Shown here: positions 1 through 64,000 of the stretch, piece by piece | How the letters are laid out: each line of letters starts with the position of its first letter | Position numbering within the stretch: position 1 is the stretch's first letter | Assembly: GCA_026004775.1 (NCBI GenBank) | Contig: BPJU01000017.1 | Location: 62,001-126,000, forward strand | Length of the DNA stretch: 64,000 nucleotides | Reading direction: 5' to 3' | Origin: Pirellulaceae bacterium | Lineage (GTDB): Bacteria > Planctomycetota > Planctomycetia > Pirellulales > Pirellulaceae | The notes under the pieces: generated by a model | Databases searched by the model: none | What the model saw: only the letters and a program-made list of their open reading frames with translations | Told to the model about the DNA's origin: nothing | Program-made: the position numbers and the translations under genes

Positions 1-174
1 CAACTCACCCCGGGTATGCGCATCGAGTACCGAGCATCGGGAGGGCCCATCGCCGGGACGGTAAAGATGCAGGGAGCCAAGGTGCTGCTGGACTTGGAAG
101 ATGGAACGGAGATCGAGACGACGGCGGAGATTCTGCGTGAAGCGTTAGCTGCCGGACTGGTTAACCCTGCCTAA
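1..174 (+). CDS. 3' end of an unidentified protein gene (partial)
   Basis: The open frame runs from the first base to a TAA at 172-174, giving the last 57 residues of a protein whose start lies outside the window. The tail is a short beta-rich stretch (a KMQGAKVLLDLEDGTEIET segment) followed by a helix and ends GLVNPA. I do not recognise a family. The next gene starts only 8 bases downstream on the same strand, so the two may be co-transcribed. Confidence 0.6.
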   Translation, partial: QLTPGMRIEYRASGGPIAGTVKMQGAKVLLDLEDGTEIETTAEILREALAAGLVNPA

Positions 175-182
175 GTCGGTCG

Positions 183-506
183 ATGCCCGAGACGCCACCG
201 AAAGCCGTATTCGAGCACCAGCCGGGTGACCTGGAAGCGTCGCTCAATTTTCTGAAGCGGACGCACGCCGAATTGCGTACTTTGCGGCGGGTGCGGCTGT
301 GGCAGAACCGCCTTCAGGTTTTCGACGTCAACGGCGACTATTTCGAACTGCGAGGTGTGGGGTATCCGGACGCCGAGATTGTACCGCTGTTGCGGATGGT
401 CTACGCCGCTTTTGATCCGCAGACGATCCACGAGCCGACCAGCGATCCTTACAAAGAGCTGTTGACCGGCAGGCGGCATCCATGGGCTGAAGACCGCGTC
501 ATGTAA
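183..506 (+). CDS. Hypothetical protein, 107 aa
   Basis: A 107-residue soluble protein with no signal peptide, membrane segment or cysteines. It begins 8 bases after the preceding stop codon and its stop lies about 20 bases from the end of the convergent helicase gene, so the frame fits neatly between two genes. The sequence alternates charged helical stretches (DLEASLNFLKRTHAELRTL) with a beta-type segment (RLQVFDVNGDYFELRGVGY). I do not recognise the family. It is probably genuine because of the tight spacing, but no function can be given. Confidence 0.5.
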   Translation: MPETPPKAVFEHQPGDLEASLNFLKRTHAELRTLRRVRLWQNRLQVFDVNGDYFELRGVGYPDAEIVPLLRMVYAAFDPQTIHEPTSDPYKELLTGRRHPWAEDRVM

Positions 507-526
507 GCCGATCCAGCCGTGCCCGG

Positions 527-1822
527 CTACAACGCCCTGCGGTAACGGCGTTTTGTACGAGAGCTTCCTGGTGGAGGCGGCGGAGGGCCCTCCGGTACGG
601 GTAGCGTCGAGGCCACGTAGTCCTCCAGCGTCTGGCGCTGGAGTTTCTGCCCGATCCGCTCCTCGATTTCCGCCAGAAGATGTCCTTCGAACGGCGTGAC
701 AAACGTGTAAGCCACTCCGGATCGCCCCATACGTCCCGTGCGCCCCACTCGATGCACGTAGTCATCGCAGAACTCGGGGATATCGTAGTTGATGATGTGC
801 GAAACTCCCGTCACATCGATTCCCCGCCCCACGATGTCCGTCGCCACCAGATAACGAATCTTGCCCTGTCGAAACCCCATCATCACCCGCTCGCGTTTGG
901 CCTGCGGCATGTCTCCTTGAAGCATCCCCACTCCGGCGCTGTGCCGTTTCAGTTGGTGGTAAAGCACGTCGGCCCGCCTGCGGGTGCGGCAAAAGATGAT
1001 CGCTTGTCGAGGCTCTTCCCGGTCGAGCAGCCGTAGCAGCAATCCCAATTTCCGCTCGGCATCTACGATGAAATAATATTGTGCGATCGTCGAAACGGTC
1101 AGTTCGGGGGGTGAGCAGTCCAAGAACACCGGATCGCGCATGTAGGTGGCGGCTAGGCGGCGAATGTCGCCCGGAACTGTAGCACTCAGCAGGATCGTCT
1201 GCCGCTCTTTAGGACATTCTTCCAGAATGCGCTCGATATCGGGGCGAAATCCGATATCGAGCATCCGGTCGGCTTCGTCCAAAACCACCCACTGAACCTG
1301 GCCCAGCTTCAGCGTTCCTCGCCCCAAATGGTCCAGAATCCGTCCTGGGGTACCCACCGCAACGTGTGCTCCTCGGCGCAACGTATCGATCTGCCGGCCG
1401 ATCGGCTGTCCGCCATAAAGCAGGGCCACGCGCACGGCCAAACCGGCAGCCAGTTTTTTGATTTCGTCGGCTACCTGGCGAGCCAGTTCACGAGTCGGCA
1501 CGAGGATCAACGTCGATGGGCGTCCGAGGCGCGCCTGCTGCCGCAGGGCTTCTAGAATAGGAATGACGAAAGCAGCGGTTTTTCCTGTCCCCGTGGGAGC
1601 TTGTCCCAGGCAATCACGGCCCTGTAGGGCCACCGGAATAAGACTGGCCTGGATGGGGGTGGGATGAAGGTATCCGGCTTTTTCCAGCGCCGCCAACATT
1701 CCTTCGGATACGCCCAGTTCCGCAAAACCGCTGTCCGAGCGGCGGCTTGGTGTTGCTGGTTTGGCAGGTTTCTTGGGCGAATCCGAACCGCCCGAACGTG
1801 ATTTCTTCAAGGGAAGCTCCAT
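527..1822 (-). CDS. DEAD-box ATP-dependent RNA helicase
   Basis: A 431-residue superfamily 2 RNA helicase that would unwind RNA duplexes using ATP, in roles such as ribosome assembly or mRNA turnover. The motifs appear in order: Q motif (F33 to PTPIQ, 54-58), Walker A APTGTGKT (75-82), PTRELA (109-114), TPGR (158-161), DEAD (182-185), SAT (213-215), then RGIDV and HRVGRTGR in the second RecA domain. The N-terminus is a basic linker and the C-terminus is a short proline run followed by arginine/lysine residues. It is RhlE-like in layout, but the subfamily cannot be fixed by eye. It is transcribed toward the 107-aa gene and away from the H1-like gene. Confidence 0.95.
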   Translation of the reverse strand: MELPLKKSRSGGSDSPKKPAKPATPSRRSDSGFAELGVSEGMLAALEKAGYLHPTPIQASLIPVALQGRDCLGQAPTGTGKTAAFVIPILEALRQQARLGRPSTLILVPTRELARQVADEIKKLAAGLAVRVALLYGGQPIGRQIDTLRRGAHVAVGTPGRILDHLGRGTLKLGQVQWVVLDEADRMLDIGFRPDIERILEECPKERQTILLSATVPGDIRRLAATYMRDPVFLDCSPPELTVSTIAQYYFIVDAERKLGLLLRLLDREEPRQAIIFCRTRRRADVLYHQLKRHSAGVGMLQGDMPQAKRERVMMGFRQGKIRYLVATDIVGRGIDVTGVSHIINYDIPEFCDDYVHRVGRTGRMGRSGVAYTFVTPFEGHLLAEIEERIGQKLQRQTLEDYVASTLPVPEGPPPPPPGSSRTKRRYRRAL

Positions 1823-1933
1823 AGCTCAACGGACACAAGTCAGTCTTGAATCCACAAAAACGCAGGGGGCAGGCTGTTTGACTGAGGGTTTCATTCGGTT
1901 GCTGCCATCAGTGAAAAGCATAACCAACAAAAT

Positions 1934-1961
1934 AGGCCGGGCAACTCGAGATGCCCGGCCT
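1934..1961 (-). terminator. Intrinsic terminator for the H1-like gene
   Basis: A perfect 10-bp inverted repeat (AGGCCGGGCA / TGCCCGGCCT) with an 8-base loop. On the minus strand it is followed by ATTTTGTT, and it sits about 50 bases after the stop codon of the H1-like gene. It may also act weakly on the plus strand, where TTTCTC follows. Confidence 0.75.
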
Positions 1962-2014
1962 TTCTCGTCGTGACCATCACTCCGCGGCCATCACGGAGCT
2001 GGGGCAGGTAGCCA

Positions 2015-2203
2015 CTAGCCACCTGTGGGCGTGGTCGGCTGGGCAGCCGGCTGGGCGCTCGAGCGACGCGTGGTCCGCGACGCCGTACGGCTCTTGGTGC
2101 CCTTTGCCGCCTTGGCAGGTTTCGCCTTGGCCGACCGAGTCGCCTTGGTCTTCGTGGTGGCCTTCTTGACCGACTTGCTGGCAGCTTTCTTCGTTCCTGC
2201 CAT
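2015..2203 (-). CDS. Lysine/alanine-rich histone H1-like DNA-binding protein
   Basis: A 62-residue, very basic protein made almost entirely of K, A, T, S and R with KKATTKTK, KAKPAKAAKG and TRRSS segments, like the C-terminal tail of histone H1 and the bacterial Hc1/AlgP-type nucleoid proteins. It probably binds DNA or RNA electrostatically and is likely disordered. The start is set at ATG 2203 because AAGGAG lies 7 bases upstream; an upstream in-frame start at 2221 lacks such a site. A strong hairpin terminator follows, so the gene is a monocistronic unit. Confidence 0.75.
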   Translation of the reverse strand: MAGTKKAASKSVKKATTKTKATRSAKAKPAKAAKGTKSRTASRTTRRSSAQPAAQPTTPTGG

Positions 2204-2380
2204 CCCTTGGCTCCTTACCAATCGAGCGCTTCCTTAGCATCACTGGCACCGGTCCGCTTACGGGAAGCGCTCTTACCGAGCGGACCATCACGATCAGCTT
2301 TCTCGCTCTCTGCCGCCTGCGCGGCTGTAAATCCGCCTCGGGACTGCTTGCCTGCGCGTCACAATTGTTATTGCTATATA

Positions 2381-2410
2381 ATTCAATTCTGATTGCCTAT
2401 CTTTCGTCAA
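2381..2410 (-). promoter_or_regulatory. Possible sigma-70-type promoter for the H1-like gene
   Basis: On the minus strand TTGACG (2410-2405) and TTGAAT (2386-2381) are separated by 18 bases in an AT-rich patch about 180 bases upstream of the H1-like start codon. The rest of the 2204-2597 gap is AT-rich (2360-2450) and holds no gene. The -10 match is only four of six. Confidence 0.3.
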
Positions 2411-2597
2411 GTGTTTTTTTGTTACTTAAGCAAAAATTTTTCAACTCGGCCGAGTGCGGCGACTCTTCTAACCGTGGCAGGCGGGAGCGAATTGCCCGAA
2501 CGCCTTCTGTCCGGCAGGTGGGTGTCAGACCTATACTGAAAGATGCGGCAGGAAGCGGGGACGGGCTGTACCAGTGGGGCGTGACGGGACGGTGGTG

Positions 2598-4151
2598 ATG
2601 TTCCAGACATGGCAAATGGCGTATCGCGTAGGGGCATCGCGGTTGGATGAGGAGCTGGCCGAGAAACTTCTGTTGGCCGACAACGATTCGTGGCGCGAGC
2701 TATTGCAGTGGGTACAGCACCACCCTCCGTCCCACCGCGACCAGGCATCGCTGCTGGAACAGACTGTGATCCAGGCTTGTCAGGTGACGGAGGATCCTCG
2801 ACGCGGTCAGGCCTTCGCGGAACTGGTGGAGGCTATTGCCGCCTGCTACCGCGCGTTGCACCAAAAATGGGCGGCCAATTACTTGTGGCTGTTGTGGCTG
2901 GCGAAGATCGCTACCCCGGAGGTTGTGGATCGGCTGGTCGACCTGTGGCTGGAACTGCCGCCGGACCACTCGCTCCACGTGGCTCTTGTCTTTCGACCGC
3001 TGCTTGAGCCGAAGCGGCGGGAGGCTCTGCTCAGGCTGTTCCCGCGAATCCTCACCGGCATCGGACATCTGCCGTCGGCGGCTGTGATCCTGGACCTTTC
3101 CAATTATGTTTTTCGCAAGAAGCTGGTCCCGCAGCATCCGGCATTCGATCGCCGCCAGGAATTGGGGAACATACTGGGGCATCTGGCACGCCACCTGGAG
3201 TACTTGGACGAGCGGGGTATGGAAAATATGTCCCGCGACCAGAGGCGCAAGCTGGTTGACGATTGTGTCAGTCTGGGAGTCGCCCTTTGCCACGCCTTGT
3301 CCTTGATGGGGGATCGCCAGTTGGCCGGCAAGCTCTATCCGGTGCTGGAACTGCGGCATCGCCGTTTGCGACTTGAAGCAGCCTATGCTCTAGCGACGTT
3401 GGGCGAGGAAGCTGGGAGGCAGGCACTGATCCAACTGGCGGCCGATCCGGGCGCGCGGCTCCGAGCTTTGGCCTATGCCGATGAACTGGATTTGCTCGAC
3501 CAAATCCCCGAGGAGCTGCGCACCGATTCGGCTCGTGCCGAAGCCGAACTGGCCAGTTTTCTCGCGGAGCCGACACAGATGGGATTGGCACCCCATGAGC
3601 TGCAACTGATCTGCCATCGGAGGCTTTATTGGCCCGGCTACGCCGAACCGGTGGACTGCTGGTTGTTTCGCTTCACCTACCATCTGACGCAGGGCGACTA
3701 CACGAACATCGGGATGGTGGGGCCGGTTACCCACGCCTTCGCCGCTGATTTGACGCGGTTCGACCCGGACGATCTTTTCGCCATTTTTGCCGGATGGCAC
3801 GTGGAGCATGACGAGATTTATCAGACTGAGGTGGCGAAACTTTCTGAGCCGTCGCGACACGTGATGGAACGTCTTGCGGGCCGCCTGGCCCAAGAGGGCC
3901 ACGAGCAGGTTGAACCGCTGAGGATGGGATTTTTTTTCGGTGAGCGCGTGCTGCTGGCCAGAAGCGTGTGCGGGGGACAGGCGGGCCTGGCACTGGCCGA
4001 CTCGGACCAAGTCCACTGGTGGCCAACCTCGATGGGTCGGGGCGCCTTTGGGCCTGACGAAGCCTTTGCATGGTATGCAGGGCGCAAACTCCTGGCCGTT
4101 TTCAACTCGCCGGCTACCTCCCAGGCCGACCACCAGACGGAAACCGCTTAG
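2598..4151 (+). CDS. Unknown large helical protein, HEAT-like middle part
   Basis: A protein of about 517 residues, mostly helical, without signal peptide or membrane segment. Residues around 215-300 (alternating short amphipathic helices such as RHRRLRLEAAYALATLGEEAGRQ) look like HEAT-type repeats, and the C-terminal third is richer in aromatic residues (YWPGYAEPVDCWLFRFTYH). I do not recognise the family. The start is uncertain: ATG 2598 is used, but in-frame GTG codons exist at 2574, 2592 and 2595 and none has a clear ribosome-binding site. It is convergent with the aminotransferase gene, whose stop lies 1 base away, leaving no room for a terminator. Confidence 0.6.
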   Translation: MFQTWQMAYRVGASRLDEELAEKLLLADNDSWRELLQWVQHHPPSHRDQASLLEQTVIQACQVTEDPRRGQAFAELVEAIAACYRALHQKWAANYLWLLWLAKIATPEVVDRLVDLWLELPPDHSLHVALVFRPLLEPKRREALLRLFPRILTGIGHLPSAAVILDLSNYVFRKKLVPQHPAFDRRQELGNILGHLARHLEYLDERGMENMSRDQRRKLVDDCVSLGVALCHALSLMGDRQLAGKLYPVLELRHRRLRLEAAYALATLGEEAGRQALIQLAADPGARLRALAYADELDLLDQIPEELRTDSARAEAELASFLAEPTQMGLAPHELQLICHRRLYWPGYAEPVDCWLFRFTYHLTQGDYTNIGMVGPVTHAFAADLTRFDPDDLFAIFAGWHVEHDEIYQTEVAKLSEPSRHVMERLAGRLAQEGHEQVEPLRMGFFFGERVLLARSVCGGQAGLALADSDQVHWWPTSMGRGAFGPDEAFAWYAGRKLLAVFNSPATSQADHQTETA

Positions 4152-4152
4152 C

Positions 4153-5340
4153 TCAGTTTTCCAATACCGCGGCAATAGCGGTGCATAACCGATCCATGGT
4201 CGCTGTCCGCATGCCGGCCACGTTGATCCGGCCGCTGCCGACGATGTAGATGCCGTATTCGGTTCGAAGTCGTTCGACCGCCGCCAGGGAAAGACCCGAA
4301 TAGGAAAACATACCGCGTTGTCGCAACAAGAACGAAAAATCCTTGGTGACGCCTTTGGCCGCCAATGTCGCTACAAACAGTTCCCGCATCCGCTGAATGC
4401 GCTCGCGCATCTGCTCGACTTCCCTCTCCCAAATCTGCGTCAGCTCCTCGTCGGCCAGCACCGTCGCCACAATGGCTCCGCCATGCTTGGGAGGATTGGA
4501 ATAGTTGGATCGGATGACCGCTTTCACTTGACTTACCGCAGCTTGGACGGCCTCAGACGTTTGGGCGACCAGCGTCAATGCCCCCACACGTTCGGCATAC
4601 AATCCAAAGTTTTTGGAAAACGAACTGGCGATCAGTATTTCCAATCCGGCCCGCACCAATTCACGGATCCCGGTAGCGTCCTCGACCAACCCTTCGGCGA
4701 AACCCTGGTACGCAAAATCCACCAGTGGCAAAAGCGATCGCTCTCTGAGCCGTTCGGCCAGAACACGCCACTGACCCGGTTCCAGATCCAGCCCCGTCGG
4801 GTTGTGGCAACAGGCGTGCAAGCAGACCACGTCGCCCGGCCGCGCTCGATCAAGCGAACAGACAAGGCCGTCAAAGTCCAGCATCACGCCGGTCGGATCG
4901 GCATACGTGTAGTAGCGTACCTCCAGGCCGGCCGCCTGAAATACGTTTGGATGGTTGGCCCAGGTGGGCTCACTGCACCAAATCCGGGCGTCCGGAAAAT
5001 GCCGGCGGATAAGTTCCGCAGCCACCCGCAGGGCGGCCGTCCCGCCCGGAGTCTGCACGGTGGCGGTCAATTCGACCGGTACGATGTGCCCCAGAACGAG
5101 CCGAGGGACAAGCTGCCGAAAGGAGGCCAATCCGTCGATTGCCAGATAGCTTTTCGTTTCTTCTCCTTCGAGCAATCGCCTCTGGGCCCGTTTGACGCAC
5201 TCCAACACGGGCGTGCGCCCCTCCTCGTCCTGATAGACCCCCACGGAAAGATTGATCTTGTCGGGCCGGGGGTCTCGAGCGAAAGCTTCCGAAAGTCCCA
5301 AAATCGGGTCGGCCGGAGCCGGGGGCAGTCGTTCCAACAT
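4153..5340 (-). CDS. Aspartate/aromatic aminotransferase, class I fold
   Basis: A 395-residue PLP enzyme resembling AspC/TyrB, which swaps the amino group between aspartate (or aromatic amino acids) and 2-oxoglutarate. Recognisable residues are LSVGVYQDEEG near the N-terminus (substrate-side loop), N180 in HNPTG, D208 and Y211 in the PLP pocket, the Schiff-base lysine K243 in SSFSKNFGLY, R251, and R371 in GRINVAGM for the substrate carboxylate. Length and motif order match the AspC family. It stands alone between the unknown helical protein and a 330-base gap. Substrate preference between aspartate and aromatic amino acids is not visible. Confidence 0.93.
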   Translation of the reverse strand: MLERLPPAPADPILGLSEAFARDPRPDKINLSVGVYQDEEGRTPVLECVKRAQRRLLEGEETKSYLAIDGLASFRQLVPRLVLGHIVPVELTATVQTPGGTAALRVAAELIRRHFPDARIWCSEPTWANHPNVFQAAGLEVRYYTYADPTGVMLDFDGLVCSLDRARPGDVVCLHACCHNPTGLDLEPGQWRVLAERLRERSLLPLVDFAYQGFAEGLVEDATGIRELVRAGLEILIASSFSKNFGLYAERVGALTLVAQTSEAVQAAVSQVKAVIRSNYSNPPKHGGAIVATVLADEELTQIWEREVEQMRERIQRMRELFVATLAAKGVTKDFSFLLRQRGMFSYSGLSLAAVERLRTEYGIYIVGSGRINVAGMRTATMDRLCTAIAAVLEN

Positions 5341-5669
5341 GGCGCATTCGGGTAAGAAAGTGATCTCGATTCCGCTGCTTGACGCTTGCCAAGCTTCCGT
5401 GCAACAATCATCCTAACGATCAGGTCTGGGTCCTGACAGCCCACCTTCGCCCGACCTAGCAGTGGTGAGAGCTGCGGTCCCGATAGCTGGTGCCGGCGCG
5501 GGACAGCAGCCTCAGGCATGCGTTGATCCGCCGCAAGCCTGACTCCAGGCCTCGCCGGGAATGGACCCAACCATAAACGGTTTTTTAGCTATAGTACAGA
5601 ATGAGGCGGGCAGTCTGACGGAAGGGACTGGACGCTGGTGGTCTTCCAAAGGGGATTGGCCGGTCAGGC
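5341..5669. other. Intergenic region between divergent genes
   Basis: This stretch separates the divergent aminotransferase and inositol-phosphate synthase genes and presumably carries both promoters. I see no gene, RNA or repeat in it, only a short AT-rich patch at about 5575-5600 (TTTTTTAGCTATAGTACAG) that could include the promoter of the downstream gene. Confidence 0.4.
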
Positions 5670-6896
5670 ATGAGCGACACGCGCATCGGCATCTGGTTGA
5701 TTGGGGCTCGCGGCGGGGTCGCCACCACGACGATCCTAGGCCTGTTGGGGCTGGCCAAACAGAAGATCCCCGCCATTGGACTTGTCAGTGAACTGGCTTT
5801 ATTTAACGACTTGGCGCTGGCTTCTTGGGATCGTTTTGTCGTGGGAGGCCATGAAATCCGCCGCAGTTCCTTGTATGACGAGGCGAAGAAACTGTTTCAG
5901 AGCAGCCACGTGTTGGATCCCGAACTGATCGAAAACTGCCGTGATGATCTGGCCAAAATCGACGAGTGCATCCGGCCCGGAATACTGTTCAACAGTGGCT
6001 CGACCATCGAACAGTTGGCCCAGGAAGGGCAGGCTCATTGCCCGCCGGCGCCCCGAGCCGCCGTCGAGCAGCTAGTCGAGGATCTGGCGGCTTTTCGCCG
6101 GGACCATCAGTTGCACCACGTGGTCGTCGTCAACGTCGCTTCGACCGAACCGCCCGTCGATGAACGGACGATTCCCGGCACTTGGGATGAATTGAGCAGG
6201 CAATTGGACCAGGCAGGGCAATGTCCGCTTCGAGCCAGCTCGTTGTATGCCATCGCGGCATTCGAAGCCGGCTGTAGCTATGTCAATTTCACCCCATCGC
6301 TTGGTTCGGCTGCCGAGGCACTTTGCCAGTTGGCACTCCGTCGCGGACAGTGCCATGCCGGTCGTGACGGCAAAACGGGTGAAACGCTGTTGAAGAGTGT
6401 ACTGGCACCCATGTTCGCCCACCGGAATTTGGAAGTAATGAGTTGGGTTGGGCACAATATTTTCGGCAACATGGACGGGTTGGTGCTCGACAACCCGGAA
6501 AACAAACAGAGCAAAGTAGTGAGCAAAGACCGTTTGCTTCGAGAAATTCTGGGATACGCACCGCAGACGTTGGTTTCCATCGAGTACATCCAAAGCTTGG
6601 GGGATTGGAAAACCGCATGGGACCACATCCATTTTCGCGGTTTTTTGGGAACTCCCATGGTGTTGCAGTTCATCTGGCAGGGATGCGACTCGATCCTGGC
6701 CGCTCCCCTGGTATTGGATTTGGTACGGTTTACGGAACGGGCTGCCCGGCGAGGGGAAACGGGCGTACTTACCTGGCTGGCCAGTTTCTTCAAGAGCCCG
6801 ATGGGTGTGGCTGAGTTCGATTTCCACCGCCAATTTCAAATGCTGGAGGCGTGGGCCACCGCGGTGCGCCAGGAAACTCCGTCGGCATGCCGCTAG
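5670..6896 (+). CDS. Myo-inositol-1-phosphate synthase
   Basis: A 408-residue NAD-dependent synthase that converts glucose-6-phosphate to myo-inositol-3-phosphate, the first step toward inositol lipids and inositol-derived solutes. Visible landmarks are the N-terminal dinucleotide-binding loop GARGGVATT (12-20), a Ser/Thr-rich segment (NSGSTIEQL), the active-site stretch DGKTGETLLKSVLAPMF, the signature SWVGHNIFGNMDGLVL, and NKQSKV with nearby lysines. Length fits the shorter bacterial/archaeal form rather than the 500-residue eukaryotic form. The gene is isolated on the plus strand, with no phosphatase or lipid synthase next to it. Confidence 0.9.
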   Translation: MSDTRIGIWLIGARGGVATTTILGLLGLAKQKIPAIGLVSELALFNDLALASWDRFVVGGHEIRRSSLYDEAKKLFQSSHVLDPELIENCRDDLAKIDECIRPGILFNSGSTIEQLAQEGQAHCPPAPRAAVEQLVEDLAAFRRDHQLHHVVVVNVASTEPPVDERTIPGTWDELSRQLDQAGQCPLRASSLYAIAAFEAGCSYVNFTPSLGSAAEALCQLALRRGQCHAGRDGKTGETLLKSVLAPMFAHRNLEVMSWVGHNIFGNMDGLVLDNPENKQSKVVSKDRLLREILGYAPQTLVSIEYIQSLGDWKTAWDHIHFRGFLGTPMVLQFIWQGCDSILAAPLVLDLVRFTERAARRGETGVLTWLASFFKSPMGVAEFDFHRQFQMLEAWATAVRQETPSACR

Positions 6897-6961
6897 CCCA
6901 ACGTGGGAAAATCGCCGCAAAGTGGCCGGTTTTTACGCCACGATTTTCATGCCGCAAGCAA

Positions 6962-7636
6962 CTACTGGTCGTCGAATATACCAGCGCCGAAATCATCGTT
7001 TCTGCGTGGCGGATTGGCGGGTGGTGAGGGCGGAGGTGTCGGCGGGGGCGCCGGGCGCGGGCCCGAAGCGGGTGGCTGTTGAGAAGGTGCTTGGCCGCGA
7101 CGCGGTCGGCGGCTGGCTCGACGCGTCTGCCGGCCCATGTGGGGCGGTGGCACGCGAGCTCCCGGCATGTCCCGGCGACCCAAGTCATCCTCCGGTCCCG
7201 CGTCGATTGCCGGAGCAATATCGCCATAGGCTTCATCGTATCGTGATACATACCCCGGCTGGCGCGCCCGGATTTTCTCGTTCTCGAACTCCTCGATCAC
7301 CCGCCGCTGGATCATCTCGCGGCATTCCGCATTGATCGGGTGAGCGATGTCGGCGTACAGGCGCGGGCGTCCGTCAGCATCACGAGGTACCGGAGGCGAT
7401 TGCAAGGCAGTGCCGCATTGGTTGCAGTAACAAGCTTTCAACGGATTTTTCTGGCCACATTCAGGGCAATGGAACGTCAGTTTGCGGCTGGGCATCGCCA
7501 CAAACGGCCCGTTGTCGCCCAATATGATTTTCAGATCGCGTACGACGAAACAGTTATCGAACGTGATCGAACAAAAGGCCTGTAGCCGATCATCCGTGCT
7601 CTCCATCAACTTGATGCGCACCTCGGTGATTTCCAT
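6962..7636 (-). CDS. spoVG: SpoVG with inserted zinc ribbon and proline-rich tail
   Basis: A 224-residue protein. Residues 1-50 ([13 protein letters not shown]..., [10 protein letters not shown]) match the first half of SpoVG, a small nucleic-acid-binding regulator. A four-to-five-cysteine zinc ribbon (CPECGQ ... CYCNQCG) is then inserted, after which the SpoVG fold resumes ([25 protein letters not shown]). Ordinary SpoVG is under 100 residues. The last 90 residues are arginine- then proline-rich and end in the acidic tip [17 protein letters not shown] lies 7 bases upstream of the start codon. The first 47 bases overlap the end of ispE, the same neighbour pairing seen in Firmicutes, so translation is probably coupled. 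Confidence 0.85.
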
Positions 7637-8618
7637 GGCAATCTCCTTGCGGCGTCCCGCCCGTTCCGAGGCTCCCCCGCGCCACGGTCGTCACGTGGTA
7701 GACGGCCCCTATGCCCATCGAGCGTAACCACGCTGCGGCACGTCGAGCATGCCGGGCATGGCGGCACAGCCCGAAAAAGCTGCTGCCGCTACCGGTCATT
7801 TGGAAGCCCAGAAACCCGCATCTGGCCAGCAGCTTTTCCAGCCGCGCTATCCAGGGATTGATCTGTCGGGCCGCCTCCTGCAACCGATTAAACAACGTCT
7901 TGCCCAATTGGACGGGATCTCCCGAACAAAACGCTTCGAGCGTCGGCTGAATACTCCGCGGCTGGCTGGGCAGGCGGCACCGCCGATAGACCTCCGCGGT
8001 CGACAGGCCCACCACAGGCCGCACAACGACGAAGTGATAAAGCGGCACCGGTCGGACCGGCTGGAGCTTTTCGCCACGTCCGGTGGCCAGAGCTGCTGGA
8101 CCATTCACGAAAAATGCTACGTCGCTGCCCAAGGCCGCCGCCGCTTCGAACAGCCGCTCGTGGGAAAGTTCGGTCCGCAGATACGCAGCAGCTTTCAACA
8201 CGGCTGCCGCATCCGAAGAGGCCCCCCCAAAACCGGCCAAGCTGGGGATTCGTTTCCATAGCCAGATTCGCACTCCCTGCATCCCGGCCGACTGCCCCAC
8301 AGCCCATTGGGCTGCCCGATAGGCCAGATTCTGCTGGCCCTCGGGAAGCTCTTCCCACACGGACGCTGCCGGCTCCCGAGCCGCCTTCTTCATCGCCCGC
8401 CTGCCAGTCGACCAATCACATACAAGCTGGCACGTCCCGCCCGCCTCCGGGCTAACTACTACCGTATCGTAGAGCGAGACAGTTACCATGAGCGTCAGTA
8501 ATTCGTGGTAACCGTCTCGACGCTTGGCCGTTATTTCCAGAAATAAATTGAGTTTGCCGGGAGCCTGAAGCCGCACCGACGGCAGCCAAGTAGGCTTCGG
8601 CAAGCCGACTGTGCTCAT
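7590..8618 (-). CDS. ispE: 4-diphosphocytidyl-2-C-methyl-D-erythritol kinase
   Basis: A 342-residue GHMP kinase that phosphorylates CDP-methylerythritol in the MEP pathway for isoprenoid precursors. The N-terminal [11 protein letters not shown] strand-loop, the ATP loop [15 protein letters not shown] and the late GSDVAFF and [11 protein letters not shown] segments are typical of IspE. It is slightly longer than most IspE because of an internal segment after residue 60 and a C-terminal extension ([15 protein letters not shown]...) that reads through the start of spoVG in another frame. The ispE-spoVG order recalls the Bacillus arrangement. Confidence 0.93.
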
Positions 8619-8772
8619 TACCCAGATTCTACCGGTTGCGTACCTTTGGTCAACGTTTCTTTGCCGAACCTTTGGCGGTTTCGACCAACCCGGCAGTGGG
8701 TGGTCGTTATGGGATAACGCGCCGGCCGGCTGTGCAGATGACCACCACCTTGTTCAGCCAACCACCGCGGCC

Positions 8773-9864
8773 TCAAGCCGCCCCACGCTCGCGCAATTGC
8801 CACGGCCCTGGAAGCTTTCGACTTTCAAGCACCCGACGGCAGGCCCCCAATACAAGCTGGGGGTGCACCTTCTGTATCCATCGCACGTCTTTCCGGCGGC
8901 GACCAGCCGTAAGGGGCGGCACAGAGACTTGAATTGCCACGTGCCCTGTCCCGTACGGCCCGGACACTTCGCAACGGGTCACCCCATAGAGGCCGACCAC
9001 AGGCACTCCGTACGCCGCTGCGATATGCAAGGGTCCCGAGTCACCCGCCACCGCCAAACACGCAAGCGAAACAAGCGCGGCCATCTCGCGCAAGGTTGTC
9101 GGCGGTGCCAGGTACACACCCCCACCCGCCCACCTCACCACGTCTTCGGCCCACCGGCGCTCGTCGGTATTCCCCCACACTGCCACCACGGGCCGCCGGA
9201 GCTCGGACACCAACATTCTCGCCAATTCCGCCCAGCGGCCGGGCAGCCAGCGGCGCGACGCCCAACTGGCCCCGACATGCACCACCACAAACTCGGAATT
9301 GCTGCAAAACTGGTCGATCCAATTCTGCATCCGCTGCCGCTCTTCGTGATATACAGGCATCCGAAATTCCACCGGCCCGATATGAGATGCCACTCGCCGG
9401 ACCAACTCCCGCTGAGCGTCAACCACATGCCGATGCACCGGCCTCACCGTATGAGAATAAAACCAGTGACTACCCTCCCGCGCCCATGTCTTGTCAAAGC
9501 CGATACGCACGGGAACGCCGGCCAGGTATCCGATGAGCGCGCTTTTCAACAGCCCTTGCGGGTCGATGACCAAGTCAAACCGCTTTCTTCTCAGTTCGAA
9601 ACATTGTTTCCAGCCCTGGCGGCAGCGCATCCAGCGGCGCGGAAACACAACCACTTCATCCAGAGCATCGTGGTCAACCAGCAGCGGCGCAGCAGCCGGC
9701 TCCACCACCCACGCCACGTGAGCCTCGGGTAACGCCTGTCGCAAGGCGCACAACAACGGCAGCGTCAGCACACAGTCACCAATGGCGCTCAGGCGAACGA
9801 TCGCCACCCGAAGCCGATCTTGGCCGTCTCTCGACCCAACGTTGAACTGCCCCTTGTCTGCCAC
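8773..9864 (-). CDS. Family 9 glycosyltransferase (ADP-heptosyltransferase type)
   Basis: A protein of about 363 residues in the RfaF/WaaC family, which adds heptose to lipopolysaccharide inner core at the inner membrane. Visible are the N-terminal VAIVRLSAIGDCVLTLPLL, the middle VVHVGASWASRRWLPGRW and the nucleotide-binding AVAGDSGPLHIAAAYGVPVVGLYG, all typical of the family. Start set at GTG 9864, where AAGGAGG precedes by 5 bases; the frame is open further upstream to 9936 without a good site. It follows the methyltransferase and lipoprotein genes on the same strand, suggesting an envelope-biogenesis operon. Confidence 0.9.
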   Translation of the reverse strand: MADKGQFNVGSRDGQDRLRVAIVRLSAIGDCVLTLPLLCALRQALPEAHVAWVVEPAAAPLLVDHDALDEVVVFPRRWMRCRQGWKQCFELRRKRFDLVIDPQGLLKSALIGYLAGVPVRIGFDKTWAREGSHWFYSHTVRPVHRHVVDAQRELVRRVASHIGPVEFRMPVYHEERQRMQNWIDQFCSNSEFVVVHVGASWASRRWLPGRWAELARMLVSELRRPVVAVWGNTDERRWAEDVVRWAGGGVYLAPPTTLREMAALVSLACLAVAGDSGPLHIAAAYGVPVVGLYGVTRCEVSGPYGTGHVAIQVSVPPLTAGRRRKDVRWIQKVHPQLVLGACRRVLESRKLPGPWQLRERGAA

Positions 9865-9969
9865 CGCGGCCTCCTTGAATCCACTTATGCCCGATACTTT
9901 TGAAAGAATTGCTCTTCCGGGAATTCTTACAACCAAATTCTCCCACCAAGATGTGTCCTTTTTTCCTCT

Positions 9970-10950
9970 TTAACCTGCCCGCCGCAGAGGTCGAGGCTTC
10001 TTTGTGGCCCATCGGGCCTGAAGGCATCGTACGTGATATGGTGCCGTCAAATATTCCCATACATATTGCGATAATTTCTCAGCGCGTCGCCTGATGTAAT
10101 CGAATCTCACGTGGTACCCGAACCAGGTTTGTGAGCGGAGCAGACTCACTATCTGGTCACAATGGTTCGAGAGATCTTCTTGTTCAGTTCGGCCGGGAGT
10201 TAGTAGTAGAGCAAGGACCGGGTCGCGTGGCCGACTCAACCAGCGTACCACAGCCCAACCGGCACGTGCTGCAGCGGCTGTCAAAGTCTTGGGAGTGAAA
10301 TTATAAATATGCGCGTAATGAAACCATTTGCCGGGAGCGGCAAAAGGTGCCGCCAGGTTCGGACATTCCACATACAACAGTCCGCCAGGCCGGCACCAAC
10401 TGCGAATTCGCGCAAGAGCGTCAATCGGTTGGCGTAAATGTTCGATTACATGCACCAGGAGCAACAGGTCATAGATCGGGCCGCTATGATGGCGCCACAA
10501 ACTTTCACAAGCCACGTCGGCACGTACCACTTCACGGGCGTAGCGAGAAAAGCCTCGGTGCGGCTCCAGCCCCGAGGCATCCCAACCCGACATTTCGAAG
10601 GCTTTCACGGTACATCCGATTCCCGCCCCGATCTCGAAAACCGAACGGCAATGGCCAATATGCGGCCTGAGAAGCCGAACCAGCCGCTGGCCATTGCGCC
10701 AGGCTCGGTAGACGCGTCGTGCCGACGGCAGGTACTCCCCATGGTACTCTTCGCGATAGCGCCCCGCGTAGAATGCGTCCAATTCCTCTTCAGTCGGCAC
10801 GTGCCAGTGGCGCACCAGGCCGCAGTGTCGGCAGATCACTGTTCGCAGAAAATGGCCTCGTCGATCCCGAATTGCCAGCAACCGGAAGTCGGCCTCATCG
10901 CACAGAACACACGGCATGCGGCGGCCGCCCCCCAAAGGTGAGGTGCTCAT
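9970..10950 (-). CDS. SAM-dependent methyltransferase with N-terminal zinc ribbon
   Basis: A 326-residue protein with a small four-cysteine ribbon (CVLCDEADF ... CRHCGLV) followed by a class I methyltransferase domain: SVFEIGAGIGCTVKAFEMSGWDASGLEP (SAM-binding loop), then YDLLLLVHVIEHLRQP and the CRPGGLLYVECPN strand. Such ribbon-methyltransferase proteins commonly occur in polysaccharide and sugar-modification clusters. The true start is ATG 10950: it overlaps the lipoprotein stop (TGATG) and has AAGGAGGACCGC in front, so the frame's extension upstream to 11265 is not used. The exact substrate is unknown. Confidence 0.85.
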   Translation of the reverse strand: MSTSPLGGGRRMPCVLCDEADFRLLAIRDRRGHFLRTVICRHCGLVRHWHVPTEEELDAFYAGRYREEYHGEYLPSARRVYRAWRNGQRLVRLLRPHIGHCRSVFEIGAGIGCTVKAFEMSGWDASGLEPHRGFSRYAREVVRADVACESLWRHHSGPIYDLLLLVHVIEHLRQPIDALARIRSWCRPGGLLYVECPNLAAPFAAPGKWFHYAHIYNFTPKTLTAAAARAGWAVVRWLSRPRDPVLALLLTPGRTEQEDLSNHCDQIVSLLRSQTWFGYHVRFDYIRRRAEKLSQYVWEYLTAPYHVRCLQARWATKKPRPLRRAG

Positions 10951-11846
10951 CAGCGGTCCTCCTTGGCCGGGTTTGGTGCCGTTTGAGCCGGCTCGCGCGT
11001 TTCCTGACCGGAACGGTTCGCGGGAGCTCGCCCCTCGGGTCGCGCAGGCGACGATTCGGTCTGATGGCTGGCCGGCTGTACTTCGTCGGTCACCGATTGG
11101 GTCACACCGGCCGGGCGTGAAAACGTATAAGCTTCCTGAAACGGAATAAGGTTCGTTGGTGCTGTGTCCCGCCGCCGGCGAAAGGGTGCCAGCAACCGTT
11201 CTCCGGCGAACCGTGGCGACGGATAGATCGATCCGGTCTGGAAGGGGCCGATGCCCAGGAGCCACGAGTTCTTCGCATCGCTCAGGGCAATCGATGTTCC
11301 CGACTGCCAGATCGCTTCTCGCGTCTTGCGGTCGTAAGCGTAGGCCGCAATTTTGGCGGCTCCCAGTTGGTCGCTGCGGCGAGCCAACGAAATTTCGGGA
11401 ATATTAGGCAGATCCGGTGCGTTGGGGACGATATCGGCCAAGGCCGCAACGGTCTTGTTGGCCGGGATGCCGTATGTCACATCGTGTTGATCGTGGCCGA
11501 GTGTTCCGACCCGCGCTTCGACAATGACGTCTGCCTGATTGGGCGATTCTTGTAACAGGCAACCGCTGGCCAGCATCTGCTGTCGCAAGGCGCTGATAAT
11601 ATACTCGGAATTGACGAAGCCCAACCCTTTGATGTTTTGGATGTAGCGGTCATCCAGATAGACTTTCTGACCGGCGAGCACGCGAAAATCCAGCCGGGCC
11701 ACGGCGCGGTCTACGGCATCGGACAAGATCAACTGCTGGGTAGCCAATTGCGTCTGGGTGGTGCCGCAGCCGGCCGCTGCCAGCAGGCCACCCACCCAAA
11801 ACACGTGCCCGCGCAAGCAAGCAACAAGCCGGCGAAACCTCTCCAT
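10950..11846 (-). CDS. Predicted lipoprotein of unknown function
   Basis: A 298-residue protein with a lipobox-type signal: basic N-terminus ([13 protein letters not shown]), hydrophobic core and LLAAAGC with the cysteine at about residue 27. The mature part is mixed alpha/beta ([26 protein letters not shown]) and ends in a proline/glutamine-rich disordered tail. It resembles a planctomycete-restricted family of small lipoproteins, but I cannot name it with certainty. First gene of the apparent lipoprotein, methyltransferase, glycosyltransferase operon; its stop codon overlaps the next start by one base. Confidence 0.75.
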
Positions 11847-12093
11847 GGCCTGTATGCCTCCTTGCCATCCCGCTTTTTTGGACGCTCAACGACTTCCCCG
11901 GAAATCCACAGGCGGCCTCCGGAACACCAAACGACGCGAAGTATACCGCCTGCATCCCATTTCTCCAATGCGAATCTGCCTTCCACAGATTGCCGCCGTT
12001 GCGTATTGTGTAGAAGCGCTGGCCGCGCGGCGACACCAATCCGAACGCAGATTTGCGCGGCACCACCCGTCTTCGGCGGGAGAGGCTGGCACC

Positions 12094-12705
12094 ATGATCG
12101 AGGTTGGTCGTATTGTTCAGATACATGACGAAACTGTCCGCCGCTGGCATTCGCTGCCCGTGGATAACCCATATCAGGGATTTGAAGCGCTGGTGTGTGA
12201 CCAGCACGCCTGGAATTTCCGGCTGTGGCACGAAGAAGATTTGGCTCGCTGCCCCGATGCCGGCGACGCGCGCATCGCCCAGACCAAGCGCACCATCGAC
12301 CGGCTCAACCAGGCTCGCAATGACGCCATCGAACGCCTGGATGAATGGCTGGCCGATTGGCTCCAGCAGCAAGGTATTCAGCCGCTGCCCGGCGCTCGCT
12401 GGAATACCGAAACCCCCGGCAGTGCCATCGACCGGCTGTCCGTGCTGGCTCTGCGCATCTATCACCTGGACGAACAGTTGCAGCGCGCGGAGGTTACAGA
12501 CCAGTTCAAGGAATCGGTGGCCCAGAAGTTGGCGATTTGCCACCGGCAGCGCGAGCGTCTGGCCCTTGCCCTGGAGCAGCTCCTGGAGGAGATCCGCTCA
12601 GGACGCTGCCACCACCAGCCGTTCCGCCAATTGAAAATGTACAACGACCCGCAGCTTAACCCTTACCTTTATTCACGAGGGGCCGCCGATCAAACCAAAC
12701 CTTAG
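12094..12705 (+). CDS. DUF4254 family protein
   Basis: A 203-residue helical protein whose sequence pattern ([34 protein letters not shown], then [22 protein letters not shown]) matches DUF4254, a family found near lipopolysaccharide glycosyltransferase genes in Bacteroidetes and planctomycetes. The start is ATG 12094 with GGGAGAGG about 8 bases upstream; the frame is open to 11758 but that extension overlaps the divergent lipoprotein gene and looks non-coding. Its place beside a heptosyltransferase-type gene supports an envelope role, but the biochemical activity is unknown. Confidence 0.85.
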
Positions 12706-12903
12706 TACCCACGAGCCCCGCTCGCCCCAGAATCGTACGGTTCATCAGTGGTTGGCGTAGCCGCAGCCGGTGGAACATGGCACAATACAAGAAAGGGCAT
12801 TCACTGACGAGGCGCGGTACGGCGTCCGAGTGATCGGTGGGAGCAGAATTTCAATCCCGGACCGGCCCGCTGGATAGACTCCGTTAAGAAATGCAGGTGA
12901 CCG

Positions 12904-14295
12904 ATGCGCTACAGGCGCTGGATTCGAAGACCGGTTTGCTGGAGGTGGGTAGTTCCCCTCTTCCTGGTTTTGGCTTCGTCCGGATGGCTTTCGGCGCAGT
13001 CTGACCAGCAATCCGCTGCCGACCCCATCCTGACGTGGCTCGATCAACTGGATGCCGACCAGTTCGTGGTGCGTGAGGAAGCGACGCTGAAACTGGTCGA
13101 GCGGGGTCGCGAGGTGATCGACCCGCTAGTGGAGAAGATCAGCCAGATGCGGACGGCTGAAGGACGGTTACGATGCGTCTTTGTCTTGAAGCAACTGGCC
13201 CTGTCCGATGATGATCAGGTCCAGGAAGCGGCAGAACGAGCCTTGGAGAAAATCCAGCAGATGCCGTTGGGCACGGTGGCCCGCAAGGCCGGAGATTCAC
13301 TCCAATTGCTCTACGCCCTCCGCCAGCGCCGCGCTTTGCAGGAACTGGTGCGGTTGGGCGCCAAGCCGTTGCCGGAACGCACCCTTCAGGTGGAATTCGT
13401 TTACGGCCTGCAATTGGACGACTCATGGCAAGGAACGGATCACGACGTCCGCCAGTTGCGGTATATGGTGAATCTCCAATACTTGACCTTGACCGGCTCG
13501 AAGGTACGTGACTCCTGGCTCGTGCACCTGCCTCCGCTTCAGGACCTGCATACGCTGTCGATCAATCGAGCCGCGGTCACGTCGGCCGGCTTGCAGCAGA
13601 TCACACAATTGCCGAATCTGAAGATCCTGGAAATCAAGTACGTGCCGATCGGGGATGAGAGCATCGAGTGGTTGAGTCGCTTGAAGAATGCCGACACGTT
13701 GAAGCTGTACGGTACGGCGATTACGCCGGCGGGAGCAGAGCGATTGCGGCAGGCTCTCCCCTTGGTACGCGTCGACCTGCGTGCCGGGGCGTTTCTGGGT
13801 ATCAGCGGCGACCACCACTCGCTCGGCTGCCTGGTCCATACGGTTCGTCCCAACACCGCGGCTTCGCAAATCGGACTCCAGCCAGGCGATATCATCATCC
13901 GTTATGCCGGGAAACGCGTGGGGGATTTCGAAGCCCTCACGGCACTCATTTCGCAGAACCGACCGGGTGACGAAGTGGAAATCCAATTCGTCCGAGGAAC
14001 CGATGCGGTTTCCGTGACGCGCGTGCGGCGCCCGCAAGATGAAACACCGGGACTTGTCACCCGAGAACATCCGGTCGGTTGTGAAGTGACCGATGTCAAA
14101 GCGGATTCGCTGGCAGCTCTCGCCGGTCTGCGGCCTGGCGATGTGGTGCATCGCGTCAACGGCGAACTGGTCGAGAGGCCCGAACAACTGGAACGGCAAT
14201 TCGGCAATATCGGTGTGGGCCAATTTATCAGCTTCGACTTCGCCCGCGGCATTTCGCTTTATAAAGTCGTCGCCCGGCTCGGCGAATGGGAATAA
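12904..14295 (+). CDS. Secreted HEAT/leucine-rich/double-PDZ protein
   Basis: A 463-residue protein with an N-terminal signal peptide (WVVPLFLVLASSGWLSAQS). After it come a HEAT-like helical region (about 35-130), leucine-rich-repeat strands (about 175-275, NLQYLTLTGSKV, DLHTLSINRAAV, NLKILEIKYVPI), and two PDZ domains (about 285-370 and 380-455) with the carboxylate-binding-type loops GLQPGDIIIRYAG and GLRPGDVVHRVNG. No protease domain is present, so it is probably a periplasmic peptide-binding or scaffold protein. It stands alone between the DUF4254 gene and the convergent GNAT gene. Confidence 0.8.
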   Translation: MRYRRWIRRPVCWRWVVPLFLVLASSGWLSAQSDQQSAADPILTWLDQLDADQFVVREEATLKLVERGREVIDPLVEKISQMRTAEGRLRCVFVLKQLALSDDDQVQEAAERALEKIQQMPLGTVARKAGDSLQLLYALRQRRALQELVRLGAKPLPERTLQVEFVYGLQLDDSWQGTDHDVRQLRYMVNLQYLTLTGSKVRDSWLVHLPPLQDLHTLSINRAAVTSAGLQQITQLPNLKILEIKYVPIGDESIEWLSRLKNADTLKLYGTAITPAGAERLRQALPLVRVDLRAGAFLGISGDHHSLGCLVHTVRPNTAASQIGLQPGDIIIRYAGKRVGDFEALTALISQNRPGDEVEIQFVRGTDAVSVTRVRRPQDETPGLVTREHPVGCEVTDVKADSLAALAGLRPGDVVHRVNGELVERPEQLERQFGNIGVGQFISFDFARGISLYKVVARLGEWE

Positions 14296-14340
14296 TTCGG
14301 GCGCCGCGTGGTGTGGGATTACGGGCCAGCCTCCGCATTC

Positions 14341-14835
14341 TCATAGCTTTTTTGAATAGATGATTTTCGGATCGCCCGGCGCGTAGAAGTCGGGTAGAAT
14401 AGCAGCTTGCTGGTAGCCTTGAGCTTCATAGAATCGGCGGGTGGCTTGGTATTGGTCGCGCCCCGATGTATCGATGAAAAGCTGTGTTCCGCCGGCGGCC
14501 CGCACCCGGCGCTCGACTGCTTCCAGCAGACTTCTTCCCAGACCTTGCCGCTGCCAGGCCCGCCCCACCACAATCCAATACAGGTCATAGCTGGAGCGCG
14601 TAAGCGGAATATGGCCGAAACAGGCATATCCGTGACATCCTGAGGGCCCGTCGGCAAAGACGAACTGATAGCCGGACGCCGCACCGTGTTCCACCGCTTC
14701 TTGCACCAACTGGACTGCGACAACAATCTCTTCGGGATAGAAATTCCCGGTTGATTCGGCAAGCGTGCGCACCTGTTCTATGTCTTGCAATTGAGGTTCG
14801 TATCGAAACACGTATGGCAACCGTTGTTCATTCAT
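14341..14835 (-). CDS. GNAT family N-acetyltransferase
   Basis: A 164-residue acetyltransferase of the GNAT fold. The acetyl-CoA pyrophosphate loop is GRAWQRQGLGRSLLEAVERR (Q/R-x-x-G-x-G/A), preceded by the beta-4 strand YDLYWIVVG and followed by GTQLFIDTSGRDQYQATRRFYEAQGYQ, the usual C-terminal half. The substrate is not predictable. Its start overlaps the end of the ATP-grasp gene by 8 bases (ATGAATGA), so it is translationally coupled and likely acts in the same pathway. Confidence 0.85.
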   Translation of the reverse strand: MNEQRLPYVFRYEPQLQDIEQVRTLAESTGNFYPEEIVVAVQLVQEAVEHGAASGYQFVFADGPSGCHGYACFGHIPLTRSSYDLYWIVVGRAWQRQGLGRSLLEAVERRVRAAGGTQLFIDTSGRDQYQATRRFYEAQGYQQAAILPDFYAPGDPKIIYSKKL

Positions 14836-15826
14836 GATTCACCAGAGCCGCCTGGACAATGCGGCCAATTACCTCCGTGGTGCTTAGTCCTGCCTGAGCA
14901 CACGCGGCAGCAAAACCTGCATCCGGTGATAGGCAAGGATTGGGATTCACTTCCAATACCCAGGGTCGGCCATGCCGGTCCACCCGGAAATCGACTCTCG
15001 CATACCCGCGCATCCCGAACCGCTTCCAGACTTCCTGGGCCAGGCGGGCCAGTTGTTCCAGAAGTGGCTGGTCTTCTTCCGGTAGATCGAACCGCCTCGG
15101 CGTATGCTGATATTCGAAGGAATCCACCTGCCACTTGGCTGCATAGCCGACGATGCGGGGTTTGCCTGAGGGATAATCGGCGAAGACAATTTCGGCGATC
15201 GGCAACACTTCCACATCGTTTCTGTCGGCCAAGAGCGACACGTTGAATTCGCGACCCTCGATATACTGTTCGGCAAAGCACGGGTAGCCGATACGTCGTT
15301 CGACGTGCCGCAATTGTTCTGCCAGCTCCACTTCGTTCGCCACGTGCACCACACAATCGTCCGTCAGGCCCCAGGAGGCATGTTGGCCGACAGTTTTGAT
15401 AACGAAATCGCCGGGAAACTCCGGCGGTTCTCCCGGCAGTGTGCCATCGCACCACGGAGGCGTCGGGATGCCACCTTCGGTCAGATGGCGTTTCATAATC
15501 CGTTTATCAGCGGCCAACAGCCACGCGGCAGCCGGTGCGCCGGTGTAGGGGATACGCAACGCTTCCAACAGAATCGGTGCGGCCGCAGCCAGTCGATCGT
15601 CGCCCGCCAAAGATTCGACCAGGTTGAACGCCAATCCGGGACGCCGCCGTGTCAGCTCCTGCCTCAGCTCTTCCAAATCCGGATCACATGGCCGTTTGGC
15701 GACCGCGTGGCCGAGTCGCTCGAGGACGCCGGCCACCAGTTCCACCTGAACCAGCACGTCCTGCTCGGCCTCGCTGCCGGGCAGGCCCGCCTCCGGCACC
15801 TGCTGATGGAGAATGACTACCTCCAT
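14828..15826 (-). CDS. ATP-grasp ligase, D-Ala-D-Ala ligase-like
   Basis: A 332-residue ATP-grasp enzyme related to D-alanine-D-alanine ligase, forming an amide bond through an acyl phosphate. Visible features are the N-terminal domain (NLVESLAGDDRLAAAAP, IPYTGAPAAAW, DKRIMKRHL), the ATP-binding middle (FVIKTVGQHASWG, AEQYIEGREFNVSLL) and the Mg-binding C-terminus (GYARVDFRVDR, VLEVNPNPCLSPDAGFA). Cell-wall Ddl is usually near murein genes; here the partners are a GNAT and a Tat-exported protein, so a specialised amino acid or peptide ligase is more likely. Start ATG 15826 is chosen because it lies 17 bases after the preceding stop and starts the beta strand MEVVILHQ. Confidence 0.85.
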   Translation of the reverse strand: MEVVILHQQVPEAGLPGSEAEQDVLVQVELVAGVLERLGHAVAKRPCDPDLEELRQELTRRRPGLAFNLVESLAGDDRLAAAAPILLEALRIPYTGAPAAAWLLAADKRIMKRHLTEGGIPTPPWCDGTLPGEPPEFPGDFVIKTVGQHASWGLTDDCVVHVANEVELAEQLRHVERRIGYPCFAEQYIEGREFNVSLLADRNDVEVLPIAEIVFADYPSGKPRIVGYAAKWQVDSFEYQHTPRRFDLPEEDQPLLEQLARLAQEVWKRFGMRGYARVDFRVDRHGRPWVLEVNPNPCLSPDAGFAAACAQAGLSTTEVIGRIVQAALVNHE

Positions 15827-15843
15827 GCACGCCGGATCCTTTA

Positions 15844-17358
15844 TTAGGTTTCCAGGGCCGCTCGAGTGCGTGCCACCAGGCTGTTGTCCGGTTCTAGAGC
15901 TCCTCGCAATCGGTAGACGCTGGTCGCCAGGAACCGGTTGCGCCATTCGGGCGAGACGGCGTGATAATCTTCGAACACGGCCGAGCTGAACTTATAGTCG
16001 TGCGAATCGTTGCCTTTCAGGAAGATCAGGCGACGGGCCACGTCCAGCAACTGCTGCGGGTCACCTCCTCGTTCCAGGAAGCGGAACATTTGAGCCGATG
16101 CTTCGCTGGTGCGGGGCCCGACCAATTGGAAGATTTGGTGCGGATCCTGAGGAGCTTCGACTTCGGGCTGCCAGGTATCCAACTGCACATCGCGCACCTG
16201 GCCGCGGCTGCGCATCGATTGCAAGAACATCGGCAAGAAGGCAGCGTTTTGCAACAGCAACAGCCGGCGAGTTTCATCATCCGTTACCGTTTGATAGGCA
16301 TAATGGATGGCATTGGTAGTGGTAGCGGCATGCAACGAGACGATGCCCGGTTGTCGCGCCAGCAGTTCTCCGGCTCCCAGGAACAACGCATCATAGATCG
16401 ATCGGGGAGCGACGCCTCGGTTGAGCATCTCCACGATCAATTCGCACACATCGTCGGAGGAGCCGGTGCGGAGGGTCGCCAGGAGTTGCCGAGTGGCACC
16501 CGAATCGGGTTTACCGTCGCGCCAGTCGGCGCGGATCCGCCGGATCCGTTCCAAGTTGTGCCGGTAGGGCCGGTCCGGCGCAAGATCACTTTGAGCCGGA
16601 TTCGGTTCATTGGTGTGGTTCAGCAGGGCGTAAGCCAGCGACCGCAGTACCGGTTCGGCATGCCGCCATCCGATGCACTGCAAGGTACGAAAACCGTTGG
16701 CAACGAAGATCGCTTTGTGTCCGATACTGCGATAGTCGCGTGCGCCGTAACGCGCGAAGACCTCGAACAGCTCGCCGGCCGTGGCGTTGCGAACCATCCC
16801 GGCCACCGCCACATCGGCTGCCGCTTCATCCCACTGCTCCAAAGCTTCGACGAGCGCCTGGCGAGCTCGATGGGCTGGTGGGACACGGGCTTCGTCGACC
16901 GGCGCCATCGTCCAATCCCCCTCGCGTTCGTCGCTGGCCTGTGCGCTCTTGAAGTAATCGAGCGACCAGAAGATCGGCAACCAGCGGTCTTGGTCCGGCG
17001 AAGCCAAGCTGGCCAGATGTGCCGAGTTGACGACCAATACACAGTGGAACTTGAAACCGACGGAAGGTCTCGGTTGCACGTTGCGTACGCCGGCCAACAA
17101 CAAGGCGGCCAGAATCTGCTGGTAGCTTGTGCCTCGTCGGATTTCGTTGGCAAAGGCTTCGATCACCCGATTGCGGGGCGTCTCTTCCAACAGCCGCACC
17201 AGTGGCTCGATGTCGGAACTGAGTCGCACCTTGTTCGGATCCAGCTTGGCCTCATCAGCCCGCACCGGTCGCAAATTTTTCAAAAACGCCAGATCCCCCA
17301 TACCGGCCAGCGCACCGCCGACAGCCGCAGCCCGCAAGAAACCACGCCGCGTCGCCAT
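15844..17358 (-). CDS. Tat-exported protein of unknown function
   Basis: A 504-residue protein beginning MATRRGFLRAAAVGGALAG, a twin-arginine signal, so it is exported folded and may hold a cofactor. ATG 17358 follows GGGAGGTGGG; the upstream in-frame start at 17382 would put extra residues before the twin arginines. The mature part is almost all helical with several conserved-looking histidines (FKFHCVLVV, RSIGHKAIFVANGF, LHAATTTNAIHYAY) that could bind a metal or heme. I do not recognise the family. It is the first gene of a three-gene set with an ATP-grasp ligase (17-base gap) and a GNAT enzyme. Confidence 0.75.
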   Translation of the reverse strand: MATRRGFLRAAAVGGALAGMGDLAFLKNLRPVRADEAKLDPNKVRLSSDIEPLVRLLEETPRNRVIEAFANEIRRGTSYQQILAALLLAGVRNVQPRPSVGFKFHCVLVVNSAHLASLASPDQDRWLPIFWSLDYFKSAQASDEREGDWTMAPVDEARVPPAHRARQALVEALEQWDEAAADVAVAGMVRNATAGELFEVFARYGARDYRSIGHKAIFVANGFRTLQCIGWRHAEPVLRSLAYALLNHTNEPNPAQSDLAPDRPYRHNLERIRRIRADWRDGKPDSGATRQLLATLRTGSSDDVCELIVEMLNRGVAPRSIYDALFLGAGELLARQPGIVSLHAATTTNAIHYAYQTVTDDETRRLLLLQNAAFLPMFLQSMRSRGQVRDVQLDTWQPEVEAPQDPHQIFQLVGPRTSEASAQMFRFLERGGDPQQLLDVARRLIFLKGNDSHDYKFSSAVFEDYHAVSPEWRNRFLATSVYRLRGALEPDNSLVARTRAALET

Positions 17359-17545
17359 AACCCACCTCCCGACAGGATACAAACAGCCCTCGATGAGTAC
17401 CCCCGCACGCTAATTGAATAGGATACCGCAGCAGCTGGTCGAAGTGAACCATCAAACGTTTGAATTCCCCTGGCTTGGCTTTTCCCTGCCCGAACCGCGG
17501 TCTAAAACGATATTGAGTTGAAAAGCTAAGCAAGCAATTTGAAGG

Positions 17546-17567
17546 AAAAAATTGTCTCATAAGACAA
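17546..17567 (-). terminator. Short hairpin with T tract, or palindromic operator
   Basis: TTGTCT/AGACAA arms (17552-17557 and 17562-17567) with loop CATA. On the minus strand the hairpin is followed by six T residues, as in an intrinsic terminator, but the stem is only 6 bp. It lies about 190 bases upstream of the Tat-protein gene, so a 16-base palindromic operator is an equal possibility. Confidence 0.3.
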
Positions 17568-17647
17568 CCTGGGCACAACGGTCTTCTCGAACGTCGGACG
17601 ACTTACACTACTTGCTGGCACTAGCGGTTAGCTATTAACAACGGCCG

Positions 17648-17698
17648 TAGCGGAACTCGTACGGTGGACGCGCCAGCGTCCGCCGCAAGACTTCCGCC
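17648..17698. repeat. Two-tier hairpin repeat, copy A
   Basis: Outer arms GCGGAACTC / AAGACTTCCGC enclose an inner hairpin GGTGGACGC-GCCA-GCGTCCGCC. Same architecture as copies at 17782, 17854 and 60041. The inner stem differs in sequence between copies but stays paired. Confidence 0.75.
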
Positions 17699-17781
17699 TG
17701 TATAGTGGCACGGGCGTCTCGGCCGTGCGGGTCACCCAAGATGCTGGTTCAAACCGGTGTGCAACGATCTTGAACTTTGCT

Positions 17782-17834
17782 CGTAGCGGAAGTCGCTAGG
17801 CGGAACGCGCCAGCGTTCCGCCGTAAGACTTCCG
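17782..17834. repeat. Two-tier hairpin repeat, copy B
   Basis: Outer arms CGGAAGTC / GACTTCCG, inner arms GGCGGAACGC / GCGTTCCGCC around the loop GCCA. This is the most regular copy, with the inner 10-bp stem perfect. Confidence 0.8.
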
Positions 17835-17853
17835 TCATTGGGTGGTTCTTGTT

Positions 17854-17904
17854 CGTAGCGGAAGTCGCCAGGCGGCTGCGCCAGCAGTCGCCGTAAGACT
17901 TCCG
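17854..17904. repeat. Two-tier hairpin repeat, copy C
   Basis: Outer arms CGGAAGTC / GACTTCCG, inner arms GGCGGCTGC / GCAGTCGCC around GCCA. It is in the same orientation as copy B and only 20 bases after it. Confidence 0.8.
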
Positions 17905-17999
17905 AACCAAAAACTCCCCATCAGGCGCCCCCGTCCTCCACCATCGCGTAGAGCGCGCCAGTGTTCGACCCGCTCGTTCTATTTCGAATATTCGAACAT

Positions 18000-18045
18000 C
18001 GGAACACTTACGCCGTTCGCTTTCGCGAACGGCTAGCGTGTTCCG
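18000..18045. repeat. Nested palindrome with GGAACAC/GTGTTCC arms
   Basis: Outer arms CGGAACAC (18000-18007) and GTGTTCCG (18038-18045) enclose a second perfect hairpin CCGTTCGC-TTTC-GCGAACGG (18013-18032). The outer arms recur as a hairpin at 60129-60150 in the other accessory island. Confidence 0.7.
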
Positions 18046-18179
18046 CTACCATTCGGCGGATCGCGGCTTGGCTCGGCTCGCAGACGAGGCTAGGCTCACA
18101 CGGGAACTGGCTCACCCACCGGCCAAGCTCCGGTGCCGAGCGGCGCGGTGCGGCGGACAAGGCTGGCGGATTGATTGGT

Positions 18180-20072
<1,893 letters not shown>

Positions 20073-20381
20073 CGCCGCCTGCCCCCCTCCATTGGAGAAT
20101 CGCCGTTGCACTTTTGGTGCAGCCAACCCGCGCGGCTCGGTTTTCCCAGCCTCGCTTCTTCATCGGATGCGGCCAGAATTCGGCCCACAAAATCCCAGGA
20201 AAGAGCTTCTCAACACACCAAAGACAAGACCCTGCCCCTCACCGGGTACCCGGCTTTCAAAAACAAGATGCCCCGACAAAAGATTCGGACCGTCTTAACA
20301 GCCTCAAGCTCCCATCGAGCAACCCATGCAAAGATGCCGCCCCACGAAGCTCGGGCTGCTTCGAGAGCCCAGCGACTCTGC

Positions 20382-22148
20382 CTAACTTGTGTCCGGCGGC
20401 GGCCTCGCATCGGCCTCCGCCGAGCTTCCTTCAGCTTGGGCCCTCAGCATCGCCCGCCGCCGAGCCACCCACTCGCGCAAGCCCAATAGCTCCTGAGCCC
20501 CACGCACCAGGTCCACCCGCCACAACTCGCCAGCCTCCACAATCCGGCTGATCGTCAACTTCACTCGAGCCAACGCCCCTCGTAGCTCCGCCATCCGCTC
20601 CTCACTCACCCCCAACAGCTCAGCCACCGCGTCGGCCAACTCCTCCGGCGTCTGCCGAGCCGCCAACAACCGATCGGCCCACCTCGCTCGATCTTCCTCC
20701 CCCAACAAGCCCGGCACCCGACCCACACGCGCACACTCGGTAAGCCACTCGATCAGCTTCTGCCGAGCCCTTTGAAGCTGTTGCTCGTCCAAGGCTCCCA
20801 TCCTGAACTGCCGCTGGCCCTGCCTCCACTCGTCATACCGCTTCTTGTCAAACACCACGTCCTGGTCCTCTGGCTTGATCTGCCGCCATGCACACCAGGT
20901 CGTCCCCACCAACCGCACAAGCTCAGCCCACTCCACTTCGTCGATCGGCCCAATCCCAAGAGCATGCTGCCAAGAGAGGCCCTCGCCCATCTCACCGCTG
21001 TACCTGCGGCAGTCCACCGGACCCAGCTTGATCGGCGGCACTGGCAGTTTTAGTTGTTTATCACGCTCGACTTCCTGCCTGCCAGTCGCGGCACGGGAAG
21101 TTTTCCTTTTATTACGAGAACCTCGCAACTCCGCTCGCGCTTGCCCACCTCCCAAACGAGATGGCACTTGCCCACCTGGCGAAGCAGCCACCGTTTCTTC
21201 AGTAGGTGCACCCGACGCCGCCGCTTCGTCAAACGATGTTTCCGAGTTACCCGACACCTGGCCACCTGCCGCCGGAGCCTCCGTTTGTTCAACAGCCGAA
21301 GGTTCAGCGGTTGTCTCGTCGGACAAGTCGGCCTCTTCGGTTAGCTCGCCATCATCGATATCCCCATCCACTACCCGCTGCATGCCCTCTCTGAGCAATC
21401 GAAAAGCTCTGCCCAACGAGGCACGCACCTCGTCGCTTAACTGAGGCGTATCGGCCAGCGTTTCCTCGGTGACCTCCACACCGCACACCTGGATCGCATA
21501 GACCAGCCGGCACCACCCAGAACCATGGTGCGGCTGCTCCAAGACCGGCACCATCCGCACCGCCACCGGGTGTGCGTCGATCAGCATGTTCATGGTCACC
21601 GAATCCGCCGGGTTCTTCTCCGGAGTGCCAGAAAACCGTTCGGACCAAAAGCACCCCCGCACACCGTCTTCACGGTTAAAGTGAAAAGCCGAAGTCTGTT
21701 TGATAAGCTTCATGAACAGCGACACGGACGAGAGCCTCTCCCGCATTTCTTTCTGGAACTTTTGGTCTTCCAGCAGCACCGCTGGAGGATTTCTCTTCCA
21801 CCGGCATTCAATACCGTTCTCTTTGCAATACTCTCTGACCAGTTTGCGAAGTCCCTTCCAGGCTCGCTGGAGCACTTCCTCGTTCGACCAGCTTTTTACC
21901 CAATCGGGTCGTAGCTGCAAGCTGATCAGAATCGCCTCGGGCAGTATCGTGCAGGAATAGACTACCAGGCCGAAGACGCTGGCGTAGTGCACCACCTTTT
22001 CGAACAAGAAGAGTGGCCGGTCGATGCGCTCGTCTACTCGTGATGGGTCTCGCCGGATAAGCCCCTCTTGGCGCACGCAGGTCGAGCCGCACAACAGGCG
22101 GACCACGTCACCCGTCGAAAAAACGTCGCAGCGTCGTGGCCGAGCCAT
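20382..22148 (-). CDS. RAYT/Y1-transposase-like protein lacking HUH, paralogue 1
   Basis: A 588-residue protein. Residues 1-205 follow the long RAYT (TnpA_REP, IS200/IS605-like) family: VVYSCTILPEAILISLQL and KSWSNEEV sit where active members have AYAVMSNHYH plus WS-EEV, and FNREDGVRGCFWSERF (157-172) and LIDAHPVAVRMV match the ANREDG-G-FWEGRF and VDLNPIRAG motifs. The HUH histidines are replaced (PEAILI, 70-75). Residues 260-390 are a Ser/Ala/Glu-rich linker. The C-terminus (LGPVDCR, GIGPIDEVEWAELV, LLGLREWVARRRAML) is shared with the gene at 60.4 kb. Start ATG 22148 has AAGGAGGT 7 bases upstream. Likely a non-catalytic DNA-hairpin-binding descendant. Confidence 0.75.
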   Translation of the reverse strand: MARPRRCDVFSTGDVVRLLCGSTCVRQEGLIRRDPSRVDERIDRPLFLFEKVVHYASVFGLVVYSCTILPEAILISLQLRPDWVKSWSNEEVLQRAWKGLRKLVREYCKENGIECRWKRNPPAVLLEDQKFQKEMRERLSSVSLFMKLIKQTSAFHFNREDGVRGCFWSERFSGTPEKNPADSVTMNMLIDAHPVAVRMVPVLEQPHHGSGWCRLVYAIQVCGVEVTEETLADTPQLSDEVRASLGRAFRLLREGMQRVVDGDIDDGELTEEADLSDETTAEPSAVEQTEAPAAGGQVSGNSETSFDEAAASGAPTEETVAASPGGQVPSRLGGGQARAELRGSRNKRKTSRAATGRQEVERDKQLKLPVPPIKLGPVDCRRYSGEMGEGLSWQHALGIGPIDEVEWAELVRLVGTTWCAWRQIKPEDQDVVFDKKRYDEWRQGQRQFRMGALDEQQLQRARQKLIEWLTECARVGRVPGLLGEEDRARWADRLLAARQTPEELADAVAELLGVSEERMAELRGALARVKLTISRIVEAGELWRVDLVRGAQELLGLREWVARRRAMLRAQAEGSSAEADARPPPDTS

Positions 22149-22312
22149 CCGTGGTACCTCCTTGAAATGGTGCAAGATTCCCTGTGCCTTTGCTGCCACT
22201 ACTCGATGCGCGCAGCCCATCGAGCGCCGGCATTCCGAGCAGCCTAGCAAATTCTCGGAAAAACTAAACCTATGTGGCCTTGTTTGCTCTACCATACGGG
22301 TGTCACACTATG

Positions 22313-22336
22313 CCCGACTTTTTTAAAAAATCGGGG
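22313..22336. terminator. AT-cored palindrome, possible bidirectional terminator
   Basis: CCCGACTTTTTT directly followed by AAAAAATCGGGG: a 12-base arm pair with one mismatch and no loop sequence beyond the T/A core. It lies about 165 bases upstream of the RAYT-like start, so a structural or regulatory palindrome is as likely as a terminator. Confidence 0.35.
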
Positions 22337-22346
22337 GTGACGGCGC

Positions 22347-22562
22347 TTGCACGTACCTTGTGGACAAGTCGCAGATCGAGTTTTGAACGTGGCAGAGGGT
22401 ACGTCAGTGTGTCCGGACTGCCATCAGACCGTACCCAATTCAGGCTCTAGGGCGATCGGACCAAACCGGTCACGAGCACATCCGGGCTTGGCTGCAACCT
22501 GCGATCGCGTGATAAGATGCCTTGAAGAAAGGCAGTTACCGGTAGTTTTGCAATCGTTTTAG
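22347..22562 (+). CDS. Small possible zinc-ribbon ORF or remnant
   Basis: A 71-codon frame beginning with TTG. Its first 35 residues (HVPCGQVADRVLNVAEGTSVCPDCHQTVP) look like the N-terminal zinc ribbon of many planctomycete proteins (C-G-Q ... G-x-x-V-x-C-P-x-C-x-Q). The rest has no pattern, there is no clear ribosome-binding site, and one expected cysteine is a histidine or absent. It may be a decayed fragment. The remainder of the 22149-22577 gap holds only the palindrome noted separately. Confidence 0.25.
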   Translation: MHVPCGQVADRVLNVAEGTSVCPDCHQTVPNSGSRAIGPNRSRAHPGLAATCDRVIRCLEERQLPVVLQSF

Positions 22563-22577
22563 GTGGCAGGAATTTGG

Positions 22578-23570
22578 ATGATGGCAGTGCCATCTGACAG
22601 TGAGATCCGCCAGGCGGCCGCCTGGCTTCGAAGCGGCCGGTTGGTTGCATTTCCGACAGAAACCGTGTACGGCCTAGGGGCTGAGGTATGGAATGAACGG
22701 GCTGTAGCCCAAGTATTTGCCCTTAAGAACCGACCGCGCTTCGATCCGCTTATCGTGCATATCGCCGCTCGCGAGCAACTCCAGGAACTGGTACAGGCGA
22801 TTCCCGACGAAGCCCAGCGGTTGATCGATCGCTTCTGGCCCGGACCGCTAACGTTGGTTCTACCGAAATCGGAACGAGTCCCCGACCTGGTGACTGCCGG
22901 TTTATCGACCGTGGCCATCCGCCAACCCGCGCATCCGGTGGCACTGCGATTTCTGGCCGAAGCTGGCGTGCCGGTGGCGGCTCCCAGTGCCAATCGCTTC
23001 GGGGGTATCAGTCCCACGACCGCCGAGCACGTGCGAGGCCAGTTTCCCAGCGATCAGGTCCTGGTGTTAGACGGCGGTCCCTGCCCGGTCGGCATCGAAT
23101 CGACCGTTGTAGCGTGCGCCGGCGGAGTGTGGCAGGTGCTCCGGCACGGAGGGACGCCGATCGAAGAGCTTCAGAGAGTGCTGGGGACTGTCACCGAAGC
23201 GATTTCGGTGACCGATCGACCCTTAGCACCCGGACAGTTGGCTCGCCACTACGCTCCCGCCACACCGTTGGTGGTGCTGGCCGAGGGGATTCCGGCCGGA
23301 GCGGAGAGCTTGCGCCTGGGGTTGCTGGCCATGGACGGGTCGGCAGAGAGGCTCGAGCTATTTCAGCACGTCGAGCTGCTGTCCGAACGGCGGGATTTGA
23401 CGGAGGCGGCGTCCCGTCTGTTCGCTGCCATGCGGCGGCTGGATGCCGCCGGGCTGGACTTGATCGTTGCTCGTCCGGTCCCCGAACAGGGGCTGGGCCG
23501 TGCGATTATGGACCGCCTGCGCCGGGCGTCCAGTCGAGCTTCCCCGGAGCGCCCCGAGGCGATAAGATAA
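22578..23570 (+). CDS. L-threonylcarbamoyladenylate synthase (Sua5/YrdC type)
   Basis: A protein of about 330 residues that makes threonylcarbamoyl-AMP from threonine, bicarbonate and ATP for the t6A37 modification of tRNAs. The YrdC domain (about 5-200) shows FPTETVYGLGA, KNRPRFDPLIVH, WPGPLTLVLP and APSANRFGGISPT. It continues into a Sua5-type C-terminal domain through the linker PGQLARHYAPATPL. ATG 22578 is used, with AGGA 6 bases upstream; ATG 22581 and GTG 22563 are alternatives. The next small gene starts 4 bases after the stop, and miaB, another A37 tRNA modification gene, follows. Confidence 0.92.
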   Translation: MMAVPSDSEIRQAAAWLRSGRLVAFPTETVYGLGAEVWNERAVAQVFALKNRPRFDPLIVHIAAREQLQELVQAIPDEAQRLIDRFWPGPLTLVLPKSERVPDLVTAGLSTVAIRQPAHPVALRFLAEAGVPVAAPSANRFGGISPTTAEHVRGQFPSDQVLVLDGGPCPVGIESTVVACAGGVWQVLRHGGTPIEELQRVLGTVTEAISVTDRPLAPGQLARHYAPATPLVVLAEGIPAGAESLRLGLLAMDGSAERLELFQHVELLSERRDLTEAASRLFAAMRRLDAAGLDLIVARPVPEQGLGRAIMDRLRRASSRASPERPEAIR

Positions 23571-23574
23571 GCTT

Positions 23575-23748
23575 ATGGGCACGGATGGCTGGAACTGGCG
23601 TGATATACTGGTGTGGATAGGTTTCGCCTATCTGGCGGTGGCGGCGTTGGTGCGGCTGATGTCTCTGTACCGCGACGCTGTACTGAAGGATCTGCGCCGC
23701 CAAGCCTCCGAGCGCCGTTCGGCAGGCCCGAAAGGCGAGAAACCTTAA
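23575..23748 (+). CDS. Small single-span membrane protein, 57 aa
   Basis: A 57-residue protein: a short tryptophan-rich start (MGTDGWNWRD), one hydrophobic helix (ILVWIGFAYLAVAALVRLM, 11-29) and a strongly basic, charged tail (KDLRRQASERRSAGPKGEKP). It lies 4 bases after the Sua5 gene and 36 bases before miaB, all on the same strand, so it is likely translated as part of that operon. I do not recognise the family. Confidence 0.55.
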   Translation: MGTDGWNWRDILVWIGFAYLAVAALVRLMSLYRDAVLKDLRRQASERRSAGPKGEKP

Positions 23749-23784
23749 AAATTCCCCCATAAGTTCAAGGAAACCACCACGCGC

Positions 23785-25203
23785 ATGGCGCACCGCTTGT
23801 ACATTGAAACCGTCGGCTGCCAGATGAACGTGCTCGACAGCGAGATGGTGGTAGCCAGTCTCAAGCGGCAGGGCTACGAACTGACACGCAACATCGAGCA
23901 GGCCGACACGATCCTGTTCAACACATGCAGCGTGCGGCAACACGCCGAGGACAAGGTCTATAGTGCTCTGGGGAAACTCAAACGCACCAAACGTCGCTAT
24001 CCGGACAAGATCATCGGCGTGCTCGGTTGTATGGCCCAAAAGGATCAGCGGCTGATTTTCGAACGAGCGCCGTACGTGGACCTGGTGGTGGGGCCCGGCC
24101 AGTTGCACCGCGTGCCGGAGCTGATTGAGCGAGCGCGGCAGGGCCAGGGACGGCAGATGGCTGTCAGCCTCGGGCGCCGCGATGGACCGGTGGAAGAAAT
24201 CCGCCGCAGCCACGAAACGTTCGACCCGCTCCGCGATCCGACAATGCGCCCGACGCCCTTCCAGGCCTATCTTCGCATCCAGATCGGTTGCGACAAGTTC
24301 TGCACCTATTGCGTCGTTCCCATGACACGCGGGCCGGAACAGGGCCGGCCCCCCAGCCATATTCTGGCGGAAGCCCACACACTAGCAGGCCAAGGCTGCG
24401 TGGAAATCACGCTCCTGGGTCAAACCGTCAACAGCTATCGTTACCAAGAAGGTGGACGGACCTATCGATTGTCCGATCTGCTGTATGCCTTGCACGACGT
24501 GCCGGGTATTCGTCGCATCAAGTTCGTCACCAACTATCCGAAAGACATGACCGATGACTTGCTGCAAGCCGTCCGAGACTTGCCGAAGGTAGCGCCCTAT
24601 CTTCATGTGCCGTTGCAGAGCGGTTCGGATAGCATACTGCGGCGAATGAAACGAGGTTACACCGTGGAAGATTATCGCCACATGATGGCACGGATCCGCG
24701 AAACCCTGCCGCAGGTGGCCGTCGCCAGCGATTTTATCGTCGGATTCTGTGGTGAAACCGAGGAGGATTTCGAACAGACCAAACAGTTGGTACGCGAGTG
24801 CCGTTTCAAGAACAGCTTTATCTTCAAATACAGTCCGCGCCCCGGTACCAAAGCCTTCGAACTGATGGAAGATGACGTTCCCGAAGAAGTCAAGCAACGA
24901 CGCAATAATGAACTGCTGGAAATCCAAAATGCCATCAGTGAAGAACAAAACCTGGAGCTGTTGGGCCGAACGTTCGAAGTACTGGTGGAGGGACGCAGTA
25001 AAGCCTCCTGGAAACAGAACGAAACCGGACCGGTCTACCAACTAACGGGGAGAACTCCCTGTGACCGTATTGCCGTATTCGAAGGTACGCTCGATCTGGT
25101 GGGCCAGTTCGTACCCGTGACGATTTACGATGCCACGGCGCATACGCTGTTTGGCGCTGTGGAAACCAGGCAGCCCGAGCCGGAACTGGTGTCACTTGTG
25201 TAG
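23785..25203 (+). CDS. miaB: tRNA-2-methylthio-N6-dimethylallyladenosine synthase
   Basis: A 472-residue radical SAM methylthiotransferase that adds a methylthio group at C2 of i6A37 in tRNAs. The N-terminal UPF0004 domain has its cluster-binding cysteines in VGCQMN, NTCSVRQ and LGCMAQ. The radical SAM motif is CDKFCTYC, followed by VPMTRGPEQGRPP, and the C-terminal TRAM domain begins near LLGRTFEVLVEG. SVRQHAEDKVYSALG is typical of MiaB rather than RimO. It follows the t6A synthase gene, so two position-37 modification functions are grouped. Confidence 0.95.
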   Translation: MAHRLYIETVGCQMNVLDSEMVVASLKRQGYELTRNIEQADTILFNTCSVRQHAEDKVYSALGKLKRTKRRYPDKIIGVLGCMAQKDQRLIFERAPYVDLVVGPGQLHRVPELIERARQGQGRQMAVSLGRRDGPVEEIRRSHETFDPLRDPTMRPTPFQAYLRIQIGCDKFCTYCVVPMTRGPEQGRPPSHILAEAHTLAGQGCVEITLLGQTVNSYRYQEGGRTYRLSDLLYALHDVPGIRRIKFVTNYPKDMTDDLLQAVRDLPKVAPYLHVPLQSGSDSILRRMKRGYTVEDYRHMMARIRETLPQVAVASDFIVGFCGETEEDFEQTKQLVRECRFKNSFIFKYSPRPGTKAFELMEDDVPEEVKQRRNNELLEIQNAISEEQNLELLGRTFEVLVEGRSKASWKQNETGPVYQLTGRTPCDRIAVFEGTLDLVGQFVPVTIYDATAHTLFGAVETRQPEPELVSLV

Positions 25204-25392
25204 CGGCAAACGCCCGCCATGAGTCGGGGTCGGGCAACGAGTAATGGCGCTTCCGGAACGATGCGCGACGGGCGTGGAACAGCCAAACGAGCTGGCTGGC
25301 TGAAGTACCGTTTGGTTCGCTGAGAGCCAGCCGCACCTGTTGTTTGCCAACGTGGAGCGCCGAAGAACGCCGAATGAGGAGGTGCGGTACGA

Positions 25393-25602
25393 GTGCGGCA
25401 AGCTTTTTTCCTGTTCTTGATCGCCTTCGTGGCTGTGGCCACCATCGGCTGGCTGGCATGGCTCGTCGGGCAAGCACTCTACACGATGTGGCAGGACCGC
25501 CGCTTGTACCGGGAGCTCGATGCACTGGAGAACTGGTCCAAGCAACGCAAAACGCGCGATACATCAGCCGACGCCGCCGCGTCCGATTCGGTTGAACCGT
25601 AA
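25393..25602 (+). CDS. Small single-span membrane protein, 69 aa
   Basis: A 69-residue protein starting at GTG 25393 with AGGAGG 10 bases upstream. A single hydrophobic helix (FFLFLIAFVAVATIGWLAWLV, about 5-25) is followed by a charged, partly helical tail (MWQDRRLYRELDALENWSKQRK) and a disordered acidic end. Its layout resembles the 57-aa protein upstream of miaB. No family recognised. The two family 4 glycosyltransferase genes follow on the same strand. Confidence 0.5.
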   Translation: MRQAFFLFLIAFVAVATIGWLAWLVGQALYTMWQDRRLYRELDALENWSKQRKTRDTSADAAASDSVEP

Positions 25603-25672
25603 CCAACTGCCTCATCGACCGGGATGATGCCAAGACGGAAAGGACCGGCCGAACCGACCGGGAGCCGTGGTT

Positions 25673-26845
25673 GTGACGGGGCCGAAGCGACTGATGGTAC
25701 TACTGGGTTCCATGGGGGCAGGGGGGGCCGAGCATCAGGTCTTGCAGCTTCTGCGGCACATCGATCGGAAACGCTTCGTGCCGCACCTGTACCTCATGGA
25801 GCGCCGCGGCGAGTGGCTCGATCGCATTCCCGACGATGTACCGGTGGCTTCGTATTGGCCTGAGCATCCACCACCACGCGTCTACGTGCCGGGCCGCATC
25901 CTGTGCCAACAGGCTCAAGACGTACGCCGTCACGTCGAGCAATGGCGGATCGATCGCATTTACGACCGCACTTCGCAGATGACCTTGACCGCCTATCTGG
26001 CGGGGCGGCCCAAGCAGACGGCACGCCTGTCCGTGGCGGCCGGTGATCCGCAGCGCGAATTCCAGAAGGCTCACCGGCGATTTGCCCTCGTGAAACGATG
26101 GCTGCTGCGGCGAGCCTATCACGATGCGGATCGAGTAATAGCCGTCTGCGAGGCCGTGCGACAGGGACTGGTGCGATTTTTCGGCCTGCCACCCGACCAC
26201 GTCGTCACTCTCTACCCGATTGTCGACAGGCACGAAGTGGCGCTGCGGGCCGACGAATTTGTGCCCGAACGCGATCCCAACTCCTACTACCTGGTGACTG
26301 TGGGCCGCCTGGAGCACGAAAAAGGCCAACGCCTGTTGCTGGAAGCGATGGCACGGCTCGTGCATCCCAACGACCCGCCACCCATACGCCTGTGGCTGAT
26401 TGGCAGCGGCCCGGATGAGCCGGCGCTCAAGAAACTGGCAGTCGCTCTGCGGGTGGAAAATAGGGTGGAATTTCTCGGCTATCGCCCCAACCCCTTGCCT
26501 TGGGTTAAACATGCCGATCTTTATTGTTGCCCGTCACACTACGAAGGCATGCCCAATGCAGTCCTCGAGGCGATGTTGTGTGGGACTCCGGTGGTAGCCG
26601 CCGACAGCCCGGGTGGCCTGGCTGAATTACTGGCCCACGGTCGCGGGCTCCTGGTCAAGCCGAACACGGCCGGCGCATGGGCTCAAGCGATTGCCGCTGC
26701 ACGGGAAGACCTGCCCCGTACCCGCCAAAAAGCTATCCAGGCTCAACAATGGGCCTGCTCCCGGTTCGATGCCGATCGGCAGGTGCGCCGGCTCGAAGAG
26801 TTGTTGGAAAACGTGGATATGCCTTGGCCTGTTGACTTCGTATGA
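25673..26845 (+). CDS. Family 4 glycosyltransferase
   Basis: A GT-B glycosyltransferase of about 390 residues. N-terminal LLGSMGAGGAEHQVLQLLRHI is the usual acceptor-domain loop. The C-terminal half has LVTVGRLEHEKGQRLLLEAMARL, WLIGSGPDEPALKKLA, VEFLGYRPN and the donor-binding E-x7-E region ADLYCCPSHYEGMPNAVLEAMLCGTPVVA. It would transfer sugar to a surface glycan or lipid. GTG 25673 is preferred over GTG 25667 because of spacing to GGGAG. Its stop overlaps the next start by 4 bases (ATGA). Confidence 0.92.
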   Translation: MTGPKRLMVLLGSMGAGGAEHQVLQLLRHIDRKRFVPHLYLMERRGEWLDRIPDDVPVASYWPEHPPPRVYVPGRILCQQAQDVRRHVEQWRIDRIYDRTSQMTLTAYLAGRPKQTARLSVAAGDPQREFQKAHRRFALVKRWLLRRAYHDADRVIAVCEAVRQGLVRFFGLPPDHVVTLYPIVDRHEVALRADEFVPERDPNSYYLVTVGRLEHEKGQRLLLEAMARLVHPNDPPPIRLWLIGSGPDEPALKKLAVALRVENRVEFLGYRPNPLPWVKHADLYCCPSHYEGMPNAVLEAMLCGTPVVAADSPGGLAELLAHGRGLLVKPNTAGAWAQAIAAAREDLPRTRQKAIQAQQWACSRFDADRQVRRLEELLENVDMPWPVDFV

Positions 26846-27924
26846 CTCGTCGCCTGACACTCGTCATCCATTCCCTGGAAGGTGGTGGAGCCGAACGGAT
26901 CGCGGCCTGGATGGCCAATCACTGGTGCGAACAGGGTGACCAGGTCACACTCATCACTCTGGCTGCCGTGGGTACCGATCAATATCGGGTAGCCGCGGGT
27001 GTACGGCGGATAGGTCTGAACCTGTTGAGCGTTTCCCGGAACAGTTTTCAAGCGGTCGCCCGCAATCTGCTGCGGGTAAAGCGCTTGGCAGCCGCCATCG
27101 CGGATAGCCAACCGGAGCGGATCGTCAGTTTCACGGACAAGACGAACGTGCTGGCACTGTTGGCTTGCCGAGGCCAAGCCGTGCGGCCGATTGCCTACGA
27201 ACTGGTGGACCCTCGCCATCACGACATCGGCACCGTCTGGTCGTGGCTGCGCCGATGGACCTACCCGTCGGCACGGGCCTTGGTCGTGCAAACAGCAGCG
27301 GTACGAGATTGGTTTCGCAGTTGGTTGCCGCGCCTTCCGATTTTCGTGATCCCGACCGGTGTTCCGGCCCCCACGCCGGTCGCGGTAGCGAAGCCTCCCC
27401 ATCCACACCTGCTGGCCGTCGGCCGACTGGAACCACAAAAAGGTTTCGACTTGCTGATCGACGCGTTTTCCCGTATAGCAGCCACTCACCCGGATTGGCA
27501 CTTGTGGATTGCCGGGGAAGGCTCACAGCACGTCGTGCTGGCCCGTGAAATCCGCCGGCGCGGTTTGGAAAACCGAATCCACCTGCTTGGTCGAGTCGCC
27601 GAACCGGAATTGCTGATGCGACAGGCCGAACTGTTTGTGCTCTCCTCACGCTACGAAGGTTTTCCAACGGCCCTGCTGGAAGCCATGGCTCATGGGTTGC
27701 CGGCCGTCTGCTTCGACTGCCCATCCGGTCCGGCTGAAATCGTGCGGCATTCGCAAGACGGTATCCTGGTTCCCCCAGAAGACGTATCGGCTCTGGCGGC
27801 TGCTCTGGCCCGGCTGATGGATGATCCGAATCTGCGGCGCAGCATGGGGCAACAAGCCCAAGATGTCGTCCAGCGCTTCAGCGCCGAACAATTCTTCCGG
27901 CGATGGGAGGAAGCTCTGGCGTAG
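26842..27924 (+). CDS. Family 4 glycosyltransferase, second of a pair
   Basis: A 360-residue GT-B enzyme. IHSLEGGGAERIAAWMANHW is the N-terminal glycine-rich loop; LLAVGRLEPQKGFDLLIDAFSRI, WIAGEGSQ, HLLGRV and AELFVLSSRYEGFPTALLEAMAHGLPAVC form the donor-binding domain. It is translationally coupled to the preceding glycosyltransferase by a 4-base overlap, which suggests two sequential transfers in one glycan. It is only distantly similar to its neighbour, so the pair is not a recent duplication. Confidence 0.92.
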   Translation: MTRRLTLVIHSLEGGGAERIAAWMANHWCEQGDQVTLITLAAVGTDQYRVAAGVRRIGLNLLSVSRNSFQAVARNLLRVKRLAAAIADSQPERIVSFTDKTNVLALLACRGQAVRPIAYELVDPRHHDIGTVWSWLRRWTYPSARALVVQTAAVRDWFRSWLPRLPIFVIPTGVPAPTPVAVAKPPHPHLLAVGRLEPQKGFDLLIDAFSRIAATHPDWHLWIAGEGSQHVVLAREIRRRGLENRIHLLGRVAEPELLMRQAELFVLSSRYEGFPTALLEAMAHGLPAVCFDCPSGPAEIVRHSQDGILVPPEDVSALAAALARLMDDPNLRRSMGQQAQDVVQRFSAEQFFRRWEEALA

Positions 27925-28018
27925 GGTTTCTGGCACCGGCGCGCTGTTCGGTAAGATCTCCAACCGCTGTTGGGACGCTTCTTGTTACTCGCTTCTCGCT
28001 ACCGGTCGCACTCCTTTT

Positions 28019-28996
28019 TTATATCGGAGCGGGAAGATCACGCCGCTGGAAATACCAGCCTCCGATCAAAAACAGGAATAGTCCCGGAACAAGCAAGACG
28101 GCATAGCATCCCAGAGGACCAAGCGTCAGATTCCCTTGCAGATCGGTGCGGGTCCATGCCCACAACAACTCCGGCTGCGTCACGGCCACGTGTACAAGTG
28201 CCTGCGGGTCATACGCCAGGAAAATCGTAAAGTATTGGAGCCAACTCCATGCCGGCGACGCCATACTCACCAGACGCAACACCAATTCCACAGCCAGAAA
28301 CAGCACCACGGCGCCCACGGTTCTACCTCGATGCCGGTCGCAAGCCGACCAGGCGGTGGCCAAACCCGCCACCAAGACTCCCCAGCATCCCAAATTGACC
28401 GCAGCCGGAAGAAAATAGATCGCCGCAGTTTTTTCGGAAATGGGCACGTATTCGATACGTGGCTTCACAAAGGGTACGGGCACCTGTGGAAGTCCCGGCA
28501 ATGGCAACGGAATAACCGGTCGCTGTTCGATAGGTACTTTCACCGTCGCAATTCCCACAGCGATTCCGCACCAGACCACCATCACTAGCGCCGCAATTCC
28601 CATCAGGGTAACCAATCCCTGGCTGTAGTACAGTGCGTGGCGCGAGACGGGCTGAGCCAGCAGGATCTCCATCGTGCCCCGGGAAAGTTTGCCGGACACC
28701 GTGTCCGATCCGCGAGCAATCGCCCAGATGGCAATCCCCAGCAGAATAATTGGTTCGTCAAAGGCGAGGGCGACACGCCCGTGGTAACTGATCAACTGGC
28801 GAAAGGGCACGGTCGAAAACCGTTCGTATTTTTCCCACAGTTGTTCAGCGATGATTTCAAAAGAGCTCGTGGGTAATTGGCTGATGATCCATACGCGTAT
28901 CCAGCAAAAAAGAAACAATCCTATGGCGCAGGTCAGCCATAGCGATCGACTTTCGCGCCACCAGTATCGCACCAATACCCGAAACGATCCGTTCAT
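28019..28996 (-). CDS. ABC-2 type transporter permease
   Basis: A 325-residue integral membrane protein, the permease partner of the ATPase encoded just upstream. Hydrophobic segments are visible at about 18-38 (LWLTCAIGLFLFCWIRVW), 80-95, 125-150 (GLVTLMGIAALVMVVWCGIAVG), 190-215, 225-245 and 295-320 (CYAVLLVPGLFLFLIGGWYF). SRGTMEILLAQPVSR is the loop common to ABC-2 permeases of the NosY/CcmB-like type. ATG 28996 is taken as start (GAGGA upstream). The substrate is unknown; the operon context suggests a link with the cytochrome-type proteins. Confidence 0.85.
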   Translation of the reverse strand: MNGSFRVLVRYWWRESRSLWLTCAIGLFLFCWIRVWIISQLPTSSFEIIAEQLWEKYERFSTVPFRQLISYHGRVALAFDEPIILLGIAIWAIARGSDTVSGKLSRGTMEILLAQPVSRHALYYSQGLVTLMGIAALVMVVWCGIAVGIATVKVPIEQRPVIPLPLPGLPQVPVPFVKPRIEYVPISEKTAAIYFLPAAVNLGCWGVLVAGLATAWSACDRHRGRTVGAVVLFLAVELVLRLVSMASPAWSWLQYFTIFLAYDPQALVHVAVTQPELLWAWTRTDLQGNLTLGPLGCYAVLLVPGLFLFLIGGWYFQRRDLPAPI

Positions 28997-29095
28997 CGAC
29001 TGTTGGTCCTCACGGAATGTTTTCTCATACCAAGCGTCCGGGCAGGCCGCGCTATGCCGACCGTTCGCCGGCACCGGAGCAACCGCATGGCTGGT

Positions 29096-29998
29096 TCAGG
29101 TCGCACCGTGCGTCTCCGAGCCGAAATATTTTTCGTATAGAGTCCGCAGTGCTGTCGGTGCCACACGCACGTCAGCCACGGGATAGGAAGCCAGCCAACG
29201 CAAGGCAGCCGCCAACGAGATACCACAGTCTATGTGATAACTTTGGTCGCCGATCTTTCGCACGCGAACTTTTCCAACCCATTCCCGGGGCACACTTAGC
29301 TCCATGTCGCTCCTGTCCAGCCGAAGCTCAATGTGGTATTCGTTGCGTAGCGACTCCATCGACACGTCCGCCACGACACGTCCTTCGCGAAGCATGACCA
29401 CCCGATGCGATATTTCTTCCACTTCCGGTAGCACGTGCGACGAAAACAGAACGGTGGCACCGTTCTGTTGTGCTTGCCGGACCAGCGCAAGTACGGTGGT
29501 GCGCGATTCCGGATCGAGATTCGACGTTGGTTCATCCAGGATCAGTACCGGGCAGTCAGCCGCAAATGTTCCGGCCAATGCCAGCTTCTGCCGCATGCCG
29601 GTCGACATGGCTCGTACCCGCACCGACAGATCCAGCTCCAATTGTTCGGCGATGCGGTATGCCTTGTGCGGCGAATGGCCGCGAAGCGCCGCAAAAAAGC
29701 GCAACACCTCTTTGCCGCGCAAATGTCCAAACAGCCTCGGTTCGCCCGGCAAGTAAGCTACCAGCCGCCGCACCTGGACAGCTTGGCGCACAGAATCGAA
29801 ACCGCCGATGCGGGCCTGGCCGGCCGTCGGTCGAAGGTAGCCGAGCAGCAGGCGGACCAGCGTCGTTTTGCCGGCGCCGTTGGGTCCCAAAAGACCCACA
29901 ATCTGCCCCGCGCTTACCGACAACGTGCAGGCATCCAGGGCCGTCTTCGGGCCGTAACGTTTGGTCAATCCACGCGTCTGGATCAGCGCTTCGCTCAC
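29096..29998 (-). CDS. ABC transporter ATP-binding protein
   Basis: A 300-residue ABC ATPase. Walker A is GPNGAGKTT, the signature is MSTGMRQKLALAG (a variant of LSGGQ usual in this exporter class), Walker B is VLILDEPTSNLDP and the switch histidine is in LFSSHVLPEVEE. The last 80 residues form an extra domain (EYHIELRLDRSDMELSV...) often present in ABC-2 exporters. Its start codon overlaps the end of the DUF1549/DUF1553 gene by 4 bases, so the transporter is tied to that operon. Confidence 0.93.
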   Translation of the reverse strand: MSEALIQTRGLTKRYGPKTALDACTLSVSAGQIVGLLGPNGAGKTTLVRLLLGYLRPTAGQARIGGFDSVRQAVQVRRLVAYLPGEPRLFGHLRGKEVLRFFAALRGHSPHKAYRIAEQLELDLSVRVRAMSTGMRQKLALAGTFAADCPVLILDEPTSNLDPESRTTVLALVRQAQQNGATVLFSSHVLPEVEEISHRVVMLREGRVVADVSMESLRNEYHIELRLDRSDMELSVPREWVGKVRVRKIGDQSYHIDCGISLAAALRWLASYPVADVRVAPTALRTLYEKYFGSETHGAT

Positions 29999-32900
29999 CG
30001 GTTGAACAAGAAGGCGGGCGTGTTGATAAGTGCCCAGGCCAAGTCCTGCACGGCCACCAAGCGGCGATTGGCCAGCAGTTTCTCGGCCGTCGCCACCCGT
30101 TCACTCAATTGCTTCCACCGCTCATCCTGCTGCCGGAAGTAGTCGCGAATGGCGCGCTTTTGCTCCTCGGTACGCTCGCCGGATGCCAGTGCCTGCCGAA
30201 TGGCGTCCGGCACCACTTGTTGTTCCAGCGGCGCAGGCGAGGTGGTCACCGAAACGCGGAATTTGCCGAGCGTATGCGTTCCGTCGGGATACTGTTGATC
30301 GAATTCCAACACCAAGAGTTTCCCGCCGTCCGTTGCAATCGGCTCGGCCAGCTCGAAGATCGCCGTATGGGGCTTGCCGAACTGAGGAGCGATCGCCCAG
30401 CCGGTGCCCGGATTGCCGTCGATGGCAGCCGCTACCGGCCAACCTTGCTGGCTGAAATCCGCCGTTGCCGATCGGAACGCCACTGGTTGCCGCTCGGCCC
30501 CCTCTTCCAGCCCCCGTACGAACGCCCGCAACTCGCTCAACACGAAATTCCCGTTGCCGGCTCTGCCCGGCCCACCGGCGGCCAGAGACGGATCCGGCAG
30601 GGCTTCGATCTTGATTCCGGTGATGCCGGCCGGCATCGTTTCCGCTTCGAACGTGTAGACGTCCTTTCCGTTATTGCCGGTCACCTTGATGACACCGTCG
30701 CTCTCGATGGTGAACTGAGCGCCGGCTTGGGAGCCGAGCTGTTTGGGGACGAGCACTTGCCAGACGGGTGTCCGCAACACGTTTTCTTCCCACTGGCGCT
30801 GCCGCTCATCGAGCTGGGCTTCGTAAGCGGTCAGTTCCTGCCGCAACGCATCCAGCTCGCTGCCGGCCTGCCGGAAAACTTCCAGCGCGGCCTGTTTTTC
30901 CTGTGCAGTCGGGTAGCGTGCCAGGAACCGCAAGAAAACCTCTTCGATTACTTTTTCATCATCCGGAAGCTCATTGACCAGCCGTTCCAGGGCGTTACCG
31001 GGTTGTGTGAGAGCTTCGCCGACCACCGGGCCGTTGATGAGTTTCAGGATTGGCCCGAGGAAAACGCCGCTGGAGCGCTCGCATTCGCAGGCACTTTCTC
31101 GCGGCGGCCGGCCGAATTCTTCCAGAAAGGGCAACGACACCCCCGCATCGGGCAGCTCCGCGGCACGCATACCAGCAGGCACTCCCGGAATGCGCGGCTG
31201 GGCGCCAGCCGCCACATGGATCGCATCAAACAACGCCTCGGCCGTCAACCGCCGCGGCATGGCATGCGAAAAGTTGATCTTGTCGTCCTCGTTCCACGAA
31301 TTGGTCGCCACCGAATGTTGATAGACCCTCGATTGGCAAATCGTCCGCAACATGTGCTGGATATCGAATCCCGATTGGATGAAGTCCTGCGTCAAAGCGT
31401 CCAGCAATTGCGGGTTGGTGGGTGGATTCCCGGCACGAATGTCGTCGATCGGCTCGATGATCCCCACGCCGAACAGATACCCCCACAGGCGATTGACGAA
31501 GCTGCGAGCGAAATACGGGTTTTCGGGCGATGTCAACCAGCGCGCCAACTGTTCTCGTCGAGGTAGCTGAGGATCGATCTGGAGGCCAAAATCGAAGGGG
31601 AAGGCCGGCTCAGCCACCTTGCCCGTACGCAGATGGGTCACTTCACCCGCATTCTTGTCATAGACGATTTCCACCAGCGGCTTGGCACCTTCCACGGCCG
31701 TGCCCCCGATTCGCTGGTCAGCAAACCGCGGATCGGCTTTCAGATCGACCTGCGCGAAGAACGCCGCCAGATGATAGTACTGGTCCTGAGTCCAGCGTTC
31801 GAACGGATGATCGTGGCACTTGTTGCAGTTGAAGCGGATAGCCAGGAATAGATGCGTTGTGTTTTCCATCAGCGCATCCGGCGAACGCAGGATCTTGAAA
31901 TACGAGGCGGGCGGGTTTTCCAGGGTCGAGCCGCCGGCCGTCAAGATCGTGCGAGCAAACTGGTCATACGGCATATTGGTCGCCACCGCGTCCTTGATCC
32001 AGTTGCGCAAGGCGGCCGCACCGATATCGCCCAGGAACTTGCGATTCACCTGCAACAAATCGGCCCACTTGTTCGTCCAATGCTCCACATACTCGGGACT
32101 GCCGATAAGCTGGTCGATCAGTTCATCGCGCTTTACCCGCGTGGGACGAGGATCGGCCAGAAATGCCCGCACCCGCTCAGCCGGAGGCAGCAAACCTGTC
32201 AAATCCAAATACACCCGGCGGATAAATTCATCGTCCGTGCACAATTCGCTGGGCAGAACTTTCACATGCCGCAGCTTGGCATAGACCAGCTCGTCGATGT
32301 AATTGTGCACGGGCGGGTCGTTCCACACGAAGCCGCTTCGGTCACCCATCACCGTGACGGTGCTGGCGGCATAGTTGCCTTCATAGCGCACCAGAACCGC
32401 GGCCTCCCCACGCCTGACGGTGCGCAATAACCCACCCGCTTCGGCCTCCATCACTTCCGTATTGCCGCTTTCCACGAACGCCTCCAGCGTCACATCCCGC
32501 ACGCGACCGTCGCTATAGGTCGCCAGCACTGCTGTTTGCAATTTCATGCCGGGGCGCGGCACGATTGGGTCTTGAGGCACGACTTGGATCGACACCACCC
32601 GAGGGGCATCCGCATCCAGCCGGCAGCCTTCCACGATCCACTGCCGCAACAACTCGTAATACGGTTCGCCCACCCTCGTGCGCACCCCGCCCGCATGCGG
32701 AATGCTTCCGGTAGCTTTCAGCAGGAAAAGACTCTGATCCGGAGCGGCACGGTTGAAACGCCTCGCTGCCAGGTCGTCGGTCAACGAGCGATGATCGAAC
32801 AGCGGATCATAACCGCGCAGCGACAACTTGAAACCGTTCTTGCCCTCTTTGGCGCCGTGGCAGGTGCCGGCATTGCAACCCAATCGAGACAACACCGGCT

Positions 32901-33304
32901 GCACATCGGTGACGAAACTCACTGGCCGCGGCTTCATCGATTCGACACGGCAACGCAGCCGCACTTCGAATTGGCCATACCGCAAAGTAAGTTCTTCTTC
33001 CCCTTCGGCCTTGGGACGCACAACACCGGCCGGCGAAATCGTCACTGTGCGAGGTTCGCCTTCCCACTGGCATAGCCTCGTCACATCCACCGTCTCTCCC
33101 TCGGACGTCTTGCCCAGCACCAAAACCTGCCGGTAGGCCAGCGGGTCCGGCAGAACGACTTCCTCGTGGGAACACCTCCAGAGATTGGATCACCACGCCC
33201 TCCGGAAGGGCCTCCGTCGATTGCTGTTCGGCGACTGCCAGGTTAGCTGCAAGAACCAGGAACACCACCCAGCCGGCCTGAATCGCCTTAAAGATGTGTT
33301 GCAT
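29995..33304 (-). CDS. DUF1549/DUF1553 cytochrome-type protein, frameshifted
   Basis: The restored product is about 1100 residues, with one +1 frameshift near 33165-33170. A signal peptide (AGWVVFLVLAANLAVA) starts at ATG 33304 behind GGAGGT. The frame then moves into an Ig-like domain and a possible heme site CNAGTCH (C-x4-C-H), DUF1549 (YIDELVYAKLRHV, FIRRVYLDLTGLLP), a CxxCH in FNCNKCHDHPF, DUF1553 (FVNRLWGYLFGVGI, MPRRLTAEALFDAI), a coiled-coil region and a carbohydrate-binding-like beta domain near the C-terminus. The gene length is 3n+1. Removing one C from the CCC run gives VFHEEVVLPDPLAYRQVLV. It is co-transcribed with the WD40/cytochrome gene upstream and the ABC exporter downstream. 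Confidence 0.85.
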
Positions 33305-33432
33305 CGTTCGACCTCCACGATCAACCCAGCCAGCGCCCTACCTGTTGACGCGACTCATGCCCCGCCGCCAGCCAGCCATGCTCATGTATATGCTTACCCA
33401 ACACCGGACGGTCAGTGCGACTGCTTTCTGCT

Positions 33433-34903
33433 TCATGACCCGCACGTACCGTACGCCGTCAATTCGGTTGCTGCGTTGCCGGTGGCCACGCTAAGCGGCA
33501 CCGGCAAGAACTCAGACACCACCTCTCCCTCGGGCACCTTGATTAATCGTACCACACCATCAAATCCACCGGCAGCTATCCATTGTCCGGAAGGATGGAA
33601 TGCCACGGCATAGACACCGCTATCGAACTGGTGGCGAATCACGATCTTCCCGTCGTCGACCTGATAGACACGTACTTCGCCGGTCATATCGTCGCTGCTG
33701 CCGGCGACGAACAATTTGCCGTCCCGATTAAACGCCACGTCGAATACGCGCCCCGGCATCGGCTCGAAGGCACGAATCAAATTGAAATCGTCGCCGATCT
33801 GCCGGGCTTTTTCCCGGAATATCCTGTAGATCCGAGGTGTCCCGTCCGCGCCGCCCGTCACTACCTGCTCTTCCGTCGGATGGCGGTCCACGGCATCCAA
33901 ACCACCTTTCAAGGCCCCCGGGGTGATGCTGGTGATGTTATCGATAAACCGTTGCGTAGGGACATGGATCAATTTCATCGACATGTCTCGACTGACCGTG
34001 ATCAAATGGTCGCCTTTGACGGAAAAAACGGTATCCAGCACCCAGTCGTTGTGGGCTCCATTATAAAAAACCTGCTCGCCGGTCTCGGCCATCACTGCCC
34101 GGGCCGTGTGATCAGGACAACCAAAGGCCACCAACGATCCATCCGGCGACCAACTGACACCGTACAGGGTGTCATAGTCGATGATTTTCGAAAGCAATAG
34201 CTGCTTTTCGGCCACCTGCCAGATCTGAAGCTCACCCAGTCGGCCGGGCGAGCCGCCGGTGACCGCCAGCCGCTGGCCATCGGGCGAATAAGCAATCGAC
34301 TCGATCCGTTCCGACAAGCCGACCAGCCGGGCAAGCAACTGTTGCCCATCGCTGCTGCGGATGACTACTTCGTGGTAGCCCGAGATGGCCAACTGCGTAC
34401 CGTCCGGAGAAAAATCCAAAGCCGTAATCACCGGCGGCGCAGGATACTCCGGCGGATGCTCCATGTCGTAACGGTTGGCCGTGGCGGGCGGTGAATCGTC
34501 CACAGCCCCTTGCGCAATCCAAGCAATAATCTTCGCCCGCAATGGCTCCGGAAGGGGTTGGCCGCCCTGAGGCATCTCGGCTTTGCCGTTCTCGGGCGTG
34601 ATCTGCCGCACCAGATAACTTTCCTCCGGCTTGCCCGGCACAATCGCCGGTTCGCCGCTTTCACCGCCCTGAAGCAACAAATCGAATCGGGTCATCACGT
34701 AGCCGCCACCGCGCTTGGCCGGCTGATGACAACCCTGACAATGCTCCTGAAAAATAGGCCGAATCTCCTTGTAGTAACTAACGGTTGCACTGCCTGAGTC
34801 GGCCGGATCGGCGGGCTGCTGTCCCCGAATCACCACCGGCCCAAAGCATCGCGATCAGCCCAGCACAACAACCAAGAATCCGAGGCCACCCTGTCCACGC
34901 CAT
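33433..34903 (-). CDS. WD40-repeat protein with planctomycete cytochrome c domain, frameshifted
   Basis: The restored product is about 489 residues. ATG 34903 has an excellent AGGAGG site 7 bases upstream and encodes a signal peptide (PRILGCCAGLIAMLWAG), but this frame dies within 40 codons. The following domains are in the +1 frame from about 34845 on: a c-type heme motif CQGCHQP in a PSCyt1-like domain (about 40-120), then WD40/beta-propeller repeats (ITALDFSPDGTQLAISG, IESIAYSPDGQRLAVTGG, YGVSWSPDGSLVAFG, VYAVAFHPSGQWIAAGG). Dropping one G from the GGG run at 34846-34850 restores a continuous frame. It is probably a periplasmic electron-transfer or sensing protein working with the DUF1549/DUF1553 protein next to it. 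Confidence 0.8.
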
Positions 34904-35367
34904 GCAAGGCCTCCTAAAGTTCTTCACAAACCGGTCTGCAACCGCGTCATTCGGCATCGGCAACGCCTGAATCCCACATGCCGCACCGTCCGCGTACCCC
35001 CAGTTCTCGACAACGGCAGAGTCACATGCTCTTTTGCTGTCGCTCGAAAACCTGTATGAAACGACCTTTTATCAGGCGGGTATACAAAGGCAGGGTATCA
35101 AGCGACCGGCAATGCCGGCATCCGCGCTTCATCCCTATGACTATACACGAAGTGTACACCGAGCGACAACGATCAGCCGCATTTTGTTCGCAACGATACT
35201 ACGCCCTATGGGACAACGCCGCGCCCCCGCAAAATGCCGTACCCAAGTCGGCAGGTCGCGGATAAATTAGAGAATGTGGGCCGGTTGAACGGGGCGAGTG
35301 CCTGGTCAGACAAAGGGGCGAAGTGTAACATGCCGTGTCAGGTTCGAACACGTGAGCGTTCAGCACA
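34904..35367. other. Intergenic region between divergent operons
   Basis: A gap of 464 bases between the cytochrome operon and the sigma factor gene. No gene is seen. At 35142-35158 there is a near-perfect palindrome (TATACAC-GAA-GTGTACA) that could be a regulator site for either side. Confidence 0.35.
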
Positions 35368-35913
35368 GTGACTGAAGCAACCGGATTTTCAGAAACATTT
35401 GCGCGAGCCTGCAAGGGCGATGAGCTGGCGCTGCGCGAGCTGCTGGAAAAGTACGGGGATTATCTGCGGCGAGTTATCCGGCACCGGCTGGACGAACGCC
35501 TGCGGTCGCGCTTCGATTCGCTGGATTTCGTGCAGATGGTGTGGGCATCGTTCTTCGCAGAACCGAACCCGCTGGCTCGATTCAGCTCGCCCGAACAGAT
35601 GATCCGCTACCTGGCCAGTATGGCGCGCAACAAACTGGTCGACCAACAGCGCCGGCGACTGGCGGGCAAGCGGGCTGCCTGCGAAACACCGCTCGATGAA
35701 CAAGCTCCCGACGCTCCACGCTCCAACGATACACCCAGCCAGGTCGCGATCGCTCGTGAACGCCTTCAGATCCTTCAGAAAGTCGCCTCCGAGCGCGATC
35801 GGGAAATCATGCGCCTGCGATTGATGGGCCTTAGCTACCGAGAAATCGCCGACCGGTGTGAAATGAACGAGCGCTCCGTGCGCAAGATCATCGAGCGACT
35901 CACCAAGCGCTGA
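35368..35913 (+). CDS. ECF-type RNA polymerase sigma factor
   Basis: A 181-residue sigma-70 family factor with region 2 (LREL..YGDYLRRVIRHRL, FDSLDFVQMVWASFF, RYLASMARNKLVDQQRRRL) and region 4 (ASERDREIMRLRLMGLSYREIADRCEMNERSVRKIIERL). DSLDFVQ and the NKLVD segment are characteristic of the planctomycete ECF groups that sit next to Ser/Thr kinases; the kinase gene here starts 380 bases downstream. The start is GTG 35368 with no clear ribosome-binding site, so the start is uncertain. No anti-sigma factor is nearby. Confidence 0.92.
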   Translation: MTEATGFSETFARACKGDELALRELLEKYGDYLRRVIRHRLDERLRSRFDSLDFVQMVWASFFAEPNPLARFSSPEQMIRYLASMARNKLVDQQRRRLAGKRAACETPLDEQAPDAPRSNDTPSQVAIARERLQILQKVASERDREIMRLRLMGLSYREIADRCEMNERSVRKIIERLTKR

Positions 35914-36294
35914 CATGCTTCGGTTGGGTCCGTGGCCGCCCGAGATATCGGACGCACCACGAGCGATTCCGCGGGCCACGGAGGAAAACAGGCGCTGACC
36001 GGACGCCTGTAACTATTCTGGCGGGAATTCCTAGTACCACGCTAAGTGGATGGGCTTTCCGTTGTGATTGGAACAGCGCAACGAAGTTGTGTTATAAATT
36101 GGGTTGGTCCTCCGACGATGAACAATAAGACGAGGCGAGGGGGAAATCGCACGAAGAGCCGAGGGAACTCGTCCAGGTCGGAACCTGTCACCCGGAGGGT
36201 TTGGTTCATTGAATGGTGGAGGCACAGGCGGCTGGCTGGCAGTAAGGCAGCCCCGGTAGGGTACCAGAACGAAGCGCTTGCTTGGTGACGTTGT
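35914..36294. other. Intergenic region with two hairpins
   Basis: Between the sigma factor and kinase genes. It contains a long-range stem CCGTGGCC/GGCCACGG (about 35930 and 35973) and a local hairpin ACAGGCG/CGCCTGT (35988-36010). Neither has a T tract. The rest, including an AT-rich patch around 36085-36100, probably carries the kinase promoter. No gene is seen. Confidence 0.4.
35988..36010 (+). terminator. Hairpin downstream of the sigma factor gene
   Basis: Seven-base arms ACAGGCG (35988-35994) and CGCCTGT (36004-36010) with a 9-base loop, 75 bases after the sigma factor stop codon. It is followed by AACTATTCT rather than a T run, so terminator function is only possible. Confidence 0.3.
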
Positions 36295-38440
36295 ATGAGC
36301 GAGCGGGGCGAGCCCCATTCCGACCCGGCATTGAAAGACTCGATCCGAGCCCGTGTTGTGCAGATTATGGATACCTGGCGGCGCGGCAGCCGGCCCGACG
36401 CCCGCCAGGTTCTGGAAATGCACCCGGATCTCTGGTCCGAACCCAGTGCCGTACTGGACTTGGCCTTGGCCGAATACCGTCTGCGGCGTGCTGCCGGAGA
36501 ACAGGTCGATACGACCCGCTTCGCCGCTCAGTTTTCCACTTACGCCGACTACGTAAAGCGTATCCTTAGCGTCGAACGGGCACTGCCCGACCTCGATCTG
36601 GAAATCCGATGGCCCGAACCGGGCGATTCATATCTTGAGTTCAAACTGCTCTGGTTGCTGGGTGTCGGTGCCGTCGGACGCGTTTACCTCGCCCGCCAGG
36701 AAACGATCGCCGACCGCCCTGTGGCTCTGAAACTGACCCCGTTCGGCTACGATGAAGCCCAAACCCTGGGCAAACTGCACCACAACAATATCGTACCCGT
36801 TCTGTCGGTTCACAAAGACGAGAAAACCGGGCTGGCGGGCGTATGCATGCCGTACCTCGGTACTTCGACGCTCCAAGAAGTGGTGCGGCTGGCGTGGCGC
36901 AAACGAGAAAATCGAGAACAGGAACCGACACCACCGCTCAGCGTGCTGGCTCAAGCGGTGGCTTGCCCAGACGGGATTGAACCGCCCGAAGCACCGTTCG
37001 GCGAGCGGCCTCTTTGGGAGTTGTGTGCCGACTATTGGGAAGCGGTGATCCACATCGGTGCCGGGCTGTGCGAAGGATTAGCCTACGTGCACAGCAAAGG
37101 AATCCTGCACCTGGATCTCAAACCGTCCAACGTGTTGCTTTCACCGACGGGCCGGCCGATGTTGTTGGACTTCAACCTGGCCCAGGATCCGGCTCGGCGG
37201 GCCGCGCGGCTGGGCGGCACCGTTCCCTATATGGCACCGGAGCATTTCCAGCAGGCTTTCCTGGCTGGACCGCGGGACGACCACCACCAGCAACTGGACG
37301 CGCGAGCCGATCTTTATTCGCTGGGCGCGGTCCTGTTCGAACTATGCACCGGAAGGCTGCCCCATGAAAGCACGGCCGGAAACTTCAACGATTATTTGGA
37401 AGAGATTGCCCTCAGCCATTTGCGGGGCGCGCCGCCCGTCCGCCGAGTCAACAGCCATCTGCCGGAAGGCCTGGCTTTATTGATCGACGCTTGCTTGCAA
37501 AACCGAGCTCGCACAGCGCCCGGCCAGTGCCGAATGGCTTCGGGACCAGTTGCTAGGATTACTGGGGCCGCAGTCTTCCAAGCCAGGTCGGCACCGCCGA
37601 GCGGCGTGGGTAGCTCTGGCCGCCACGGCCACCGCCGGGCTGCTCATCGGTACCGTAGCCTGGTACTCCGGAGCCTGGCACCTGCTTGCTCCGAAAACCG
37701 CCTCCACAAACCGTACCCCCACCAGCACCAACTCAACCGCCCCGTCGCTCGAGTCGCGTATCGCCCGAGCATTACTCGCCGAGCGCAACGGCAAATACTC
37801 CGAAGCGGCGCAGCTTTTCCTCGAAGTTATTCAAGCAGATCCTGATGTTCGATGGTATGAGCATTATGCGTATTGCTTGGTTCAATTACGAGATTACCAA
37901 TCGGCTAGAGTATACTTGCAACTTGTAGTTCAAAGTGAACCAAACAGCGCCAAGCACCATAATAACCTGGGCTACGTTTTGCTTCGAAAGAACGACATAG
38001 CTCGTGCGGTTTGGTATTTCAAGAAGGCCGTCGAGCTGGACCCCGGCATGTATCAGCCGTATTGTAACCTGGTGGTCTGTTTAAGCCAGCTTCCGGCAAT
38101 TGATCCGGCGGATGCGCAATGGGTCGACCGAGCCTTGGAACTTGCGCCGGCTAACAATTATCGGTTGTATATCCATGCGGCGGCTGTGTATCGGCGATTG
38201 CGAAATGCCGAACCCGCAAAACAGGACGTCTGGGAAGCCAAGATACGAAACTGTTTAGACACTGCCCGTCTACTTGGTTGCCCCGAGGCTATTATACGCG
38301 GACATACGAACGGGTTAAAACGCATACCTGCCTTGGGATCTTTGGAGAATACGTATCCAAATGCGGCGCCGCCTTCAGATAGCGCTCTAGATCAGGTCCG
38401 ATCCCTCGAATTCGGTGATTATTACATACCGCCGAGCTAG
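36295..38440 (+). CDS. Receptor-type Ser/Thr protein kinase with TPR domain, frameshifted
   Basis: The restored product is about 714 residues. An N-terminal helical segment (about 1-100) is followed by a kinase domain with G-loop LGVGAVGRVYLA, catalytic lysine in VALKLTP, catalytic loop HLDLKPSNVLL (no arginine before the D, so non-RD), DFN in place of DFG, and APE in YMAPEHF. The frame breaks at 37498-37503 (CAAAAC). Removing one A continues the kinase C-lobe as LAQRPASAEWLRDQLLGLLG, then one membrane helix (AAWVALAATATAGLLIGTVAW) and outward-facing TPR repeats (about 580-680). The total length is 3n+1. It is paired with the ECF sigma factor upstream, a common planctomycete signalling arrangement. 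Confidence 0.85.
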
Positions 38441-38585
38441 CGCGAACAGTGGCACCGTTGTCAGTTCCCAAGTTAGCCTATTCGACAATGCGCGTGGCCC
38501 AACGCCTTAGGTCAACGACGGACCAAATTTCGCAGGCCAAATGCGGCGTTTGTGGTGCAACACGACGGTGAGCTTCGAAGTGAGC

Positions 38586-39215
38586 CTAGGCAGAGAATGC
38601 ATATACTTCTACACGGTTGGATTCAAGCCCGTTTTGCGCCTTTGCGGTAGCCCCCACAAATCCGCATAAACCAGGTTGGTAATTATACGTATGGATGAAG
38701 TCCCCGGCCCCATTGACACTTGCGGTATGCCCCTCCAAGAGCATGTCAAAATAAATCGTGAAAATCTCCGGATTCGGATACGCCACATGCCCCACGAAGT
38801 GCCACCTACTTAGTTCCGGCTCATCCCACACGAAGTACTCGTCGATCACGGGAGTTTGCTGTTGTTGGCTGGTTCCGCCGCCGGGTTCTTCCCCTTCACC
38901 CACCATCGGCTGCTCGGCCATGACGTGATCCACAAGCTGAGGAGCGGGCGCGGCAGGAGGTACAGGCTGAGGTGCCACCAGACGCTCGGTCAGGTCCACC
39001 CGAATCGGAAACATCGGACCATAGGTGGCGCTGGGCGGCGCAAGTCGCAATTCCACATTGGGGGCGGGAGTCGGTGTTCCTACATCCGGGCCCACCGGCA
39101 ACGGCACCACATCCGCCGACAGCACCTCGCGACGCTCAAGCTCCTCAGCCGCCAACCGCCGGCCTACTTCCCGATTACCCTTGCGCGCACGGACAGCCCA
39201 GAATCGCCACCGCAT
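38586..39215 (-). CDS. Secreted protein with planctomycete LERREVLSA sorting-type motif
   Basis: A 209-residue protein from ATG 39215 (GGGAGGAG upstream). The N-terminus is basic (MRWRFWAVRARKGNREVGRRL) and then carries AAEELERREVLSADVVPLP, matching the LExRxLLSA motif that starts many planctomycete surface and exoproteins. A proline-rich linker follows (about 40-110), then a C-terminal beta-type domain with tryptophans and aromatic residues (FVWDEPELSRWHFVGHVAYPNPEIFTIYFDMLLEGHT). No enzyme family is recognised; it is likely displayed or released outside the cell. Confidence 0.7.
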   Translation of the reverse strand: MRWRFWAVRARKGNREVGRRLAAEELERREVLSADVVPLPVGPDVGTPTPAPNVELRLAPPSATYGPMFPIRVDLTERLVAPQPVPPAAPAPQLVDHVMAEQPMVGEGEEPGGGTSQQQQTPVIDEYFVWDEPELSRWHFVGHVAYPNPEIFTIYFDMLLEGHTASVNGAGDFIHTYNYQPGLCGFVGATAKAQNGLESNRVEVYAFSA

Positions 39216-39843
39216 GGAAGCTCCTCCCGCACTTCTACGATCAATCGCACTTGCTCGAAGCTGGCCGATCGACCAGCCATCCGAAAGGGGCAATATCAGC
39301 CCACACAAACAGCTTCCATGCCATTACCCAAAATAGCTATATCAGCTAAATAAAAAGGGCGACGGACGCTCGACGGTGCGCCGCTGCCCCTGTTTCTGCC
39401 GACTGCACAGCAGATCAACCGTCCAAGCAATCCGTCGCCTATCTTCACCCCACCCACTGCCCCTTTGGGTGGGGCGTCGATGTCTTCCGGTGTCCCTCCC
39501 ATATTCCTATCGCAAAAAAATCCACGACCGGCCCTCGTTCGACAAAAAATTTTCGAAAATCCTGCTCATGGTGACTAAATTACGCACAAATACTGTAATT
39601 ATTTCCACACCTGACGGCATGGGGTGGCGGCATATGCGCTATTCATGGGCTCGCCGAAACTTTTTCGCAACCAAGAACTTCCGAACCAACCTTGCGTCTC
39701 CCGAGGGCGGCGGGCTATAGGTGGAAAGTGTAACCCTCGGCAACCGTTGTTCGGACGGTTAACCGTTAAATGAGACTGCAACGCCGGGCGTCCTTGACCT
39801 GATGGCTCGCGGCGCTCGGCTTTTGTGAGAAAGAACTGCCGCC
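39216..39843. other. Non-coding region holding a strong structured element
   Basis: Between a minus-strand secreted-protein gene and a plus-strand phosphatase gene. It holds the long stem-loop annotated separately, a hairpin CCCCACCCA/TGGGTGGGG (39448-39474), an AT-rich patch (39500-39610), and an AACCGT/ACGGTT pair near 39745. No gene is supported. Confidence 0.5.
39348..39439 (-). ncRNA. Long stem-loop with T tract: structured RNA or leader terminator
   Basis: On the minus strand the arm TCCGTCGCC on the top strand (39431-39439) pairs perfectly with GGCGACGGA (39358-39366). The stem extends inward through GACGGT/ACCGTC with a few mismatches and encloses a small CTGC-TGT-GCAG hairpin. It is followed immediately by C and TTTTTATTT. 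It could be the end of a short independent RNA or a terminator in the 5' leader of the secreted-protein gene 130 bases downstream. Confidence 0.5.
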
Positions 39844-40506
39844 ATGGAATTGATCCTGATTCGCCACGGCCAGTCGGAAAACAACGCTCGACCGGAATCC
39901 GAGCGGGTCGAGGACCCCGAGCTGACCGAGCTTGGCCGGCGGCAGGCCCGATGTCTTGGTGCTGCCGAGCCGGAGCTTTTTGGCGCCCAACTATTGATTA
40001 CCAGTCCTTTTCGGCGGGCACTTCAGACGGCAGAGCCTTTAGCGGCCGCCCGATCCACTCCGGTCTGGGTATGGCGCGACGTGCACGAACAGGGCGGATG
40101 TTACGCCGGCTACACGCCTGAAACGTATCGGGGACGGCCGGGTCTGGGGCGTTCGGCGATCGCAGCTTCGTTTCCGCACTATGTGATCGAGCCGTCTATT
40201 CAGGAAGAAGGCTGGTGGGGATCCAAGCCGTACGAGTCCTGGGAAGACGCGCTAAGCCGAGCCGAACGTGTGGCACGACGCATTTGCGACGAAATCCGAC
40301 CGCGTTTCGACCGAGTCGCCATCGTGACCCACGCGGATTTCATGCGCTGCTTATTGCTCGCGCTGGCACCGAAAGGGCTGTCCGAAGAGTCGATATTCAG
40401 CCGCATCTACAATACGTCGGTGACGATCGTTCAAATCAGCTCTCCGGCGACGTGCCGAGTGTGGAACAGCGTCCGGCATCTGCCGGTTACTATGCACAGT
40501 TGGTAA
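39844..40506 (+). CDS. Histidine phosphatase superfamily protein
   Basis: A 220-residue protein of the phosphoglycerate mutase-like fold. The phosphohistidine motif LIRHGQSENN (6-15) is at the N-terminus, SPFRRALQTAEPL supplies the second arginine, and the late VAIVTHADFMRCLL carries the second catalytic histidine. It dephosphorylates small phosphorylated molecules or proteins; the substrate is unknown. It is not an obvious cofactor-dependent phosphoglycerate mutase because the central EYAALN-type motif is absent. It stands alone, convergent with the quinoprotein gene. Confidence 0.9.
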   Translation: MELILIRHGQSENNARPESERVEDPELTELGRRQARCLGAAEPELFGAQLLITSPFRRALQTAEPLAAARSTPVWVWRDVHEQGGCYAGYTPETYRGRPGLGRSAIAASFPHYVIEPSIQEEGWWGSKPYESWEDALSRAERVARRICDEIRPRFDRVAIVTHADFMRCLLLALAPKGLSEESIFSRIYNTSVTIVQISSPATCRVWNSVRHLPVTMHSW

Positions 40507-40601
40507 TCCCTTATCACCGTCTGGTAACGGCACAGGCTGGGCTTCACGAAAGCGGATGACCTGATCGTTCCGCAAATCACGTGGAGTGCACGGCGCGCCG
40601 G

Positions 40602-42263
40602 CTACGGGCCTGCCCAGGTGAGCTTCAGCAAAGAGCCGGTAGCGGGTTGGAAGTGGTTGTCGATCACCCAAGCGTTACGTTGAAGAACGTACAGGCTGCC
40701 GTCGCCGGCGAAGCGCAGATCGACGGGTCGCCGCAGTCCGGATACCAACTCGGTTACCTGCCGGCTGTTTGGATCGAGCAAGAACAGCTTGCCCAGAACG
40801 AAGTCGCCGAAGAGATATTTTCCCCACCAATCACGAGGCCAAGGGGAATCGGCGGGCACGAAATCGCCACCGGCGACGGACGCCTGCGGATAACTGTATA
40901 GTGCTCCTCGGATTCCATCCGGCGGCGGGCGGCCATGGTCCACACGAGGCCAACCGTAGTTGGCTCCCGGTTCGCCTTGGTTGATTTCTTCCTGAGCTCC
41001 TCCCACATCGTTGATCAACATCCACCGGCCCGTGCGGTCGAATGCGAAAGTGAACGGATTGCGGAATCCATAGGCCCAGATCGCGCGGTATTTGCCGCTC
41101 AACGTTTCAAAAAACGGATTATCTTTCGGAATACTCCCGTCCGGGTTGATGCGCAAGATTTTCCCCAGAAACGAATCGAGCTGCTGGGCAGGCTGACCTG
41201 CCGTGTGCTCGCCGATAGCGATATAAAGTGCCCCGTCCGGGCCGAAATGCAGGGCCCCGCCCTGATGCCCCGCCGGTACCTGTCCTGCGTACTGCCGCTG
41301 GTCGTCGCCTTCTAGCAGTACCTGTTCCGAATCGGCCAGCAGTCGATTGCCGTGCATGGTAAAGCGACTGACGACGTGGTGCGGGAAGGGGCGAGCTTTC
41401 ACGTAGCATAGATACACGAGCGGTCGTGCGGGGAATTGCGGATCGACGGTTACTCCGATCAGGCCTCGCTCCCAATACGAATCGACTTCCAATCGGATGG
41501 CCGGTTCCGGCAACAACTGGTCGTGCTGCACGACACGCAGCGTCCCTGTCTGTTCGCAGATGAGCACTCGCCGGTCGGGCGTTACTTCCAGGGCCACGGC
41601 TCCGGTTAGCCCCGTGGCCACGGTGCGGGCGGCAATTCCGGGCGGCATGTGCAGAGGGCCGGACACGGCGCTACCGGGGGTGTTGCGCCCACCTCCGAGC
41701 GATTCCAGGAACGCCACCAGGTCGACGAACTCGCTTTGTGTCATGAGCTGCTGCCAGCCGGCCGGCATCAGCGAAACATCGCTCGTCCGCACCTGAGCGA
41801 TGTCGCCGGCGGCTACACGATGTTCGCGTCCTTCGGCGTCGACCATCAGCAGCCCCGCCGGTGATTCTTCACGCACGATACCTTGCAACACGCGGCCGTC
41901 GTGCGTTTCGACAATACGGGTTTCGTAACCCTGAAGCACTTGCCGCGATGGCTCCAGCAGCGATTCAACAAGATGCGGCCGATCCAATTTGGCGCCCACA
42001 TGGGTAAGGTCCGGGCCGGTGCTGCCTCCACGCCCGGCCACACGGTGGCACACGGCACATTTCAGGCGCTCGTCGAAGAACAACTGCCGGCCGCGCTCGG
42101 GATCTCCCGCCTTGACGAGCGCCCCGGCAGCGTAGGCCGCAAGAGTATCATCGGCGGCATGGATTGGCCAATGGCCGATGGGCACAGCGACCAACAGCAT
42201 GGCCCAACTCAGGGCAAACCGACACGAGTGCCAAAAACTTACGGCGCAACGCATCGCCCACAC
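40602..42263 (-). CDS. Cytochrome c / PQQ-type sugar dehydrogenase fusion
   Basis: A protein of about 553 residues. A signal peptide (ALSWAMLLVAVPIGHWPIHAA) leads into a mono-heme domain (about 45-190) with CAVCHRVAGRGG, GPDLTHVG and the methionine-side segment of the Pirellula-type heme-binding family. A six-bladed beta-propeller follows (about 205-550) of the soluble glucose/sorbosone dehydrogenase type, with GLIGVTVDPQFP, HQGGALHFGPDGALYIAIGEH and RNPFTFAFDRTG. It would oxidise sugars in the periplasm and pass electrons to the attached heme. GTG 42263 or ATG 42254 is the start. Last gene of the minus-strand operon starting at 47650. Confidence 0.85.
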   Translation of the reverse strand: MWAMRCAVSFWHSCRFALSWAMLLVAVPIGHWPIHAADDTLAAYAAGALVKAGDPERGRQLFFDERLKCAVCHRVAGRGGSTGPDLTHVGAKLDRPHLVESLLEPSRQVLQGYETRIVETHDGRVLQGIVREESPAGLLMVDAEGREHRVAAGDIAQVRTSDVSLMPAGWQQLMTQSEFVDLVAFLESLGGGRNTPGSAVSGPLHMPPGIAARTVATGLTGAVALEVTPDRRVLICEQTGTLRVVQHDQLLPEPAIRLEVDSYWERGLIGVTVDPQFPARPLVYLCYVKARPFPHHVVSRFTMHGNRLLADSEQVLLEGDDQRQYAGQVPAGHQGGALHFGPDGALYIAIGEHTAGQPAQQLDSFLGKILRINPDGSIPKDNPFFETLSGKYRAIWAYGFRNPFTFAFDRTGRWMLINDVGGAQEEINQGEPGANYGWPRVDHGRPPPDGIRGALYSYPQASVAGGDFVPADSPWPRDWWGKYLFGDFVLGKLFLLDPNSRQVTELVSGLRRPVDLRFAGDGSLYVLQRNAWVIDNHFQPATGSLLKLTWAGP

Positions 42264-42318
42264 ACTTTCCAGCCGGTTGCCGGTGCCGCCGTTTTTCCTC
42301 GCAGCTACTCAGCACGGC

Positions 42319-43065
42319 TCAACGAGGCGGCATACGCAACGCTCCATCCAATCGCAACACAGTACCGTTGAGCATCGGGTTCTGGAAGACGTGCAGCACC
42401 AGCGAAGCGAACTCGTCCGGCTGTCCGAATCGGCGGGGGAAGACGGTGGCTTGCAGGAGCGGTTCCCGCACGGCGTCGGATGCTGCGGCCATCATCGGCG
42501 TCTCGAAAACGCCGGGAGCAATACTTACGACGCGAATGGCCCACTGGCCCAGTTCGCGAGCCATCGGCAACGTCATCGACGCCACACCGCCCTTCGACGC
42601 GCTATAGGCCGCCTGGCCGATCTGGCCTTCAAAGGCGGCGATCGATGAAGTAAGCACGATCACCCCTCGTTCGCCGCTCGCGGCCGGCTCGTTCTTCTGC
42701 ATCGCGGCTGCTGCCAGGCGAGCCACGTTGAACGAGCCGACCAGGTTTACCTGAATGACGGAAACAAATTCGTCCAGCGGATGCGGGCCTTGTTTTCCCA
42801 CCACACGCCGGCCATGCAAAACTCCGGCACAGTGTACCACGCCGTAAAGGCCGCCCTTTTCGCGGCAGATCTCGATGAGGCGTTCCACATCCGGTTCGCT
42901 GGTAACGTCGCCTTGAAAGTATGCCACTGCCGGCTCCGCCTGCAGAGGAGCCTGTCGATCCAGGCCAACCACGTTCGCGCCGGCAGCGGCCAGTCTTCGT
43001 GCCGCAGCCGCCCCCAATCCCGATGCGGCTCCTGTAACGAGAATCGTGCGGTGTTCAAGGTCCAT
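42319..43065 (-). CDS. Short-chain dehydrogenase/reductase
   Basis: A protein of about 248 residues with the Rossmann TGAASGLG (NAD(P) loop), VVHCAGV (the NNAG-equivalent), the catalytic triad serine in VLTSSIAAF and YSASKGG (Tyr-x3-Lys). PGVFETPM and [11 protein letters not shown] are typical of the 3-hydroxyacyl-CoA dehydrogenase type 2-like group. Start ATG 43065 begins the canonical N-terminus [12 protein letters not shown]; a GTG at 43098 overlaps the preceding stop (GTGA) and could be used if translation is coupled. It follows the MacAB-like exporter genes. Confidence 0.9.
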
Positions 43066-43094
43066 CGTTCTCGGTCCTGACACAGTTCTTCGAG

Positions 43095-44468
43095 TCACTC
43101 ACGATCCATCACGAACGGTGTACTCTCGACACGCATCCCTTCCGCCAATTGGCTGTCGGGAGCAACGACCACTTGGTCACCTTCATCGAGGCCGCTTGTG
43201 ACTTCGGCCCATTGATCGTTGATACGCCCGACTTGGATGATGCGTTTCCAGGCTCTTCCACCTTGCACCACAAACACAGCCCAGCTTCCTTCATCATCCC
43301 GAAACAGGGCCGCTCGCGGTACGGCCAGCCCTTCGGACCGCGGGCTGGTGTAGATACGAGCCCGCAAGTCGAATCCCACGCCCAGCGATGGCACTTCCTG
43401 CCGCACCGCGTCCAAGTCGTCGAACGCGATAATCACACGCGCACGCTGCTCTTCCACGCCCAGAGCACTGGTTTTCGTAAAAGCTTCCGGTTCGACACGA
43501 ACGACACGACCTTTCCACCCCTGGTCGGGCAATCGGCCTACGGCCGGCCCGTAAAGTTCCACCTCGTTGCCCGGACGCACCGCGACGGCCGACGCAGCCA
43601 GAACCTCGCATTCGACTTCCAGTTCTTCCAGGTCGCCGATCACCATCAACTCGGTTCCGGCCGGCACGAATTGTTCATCCAACGGACGGCACGACAGAAC
43701 TACTCCGTCCACGGGGCTGGTCATCACGGCACGCTGGTCGCGCAGTAGCGCCTGTTCGAGCGCAAGTCGAGCTTCCTCCAATTGCTTTTCGACGACCGCC
43801 TTTTGCAGCCGCCGGCGGGCCGCGTAATCGGCGATGGTCTTGGGCAAAATGCGGCTGGCTTCCAGCATGGCCAACTGAGCCCGCAGCCAGGCTTCACGCT
43901 GGAGCAGTTCCAGAGAGGCCGCGTCCCGCTGGGTTTCCGCCAAGTCCCTTTCGGTTTCCGATTCGGCCGAAGTGAGTGCCAGTTTGGTGATCCGAGCGGC
44001 GAAGCGGGTGTAATAATCGAGCCAGCGGGATTGAGCCTGTTGCTGTTTTGCGGCAGCATCGGCCATCGCCTCAGCCGCCTCAACTAACCGCGCCGCTTGT
44101 TGTTCCAGATCCTCTTCCAGAGCCATGTCTGAGGCTTCGGCAAGAGCCGCTTCCCACCGCGCGACGGTGGCACGAGCCAAGGCCAGTTCCAATTGCCGGT
44201 CCGTCGCCAGCAGTTCGGCCACTGTCTGGCCAGCCTGGACCGGGTCGCCCGGACGCCACCGCAGAGGCGCGATCCGCCCGTCGAAGGGCATGCGGATCGT
44301 ATGGCGGTGCTCCAGCCGCGTCCGCGCCCGCTCATCCACATAACTGGCCAGCACCTCGCGCCGCACCTGAGCCACGAACACCGGCACGGCTCGGGACTGA
44401 AGCAGCCAATAGCCGCCCAGCGCAAAGGCCGCCAAAAGTCCAAACACCCATAGGATCATTCGCTTCAT
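43095..44468 (-). CDS. Efflux periplasmic adaptor (HlyD/MacA family)
   Basis: A 457-residue membrane fusion protein: an N-terminal anchor helix (MILWVFGLLAAFALGGYWLL), a biotinyl-lipoyl half (MPFDGRIAPLRWRPGDPVQAGQTVAELL), a long coiled-coil hairpin (about 85-240, rich in A, E, Q and R), the returning lipoyl half (MTSPVDGVVLSCRPLDEQFVPAGTELMVIG) and a beta-barrel/MP domain. It would bridge the ABC permease to an outer-membrane exit. No TolC-type gene is in the window. ATG 44468 starts the anchor helix; the frame is open to 44525. It follows the permease gene by 90 bases. Confidence 0.9.
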   Translation of the reverse strand: MKRMILWVFGLLAAFALGGYWLLQSRAVPVFVAQVRREVLASYVDERARTRLEHRHTIRMPFDGRIAPLRWRPGDPVQAGQTVAELLATDRQLELALARATVARWEAALAEASDMALEEDLEQQAARLVEAAEAMADAAAKQQQAQSRWLDYYTRFAARITKLALTSAESETERDLAETQRDAASLELLQREAWLRAQLAMLEASRILPKTIADYAARRRLQKAVVEKQLEEARLALEQALLRDQRAVMTSPVDGVVLSCRPLDEQFVPAGTELMVIGDLEELEVECEVLAASAVAVRPGNEVELYGPAVGRLPDQGWKGRVVRVEPEAFTKTSALGVEEQRARVIIAFDDLDAVRQEVPSLGVGFDLRARIYTSPRSEGLAVPRAALFRDDEGSWAVFVVQGGRAWKRIIQVGRINDQWAEVTSGLDEGDQVVVAPDSQLAEGMRVESTPFVMDRE

Positions 44469-44558
44469 GGTTCGCTCGGTGGATCTATCCGCTTTGTCAC
44501 CTTCTTGCCTCACGATTCTCCGCAATCACCGAAATTGTATTTGCGTTTTTGGGGCCCG

Positions 44559-46937
44559 CTACTCGCGCAAATACAGCACGTCGCGCAAGTCCAACTTCTT
44601 CAGCGCGCGAAACAACACCCCATAAGCAGCCGCCGTAAACAGCGCCGACAACAGTCCCGCTACAAGGACATTCCACCACCGCAGCACGACCGGCAACCGA
44701 ATGAACTCACTTTCGTAACCGACCGCCGTCAGCCAGGTCAATCCGTAACCGCCGGCAATTCCTATCAGCCAGGCAATGCTGTTTACCAGCAGAGCTTCCC
44801 GGAAAAAGGTTTTGCCCAGAAACGGCACACTGTAGCCCGTCGCTCCCAGAATGGCCACTTCCCGTCGCCGTTCGTGAAAATTGACAAACATCACATTCAG
44901 AATATTGCCGAATAGAACTGCCCCAGAGAATGTTACGATTACTGCAATGAACACGAATTGATTTTGTAACAGAGTTTTTTTCAATGTGGCAACGGTGTCA
45001 TGCTGGACACGAACCGACTGGAGTTCCGGGAGGTCGGCTACAGCTTTCCACAATTCAGTCGGCGCCTGATGCGACGGGCTCCACTCTGCTTGTACGGCGT
45101 CTAACACAAAACTACTACCAATAAGTTCGTGCAGGTATTCGATTCTCGCATAAGCTGCCATCCCCAGGTAGCTATCCGAGATGCGTACCACAGGAGCCTT
45201 CACGGCCCGCCGTTCGCCGCGCATCGGCACCAGCTCTACCAACTGCCCTTCGCGCACGTGGAGAACCTCGGCCAGCTTCCGCGTCAACACCAGGCCGCTG
45301 TGCGGGATAGGAATCGCCCGGCCCCGCGGATCCAGGGGGATGGTCAGGCGAGCACCGGTAGCCAGGCAGCTTATGGCCCCCAACCGGCGGCGGTGTTCGT
45401 GTTGAAAAACACACGGCCAGTCGAACAGCGGTTCGGTGTGGACGATGCCGGGCAACCGAGCAAGTTCGTGCCACGCCTCTTCAGGCCTCGCATCGGCCAA
45501 GATGAAGTCGACATCGCTTCGCCACATCCGGTGGAATTGAAAATCGATCAAGAAGTTCTGCGCGGCTACGAACATCAGGCCGGCGGTCAAGAACGATGCG
45601 CCGGCGGTCGAAGCGGCCAGGGCCGTGAGCGTGCGTGCGGGACGGCGGGCCAGATGCCGCACCACCATCCGCCAGGCCAGATCCAGCCGCCGCCAAACAC
45701 GAGGAAATCGCTCCAGCCACACGCTCCGTGCTCGAAGCGGCGGTTCCGGACGCATCGCTTCCGCCGGCCGCAGTCGCAACAACTGGCTGACCGCTCGATA
45801 ACTGCCCGCTGCCGACGCTACCAGTGCCGCTACCAATCCCACGGCATGGACCGATGGATAGAAACTCGATTCCAGCCGCGGAAACTCAAAGTAGTGTCGA
45901 TACACAGCCGTCATGCCCCACGAGGCCAATTGTCCCAAAAAGCTGCCCGCCAAAGCTCCCAGGCAACCCACCATCAGACCGAACGCCAGATAGTGCCGCA
46001 GCAACTGCCCCTTCGAATACCCCAAAGCAGCCAGGGTTCCCAGAACGGTGCGTTGTTGTCGCATCAGTCGCCCCAGGAACACGTGCAACACCAAAGCCGC
46101 CGCGGCCAGGAAGATGCTGGGCACCACAAAAGCAAAAGCTCGCAATCCCTGTAGCTCGTTGTTCAACACCTGATGCGAACTCTGCTGCCGCCGCAAAACC
46201 GCAGCCAGCACTCCGTATTCCTCCAGACGCTCTTCCAGCAACCTCAGGGGAGTTTCCGGGACACGACGCCCTGGCTTGGACAACAATCCCACCACCTGAT
46301 TGACCGCACCGCGCATATCCGCCAACTCTTCGGCCAACTCCCACGGAACGTAACAGACGGCAAACCGCCGCGGATCCGGCAACAACTGCCCCACGTCGAC
46401 CGCATACACAAATTCGCTGCTGATAAACGTGCCCGCGATGACCAACTCCCGTTCCTGCCGGCGCACGATCAAGCGCAGACGATCACCGGGCCGCAGACGA
46501 TGAGCCCGCGCAAAGGCTTCGTTGACCATCACCTGGTCTTCACGCCATCCGGTAAGGAACGTGCCGCGCTCAAGAAGCGGCCGGTTTAGCCGCGCACGAT
46601 CGATCGGCGACCAACTGATCAACCGGGCATTGATTGGGTAGGAGACTCCGGCCAACAACAGCCTGCCACTCGTTTCGATGCGGCCCTGCCAGTCCTGTAC
46701 GCCGAAAACTTTCATGCGCGCGGCAAGTTCGGCTCGAGGTACGCGTTTGAGCGTGATCCAAAAATCGGCCATCCGGCAGGTATGGTAATAGTCCTCCATG
46801 GCATTTCGCAGATTGTTATATGAGGAGCGCATGGCGATAAAGCAGGTGTCGCCCACCGCAATGATGCCGGCAATCGCCGCCATCAAGAAACTGGATCGCC
46901 GCACGTCCCGCCATAACTTGCGCCGCAACACGTTCAC
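44559..46937 (-). CDS. FtsX-family ABC transporter permease (MacB-like)
   Basis: A 792-residue permease with two FtsX/MacB domain sets. The N-terminal membrane helix (FLMAAIAGIIAVGDTCFIAM) is followed by a periplasmic MacB-type domain (about 50-265), a block of three helices (about 270-380), an internal helix near 440-465, a second periplasmic domain and three final helices (FIAVIVTFSGAVLFGNILNVMF, ALLVNSIAWLIGIAGGYGL, VLVAGLLSALFTAAAYGVLF). The duplicated layout resembles lipoprotein- or peptide-exporting permeases. It overlaps its ATPase by 4 bases. Confidence 0.9.
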   Translation of the reverse strand: MNVLRRKLWRDVRRSSFLMAAIAGIIAVGDTCFIAMRSSYNNLRNAMEDYYHTCRMADFWITLKRVPRAELAARMKVFGVQDWQGRIETSGRLLLAGVSYPINARLISWSPIDRARLNRPLLERGTFLTGWREDQVMVNEAFARAHRLRPGDRLRLIVRRQERELVIAGTFISSEFVYAVDVGQLLPDPRRFAVCYVPWELAEELADMRGAVNQVVGLLSKPGRRVPETPLRLLEERLEEYGVLAAVLRRQQSSHQVLNNELQGLRAFAFVVPSIFLAAAALVLHVFLGRLMRQQRTVLGTLAALGYSKGQLLRHYLAFGLMVGCLGALAGSFLGQLASWGMTAVYRHYFEFPRLESSFYPSVHAVGLVAALVASAAGSYRAVSQLLRLRPAEAMRPEPPLRARSVWLERFPRVWRRLDLAWRMVVRHLARRPARTLTALAASTAGASFLTAGLMFVAAQNFLIDFQFHRMWRSDVDFILADARPEEAWHELARLPGIVHTEPLFDWPCVFQHEHRRRLGAISCLATGARLTIPLDPRGRAIPIPHSGLVLTRKLAEVLHVREGQLVELVPMRGERRAVKAPVVRISDSYLGMAAYARIEYLHELIGSSFVLDAVQAEWSPSHQAPTELWKAVADLPELQSVRVQHDTVATLKKTLLQNQFVFIAVIVTFSGAVLFGNILNVMFVNFHERRREVAILGATGYSVPFLGKTFFREALLVNSIAWLIGIAGGYGLTWLTAVGYESEFIRLPVVLRWWNVLVAGLLSALFTAAAYGVLFRALKKLDLRDVLYLRE

Positions 46938-47650
46938 CAGACCACCTCCTCCGGCGCGATGGGCGAGCAGTTCTGTTGGATGTCGCGGATCTTCCCCGAG
47001 CTAATATGCACCACGCGTTCGGCAATGCCGCAAAGAGCTGTGTTGTGGGTGATGATCACCACTGTCTGCTGAAGCTCCCGGTGCAGGTCCACCAGCAAGC
47101 GTAGAACACGGCGAGCGGTGGCCAGGTCCAGAGCGCCGGTCGGCTCGTCGCACAAGAGCAGGGTGGGGTTCTTGACGAGGGCTCGAGCCAACGCCACCCG
47201 TTGCTGCTCGCCACCACTGAGCTCGGCCGGAAAATGGTGCCGTCGCTCCCACAACCCCACACGTTCCAGCATCTGCTGCACGTCGCGGGGATGCTCCACA
47301 AGTTCGGCCGCCGCCTGCACGTTCTCTTCCGCCGTCAACGACGGTACCAAATTATAAAACTGAAATACGAAGCCGACGTGCCTCCGGCGATACTCCGTCA
47401 ATCGCCCCGCGTCGACCCGCGACAACTCCAAACTCTCTTCCTCGAACCAGATCCTCCCTTCCGTCGGTTGATCCAAGCCGCCGATCAGGTTCAAGAGTGT
47501 CGTTTTTCCCGATCCGCTCGGGCCGACAATCGCCAGCAGCTCGCCCCGCAACACGTCAAGTTGAACGCCGTCCAACACCGTAAGCGGCACTTGGCCCACG
47601 GTGTATACGCGACTGACTTTTTCCAGGCGAACCAAAGCTCTGTCCTTCAC
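46934..47650 (-). CDS. ABC transporter ATP-binding protein (MacB/LolD-like)
   Basis: A protein of about 238 residues with Walker [11 protein letters not shown]-loop [15 protein letters not shown], signature [15 protein letters not shown], Walker [13 protein letters not shown] and the switch histidine in [15 protein letters not shown] and GALD are features of the MacB/LolD group of FtsX-linked ATPases. The likely start is GTG 47650, with GGAGGG 10 bases upstream; the frame is open to a TTG at 47683. First gene of the exporter operon. Confidence 0.93.
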
Positions 47651-48119
47651 ACCGGCCGCTCCCTCCACATACTGGCAGGTCAAGATACTCGTAGATCCAG
47701 CGCCAGTTTATCGCGCTTCGGTTCAGGACGCTCTCGCTATCGGCCCCACACGAGATTGTCCCAGATTTTTCCACAACCCGAGTCACACGACACGAGTCCC
47801 ACTTTTTTCATGCGCCGTCGAGCGGCGGCGAGGGCCCAAGCCGAGTGTTGCAAGGTGCCCGATACGCGGCCCACCGAGATGACGTGCCAGACAACTCCCC
47901 AGCATAGGCTCGGCATAACCATCCTGTGTATATATGTATACCCATCATGGTCCGGTCACGTCGCCAAAAAGCTTGAATGGATAAACACAACTTGATACGA
48001 TAGGGGCGTCCTTCCGAAAAGGAATAAGTAGTATACGCAGCGGTCGTGGGCACCGGTTCCACCGGATCGTTGCCTCTGACCGGCTACGGGCAGACAGTGC
48101 GAAGCCAGGGAGACGCGCT
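47651..48119. other. Intergenic region between divergent operons
   Basis: A gap of about 470 bases that should hold the promoters of the exporter operon and of the DUF1501 gene. I see a small hairpin (TCCTT/AAGGA, about 48010-48026) and a TA-rich patch (47929-47945, TATATATGTATA), but no gene or RNA. Confidence 0.35.
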
Positions 48120-49481
48120 ATGCTGACCATCTTGGGTCAACCGACTCGTCGAGCGGGTTTTTGTGACGGCGTGGATCGCCGGGACTTTCTGAAAATCGGC
48201 GGCATGGTTTTGGGCGGGTTTTCGCTGGCCGAGCTATTACGGTTGGAAGCGCGTGCGGGGGTGGGACGCTCGCACAAAGCGATCATCAATATCTTCCTGC
48301 CGGGTGGACCGCCGCATCAGGACATGTGGGATATCAAGGTGGATGCTCCGGCGGAGATCCGCGGCGAGTTTCGGCCGATCAAGACGAATGTGCCGGGGAT
48401 TGAGATATGCGAGCTGTTCCCGCGCATCGCGTCGATGATGGACAAGTTTGTGCCGATCCGTAGCGTGGTCGGTGCCACGGGACACCATTATTCGTTCCAG
48501 ACGCTTACCGGACGGCACAACGCCAATCAACCCGCCGGCGGATGGCCCTCGTTTGGCGCTTGGATCAGCAAATTGCAGGGCCCGGTCGATCCGGCCGTGC
48601 CGCCGCACCTGTCGCTTTTCTACAAGACCGACCATGCTCCGTGGGGCGATCCAGGCGACGGCGGATTTTTGGGAATGGCTCATGCCCCGTTCCGCCTGGT
48701 AGGCGGCCGCAACGAGGTGTCTCGTACAGACAACATGGTGCTTCAGGGCATTACGCTGGATCGCTTGCAGGATCGCGAGACGCTCCGCGCTTCGTTGGAT
48801 CGGCTGCGCCGCGAGATCGACCAGTCGGGCGTGATGGACGGCCTGGACTCATTCACACAGCAAGCTTTGGGGATCCTCACTTCCTCAAAACTGGCCGACG
48901 CAATGGATCTATCCAAAGAAGATCCGCGGATTGTCGAACGATACGGAAAAGGCAGCCCGAAGTTCCGCGATGATGGTGCTCCCAAGATGAACGAGAATCT
49001 GCTGATCGCTCGGCGATTGGTAGAAGCCGGAGCACGTGTGGTGTCGCTCAACTACAGCCGCTGGGATTGGCACGGAAACAACTTCGGCCAGGCTCGCTCC
49101 GACATGCCCATGCTGGATCAATGCCTCTCGGCTCTGGTCGAAGATCTGCACGAGCGCGGTTTGGACAAGGATGTGTCGGTTGTGGTATGGGGTGAATTCG
49201 GACGCACACCCAAGATCAACAAGGATGCCGGCCGCGACCATTGGCCTCAAGTTTCCTGCGCTCTGCTTGCCGGCGGCGGTATGCGGACCGGGCAGGTGAT
49301 CGGCGCCACGAATCGTCTTGGTGAATATGCCACCGAGCGTCCTGTAACGTTCCAAGAAATCCTGGCTACACTTTACCACAACATGGGTATCAACCTGCGG
49401 GCCGTGCGCGAGTTTGACTTGCGCGGACGACCTCAATATCCGGTTGATCCCGAGGTGGAACCGATCCACGAGTTGATCTAG
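48120..49481 (+). CDS. DUF1501 family Tat-exported protein
   Basis: A 453-residue protein with a twin-arginine signal ([22 protein letters not shown], about 19-40). The mature part belongs to DUF1501, a sulfatase-fold family abundant in planctomycetes: [42 protein letters not shown] and [24 protein letters not shown] with the conserved metal-site-type D/H residues. Function is unproven; these genes are usually paired with DUF1549/DUF1553 cytochrome proteins, as here 450 bases downstream. The start is ATG 48120. Confidence 0.92.
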
Positions 49482-49936
49482 CACTTGCCGGTCGGCTCAT
49501 ATCGAGCTTCCCTTGTAGGCGGCCTGGGTGTGTTTGTATTCCATCCGGTGGCTGAATCGTTCGGCCTTTAACACTTTCGGCTACACCTGTCAGCCCCGTT
49601 CTTCCAAAGAGCGGCTGCTAAAAGTAAGGGCATGGTAATGGCGCGAAGTCCAACAGAGTGGCATTCTGGCAATTCGACCGCCTGCGGGCGCAAATCGCGA
49701 CCGGCATGGCTCGGTGCCGGCTCGATGTGAATAAGAAGTCAAGGCTGAGCGGAGGGGCGCTGCGTTTCAGCAAGTGGCTTGCATTGATGGGAATTGCTAT
49801 ATTGGGTGCGTAACCTGCCGGCTGGTCCCGGCCGGTTCGATCGAACTCCGTGAGTTTATCCTGCCCTCGAGCCGATGGCATCGGAGCAACTGCTGGTGCT
49901 TCGGCGGACCGCAACGGTAGTTGGATGTAATAGTTG
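49482..49936. other. Intergenic region upstream of DUF1549 gene
   Basis: A gap of 455 bases between two same-strand genes, long enough for a separate promoter. I see no gene, RNA or clear terminator. Confidence 0.35.
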
Positions 49937-52180
49937 ATGAGGATCGGTCACGCAATGCGCGGCTTTGGGCTACTGGTACTCGGCGTTTTCGGCTGCGTTT
50001 CGCTGGCCGGCGTATCGACGGCGCAAAGTCCGCTGTTCGACATCGAAGTGATGGCCGTGTTGTCGAAAGCCGGTTGTAACGCCGGGGCCTGCCACGGGAA
50101 CCAGAACGGCAAGGGCGGTTTTCGCTTGTCGCTGCGCGGTGAAGATCCCGATTTCGACTATCAGGCCATTACCCGCCACGAAGGAGGCCGCCGCATCAAT
50201 CGTTTCGATCCGGCCAACAGCCTCCTGTTGTGCAAGCCTTTGATGCAGGTGCCCCACGAAGGCGGCAAACGCTTTGGAATTGATTCGGTCGCCTATCGCG
50301 TGTTGCTGGATTGGATTGCCGCCGGAGCTGTGCGAGCTCCCGCCCCACGCCTGGTCGAGCTCCGCGTGGAACCGCCATCGTATACGTGGCCGGCCGACCA
50401 GCAGGAACTGGCTCTTCATGTCGAGGCTCGTTTCGCTGACGGCTCGGTTCGGGACGTGACGGACATGGCCGTCTATGAAAATGCCGATGGACCGGTGGTC
50501 GTCGAAGCCGACGGACGCCTGCGACCCATCGGCCCCGGTGAAGGGACGCTCGTGGTGCGATTCCTCGACCAGCAGGTTCCGGTACGGGTGCTGATCCCCT
50601 TCGATTCATCCCGTCTGGCCAATTCAGGCGACACCGGCACCGACTCGAGCCCGGCGAACTACATCGACACCTGGATCGATCAGAAGCTTGAGCTGCTGGG
50701 TGTTCCTTCTTCGGGCATGTGTGAGGATGGCGTGTTTGTGAGGCGAGTTTATCTGGACCTGATCGGTTTATTGCCGGCGGCTGAGGAAGTTCGGGCGTTC
50801 TGTGAGGACACGCGGCCCGACAAACGGGAACGTCTGGTTGATGAGTTGCTGGGGCGGTTTGAATTTGCCGAACATTGGGCACTCAAGTGGTCGGATCTAT
50901 TGCGCAACGAGGAAAAGGTTCTCGATACGCGCGGCGTCGATGTCTTTTACGAATGGATACGAGATGCCATTGCTCAGGACATGCCGCTCGATCAAATCGT
51001 GCGGCAATTGATAACGGCCCGAGGTAGCACGTATGAAGTGCCGGCAACGAACTTCTATCGTGCTCATCGGGATCCGTTTATACGAGCAGAAACCGTGGCC
51101 CGGCTCTTCCTGGGAGTGCGCCTCCAGTGCGCCCGCTGCCACAACCACCCGTTCGACCGGTGGACCCTGGACGATTATTACGCATGGGCCTCGTGCTTTG
51201 ACGGGATCGAATACGAAATCATCAAGAATGACCGGCAAGACAAGTTCGACCAGCATGAGTTTGTCGGCGAACAGATTGTCAAAGTGAAAGCCGAGGGGTT
51301 GGTGCGCAATCCACGGACCGGTCGAGAGGCTCTGCCACGCCTGTTGGGAACGGATCGCCAAATCAATCCTGCCGAGCAGGATCGGCTGACGGTGGTTGCC
51401 GAGTGGCTCGCTTCGCCGGAAAATCCCTGGTTCAGCCGGGTTCTGGCCAATTGGGTGTTCTATCATCTGATGGGCCGAGGACTGGTCGATCCGCTGGATG
51501 ATTTTCGTACCACCAATCCGCCGTCGCATCCGGAGTTGCTCGAAGCGCTGGCTCAAGATTTGGCCGCGCACCAGTTCCAGCTCAAGCCTCTGGTGCGGCG
51601 GATCGTTCTCAGTCGAGCCTACCAGCGTTCGGCTCGGCCCGTTGCAGGCCAACCCGAAGACGATCGTTTTTTTGCCCGAGCGGTGGTGCGCCGGTTGACG
51701 GCTGAGCAACTGCTCGATGCGCAAAGTCAGGTTTTGGAGGCACCTCTCAGCTTTGCCGGTTATCCACCGGGAACGCGTGCCGGGCAGATCCGCGGTGTGC
51801 GGCGTGTGCGCGAGCGCCAACAGCGCCCCACCGAGGACGACCGCTTCCTGCGTACCTTCGGGAAGCCGGATCGGCTGTTGGCTTGTGAGTGTGAGCGGAG
51901 CAACGAGTTGTCGCTCAAACAGGTCTTCTGGTTGACGGGCGAATCGCTCCAGACACGACTGGCCAACTCGCCGCGGGTGGCGCAATGGGTCGCTCGGGAG
52001 CCGGCGCGTGATATCGAGTCGTTGCAAGAGTTGTATTGGAGCGCTTTGGCACGCCCGCCGTCTGAAGAAGAACAGCATCGATGCCTCGACTATCTGTCCG
52101 ACCGGGACAGCCGGCAGGCGGCATGGCAGGATATCGTGTGGGCGGTGTTGACTTCCCGAGAATTTATGTTCCGTCATTAG
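49937..52180 (+). CDS. DUF1549/DUF1553 cytochrome-type protein
   Basis: A 747-residue secreted protein: a signal peptide (GFGLLVLGVFGCVSLAGVSTA), an N-terminal possible heme site CNAGACHG (C-x4-C-H), an Ig-like beta domain (about 130-215), DUF1549 (YIDTWIDQKLELLGV, FVRRVYLDLIGLLP), the CxxCH in LQCARCHNHPFDRW, and DUF1553 (FSRVLANWVFYHLMGRG, VVRRLTAEQLLDAQ, CECERSNELSLKQVFWL). It is the intact counterpart of the frameshifted gene at 30-33 kb but lacks the C-terminal coiled-coil and beta domain found there. Start ATG 49937 is preferred over the adjacent TTG. Confidence 0.93.
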   Translation: MRIGHAMRGFGLLVLGVFGCVSLAGVSTAQSPLFDIEVMAVLSKAGCNAGACHGNQNGKGGFRLSLRGEDPDFDYQAITRHEGGRRINRFDPANSLLLCKPLMQVPHEGGKRFGIDSVAYRVLLDWIAAGAVRAPAPRLVELRVEPPSYTWPADQQELALHVEARFADGSVRDVTDMAVYENADGPVVVEADGRLRPIGPGEGTLVVRFLDQQVPVRVLIPFDSSRLANSGDTGTDSSPANYIDTWIDQKLELLGVPSSGMCEDGVFVRRVYLDLIGLLPAAEEVRAFCEDTRPDKRERLVDELLGRFEFAEHWALKWSDLLRNEEKVLDTRGVDVFYEWIRDAIAQDMPLDQIVRQLITARGSTYEVPATNFYRAHRDPFIRAETVARLFLGVRLQCARCHNHPFDRWTLDDYYAWASCFDGIEYEIIKNDRQDKFDQHEFVGEQIVKVKAEGLVRNPRTGREALPRLLGTDRQINPAEQDRLTVVAEWLASPENPWFSRVLANWVFYHLMGRGLVDPLDDFRTTNPPSHPELLEALAQDLAAHQFQLKPLVRRIVLSRAYQRSARPVAGQPEDDRFFARAVVRRLTAEQLLDAQSQVLEAPLSFAGYPPGTRAGQIRGVRRVRERQQRPTEDDRFLRTFGKPDRLLACECERSNELSLKQVFWLTGESLQTRLANSPRVAQWVAREPARDIESLQELYWSALARPPSEEEQHRCLDYLSDRDSRQAAWQDIVWAVLTSREFMFRH

Positions 52181-52230
52181 CCACGGCATTCCCGGGGCTT
52201 GGTGGATATGGCAGGAAATGTTCCTCACAA

Positions 52231-53313
52231 ATGAGCGGTAACCCCATGTGTTGGAATACATCGAGGTGTGCAGGGTGGGTGCAAGTTTGGGCCGCAGTGG
52301 TTGTGGTAGCAAATACGGTCTCCGGGCTGTGGGCCGGAGTACGCGATGGGCGCCTTGATATTTACTGGATCGACGTCGAAGGAGGTGCGGCCACCCTCAT
52401 GGTAACGCCGGCCGGCCAGACGATTCTGGTGGATACAGGTAATCCCGGACCACGCGATCCGGATCGCATCGTCAGGACATTGGTCGAGCAGGCCGGTTGC
52501 CAGAAAATCGATTTTCTCGTGATTACACATTACCATCGCGACCATTACGGAGGTGCAGCGACGCTGGCCACTCAAGTTCCCATCGACACACTCTACGACA
52601 ACGGCCGATTCGATGGCATGCCGGACGACCCGGGACGCGAATATTTTGAATTTCCGTGCCGAAAGCGGATCGTCATACAACCGGGGATGCGCCTGCCGGT
52701 CATGCAGCGGGAGGGCTCACCGCCGCTGGAGATCCTTTGCCTGGCGGCGCGGCAGCAGTTCATCGACCCGCCAGCCGGGGTTCCGGAAAATACCGCCATT
52801 TGCCAATCGCATCGGGACAAGGAACGCGACGGTTCCGACAACGCCAATAGCATCGTTTTGCTGGTGCGTTTCGGGATGTTCCGGTTCCTGGATGCCGGCG
52901 ATCTTACCTGGAACCTGGAAAAGCGGCTGGTTTGTCCGGTGAATCTGGTGGGAGAAGTGGATGTCTATCAGGTGACCCATCATGGGTTGGACAGCAGCAA
53001 CAATCCGGTGGTGTTGCAATCGATCAAGCCTACGGTGGCCGTGATGAACAACGGGGCGACCAAAGGTTGCATGCCGGAAGTGTTTGCTACTTTGAAGGAG
53101 ACGCCCTCCCTTGAGGCGATTTATCAAGTGCATCGCAATGTGCGGCCCGATGGCTCGGTGAATAATACGGCCGATGAGTATATTGCGAACGACGAGGTGG
53201 CATGTAAGGGTGAGGGAATTGTGTTGTCGGTGGCAGCGGACGCGACGAGCTACGAAGTTCGTGTGCCCGCCAAAGGCCATCGGCGCACGTTTGCAGTACG
53301 GGCAAAACCATGA
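52231..53313 (+). CDS. Secreted metallo-beta-lactamase fold protein
   Basis: A 360-residue protein with a signal peptide (GWVQVWAAVVVVANTVSGLWAG). The MBL fold shows DVEGGAATLMVTPAGQTILVDTG, the metal motif THYHRDHYGG (H-x-H-x-D-H), a later DAGDLT and the VTHHGLDSSNN segment. The layout is closest to the ComEC/Rec2-type MBL domain but without its membrane part. It may hydrolyse a phosphodiester or ester in the periplasm. Start ATG 52231; an in-frame ATG at 52246 is also possible. It overlaps the following DUF1501 gene by 4 bases. Confidence 0.88.
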   Translation: MSGNPMCWNTSRCAGWVQVWAAVVVVANTVSGLWAGVRDGRLDIYWIDVEGGAATLMVTPAGQTILVDTGNPGPRDPDRIVRTLVEQAGCQKIDFLVITHYHRDHYGGAATLATQVPIDTLYDNGRFDGMPDDPGREYFEFPCRKRIVIQPGMRLPVMQREGSPPLEILCLAARQQFIDPPAGVPENTAICQSHRDKERDGSDNANSIVLLVRFGMFRFLDAGDLTWNLEKRLVCPVNLVGEVDVYQVTHHGLDSSNNPVVLQSIKPTVAVMNNGATKGCMPEVFATLKETPSLEAIYQVHRNVRPDGSVNNTADEYIANDEVACKGEGIVLSVAADATSYEVRVPAKGHRRTFAVRAKP

Positions 53314-54701
53314 ACGGATTATTTAGCGGATGTCGTGGATTCGCACAGTTGCGCTGGACGCGCCGCCAGGCACTGCGTGCCGGTATGGCCGGGATGCTGG
53401 GGTTGTCTGGCTTGCCACTCCTTCGGGCGTCAACCCCGCGCAAGATTCGTCCTCGAGCCCGCTCGGTGATCTTTCTCTTCCAGTGGGGCGGTCCCAGCCA
53501 TATCGACATGTTCGATATGAAACCTTCCGCGCCCGATAAAATCCGGGGACCCTACAAACCAATTTCCACCTCCGCCGACGGGATACAGATTTGCGAGCTG
53601 CTGCCGGAACTGGCCAGGCGGATGCACCATGTCACTCTTATCCGGTCGGTGACGCATGACATGAAAAACCACAATTCCGCCGGCTATTATGCACTGACGG
53701 GTCATCGCCCGCCCTCGGATGATCAGCGGCTGCGCGATTCGCTTGACTTGTTTCCCGCATACGGCAGCGTGGTGGACCATCTGGCCCCCAACACCAACGG
53801 TATGCCCACCTTCGTGGCCTACCCACATGTCATTCGCGACGGCTCGGTTACACCTGGTCAACATGCCAGTTTCCTGGGCAAGAAGCACGACCCGCTGTTC
53901 TTCCAGGACGATCCGAACTCGGATCGGTTCCAATTGCCCGAATTACAGCTACCCTCGGGCCTGACGCTGGATCGTCTCTCCCGGCGGCGGCAGCTCCAAC
54001 AACTGGTAGATCGACAGGCTGGCTATTGGGAGCAGGTAGCTGAAACGCGGGAAGTGGATGAGTTTTTTCAGAAGGCGGTCGAGCTGATGAGTTCTCCGGC
54101 GGTGCGGCGAGCGTTCGATTTGACACAGGAGCCGGATGCCGTACGCGAGCGTTATGGGCGCACGACGTACGGGCAAAGCTGCCTGTTGGCCAGGCGGCTG
54201 GTGGAGGCGGGTGTGAAGTTCGTGACGGTCTATTTCGCCCCGGACATCGGCGGCCGGCGCATCGATTCGGGAGGATGGGACACCCACGGATTCGACAATA
54301 CGCGCATGTTTCAGATCGTCGACAAATATCACTTTCCGATCACCGAGCACACTCTGCCGGTACTGTTGGATGAACTGGATGAGCGCGGCTTGTTGGAGCA
54401 GACGCTGGTGGTGTGGATGGGTGAGTTCGGAAGGACTCCCAAACTGAATGACAATGAAAGCCGTGATCATTGGCCGCAATGCTACACGGTGCTGCTGGCC
54501 GGCGGCGGCGTAAAACGCGGCTACGTATACGGCAAGTCCGATGCGTATGCGATGTTTCCGGACGAGCACCCGGTGAAGCCGGAAGATCTCGCGGCTACGA
54601 TCTATTATCTGTTAGGCATCGATCCGGCCACGGAGATTTACGATCGCAGCCAGCGGCCCTTGGCGATCGGGGGGCGCCCCATCCTGGACATCGTAGCCTG
54701 A
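53310..54701 (+). CDS. DUF1501 family Tat-exported protein
   Basis: A 463-residue protein with a twin-arginine signal (TRRQALRAGMAGMLGLSGLPLL). DUF1501 features: [57 protein letters not shown] and [23 protein letters not shown]. It is a distant paralogue of the DUF1501 protein at 48.1 kb, not a recent copy. Its start overlaps the metallo-beta-lactamase gene by 4 bases (ATGA), so the two are translated together. It converges with the sulfatase gene. Confidence 0.92.
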   Translation: MNGLFSGCRGFAQLRWTRRQALRAGMAGMLGLSGLPLLRASTPRKIRPRARSVIFLFQWGGPSHIDMFDMKPSAPDKIRGPYKPISTSADGIQICELLPELARRMHHVTLIRSVTHDMKNHNSAGYYALTGHRPPSDDQRLRDSLDLFPAYGSVVDHLAPNTNGMPTFVAYPHVIRDGSVTPGQHASFLGKKHDPLFFQDDPNSDRFQLPELQLPSGLTLDRLSRRRQLQQLVDRQAGYWEQVAETREVDEFFQKAVELMSSPAVRRAFDLTQEPDAVRERYGRTTYGQSCLLARRLVEAGVKFVTVYFAPDIGGRRIDSGGWDTHGFDNTRMFQIVDKYHFPITEHTLPVLLDELDERGLLEQTLVVWMGEFGRTPKLNDNESRDHWPQCYTVLLAGGGVKRGYVYGKSDAYAMFPDEHPVKPEDLAATIYYLLGIDPATEIYDRSQRPLAIGGRPILDIVA

Positions 54702-54774
54702 AGTTCCCGGCGGGACACGCCCATCCGGCCAACTGCTTGCCGTTCCATTGGGTCTTGCAGCGACGCGATGTCGG

Positions 54775-56139
54775 TCAATTTGCCGGCGGCGTCCACTCTT
54801 CCGGAAGCCGTTCTTTTTCAAACAACGGTTGTTGGTCACCTACTTCGCGCTGGAGCCTTTCCATCAGTGCCAGCAGCTCAGCCTTGCGTTCGGCATATTG
54901 CGGGTCCCCCGCCAGATCCTGCAACTCATTCGGATCGCGGCTCAAGTCGAACAACTGCGTTCGGTGGATCTGCGGATACTGGATCAGTTTCCAGGATCCC
55001 TGGCGTACGGCGCGCTGCACATTCTTGTAGCACAGGAGTATCTCGTTGCGATGCGTTCGCCTTTCTCCCCGGAGTACTCCCGCTGCGCTCCTGCCATCAA
55101 TGCCTTCCGGTATCGGAATTCCTACCCAGTCGCAAAGGGTGGGATAAATATCATGCAAATAAACGAGCGCATCGCTTTCTCCGGCTGCAATCCCCGGTCC
55201 ACAGAATACCAGAGGCGATTTCATACTGTGCTCGTAAAGACTCTGCTTGCCCATCAGCCCATGGCTTCCTACTGCCAAGCCATGATCTGACGAAAAAACT
55301 ATCAATGTGTTCTTGGATAAACCCTGCTCGTCCAATGCGGCCAGCAGCCGCCCGATATGATAGTCCATCGCCGTAATGACAGCATAATAGTCATGCAAGT
55401 GTTTGCGGATTTCTTCCTCGGTGCGAGGCCAGGCCGCCAGCCGCTCGTCCCTGACCGTCATTTCACCGTTGTTGAACGGATGCACAGGCATGTAGTTTTT
55501 CGGGAGGCGGATTTTTTCACGGTCGTACTGGTTCATATACTGAGGGTTCGCGACACGCGGATCATGAGGGTTGGCAAAAGCCAGGTACATCAGGAACGGG
55601 CGGTCCTTCGGCCGCCGGTGAAGAAATTCGATGGCTTGATCCACAATCTCCTTGCTTGGTTCCCCGCAGCGACGCTCCTGGTCGTCCTTCACGTAGTAGC
55701 TTTCGTCAAAGTGCTTGTGGATCGCCAGGGGGGTATTACCCCGCTTTCCATGGTGATAAGTGTAGTAACCCGCCTCGCGGAACGAACGGGGCAAAGAGGC
55801 CATTCCAGCCAGCTGATCCGTCCGATAATGAAAATAAACCTTGCCGCTCAGAAGCATGGTGCGGCTCGGCAGGCAGACGGCACCCACGTTCGATCCGAAA
55901 CAGTAGGCATTGCGGAACACCAAACCGCGTTCCACCAGCCGGTCCAGATTGGGTGTGATAAGGTCCGGATTACCCAAAGCATGCAAGCCGTCGGGTCTCA
56001 AGTCGTCAGCCAGCAAAAAAAGAATATTTGGCCGCTGCGACAGCGCGGCGCTGTTTGCCTCCTGGGCCTTTGCTTGGGCATTGTACCCGCAGGCCAGCAC
56101 GCAGCAAACGAGCATTTGCCAGAAACACAAACGGCTCAC
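54775..56139 (-). CDS. Sulfatase (formylglycine-dependent, iduronate-2-sulfatase-like)
   Basis: A 454-residue secreted sulfatase. The signal peptide is LCFWQMLVCCVLACGYNAQA. The metal motif PNILFLLADDLRPDG comes first, then the signature CLPSRTMLLSG, in which the cysteine becomes formylglycine (C-x-P-S-R), then YHHGKRGNTPL and the late metal site FSSDHGLAVGSHGLMGKQS. It would hydrolyse sulfate esters of marine or animal glycans. GTG 56139 is chosen because GAGGAG lies 9 bases upstream. No formylglycine-generating enzyme gene is in the window. Confidence 0.92.
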   Translation of the reverse strand: MSRLCFWQMLVCCVLACGYNAQAKAQEANSAALSQRPNILFLLADDLRPDGLHALGNPDLITPNLDRLVERGLVFRNAYCFGSNVGAVCLPSRTMLLSGKVYFHYRTDQLAGMASLPRSFREAGYYTYHHGKRGNTPLAIHKHFDESYYVKDDQERRCGEPSKEIVDQAIEFLHRRPKDRPFLMYLAFANPHDPRVANPQYMNQYDREKIRLPKNYMPVHPFNNGEMTVRDERLAAWPRTEEEIRKHLHDYYAVITAMDYHIGRLLAALDEQGLSKNTLIVFSSDHGLAVGSHGLMGKQSLYEHSMKSPLVFCGPGIAAGESDALVYLHDIYPTLCDWVGIPIPEGIDGRSAAGVLRGERRTHRNEILLCYKNVQRAVRQGSWKLIQYPQIHRTQLFDLSRDPNELQDLAGDPQYAERKAELLALMERLQREVGDQQPLFEKERLPEEWTPPAN

Positions 56140-56388
56140 GATTCGGTTCTCCTCGACAGTAACCAATCAACGCGAATTATTTTTTGCCACCGCCGGGCAT
56201 CTGGCTAAATCGGCATGGCCCGTGCGCCACCTGACAAACCGGTACTCATGTGCGGTGAGACATCTCCGCAAGGTCGCCGGTGTCGGCCACCACCTCGCCA
56301 CCCACCCCCAACCTGTAGCATAATGGAAAGATCGCACCGGGCAACCTGGCGGGCTTTGCAGGAGGGTGTAGGGACCGGAGTTCACGCG

Positions 56389-57072
56389 ATGGGCACTCAC
56401 GTCGAGAACTTTCCTCCAATAGAGTATTTTGAAACAGTTGCGGCAGCCTCTGCCCGCTTTTTACAACAGGCGTATTCGGCGGAACTGGCGCAGAGTGTGG
56501 CTGACGTGATCCGCGCTGTTGGAGAAAGTATTTATCAGACCGCGCAGCAGGACCCCTTTGACCGAATGCGTGATGCGCGCCGACAGCTCAACCGGTTGTT
56601 CGAGCGGCTGGTTGCTTCGCACGGTCACTTTCGGGCGAACCGTGCCCAGCCGGACGGCCACCGCCATGTTCCTCATTCGCTGCCGGATGCTGCCCAGGCA
56701 ACTTTACCATCGGATCTGCTTCTTTTTGTTTATGGAACGCTCAAGCGCGGTTATTCACGTAGTTGGCTGTTATCCGAGCAGAAGTTCTTAACCCCGGTTT
56801 CTACCCAACCCCGCTATCGGTTATATGATTGCGGCAGTTATCCAGCGCTGGTTGAGGATCCGGAAGGGATATCGATCCAGGGTGAGCTATGGTGGGTTAC
56901 GGCCGAATGTGTTCAAATGCTGGACGAGGTGGAAGGCGTACCCGAGGGCCTTTACCGTCGTGATTGTGTGGCACTGGCGGCGCCTTTCGATTGTTGTCGG
57001 GCGCAGGCCTATTTTTATTTGCAGCCGGTCGCAGGGCTTCGCGATTGCGGGTCGTGTTGGCCAAACGCATGA
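56389..57072 (+). CDS. Gamma-glutamylcyclotransferase-fold protein with N-terminal helical extension
   Basis: A protein of about 227 residues. The C-terminal 115 residues are a GGCT/AIG2-like domain (LLLFVYGTLKRGYSRSWLL, YDCGSYPALVEDPEG, IQGELWWVTAECVQMLDEVEGVPEGLYRRDCV), with the catalytic-type glutamate in LDEVEG. The N-terminal 100 residues are a helical region (FETVAAASARFLQQAYSAELAQSVADVIRAVGESI) absent from ordinary GGCT proteins. ATG 56389 has CGGAG upstream; the frame is open to 56215. A LOG-like gene follows after 18 bases on the same strand, probably in the same operon. Confidence 0.8.
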   Translation: MGTHVENFPPIEYFETVAAASARFLQQAYSAELAQSVADVIRAVGESIYQTAQQDPFDRMRDARRQLNRLFERLVASHGHFRANRAQPDGHRHVPHSLPDAAQATLPSDLLLFVYGTLKRGYSRSWLLSEQKFLTPVSTQPRYRLYDCGSYPALVEDPEGISIQGELWWVTAECVQMLDEVEGVPEGLYRRDCVALAAPFDCCRAQAYFYLQPVAGLRDCGSCWPNA

Positions 57073-57090
57073 TTCCGGAGCAAACGAACC

Positions 57091-57951
57091 ATGGCTTACG
57101 AGGAGCTAGATCAGGAAGAGCGGCGTCGGCGGCTGGAGGCGATCTTGCAATCACCCACGTACCGGCTGGCCGAGCAGGACACGGACTTTCTGGCTCGTCC
57201 CGAATTGCGTCCGGTACGCCTGCAACTGGAACTGCTCAAGCCGGAAATGGCCTTCCGCGAGCATGCCATCCGTTCCACTATCGTGGTGTTCGGGGGCACG
57301 CAGATTGTGCCTGAGGCTGAAGCGCGACGGCGGCTGGAATTGGCTCGCACGGCATTGGCCGCCGACCCGGCCAACCCCAAGAAGCAACGCGACGTCCTAC
57401 GTGCCGAGCGTATTCTGGCCAAGGCCCACTACTATGAAGCCGCCCGACAATTTACTCGCCTCGTTGCCACTGAATCCCGTACCGACCACCAGTACGACTA
57501 TGTCGTCATCACCGGTGGCGGTCCTGGCATCATGGAAGCCGCCAACCGGGGGGCTTATGAGGCGGGAGCCAAGTCGATCGGGCTGAATATTACTCTGCCC
57601 GCCGAGCAAGTGCCAAACCCCTATATCACTCCGGAATTGTGCTTTCAATTCCACTATTTCGCCCTGCGCAAAATGCATTTCTTGCTACGCGCCAAGGCAC
57701 TGGTAGTATTTCCTGGAGGGTTCGGTACACTAGATGAGCTTTTCGACGCATTGACACTTCGACAAACGAATCGCATGCAAGAAATACCAATAATCTTATA
57801 CAGCCGCGAATATTGGGATAAAGTTATCGACTTTCAATTTTTAGCAGACGAAGGCGTGATTGCCGATGAGCACCTGGAGCTGTTCAGTTACGCGGAGACT
57901 CCCCAGGAGGCGTGGAAGCAGATCCTGGCCTTCCACGCTAAAAGGAAGTGA
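57091..57951 (+). CDS. LOG family protein (nucleotide 5'-monophosphate phosphoribohydrolase-like)
   Basis: A 286-residue protein with the LOG signature GGGPGIMEAANRGAYEAG and PGGFGTLDELFDALTLRQT, the PGGxGTxxE motif that releases ribose-5-phosphate from nucleoside monophosphates. The N-terminal 90 residues (EERRRRLEAILQSPTYRLAEQ...) are an extra segment found in longer bacterial members. It is probably involved in purine turnover or hypoxanthine salvage rather than cytokinin production, but that is inference. It lies directly after the GGCT-like gene. Confidence 0.88.
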   Translation: MAYEELDQEERRRRLEAILQSPTYRLAEQDTDFLARPELRPVRLQLELLKPEMAFREHAIRSTIVVFGGTQIVPEAEARRRLELARTALAADPANPKKQRDVLRAERILAKAHYYEAARQFTRLVATESRTDHQYDYVVITGGGPGIMEAANRGAYEAGAKSIGLNITLPAEQVPNPYITPELCFQFHYFALRKMHFLLRAKALVVFPGGFGTLDELFDALTLRQTNRMQEIPIILYSREYWDKVIDFQFLADEGVIADEHLELFSYAETPQEAWKQILAFHAKRK

Positions 57952-58084
57952 TCGGCAACGAACAACCTCACTTTTTTCACTGTTTGAGAAGTTTCATCCA
58001 GCGGCTGCGCTGCTGTGCTGCGGCGGATGGTAGGCGATTCCTGTATTCTGCGCGGGATGCCTGCTGTGTCCCATGCTACCCGAA

Positions 58085-59053
58085 TCACCTCCCCGGCACG
58101 TAGAACACCTCGCAGTCGTCGATGATCCACGGAGTTGACCACGTGCGTCCGTCGTCCGGACTGCACACGTTGAAAAAGAAAGTACTAAAATATTCGCACC
58201 GGTATCCGTAGGGGTAATGAGATGCGATGCGGTCAGCGGCTGTAAGTTTTTCAACTCCCGGCTTGGCGTAGTAGTGGACGCGGCCATCGGGCGTAAACGA
58301 CATGCCGATCGTCCACCAACCGGTCTGGGTGATCTGCGGGCCTCGATAATCACCGCCGTATTCATCGGCACGGATGCGAAAATAAGCAGTGTCGTAGGAA
58401 CGCTGATGAGCCTCTTTCGGTTCGAATTCGATAAACAGGCCCGGCCAATACGTTTCCGACTTGGTCACGCTGCGGGCAAAAATCCCCAATCCTTCGCTCT
58501 TGTGGACGGTGGTCTCAACAGCGGCGCGGATGGCAAACGTCGGTCCGGAACGCCTTTCCCATTTGGCTACCGGTGGCATGTAGACCCGTACCACGAAACT
58601 CGGTGATCGCTCGACCGGAATCGATCCACCCAATCGATAGTTGACGTCGCAAATGAAGTCATCCTGTTGGACTTGATAGCTGGGTCGGCCGGGAATGCCG
58701 GTATTCATCGACATCAAAAGAAGCGAGCCTCGGGAGCCGGGTAGTCCGCCCGGGGGTGTCGGCACGCGCCGGATATGGTCCGGCTGCCCGCGCTTGGCCC
58801 CCTCGTACCAGCGTTCATTCTTTGAGACGCCGCCTATCCCGCCGTCAAACCCGTTGAGGTTTTCGGTGCTCTTGGGGAGATGGTAGATATATTCCCACTC
58901 CGGATCCTCAAAATCGTCCCCTACCTCCTGGATCTTCCGGCCGGTCCCGGGTACCAATTGGGCCTGGGTCGGTACAGTGGCAAGAAAGCTCCCGGCAGCC
59001 AACATCGAAACGGCCACAACTGTCCGCAAGGCGCGAAAAATCCGACTGCTCAT
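58085..59053 (-). CDS. Secreted protein of unknown function
   Basis: A 322-residue protein with a signal peptide (RALRTVVAVSMLAAGSFLATVPTQAQ). The mature part is beta-rich with many aromatic residues (WEYIYHLPKSTENLNGF, TFAIRAAVETTVHKSEG, TGWWTIGMSFTPDGRVHYYAKPG) and two late cysteines, and looks like a jelly-roll/concanavalin-type fold. I do not recognise the family. Start ATG 59053 with AAAGGTGG upstream; the frame is open to 59467 but the upstream part lacks coding character. A possible cobalamin-riboswitch-like leader lies in front of it. Confidence 0.7.
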   Translation of the reverse strand: MSSRIFRALRTVVAVSMLAAGSFLATVPTQAQLVPGTGRKIQEVGDDFEDPEWEYIYHLPKSTENLNGFDGGIGGVSKNERWYEGAKRGQPDHIRRVPTPPGGLPGSRGSLLLMSMNTGIPGRPSYQVQQDDFICDVNYRLGGSIPVERSPSFVVRVYMPPVAKWERRSGPTFAIRAAVETTVHKSEGLGIFARSVTKSETYWPGLFIEFEPKEAHQRSYDTAYFRIRADEYGGDYRGPQITQTGWWTIGMSFTPDGRVHYYAKPGVEKLTAADRIASHYPYGYRCEYFSTFFFNVCSPDDGRTWSTPWIIDDCEVFYVPGR

Positions 59054-59109
59054 CGGGCCACCTTTCTCACCTGATCGAAAGCCCCCTACGACAGCACAGT
59101 TGCGGCGAA

Positions 59110-59265
59110 AACAGGTCTCTTGGCTGACCTCAATAGCCGCTAAACCGCACCGAATGCGGCTCGGCTCACAGCCCTCCGCCGCCTTCCTTTCAGTCGGATA
59201 TCGAATTTGCCGCCTTTGATGCATAGGGAAACTCCGGTATCCTTTGCCCAAGTTTCCGAATTGCG
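59110..59265 (-). promoter_or_regulatory. Possible degenerate cobalamin-riboswitch-like leader
   Basis: On the minus strand, reading toward the secreted-protein gene, the blocks CCGACTG (59197-59191 region), AGGAAGGCGG (about 59188-59179) and GTCAGCCAAGAGACCTG (59129-59113) occur in the order and near the spacing of the conserved CCACUG, GGGAAGG and AGUCAGGAGACCUG blocks of cobalamin riboswitches. The GGUG and AAUCC blocks expected further 5' are not convincing. The rest of the 59054-59438 gap holds no gene. The divergent neighbour is a CbiX-like gene. Confidence 0.35.
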
Positions 59266-59438
59266 TTTCGTTTGCCTGGTATCCCCCAGCCGGCAGCGTG
59301 GGTAAGTTGAGACGAAATAGCGTCATGGGTCGTCCGCCGCAACGATAGCCCAGCCGCCTGCCTGGAAGAGATGTCCCGTAATGGCTGCATGCCGGCGGTG
59401 AGGTTGTCTTGCCGTGGAATAGCCGTCCCGGGAAAGTC

Positions 59439-59873
59439 ATGGGTGGTGCGAACAAAATGCTCGACACGCGTGTAGCACAACTTTGCCAGCAACTCGGCTG
59501 CGTGCCGGAAAAGTTGGCCGTTATCCTCGTAGATCACGGTTCACGGATCGCTGAGAGCAACGAACTGCTGCACCAGATGGCCGAAAGGTTCAAGGCGTAT
59601 ACCGGGCTGGCTCACGTCGAGCCGGCTCACATGGAATTGGCGGAACCGTCGATAGAAGCTGCTTACCGCCGGTGCGTGGCCGCCGGCGCGGCGCTAATAC
59701 TGGTGGCTCCGTTTTTCCTGCTGCCGGGAAAACATTGGACCGAGGACATACCGCGCTTGGTAGCCGAAGCGGCTCGACCTTTTCCTCATACCACTTACAG
59801 GATTGCTCCGCCGCTGGGGATCGATGACTTGCTGGTCGAGCTGCTGCTGCGGCGGTTGGCGCAATCCGTGTAA
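59439..59873 (+). CDS. CbiX-like sirohydrochlorin cobaltochelatase
   Basis: A protein of about 144 residues of the small CbiX/SirB class. AVILVDHGSRIAESNELLHQMAERF holds the metal-binding histidine, AHMELAEPSIEAAYRRCVAAGA and ILVAPFFLLPGKHWTEDIPRLV supply the second histidine and active-site glutamate. It inserts cobalt (or iron) into sirohydrochlorin early in cobalamin or siroheme synthesis. The start is ATG 59439; ATG 59457 and an upstream TTG at 59409 are alternatives. No other cobalamin-synthesis genes are nearby. Confidence 0.88.
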   Translation: MGGANKMLDTRVAQLCQQLGCVPEKLAVILVDHGSRIAESNELLHQMAERFKAYTGLAHVEPAHMELAEPSIEAAYRRCVAAGAALILVAPFFLLPGKHWTEDIPRLVAEAARPFPHTTYRIAPPLGIDDLLVELLLRRLAQSV

Positions 59874-60040
59874 CGTAACGGGCTTTTTGGGATCGCGGGC
59901 CCTATAGAATACTGACGGTAATAAATGCTCATTCGCACATCCCTGGCAGGAATTGCCGCGGGGCGCGGCAGGAATGTCGTCCTACGGCCGAGGTAACCGT
60001 TCACGGTTAGCCAATGAAGAACACGATATTGGCTTACGGG

Positions 60041-60090
60041 GTAGCGGAAGTCGCAAGGCGGACGCGGTAGCGGCCGCCGCAAGACTTCCG
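60041..60090. repeat. Two-tier hairpin repeat, copy D
   Basis: Outer arms CGGAAGTC / GACTTCCG, inner arms GGCGGACGC and GCGGCCGCC around GGTA. It has the same architecture as copies A-C at 17.6-17.9 kb, 42 kb away. Confidence 0.8.
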
Positions 60091-60128
60091 CAACGAAAAA
60101 ATCTTCGCGAAGCGTCCACATTCCGTAT

Positions 60129-60150
60129 GCGGAACACGCAAGTGTTCCGC
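60129..60150. repeat. Hairpin GCGGAACAC/GTGTTCCGC
   Basis: Perfect 9-bp arms with loop GCAA. The same GGAACAC/GTGTTCC arms form the outer stem of the nested palindrome at 18000-18045. Confidence 0.75.
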
Positions 60151-60373
60151 ACCTGTGGAAGCCAGGCCCCGAAACAGCTTGTGATTCAACCGTGAACGGT
60201 TACGCTTCGGCGTTAGCTACACCAAAAAAGATCGGCCACTTCATGTCCGGATTCGCCGGGGTTTTGATAAACTTCTAGGGTTGGTTGGGCAAACTCCTAT
60301 CCGGCCGGCCGGTGCGGGCGTAAAGCGCGCCGCAGGGGGTAAGGATTGCGCGCCAAGTAAGGAGTGAGTCCGG

Positions 60374-62011
60374 ATGGGACGAAGTGCTCGATATGAGATC
60401 TTGCCGGAAGGCAAACCGCTGCGGGTGGCGTGCATCTCGGAGTGTTCTCGCCAGCAAGCCCTGCTGGGCAAGGATCGGATACTGGGAAAGGATTTCTCCC
60501 ACAGGCGCAAGATTCTTCTAGAGACGTGTAGCCGCTATCGTCCGGCGTTTGCCTTGGAGCTCTATTCGACGGCTGTGCTGCCCAACGCCTGGGTAAGCTA
60601 TTTGCACGTGCATCCGGAGTGGGCGAAGAGCTGGTCGGCCCAGGAGCTACTGCTTCGCGTAAAGCATGCTTTTCCCAGGTCCGTTGCCAAGAGGTGCAGG
60701 GAGCACCGCATCCGCTGGAGGCGTAATGCACCGCCACCAGAAGTGCTTTGCCAGGACGTGGAGTTTATTGAGTATTGGCGCGGGCAATTGGCTTCGCTGC
60801 CCTTTTTCGAACAAGTGGTCAAGCAACGCGTGGCGATCCTCTTCAACCAGGAGGACCAGGTAAGCGGCCACTTTTGGTCGGACCGGTACGGGTCGGTGCC
60901 GGTCAATGCCGAGTCGCATTCGATCCTGGTGGCATTGATTCAAGAAATCGAGCTGGTTTCGACCGGTGTGGTCCCGATATCAGAGGTGTGTCACAGCGGT
61001 TCGCTGTGGGACCGATACGTGGGTTTGATGCGTGAGAAAGGCCTGGAAAACGACGACAGCTTGCTCCAGGTGGTAACGGACCTCAACGAATTGGTGATCA
61101 CGGGACTGCGGACTCCGGACGGTGGCCGGATCCAGGTGGCGGGTGTGAGGCGGGAATCGGGGTTAGTGGTAGCGGGCGGGCTGCACGTGCCGGATGGTGC
61201 ACAGAATTCATCACAGCAAAATCCGGCACGGCAAAGTCCGTCCAGGCGAAATGCATCAAGGCAAAATGCGTCCCGGCAAGGCCGGCAGGCGGATGGGGCG
61301 GCGAGTGCCGGCGCTGTTGAGCCAATACAAATTGATGGCTATGTGGAAGAAATACGCGAAGTGCTGGCGTTGGGTCCGGTGGATTGCCGGACAGAGGGCT
61401 GGCCGGCAGCCGACGTCGACCAGTGGCACGGGATATCGGGAATCGGGCCGGTCGACCCGGTCGAATGGGTAGCGCTTTCGCGGTGGTTGGGTGCCACATG
61501 GCGGATTTGGCGGTTGATGAAGCCCAGCGCCGATGTGGAAGAGGAGCAGATACACCGCCCGGGTCGCCATTGGAAAATCACGGACGAATTGCTCCAGGTC
61601 AAGCCGCTGGATGAGAATCTGCGAGACCGAGTGCGCCGGAACTTGGCCCATTGGCTTCAGGTGTGGGGGCAAGCCTGTCAACTGTCCGGCTTGAGCACGG
61701 AGGAAGAGGTTCAACAATGGGTCGAGCGGTTATTGCTGGTAAGGGAGAATCCGGACGAGTTGGCGGGCGTGGTTGCGCTTCTTTTGGGGTATGGGCAGGC
61801 GGAGTTGGAGAGGTTGCGCGGGGTGCTCGGGCGGGTGCGGTTGCGGGTAGCGGATGTGATACGGACGGGCGAGGCGTGGGTGCGCAATCCGCTGAGGACC
61901 GCCAAGGAGTTGTTAGGGTTTAACGATTGGGTGAGGCGGCGGCGTGCGTTGCTGCGTAGCCAGCGCGAGGAGCGGGCAGGCTCGGACGAGAATCGGTTGG
62001 ACTCGAGTTAG
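60374..62011 (+). CDS. RAYT/Y1-transposase-like protein lacking HUH, paralogue 2
   Basis: A 545-residue paralogue of the protein encoded at 20.4-22.1 kb. It is closer to active long RAYTs at the N-terminus: GKDFSHRRKILLE matches their GK-YEHRR-W-E, and LYSTAVLPNAWVSYLHV with WAKSWSAQEL matches AYAVMSNHYH-VLHV and WS-EE. FNQEDQVSGHFWSDRY (157-172) matches ANREDG-G-FWEGRF. The HUH histidines are replaced (PNAWVS, 70-75) and no tyrosine is seen in the FNQED helix. Five 15-base units encode a linker at about 280-304. The C-terminus (LGPVDCR, GIGPVDPVEWVALSRW, LLGFNDWVRRRRALL) is shared with paralogue 1. ATG 60374 has AAGGAG 9 bases upstream. Confidence 0.75.
   Translation: MGRSARYEILPEGKPLRVACISECSRQQALLGKDRILGKDFSHRRKILLETCSRYRPAFALELYSTAVLPNAWVSYLHVHPEWAKSWSAQELLLRVKHAFPRSVAKRCREHRIRWRRNAPPPEVLCQDVEFIEYWRGQLASLPFFEQVVKQRVAILFNQEDQVSGHFWSDRYGSVPVNAESHSILVALIQEIELVSTGVVPISEVCHSGSLWDRYVGLMREKGLENDDSLLQVVTDLNELVITGLRTPDGGRIQVAGVRRESGLVVAGGLHVPDGAQNSSQQNPARQSPSRRNASRQNASRQGRQADGAASAGAVEPIQIDGYVEEIREVLALGPVDCRTEGWPAADVDQWHGISGIGPVDPVEWVALSRWLGATWRIWRLMKPSADVEEEQIHRPGRHWKITDELLQVKPLDENLRDRVRRNLAHWLQVWGQACQLSGLSTEEEVQQWVERLLLVRENPDELAGVVALLLGYGQAELERLRGVLGRVRLRVADVIRTGEAWVRNPLRTAKELLGFNDWVRRRRALLRSQREERAGSDENRLDSS
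61211..61285 (+). repeat. Five in-frame 15-base units in the linker
   Basis: Units start at 61211, 61226, 61241, 61256 and 61271 and share the core GGCAAAATSCG with substitutions, encoding S/A-R/Q-Q/R-N/S-P/A pentapeptides (residues about 280-304). This is a recent or slippage-prone tandem expansion inside the hinge between the RAYT-like domain and the C-terminal domain. Confidence 0.7.
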
Positions 62012-63388
62012 TGTCCCGTGGTGGATGAAAGTTCACTTTTTCGGAAGTTTTTTTAGCAGCCCGGAAGGGGTTGTGGGGTGAGAGTCTTGTCGGTGGTGGC
62101 TCGTAAGAGCCGGTAATTGGTCTTTTGCGCTTCTCGTTGAGGCGTTTCTGAGCGGTGATCGGGCTACCTGGGTGAATTCGCGCCCGGGAAGTACCGACAG
62201 TGTCTAATAGCTGAGTGCACAATTGGAGTGGTATCGCAATTCGGGGCCCGCGGAAAAAACTAGGGGTGCCTGGCACCAGATTTCGCGGATTTTCGGGGTG
62301 CCTGGCACCAGGTTTTAACGGATCCGGTCGTGGCTGGCACCAGTCTCTGCTTGTCTGTTCGGCCAGCAACTGCAAGCGAACTGAAATGCTGCACATCGAG
62401 CTGCCTTTTACTATCCCAACGGTTCAACACGACCACCCTCCGCACGCTCCCACCACCTCCTATCTGCTCAACCACCGACGCACGCCAAGACAACCCCACT
62501 ACCCCAATCTCCCTCCAGCTGTACCCTCCCGTAACTGCCCCACATGCCGTGTCGTACGGACATTAAACGCCGAAGATGCTCGGACACCCGTTTACTGTTC
62601 CATGGGTTGCTGCCGCGCCATCGGCCACTCAATGGCCGCCTACCCAGTCTTTTCACCGACCCGTTCCCAGTCCCAAACACGGCTTTTCAGCACCCCGCTT
62701 CCATTCCAGCCCCGAGCTGCATCTTGCTGTTTGCTCGCCCACCGATCGCTCCGTCACTTACCCGGGACCAGGCTGCCTAATCCGAGGTGGGGTTATCGTC
62801 CGCACAGCATGTTGTTCCCAGCAGCGGCGCGCCACCAGTAGCTGCTCCAGCCCTATCGAACGCATCACACCCAATACCACTGCAGAGTGTCTGTACGGCA
62901 AGCTGCGGGTGATCCACCCAAAAGCCCCCTGGTTCGCGACGCGAAAATCGACGTATCAGCTCACTCACGCCTTCCCCCAGGTACCACCGCTTGCCCAACG
63001 TCTGGTGCTTGACGTAAAGCTTGCGGGCACGGAACGGCCAAAATGGGCGGTGCAGACCTTTGCTCGCTCGAACCGGTTGCTCGCGGCCCCAGGAGGTGTA
63101 CCGCACTTCCGCTGCACCAGGGCAAGATATGAAAACCATCGGCGCACTTGGCGCCGGCCAGGCGGTGAGTTCGGCTGATACAAAACGCAGATCAACCGAA
63201 TGCGGCTCGTGTTGCCTGCTGGGGCTTGCCAGGAAATCGTTATTGGTTTTCACAGGAAGTTGCGATTCGTGACCAGGAGTTTTCTTTCGCCGCCCTGTTC
63301 GGTACTCTATTTCTCAGGCGAGCACCACAATGGGCCGCCTGACACAACAGCTTCCAAGGATTGTTGTCGCAGGTTGACGTGCTGGGTT
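62012..63388. other. Long non-coding region of accessory island 2
   Basis: About 1.4 kb without a supportable gene. The palindrome repeats annotated separately lie at 62263-62345. From about 62400 to 62780 the plus strand is strikingly poor in G and rich in C (CCACCACC-type tracts). The open frames at 62215-62841 (plus) and 62777-63253 (minus) have no recognisable protein features and no clear ribosome-binding site; the second has proline-free aromatic stretches but I would not call it a gene. Confidence 0.5.
62263..62345. repeat. GGTGCCTGGCACC palindromes 3' of the second RAYT-like gene
   Basis: GGTGCCTGGCACC occurs at 62265-62277 and 62297-62309, each preceded by GG and followed by AGATTTCG or AGGTTTTAACG, with a third, partial copy (TGGCTGGCACCAG) near 62331-62343. 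They begin about 250 bases after the RAYT-like stop codon, matching the position of the GGGGACAG palindromes beside paralogue 1. Confidence 0.75.
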
Positions 63389-64000
63389 ATGGCTCTGATG
63401 AAAGCAGCTTACATCGAACGCACGGGACCACCGGAGGTCATTCAGTACGGGGATCTGCCCAAGCCACAACCTCAGGACCGCCAGGTGCTGGTACGTGTCA
63501 CGGCTGTGTCGGTCAATCCGATCGATACCTACATCCGTAACGGCGCCAATTATTGGCCTCTACCCCAACCATTTATTATCGGGTGTGACCTGGCGGGGGT
63601 TGTCGAGCAGTTGGGGCCGGAGGCGCGCCGGTTTCAGGTAGGAGATCGCGTGTGGGGAAGCAACCAAGGGTTGTTGGGACGGCAAGGGACATTTGCCGAG
63701 TATTGCGCAGTTGACGAACAGTGGTTGTATCCGATTCCCGAGGGTGTGGACGACAAAGACGCTGCCGCTTGCGCTCTGGTGGGCATTACGGCACATTTGG
63801 GTCTTTTCCGGGAAGCGGGGCTCAATGCCGGTGAAACGCTCTTCATCCAAGGCGGCACCGGTGGCGTCGGTTCGATGGTCCTACAGATGGCCAAAGCCAT
63901 CGGCGCTCGGGTCATCACCACCGGCGGTTCCGATGATAAGGTGAAGGCATGCCTGGAGATGGGAGCGGACCTGGCAATCAATTACCGCACTCAGGATGTG
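63389..64000 (+). CDS. NADPH:quinone oxidoreductase-like protein (partial, 5' part)
   Basis: The first 204 residues of a zinc-independent medium-chain dehydrogenase of the quinone oxidoreductase family; the 3' end is outside the window. MKAAYIERTGPPEVIQYGDLP is the typical start, VSVNPIDTYIRNG and GCDLAGVVEQLGP belong to the catalytic domain, and FIQGGTGGVGSMVLQMAKAIGARVITTGGS is the NADPH-binding Rossmann loop. No catalytic zinc cysteines are present. ATG 63389 or ATG 63398 is the start. Confidence 0.92.
   Translation, partial: MALMKAAYIERTGPPEVIQYGDLPKPQPQDRQVLVRVTAVSVNPIDTYIRNGANYWPLPQPFIIGCDLAGVVEQLGPEARRFQVGDRVWGSNQGLLGRQGTFAEYCAVDEQWLYPIPEGVDDKDAAACALVGITAHLGLFREAGLNAGETLFIQGGTGGVGSMVLQMAKAIGARVITTGGSDDKVKACLEMGADLAINYRTQDV

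Follow-up and report, generated by a model that had tools for sequence, protein, structure and literature searches.

Discussion of RAYTs has treated them as the first bacterial transposases to have been domesticated; what role they have besides cutting is an open question. The question is met again in the window analysed here, a stretch of 64,000 nucleotides from a Pirellulaceae bacterium, in which one gene encodes a RAYT-like protein without the HUH motif. What could such a protein do for the DNA that carries it?

The gene lies on the reverse strand at positions 20382-22148 and has 588 codons and a stop; comparison with its paralogues and of its domains placed it as the A type of an HUH-less family. 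The preliminary description of this DNA gave the right coordinates for an intact protein of 588 amino acids, and the good ribosome-binding site that it claimed is AAGGAGG (22157-22163, reverse strand), located 8 nt ahead of the ATG at 22148 and kept in nearly all A copies.

Copies, sub-families and relatives

The genome of this bacterium (6.14 Mb, 30 contigs, 99.9% complete) had about 90 matches to the gene. With a family profile we identified 31 full-length open places, comprising nine of A type, six of B type and 16 of C type, and there were also about 13 broken copies and small remnants. B proteins were 47-48% and C proteins 30-33% identical to A, and all three sub-families were HUH-less. 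In the N-domain tree A, B and C formed one HUH-less clade (SH-aLRT 100), so the simplest reading is a single loss before the three sub-families formed. Several copies had common ends and different flanks, as in a mobile insertion sequence. The idea of one intact domesticated gene is thus not supported; the gene is one of many copies in a family of mobile elements whose ends are defined. A second HUH-less gene in the window, of C type and encoding 545 amino acids, was located at 60374-62008 on the forward strand, with a GTAG-REP (60041-60090, forward strand) about 330 nt upstream. Alleles among the copies looked mosaic; gene conversion may lead to an underestimate of the age of the copies and may contribute to keeping them intact.

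When 149 genomes of the bacterial family were searched, 82 besides the own genome had N-terminal homologues, with about 25-33% identity over residues 1-216; in all 59 homologues examined, H-x-H and Y-x-x-x-N were where they were expected. An HUH-intact long relative was not found in the own genome, where the sole other possible case, a trace on contig 22, was a C-like HUH-less pseudogene. No relatives came from two scans of GTDB contigs and one viral scan, which may not include the own genome or those very close to it.

N-terminal domain and lost catalytic residues

Searches of the window protein against Pfam, NCBIfam, PADLOC, PHROGs and PDB sequences gave nothing meaningful. Because the protein had no worthwhile sequence match in Pfam, NCBIfam or PDB, the RAYT family call, which had been made from motifs, needed a test. 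Profile-profile alignment (hhalign) of the HUH-less set with 37 HUH-intact long RAYT homologues gave 99.8% probability and an E value of 8.9e-29 over residues 1-217. The N domain was modelled by AlphaFold2 with pLDDT mostly 80-93, and its top Foldseek match (E 0.0098, prob 1.00) was 4er8, a structure of TnpA_REP with a REP hairpin; the next 29 matches were chains of IS200/IS605-type TnpA transposases. The family call was therefore right in both profile and fold: residues 1-217 are a Y1 transposase domain of RAYT/TIRYT type, and structure prediction, which had been proposed as a check, found the Y1 fold present. Another proposed check, the Pfam Y1_Tnp profile, did not match the window protein and matched 13 of the 48 aligned sequences.

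The profile-profile alignment was gapless across the HUH region, where the window protein reads P-E-A-I-L-I. The two histidines correspond to A72 and L74, and codons 72-74 (21927-21935, reverse strand) encode Ala-Ile-Leu at the place of His-x-His in the HUH-intact homologues, so the claimed loss of HUH is correct. The catalytic Tyr, which is Y115 in E. coli TnpA_REP (PMC8266576), was also lost as claimed, but it had been placed wrongly in the AFHFN segment (154-158), where HUH-intact homologues read A-R-x-A-N or similar without Tyr. Its true position is L189 (21582-21584, reverse strand), within the helix 180-196. The class signature around this Tyr is Y---NP (PMC6006769), and codon 193 (21570-21572, reverse strand) encodes His in place of the metal-binding Asn of HUH-intact homologues, for which the role of N119 has been described (PMC6006769).

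H72, H74, Y189 and N193, in window numbering, were present in 37 of 37 HUH-intact homologues from related genomes. At the same positions the window protein has A, L, L and H, B has A, L, L and Q, and C has A, V, I and E, which means that none of the four was kept in any sub-family. Among 59 N-domain columns conserved at 90% or more, 30 were kept in A, 30 in B and 24 in C. The catalytic centre is lost completely and the rest of the N domain partly. This loss is not chance, because the same four residues are missing in all three sub-families and present without exception in the HUH-intact homologues.

An intact HUH elsewhere in the protein had been named as a result that would speak against the loss. 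No H-x-H exists anywhere in A or B copies, but the C type has one at 78-80. It reads H-V-H or H-L-H in each of the 14 C copies that we examined, lies six residues downstream of the former HUH, and sits on or beside the same predicted strand.

C-terminal domain and linker

The C-terminal domain, which had been called an added one, is present, but it is better regarded as replaced or diverged beyond recognition, since a C-terminal region is found in HUH-intact homologues too. That it is the ordinary long-RAYT domain is unsupported, as similarity to the C-terminal region of the HUH-intact homologues was undetected. The domain is predicted to be all-helical and is an orphan: its model had no fold match in PDB, and its profile, searched in 397 genomes of the order and 392 of the phylum, matched the own genome only, plus one chance-level match.

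The linker of A copies showed different small indels at one spot, codons 347-353 (AATAAAAGGAAAAC), in seven of 15 copies, two of them in frame. These recurrent indels may be a mutation hotspot or sequencing error.

Selection on the copies

Selection was estimated from intact copies only, which recombine and whose pairwise counts share differences, and on this basis within-family dN/dS was 0.31 in A, 0.14 in B and 0.23 in C. The N domain gave 0.21, 0.15 and 0.22, respectively, below the linker. Changes private to single copies stood at 0.34 (A), 0.25 (B) and 0.20 (C) of neutral, with binomial p of 4e-4, 1.5e-3 and 1e-12. Private changes should be near neutral under a master-copy model, yet they were purged, which suggests that each copy needs the protein. 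With the Y1 fold kept, HUH and Tyr lost and purifying selection persisting, it is reasonable to propose a non-catalytic role. The earlier suggestion of lost catalysis with selection for another role holds to this extent, while the hairpin binding proposed as that role is plausible only.

Ends of the elements and REPs

Fifteen A copies had common DNA as far as a sharply defined right end, which in the window is a weak hairpin, CGGGTG.CACAC.ATG..CG, with a T-run (22297-22330). Past the T-run the flanks differed, and a diverged outer repeat was common to some A copies beyond this end. The left side of A elements had one to four tandem units with the GGGGACAG hairpin; the window copy has an inner one at 19975-20085 and an outer tandem copy at 19558-19656. 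With GGGGACAG units at the left and a different right end, a matching terminal inverted repeat was not clear. Spreading of the left units alone as MITEs was considered and rejected, as they were almost always tied to A elements.

The approximate left limit of the A element is an outer motif, AACCAAAAA..CATCAGGCG (17905-17955), 14 nt after a GTAG-tagged REP (17855-17904, forward strand). Two more GTAG-tagged REPs are at 17783-17834 and, degenerate, at 17647-17696, both on the forward strand, and a REP-like GTAG hairpin of opposite orientation is at 18000-18049 on the reverse strand. The REP folds into a bulged hairpin that leaves the GTAG foot free, and the genome had at least 122 exact-arm copies. 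A GTAG-REP preceded the outer motif CATCAGGCG in nearly all A copies that keep this motif, and the spacer was 14 nt in all but one of them. One A copy (L030) was an exception, with unrelated sequence from the point of the outer left motif and no REP. Its left flank, inspected by eye, abuts a group II intron reverse transcriptase-like sequence. The REP association was seen on one side of A elements only and was inconsistent in B and C; the REP may be either a target or a component of the element. A search of Rfam gave nothing.

An IS110-like element with approximate limits of 18190-19440 (reverse strand) is inside the left part of the window A copy, and its insertion place was common only to this copy and another locus (L022, C3:370 kb). 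A further locus (L036, C5:190 kb) is a deletion derivative of the A element: of the gene about 40 codons remain, together with the right end and the REP side.

B and C elements had their own ends, distinct from those of A, and C had arrays of GGTGCCAGGCAC. The C flanks were more diverged than the C core. At about 130-750 nt upstream of the ATG, C copies had a diverged repeat of 70-84% identity (for example L046:7970-8600), which was found almost only beside C elements, whereas the first 128 nt upstream of the ATG were 98-100% identical in many pairs. This upstream flank as a second gene was rejected, since it had no convincing ORF. A search of the own genome for empty sites with the C flank as query found C copies only, plus one short solo match, and so gave no empty site.

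Comparison with known systems

One close parallel is the TIRYT/TIRtron (Di Nocera 2013, PMC3733652), to which subclass 2.1 in the scheme of Quentin 2018 (PMC6006769) is related. Like the A element, it has a RAYT-like protein, a single gene and repeated terminal motifs. TIRtrons have terminal inverted repeats on both sides, often GGGGWSAS (PMC3733652), and the A left unit GGGGACAG fits this motif. However, HUH and Tyr are reported as conserved throughout the TIRYTs (PMC3733652), whereas A, B and C lost both, and the HUH-less family has an unrelated C-terminal domain. The HUH-intact relatives in three other genomes were multicopy, with arrays of GGTGGGTGCC or GGTGCCACCCACC, or with GGGGCCATCCAT-type repeats, on both sides; their tandem terminal repeats were GGTGCC-type or GGGGCC. 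These arrays are the TIRtron pattern of PMC3733652.

The best structural match, E. coli TnpA_REP (4er8), belongs with the GTAG-REP RAYTs, and A elements adjoin GTAG-REPs likewise. TnpA_REP cuts REP DNA via HUH and Y115 and is usually single-copy, whereas the HUH-less family is multicopy without both. ISPpu9, an IS inserted in REPs, is multicopy beside REPs as A elements are, but carries its own transposase (PMC8450116), while the gene of the A element is a dead relative of a REP transposase. IS200/IS605 TnpA (IS608, ISDra2) has the Y1 fold and subterminal hairpins in common with the HUH-less family, which differs in having neither HUH nor Tyr and in its extra helical domain.

How the elements may spread

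We favour one joint explanation, to which we give an even chance as a whole: the gene would be the sole coding gene in a mobile element with RAYT/TIRYT ancestry, and its protein would recognise the hairpins at its own ends with cutting borrowed from elsewhere. The common ancestor of A, B and C would have lost both HUH histidines as well as the catalytic Tyr and the metal-binding Asn, and each sub-family would then have spread through the genome. The protein of each copy may recognise the end hairpins of its own element, and for A also the adjoining GTAG-REP, with the DNA cut by something other than the HUH-less protein, probably a separate nuclease. Dead chemistry in the ancestor, later amplification and selection on each copy, taken together, suggest a protein that works in cis, for the copy that encodes it, and does without the known HUH chemistry. 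Hairpin binding is plausible by analogy, because the nearest structure is TnpA_REP on a REP hairpin and A copies adjoin GTAG-REPs. Counting against this explanation are the diverged C upstream repeat, which extends beyond the apparent end and is unexplained by simple transposition, the inconsistent REP association of B and C, and the mosaic copies.

The amplification of sub-families that followed the loss, with separate ends in each, would also be expected if the protein were still a nuclease, cutting DNA with a moved active site, with other residues or with the C-terminal domain. The best lead for a moved site is the C-type H-x-H at 78-80, found in every C copy examined; other candidates are E/D/N at 71, position 193, which stays polar as H, Q or E, and Y55, which is invariant in A, B and C. 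But A and B have no H-x-H at all, the catalytic helix is without Tyr in every sub-family, the candidate sites differ among sub-families, and the all-helical C-terminal domain has no recognisable fold. We regard a moved active site as unlikely. The element could also be a passenger moved in trans by an unrelated or lost HUH enzyme, with the dead protein as a regulator or repressor of movement, which would correspond to the silencing of REP mobility suggested earlier. Catalytically inactive relatives are known as repressors in other transposon families, and the genome does have other HUH-intact Y1 enzymes. One is an IS200-type Y1 gene (L061, C16:42747), and another a 221-aa RAYT with PNHVH and YIATNP and apparent palindrome-derived inserts (GARHAVPL) (L062, C2:517890). 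However, the former sits in a long array of CCCAGGCCTTCGGCCTGGG palindromes, different from those of the family, the own genome yielded no HUH-intact long relative, and a single mobiliser would have to accept the different ends of three sub-families, so mobilisation in trans seems quite unlikely.

The mosaic alleles, the purifying selection and the C flanks more diverged than the core would all be matched with a host-domesticated DNA- or RNA-binding family under concerted evolution, dispersed long ago and kept similar by gene conversion. The sub-family-specific ends, the many copies with about 13 broken ones among them, and a C-terminal domain without relative in the sampled genomes are against it, and we consider it improbable.

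Significance

Under the favoured explanation of recognition with borrowed cutting, as with a moved active site, a Y1-fold protein without HUH and Tyr would spread with its element family, either with a new active site in the HUH scaffold or as the DNA-recognition half with a borrowed nuclease; we put this at just short of an even chance. The amplification of a dead branch into three sub-families, under selection that acts on single copies, makes a non-cutting function of RAYTs directly testable. If the elements still move, an HUH-family element would work without HUH chemistry in its own protein.

Follow-up and report, generated by a model that had tools for sequence, protein, structure and literature searches.

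Dispersed copies of a RAYT-derived gene family lacking the HUH and tyrosine residues in a Pirellulaceae genome

The closest described systems to the genes reported here are the transposases of TnpA_Y1 subclass 2.3. In the sections of Quentin et al. (2018, PMC6006769) drawn on here, this subclass is characterized by the motifs NHYH, WE, and YVDLNP, a length of about 325-400 aa, and a long HUH-Y spacing, and it has a mean of 3.9 copies and no palindromes. In the same sections, homologues without the HUH/Y motifs were set aside as probably non-functional. HUH and Tyr are likewise conserved in all aligned RAYTs and TIRYTs in the part of De Nocera et al. (2013, PMC3733652) used here. A multi-copy RAYT lacking HUH was not found described in the open-licence PMC literature that we searched.

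The genes under study lie in a window of 64,000 nucleotides from a Pirellulaceae bacterium (assembly GCA_026004775.1, contig BPJU01000017.1, positions 62,001 to 126,000). At 60374-62011 on the plus strand, the first-pass annotation of this window had correctly placed a 545 aa ORF with its ATG at 60374 and its stop at 62011; a Shine-Dalgarno sequence, AAGGAG, stands at the proper distance before the ATG. The product consists of a RAYT-derived N-terminal domain without HUH or Tyr (residues 1-215), a low-complexity linker with 15-nt repeats, and a new, predicted helical C-terminal domain (residues about 330-530). The sibling gene, which had been taken as the first paralogue, is a 588 aa ORF at 20382-22148 on the minus strand. 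We assign the two to subfamilies A and B, respectively. By BLASTP their products match with an E value of 3e-84 and 31% identity over 578 columns. The reported gapless collinearity over residues 1-200 is reproduced by MAFFT, with BLASTP adding a compensating 2-residue gap near residue 113, and the blocks listed in its support, KSWS (85-88), FWS (167-169), LGPVDCR, GIGP-D-VEW, and WV-RRRA-LR, were each found in both proteins.

The gene at 60374-62011 had been interpreted as a second paralogue that arose by an old duplication or by two independent arrivals. A genome-wide count of family members does not fit this picture and reveals the main point that had been missed, namely that each of the two genes is one copy of a dispersed element present in high number. 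The genome searched was the window's own (6.14 Mb, 30 contigs, 99.9% complete), in which the 60374-62011 protein as query gave 76 matching pieces and the 20382-22148 protein gave 90. Fifty-one stretches, covering the main matches together with two further Y1 loci, were extracted; 44 carry near-complete copies, four carry fragments, and three carry none. The near-complete copies fall into three subfamilies, A with 22 (including 60374-62011), B with 15 (including 20382-22148), and C with seven, and the ORF is intact in 16, nine, and six of these, respectively. Full-length matches inside one subfamily share about 90-97% protein identity, as compared with 33-39% between A and either B or C. Because the flanks beyond the copies are mostly single-copy, the copies represent dispersed elements. 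A few flanks are common to two loci (L150 and L158 on the left, L147 and L158 on the right, and L132 and L133 on the left), a pattern that recombination or assembly at repeats would be expected to produce. No empty sites were found, the genus being represented by one genome. A lagging-strand bias was also considered, and none was seen by flank GC skew in element orientation (positive in 11/22 A, 8/15 B, and 3/7 C copies).

The RAYT-like descent that had been proposed is well supported for the N-terminal domain. Of 100 genomes from the same GTDB family, the window's own genome counted, 57 encode proteins that match its 215 residues. The best-scoring matches (30 sequences from 29 loci, termed HUH+ relatives) served as the comparison set, which leaves room for HUH-less forms elsewhere; these best matches are mostly 350-450 aa long, with the N-H-x-H and Tyr/Asn motif intact. 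A profile of seven HUH+ relatives aligned to the A/B/C profile with a probability of 99.8% (hhalign, E 4e-28, 211 columns), and an HUH+ protein used as query reached the A/B/C copies at 5.7e-20. Two HUH+ relatives match the Pfam family Y1_Tnp (PF01797) at 1.4e-5 and 0.0015, and one of them also matches the NCBIfam model REP_Tyr_transpos at 1.7e-10, below that model's cut-off. By sequence, A, B, and C thus descend from the RAYT/TnpA_REP group. Searched directly, A and B gave nothing significant and no transposase match in Pfam, and A, B, and C gave nothing significant in NCBIfam or PHROGs. The HUH+ relatives appear to fit subclass 2.3 as outlined in the sections cited above, an assignment made by motif (NHxH, YVDLNP) and not with the models of Quentin et al.

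In the window's own genome, the HUH+ query gave 46 matches, all of which lie by position at A, B, or C copies, and thus this branch has no detected HUH+ member there. The genome contains two active-looking Y1 loci, at C16:42747 and C2:517890, which belong to other branches by their motifs, and neither was linked to A/B/C element ends. The former (L137, C16:37000-49000) is a single Y1 TnpA of 157 aa with the motifs DHVH, WQ, and YIRKQPEHH, which are like those of subclass 1.2, and it adjoins a long array of near-identical tandem repeats of about 40 residues per unit in translation. The latter (L138, C2:512000-523000) comprises several clustered RAYT-like ORFs, all or partly damaged, that have NHVH and ATNPI motifs and carry VGARHA repeats in frame, resembling subclass 2.4 with REP inserts.

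Comparison with the HUH+ relatives reveals the extent of the catalytic loss. At the HUH column, where 30 of these 30 best matches have NHxH, A reads NAWV, B reads EAIL, and C reads DALL. The Tyr column holds Ile, Leu, and Leu, and the Asn column Glu, His, and Gln, in A, B, and C, respectively, whereas Tyr and Asn are kept in 30/30 of the same best matches. All eight A/B/C sequences compared lack the catalytic residues, that is, both the HUH motif and the catalytic Tyr with Asn-Pro (Y---NP) that mark a RAYT or TnpA_REP; the Trp before the Tyr column (FWS or FWA) is retained in each subfamily. The absence of HUH residues from both window proteins, claimed earlier, is borne out by this comparison. 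The further statement that the column was replaced differently in the two is correct for NAWV and EAIL as a whole but not for the first His, where both proteins, like subfamily C, have Ala, and the loss of the Tyr and its Asn partner from both proteins had gone unmentioned.

In a tree with the 30 HUH+ sequences, the eight A/B/C sequences form one clade with a support of 100/100, and the two window genes were not found scattered among separate active lineages, where recent independent decay would have placed them. Long branches around A, B, and C are flagged by treekit, and therefore the case for one origin also rests on the shared C-terminal domain and the shared Ala at the first His. Taken together, these sequence comparisons indicate that the residues were most likely lost once, before A, B, and C split, and that the loss preceded three expansions, each subfamily having multiplied afterwards. 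The suggestion that the inactive form was inherited is thus upheld; the HUH-less form is, however, not merely persistent, as it multiplied after the residues were lost. Set against subclass 2.3 as far as the sections cited describe it, A, B, and C keep the layout over residues 1-215 and, of the signature, only the W (FWS/FWA). They differ in the missing H, H, Y, and N, in a replaced distal C-terminal domain, in their 44 copies as opposed to a mean of 3.9, and in having palindromes where that subclass has none.

The C-terminal domain, of about 200 residues, is common to A, B, and C. It was detected in one of 397 genomes of the class and one of 396 genomes of the order, the window's own genome both times (six candidates per genome were scored, so that weak relatives may have escaped). 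No relative came from two scans of 84,980 species, from which records very near the window's own genome may be left out, or from IMG/VR; the best match to PDB sequences had an E value of 1.3. The domain was modeled as all-helical with a mean pLDDT of 66, and the model gave no Foldseek match below an E value of 1.6. VIA-align gave middling matches of this model to helical domains of TetR and exportin (Z up to 6.5), a level that common helical arrangements reach, and the model offers no functional hint. A recognisable catalytic motif was not found in the domain. A two-row structure model of A with B had a pLDDT of 39.6 and was unusable.

The mean dN/dS among intact copies is 0.23 for A (n = 16), 0.30 for B (n = 9), and 0.13 for C (n = 6), in pairs that are non-independent and among copies that appear to exchange segments. 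Split by domain, A gives 0.22 (N-terminal) and 0.20 (C-terminal); for the B linker the value is near 1 (0.97). Variable sites are distributed over codon positions 1/2/3 as 76/43/150 in A, 34/31/64 in B, and 9/5/23 in C, a non-neutral spread in each (p 3e-15, 4e-4, and 7e-4, respectively). Since a dead passenger would give a dN/dS near 1, we conclude that the protein of A, B, and C stayed under purifying selection, and values of 0.13-0.30 agree with the persistence of the inactive form proposed in the first-pass annotation. The observation made there is confirmed, and its interpretation is partly supported. Private and shared changes have the same low dN/dS. Relaxed selection after insertion was rejected on this basis, and selection at the level of the element is therefore not distinguished from selection at the level of the host. 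Thirteen of the 44 copies are frame-shifted or broken. The six broken A copies carry single-base lesions that are all private, so no broken A copy was seen to have multiplied. Among the six broken B copies, two loci (L122 and L123) have the same 1-nt deletion, which may mean that either a broken B copy moved or slippage struck twice.

The HUH-less form therefore outnumbers any active relative found in its own genome and is under purifying selection, and it follows that a filter on HUH/Y residues hides living elements. The catalytic core was lost long ago, yet the gene occupies more than 40 genome places and the protein was kept intact, which raises the questions of what moves the element, whether an element can spread with a transposase unable to cut, and who cuts, the last two of which are testable in one strain. 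In this family the DNA-binding role of RAYTs would be separated by nature from the catalytic one; what RAYTs do is still a matter of debate.

The copies extend well beyond the ORF. The window A copy is homologous to other A copies from 60212 to 62342 on the plus strand, with the outer parts absent. Its 5' end (60212-60373) carries an A-run and a GATCGGCCAC motif in addition to the Shine-Dalgarno sequence; A copies have in common an A-run and an ATCGGC(C/T)(A/G)C motif, which precede the ATG by about 120-145 nt. Its 3' untranslated part (62012-62342) holds a T-run, a hairpin, a GTCTTGTC motif, and then a palindrome array with three units at 62266-62340 (GTGCCTGGCAC at 62266 and 62298, GTGGCTGGCAC at 62330). 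These units are GTAG-tagged in most other A copies and not in the window copy. A separate MITE/REP-like repeat adjoins this element at 59994-60203 on the plus strand, with near-palindromic ends AACCGTTCACGGTTA and AACCGTGAACGGTTA; copies of it that are 96% identical adjoin two C elements (L129 and L130). It contains a GTAG-tagged module at 60041 with a hairpin of 9-bp stem (z -4.9), and this module recurs in B tails. The window B element, on the minus strand, has a 5' leader at 22149-22324 that starts at AAAAAAGTCGGGC and a 3' tail at 17645-20381 with GGGGACAGACCCC at 19975 and 20006 and GTAG modules at 17783 and 17855. The tail is interrupted by an IS110 element (transposase ORF 18205-19923, minus strand, PF01548 at 2.3e-26), beyond which the GTAG modules resume.

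Across the genome, a GTCTTGTC-type motif follows the stop codon in 44 of 44 copies (22 A, 15 B, and 7 C). The non-coding block of T-run, hairpin, and GTCTTGTC, 70-150 nt 3' of the stop, is common to the three subfamilies despite their distant proteins. A covarying 3' RNA was considered and is not claimed, because the RNAalifold consensus of 37 sequences reached only -3.1 kcal/mol. In the A arrays, palindromic units number two or more and mostly carry a GTAG tag; 22/22 have at least two exact GTGCCTGGCAC/GTGCCAGGCAC units. Exact matches to GTAGTGCCTGGCACCA number 38 genome-wide, by position at or close to A copies or A remnants, and a control pattern has none. B tails carry GGGGACAGACCCC-type repeats, with a GTAG-tagged module in nine of 15 loci. 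Under a strict repeated-palindrome test, 5/15 B and 1/7 C copies pass, mostly for other words; clear GTAG palindromes were not recognised in C copies. No repeated palindromes were seen beside the 30 HUH+ relatives, some of which have short flanks.

The GTAG-tagged palindromes by A and B may correspond to the RAYT/REPtron arrangement, and the TIRtron motif GGGGWSAS is matched by GGGGACAG in B, in both cases as given in the parts of De Nocera et al. (PMC3733652) used here. Unlike the RAYTs and TIRYTs described there, A, B, and C lack HUH and Tyr, and the whole gene is repeated, beyond palindromes alone. With IS200/IS605 they share a coding element in many similar copies and a distant kinship via Y1_Tnp. 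They differ in lacking HUH and Tyr, in a size of about 2.1-3 kb, and in long non-coding ends; instead of the HUH/Y1 transposase, subterminal hairpins, and absent target duplication of that group, the residues are gone and the ends of A show TA/CTAG.

We put a probability of about 0.5 on the reading that the protein serves its own element as a DNA-binding factor and that strand cleavage is supplied in trans, which makes it the most likely explanation, followed by carriage by an unrelated transposase and then by self-catalysis. The gene is seen as the coding part of a mobile element descended from a RAYT-like TnpA_Y1 transposase. The ancestor of A, B, and C most likely lost both HUH His residues, the Tyr, and its Asn partner and gained the new helical C-terminal domain, and the three subfamilies then spread to 22, 15, and 7 places in this genome. 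The protein would keep the DNA-recognition role of a RAYT, bind the palindromes and hairpins at its own element, and recruit, or protect the element for, a strand-cutting enzyme, so that the element would be coding, cis-favouring, and non-autonomous. The palindrome arrays of all 22 A copies and the GTAG modules at nine of 15 B loci, as opposed to none beside the 30 HUH+ relatives, argue for this reading. So do the dispersed copies, the N-terminal homology to HUH+ proteins, the low dN/dS, the private lesions of the broken A copies, the GTCTTGTC-type motif of all 44 copies, and the confinement of the A outer ends to A copies or remnants. The two active-looking Y1 loci of other branches, the lack of clear GTAG palindromes in C, and the L122/L123 deletion, by which a broken B copy may have moved, argue against it, and given the equal dN/dS of private and shared changes, the host may be what keeps the protein.

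The outer ends of A bear on a more tentative possibility, in which an unrelated transposase, e.g., of the TA/CTAG-targeting IS630 type, moves the element via short TIRs and the RAYT-derived protein is cargo retained for some other reason. IS630 targets CTAG. The longer A copies, of about 3 kb, begin after CTAG in five and after TA in seven of eight recognisable left ends and finish at TA in eight and at CTAG in six of 12 right ends, where CTAG makes up 0.055% of flank positions, and they carry an imperfect inverted repeat, TAGTnnTTCGTC. Full A copies presumably resemble IS630-type elements and their MITEs in this respect. A TA duplication is suggested by these sequences, and only suggested because no empty site was seen. 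Seven IS630-type DDE matches (DDE_3) also exist in the genome. These are, however, located elsewhere than the A/B/C elements, A has no internal DDE gene, and the genome's own IS630 TIR, GCTAAATAGCTTTGCA, is unlike that of A, on which ground IS630 was rejected as the mover. Moreover, the end sequences occur only at A copies or remnants (12/12 left and 16/17 right matches, the 17th being a piece of about 90 bases), so they go with the A gene; an A-type TIR was not noticed by eye at B or C ends; and the low dN/dS of a cargo gene in 31 intact copies would need a host reason. The specificity of these ends for the A gene, selection on both domains, three expansions after the loss, and the lack of a detected HUH+ branch member in the genome would also suit an autonomous element whose HUH-less protein cuts DNA by a different active site, perhaps in the C-terminal domain. 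We regard this as unlikely, as that domain is without a PDB sequence match, a significant structural match to its all-helical model, or a recognisable catalytic motif. Slightly less likely again is the full form of the idea, that a RAYT-derived lineage replaced HUH/tyrosine chemistry and that all three subfamilies spread as an orphan-domain protein transposed itself by a new active site; only a demonstration of self-catalysis would make the system categorically new. Finally, the 13 broken copies and the fragments could be read as relics that were made before the residue loss and have decayed since. This is very improbable and already contradicted, because the residues are missing from A, B, and C alike, which form one clade, and dS inside subfamilies is 0.03-0.14, which makes the copies far younger than the loss, and dN/dS is well below 1.

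Two further observations concern the B copies. Within L121-L126, five of the six broken copies have their lesion in, or just after, an A-rich stretch, AATAAAAGGAAAAC, between the two domains, possibly reflecting slippage or programmed frameshifting. In addition, many B copies stand head to head with another diverged repeat, for example, upstream of the L120 ORF at about -275 to -180; the inverted start of the repeat facing the B copies also reads AAAAATCGGGG, and the junction is TTTTTTAAAAAA.
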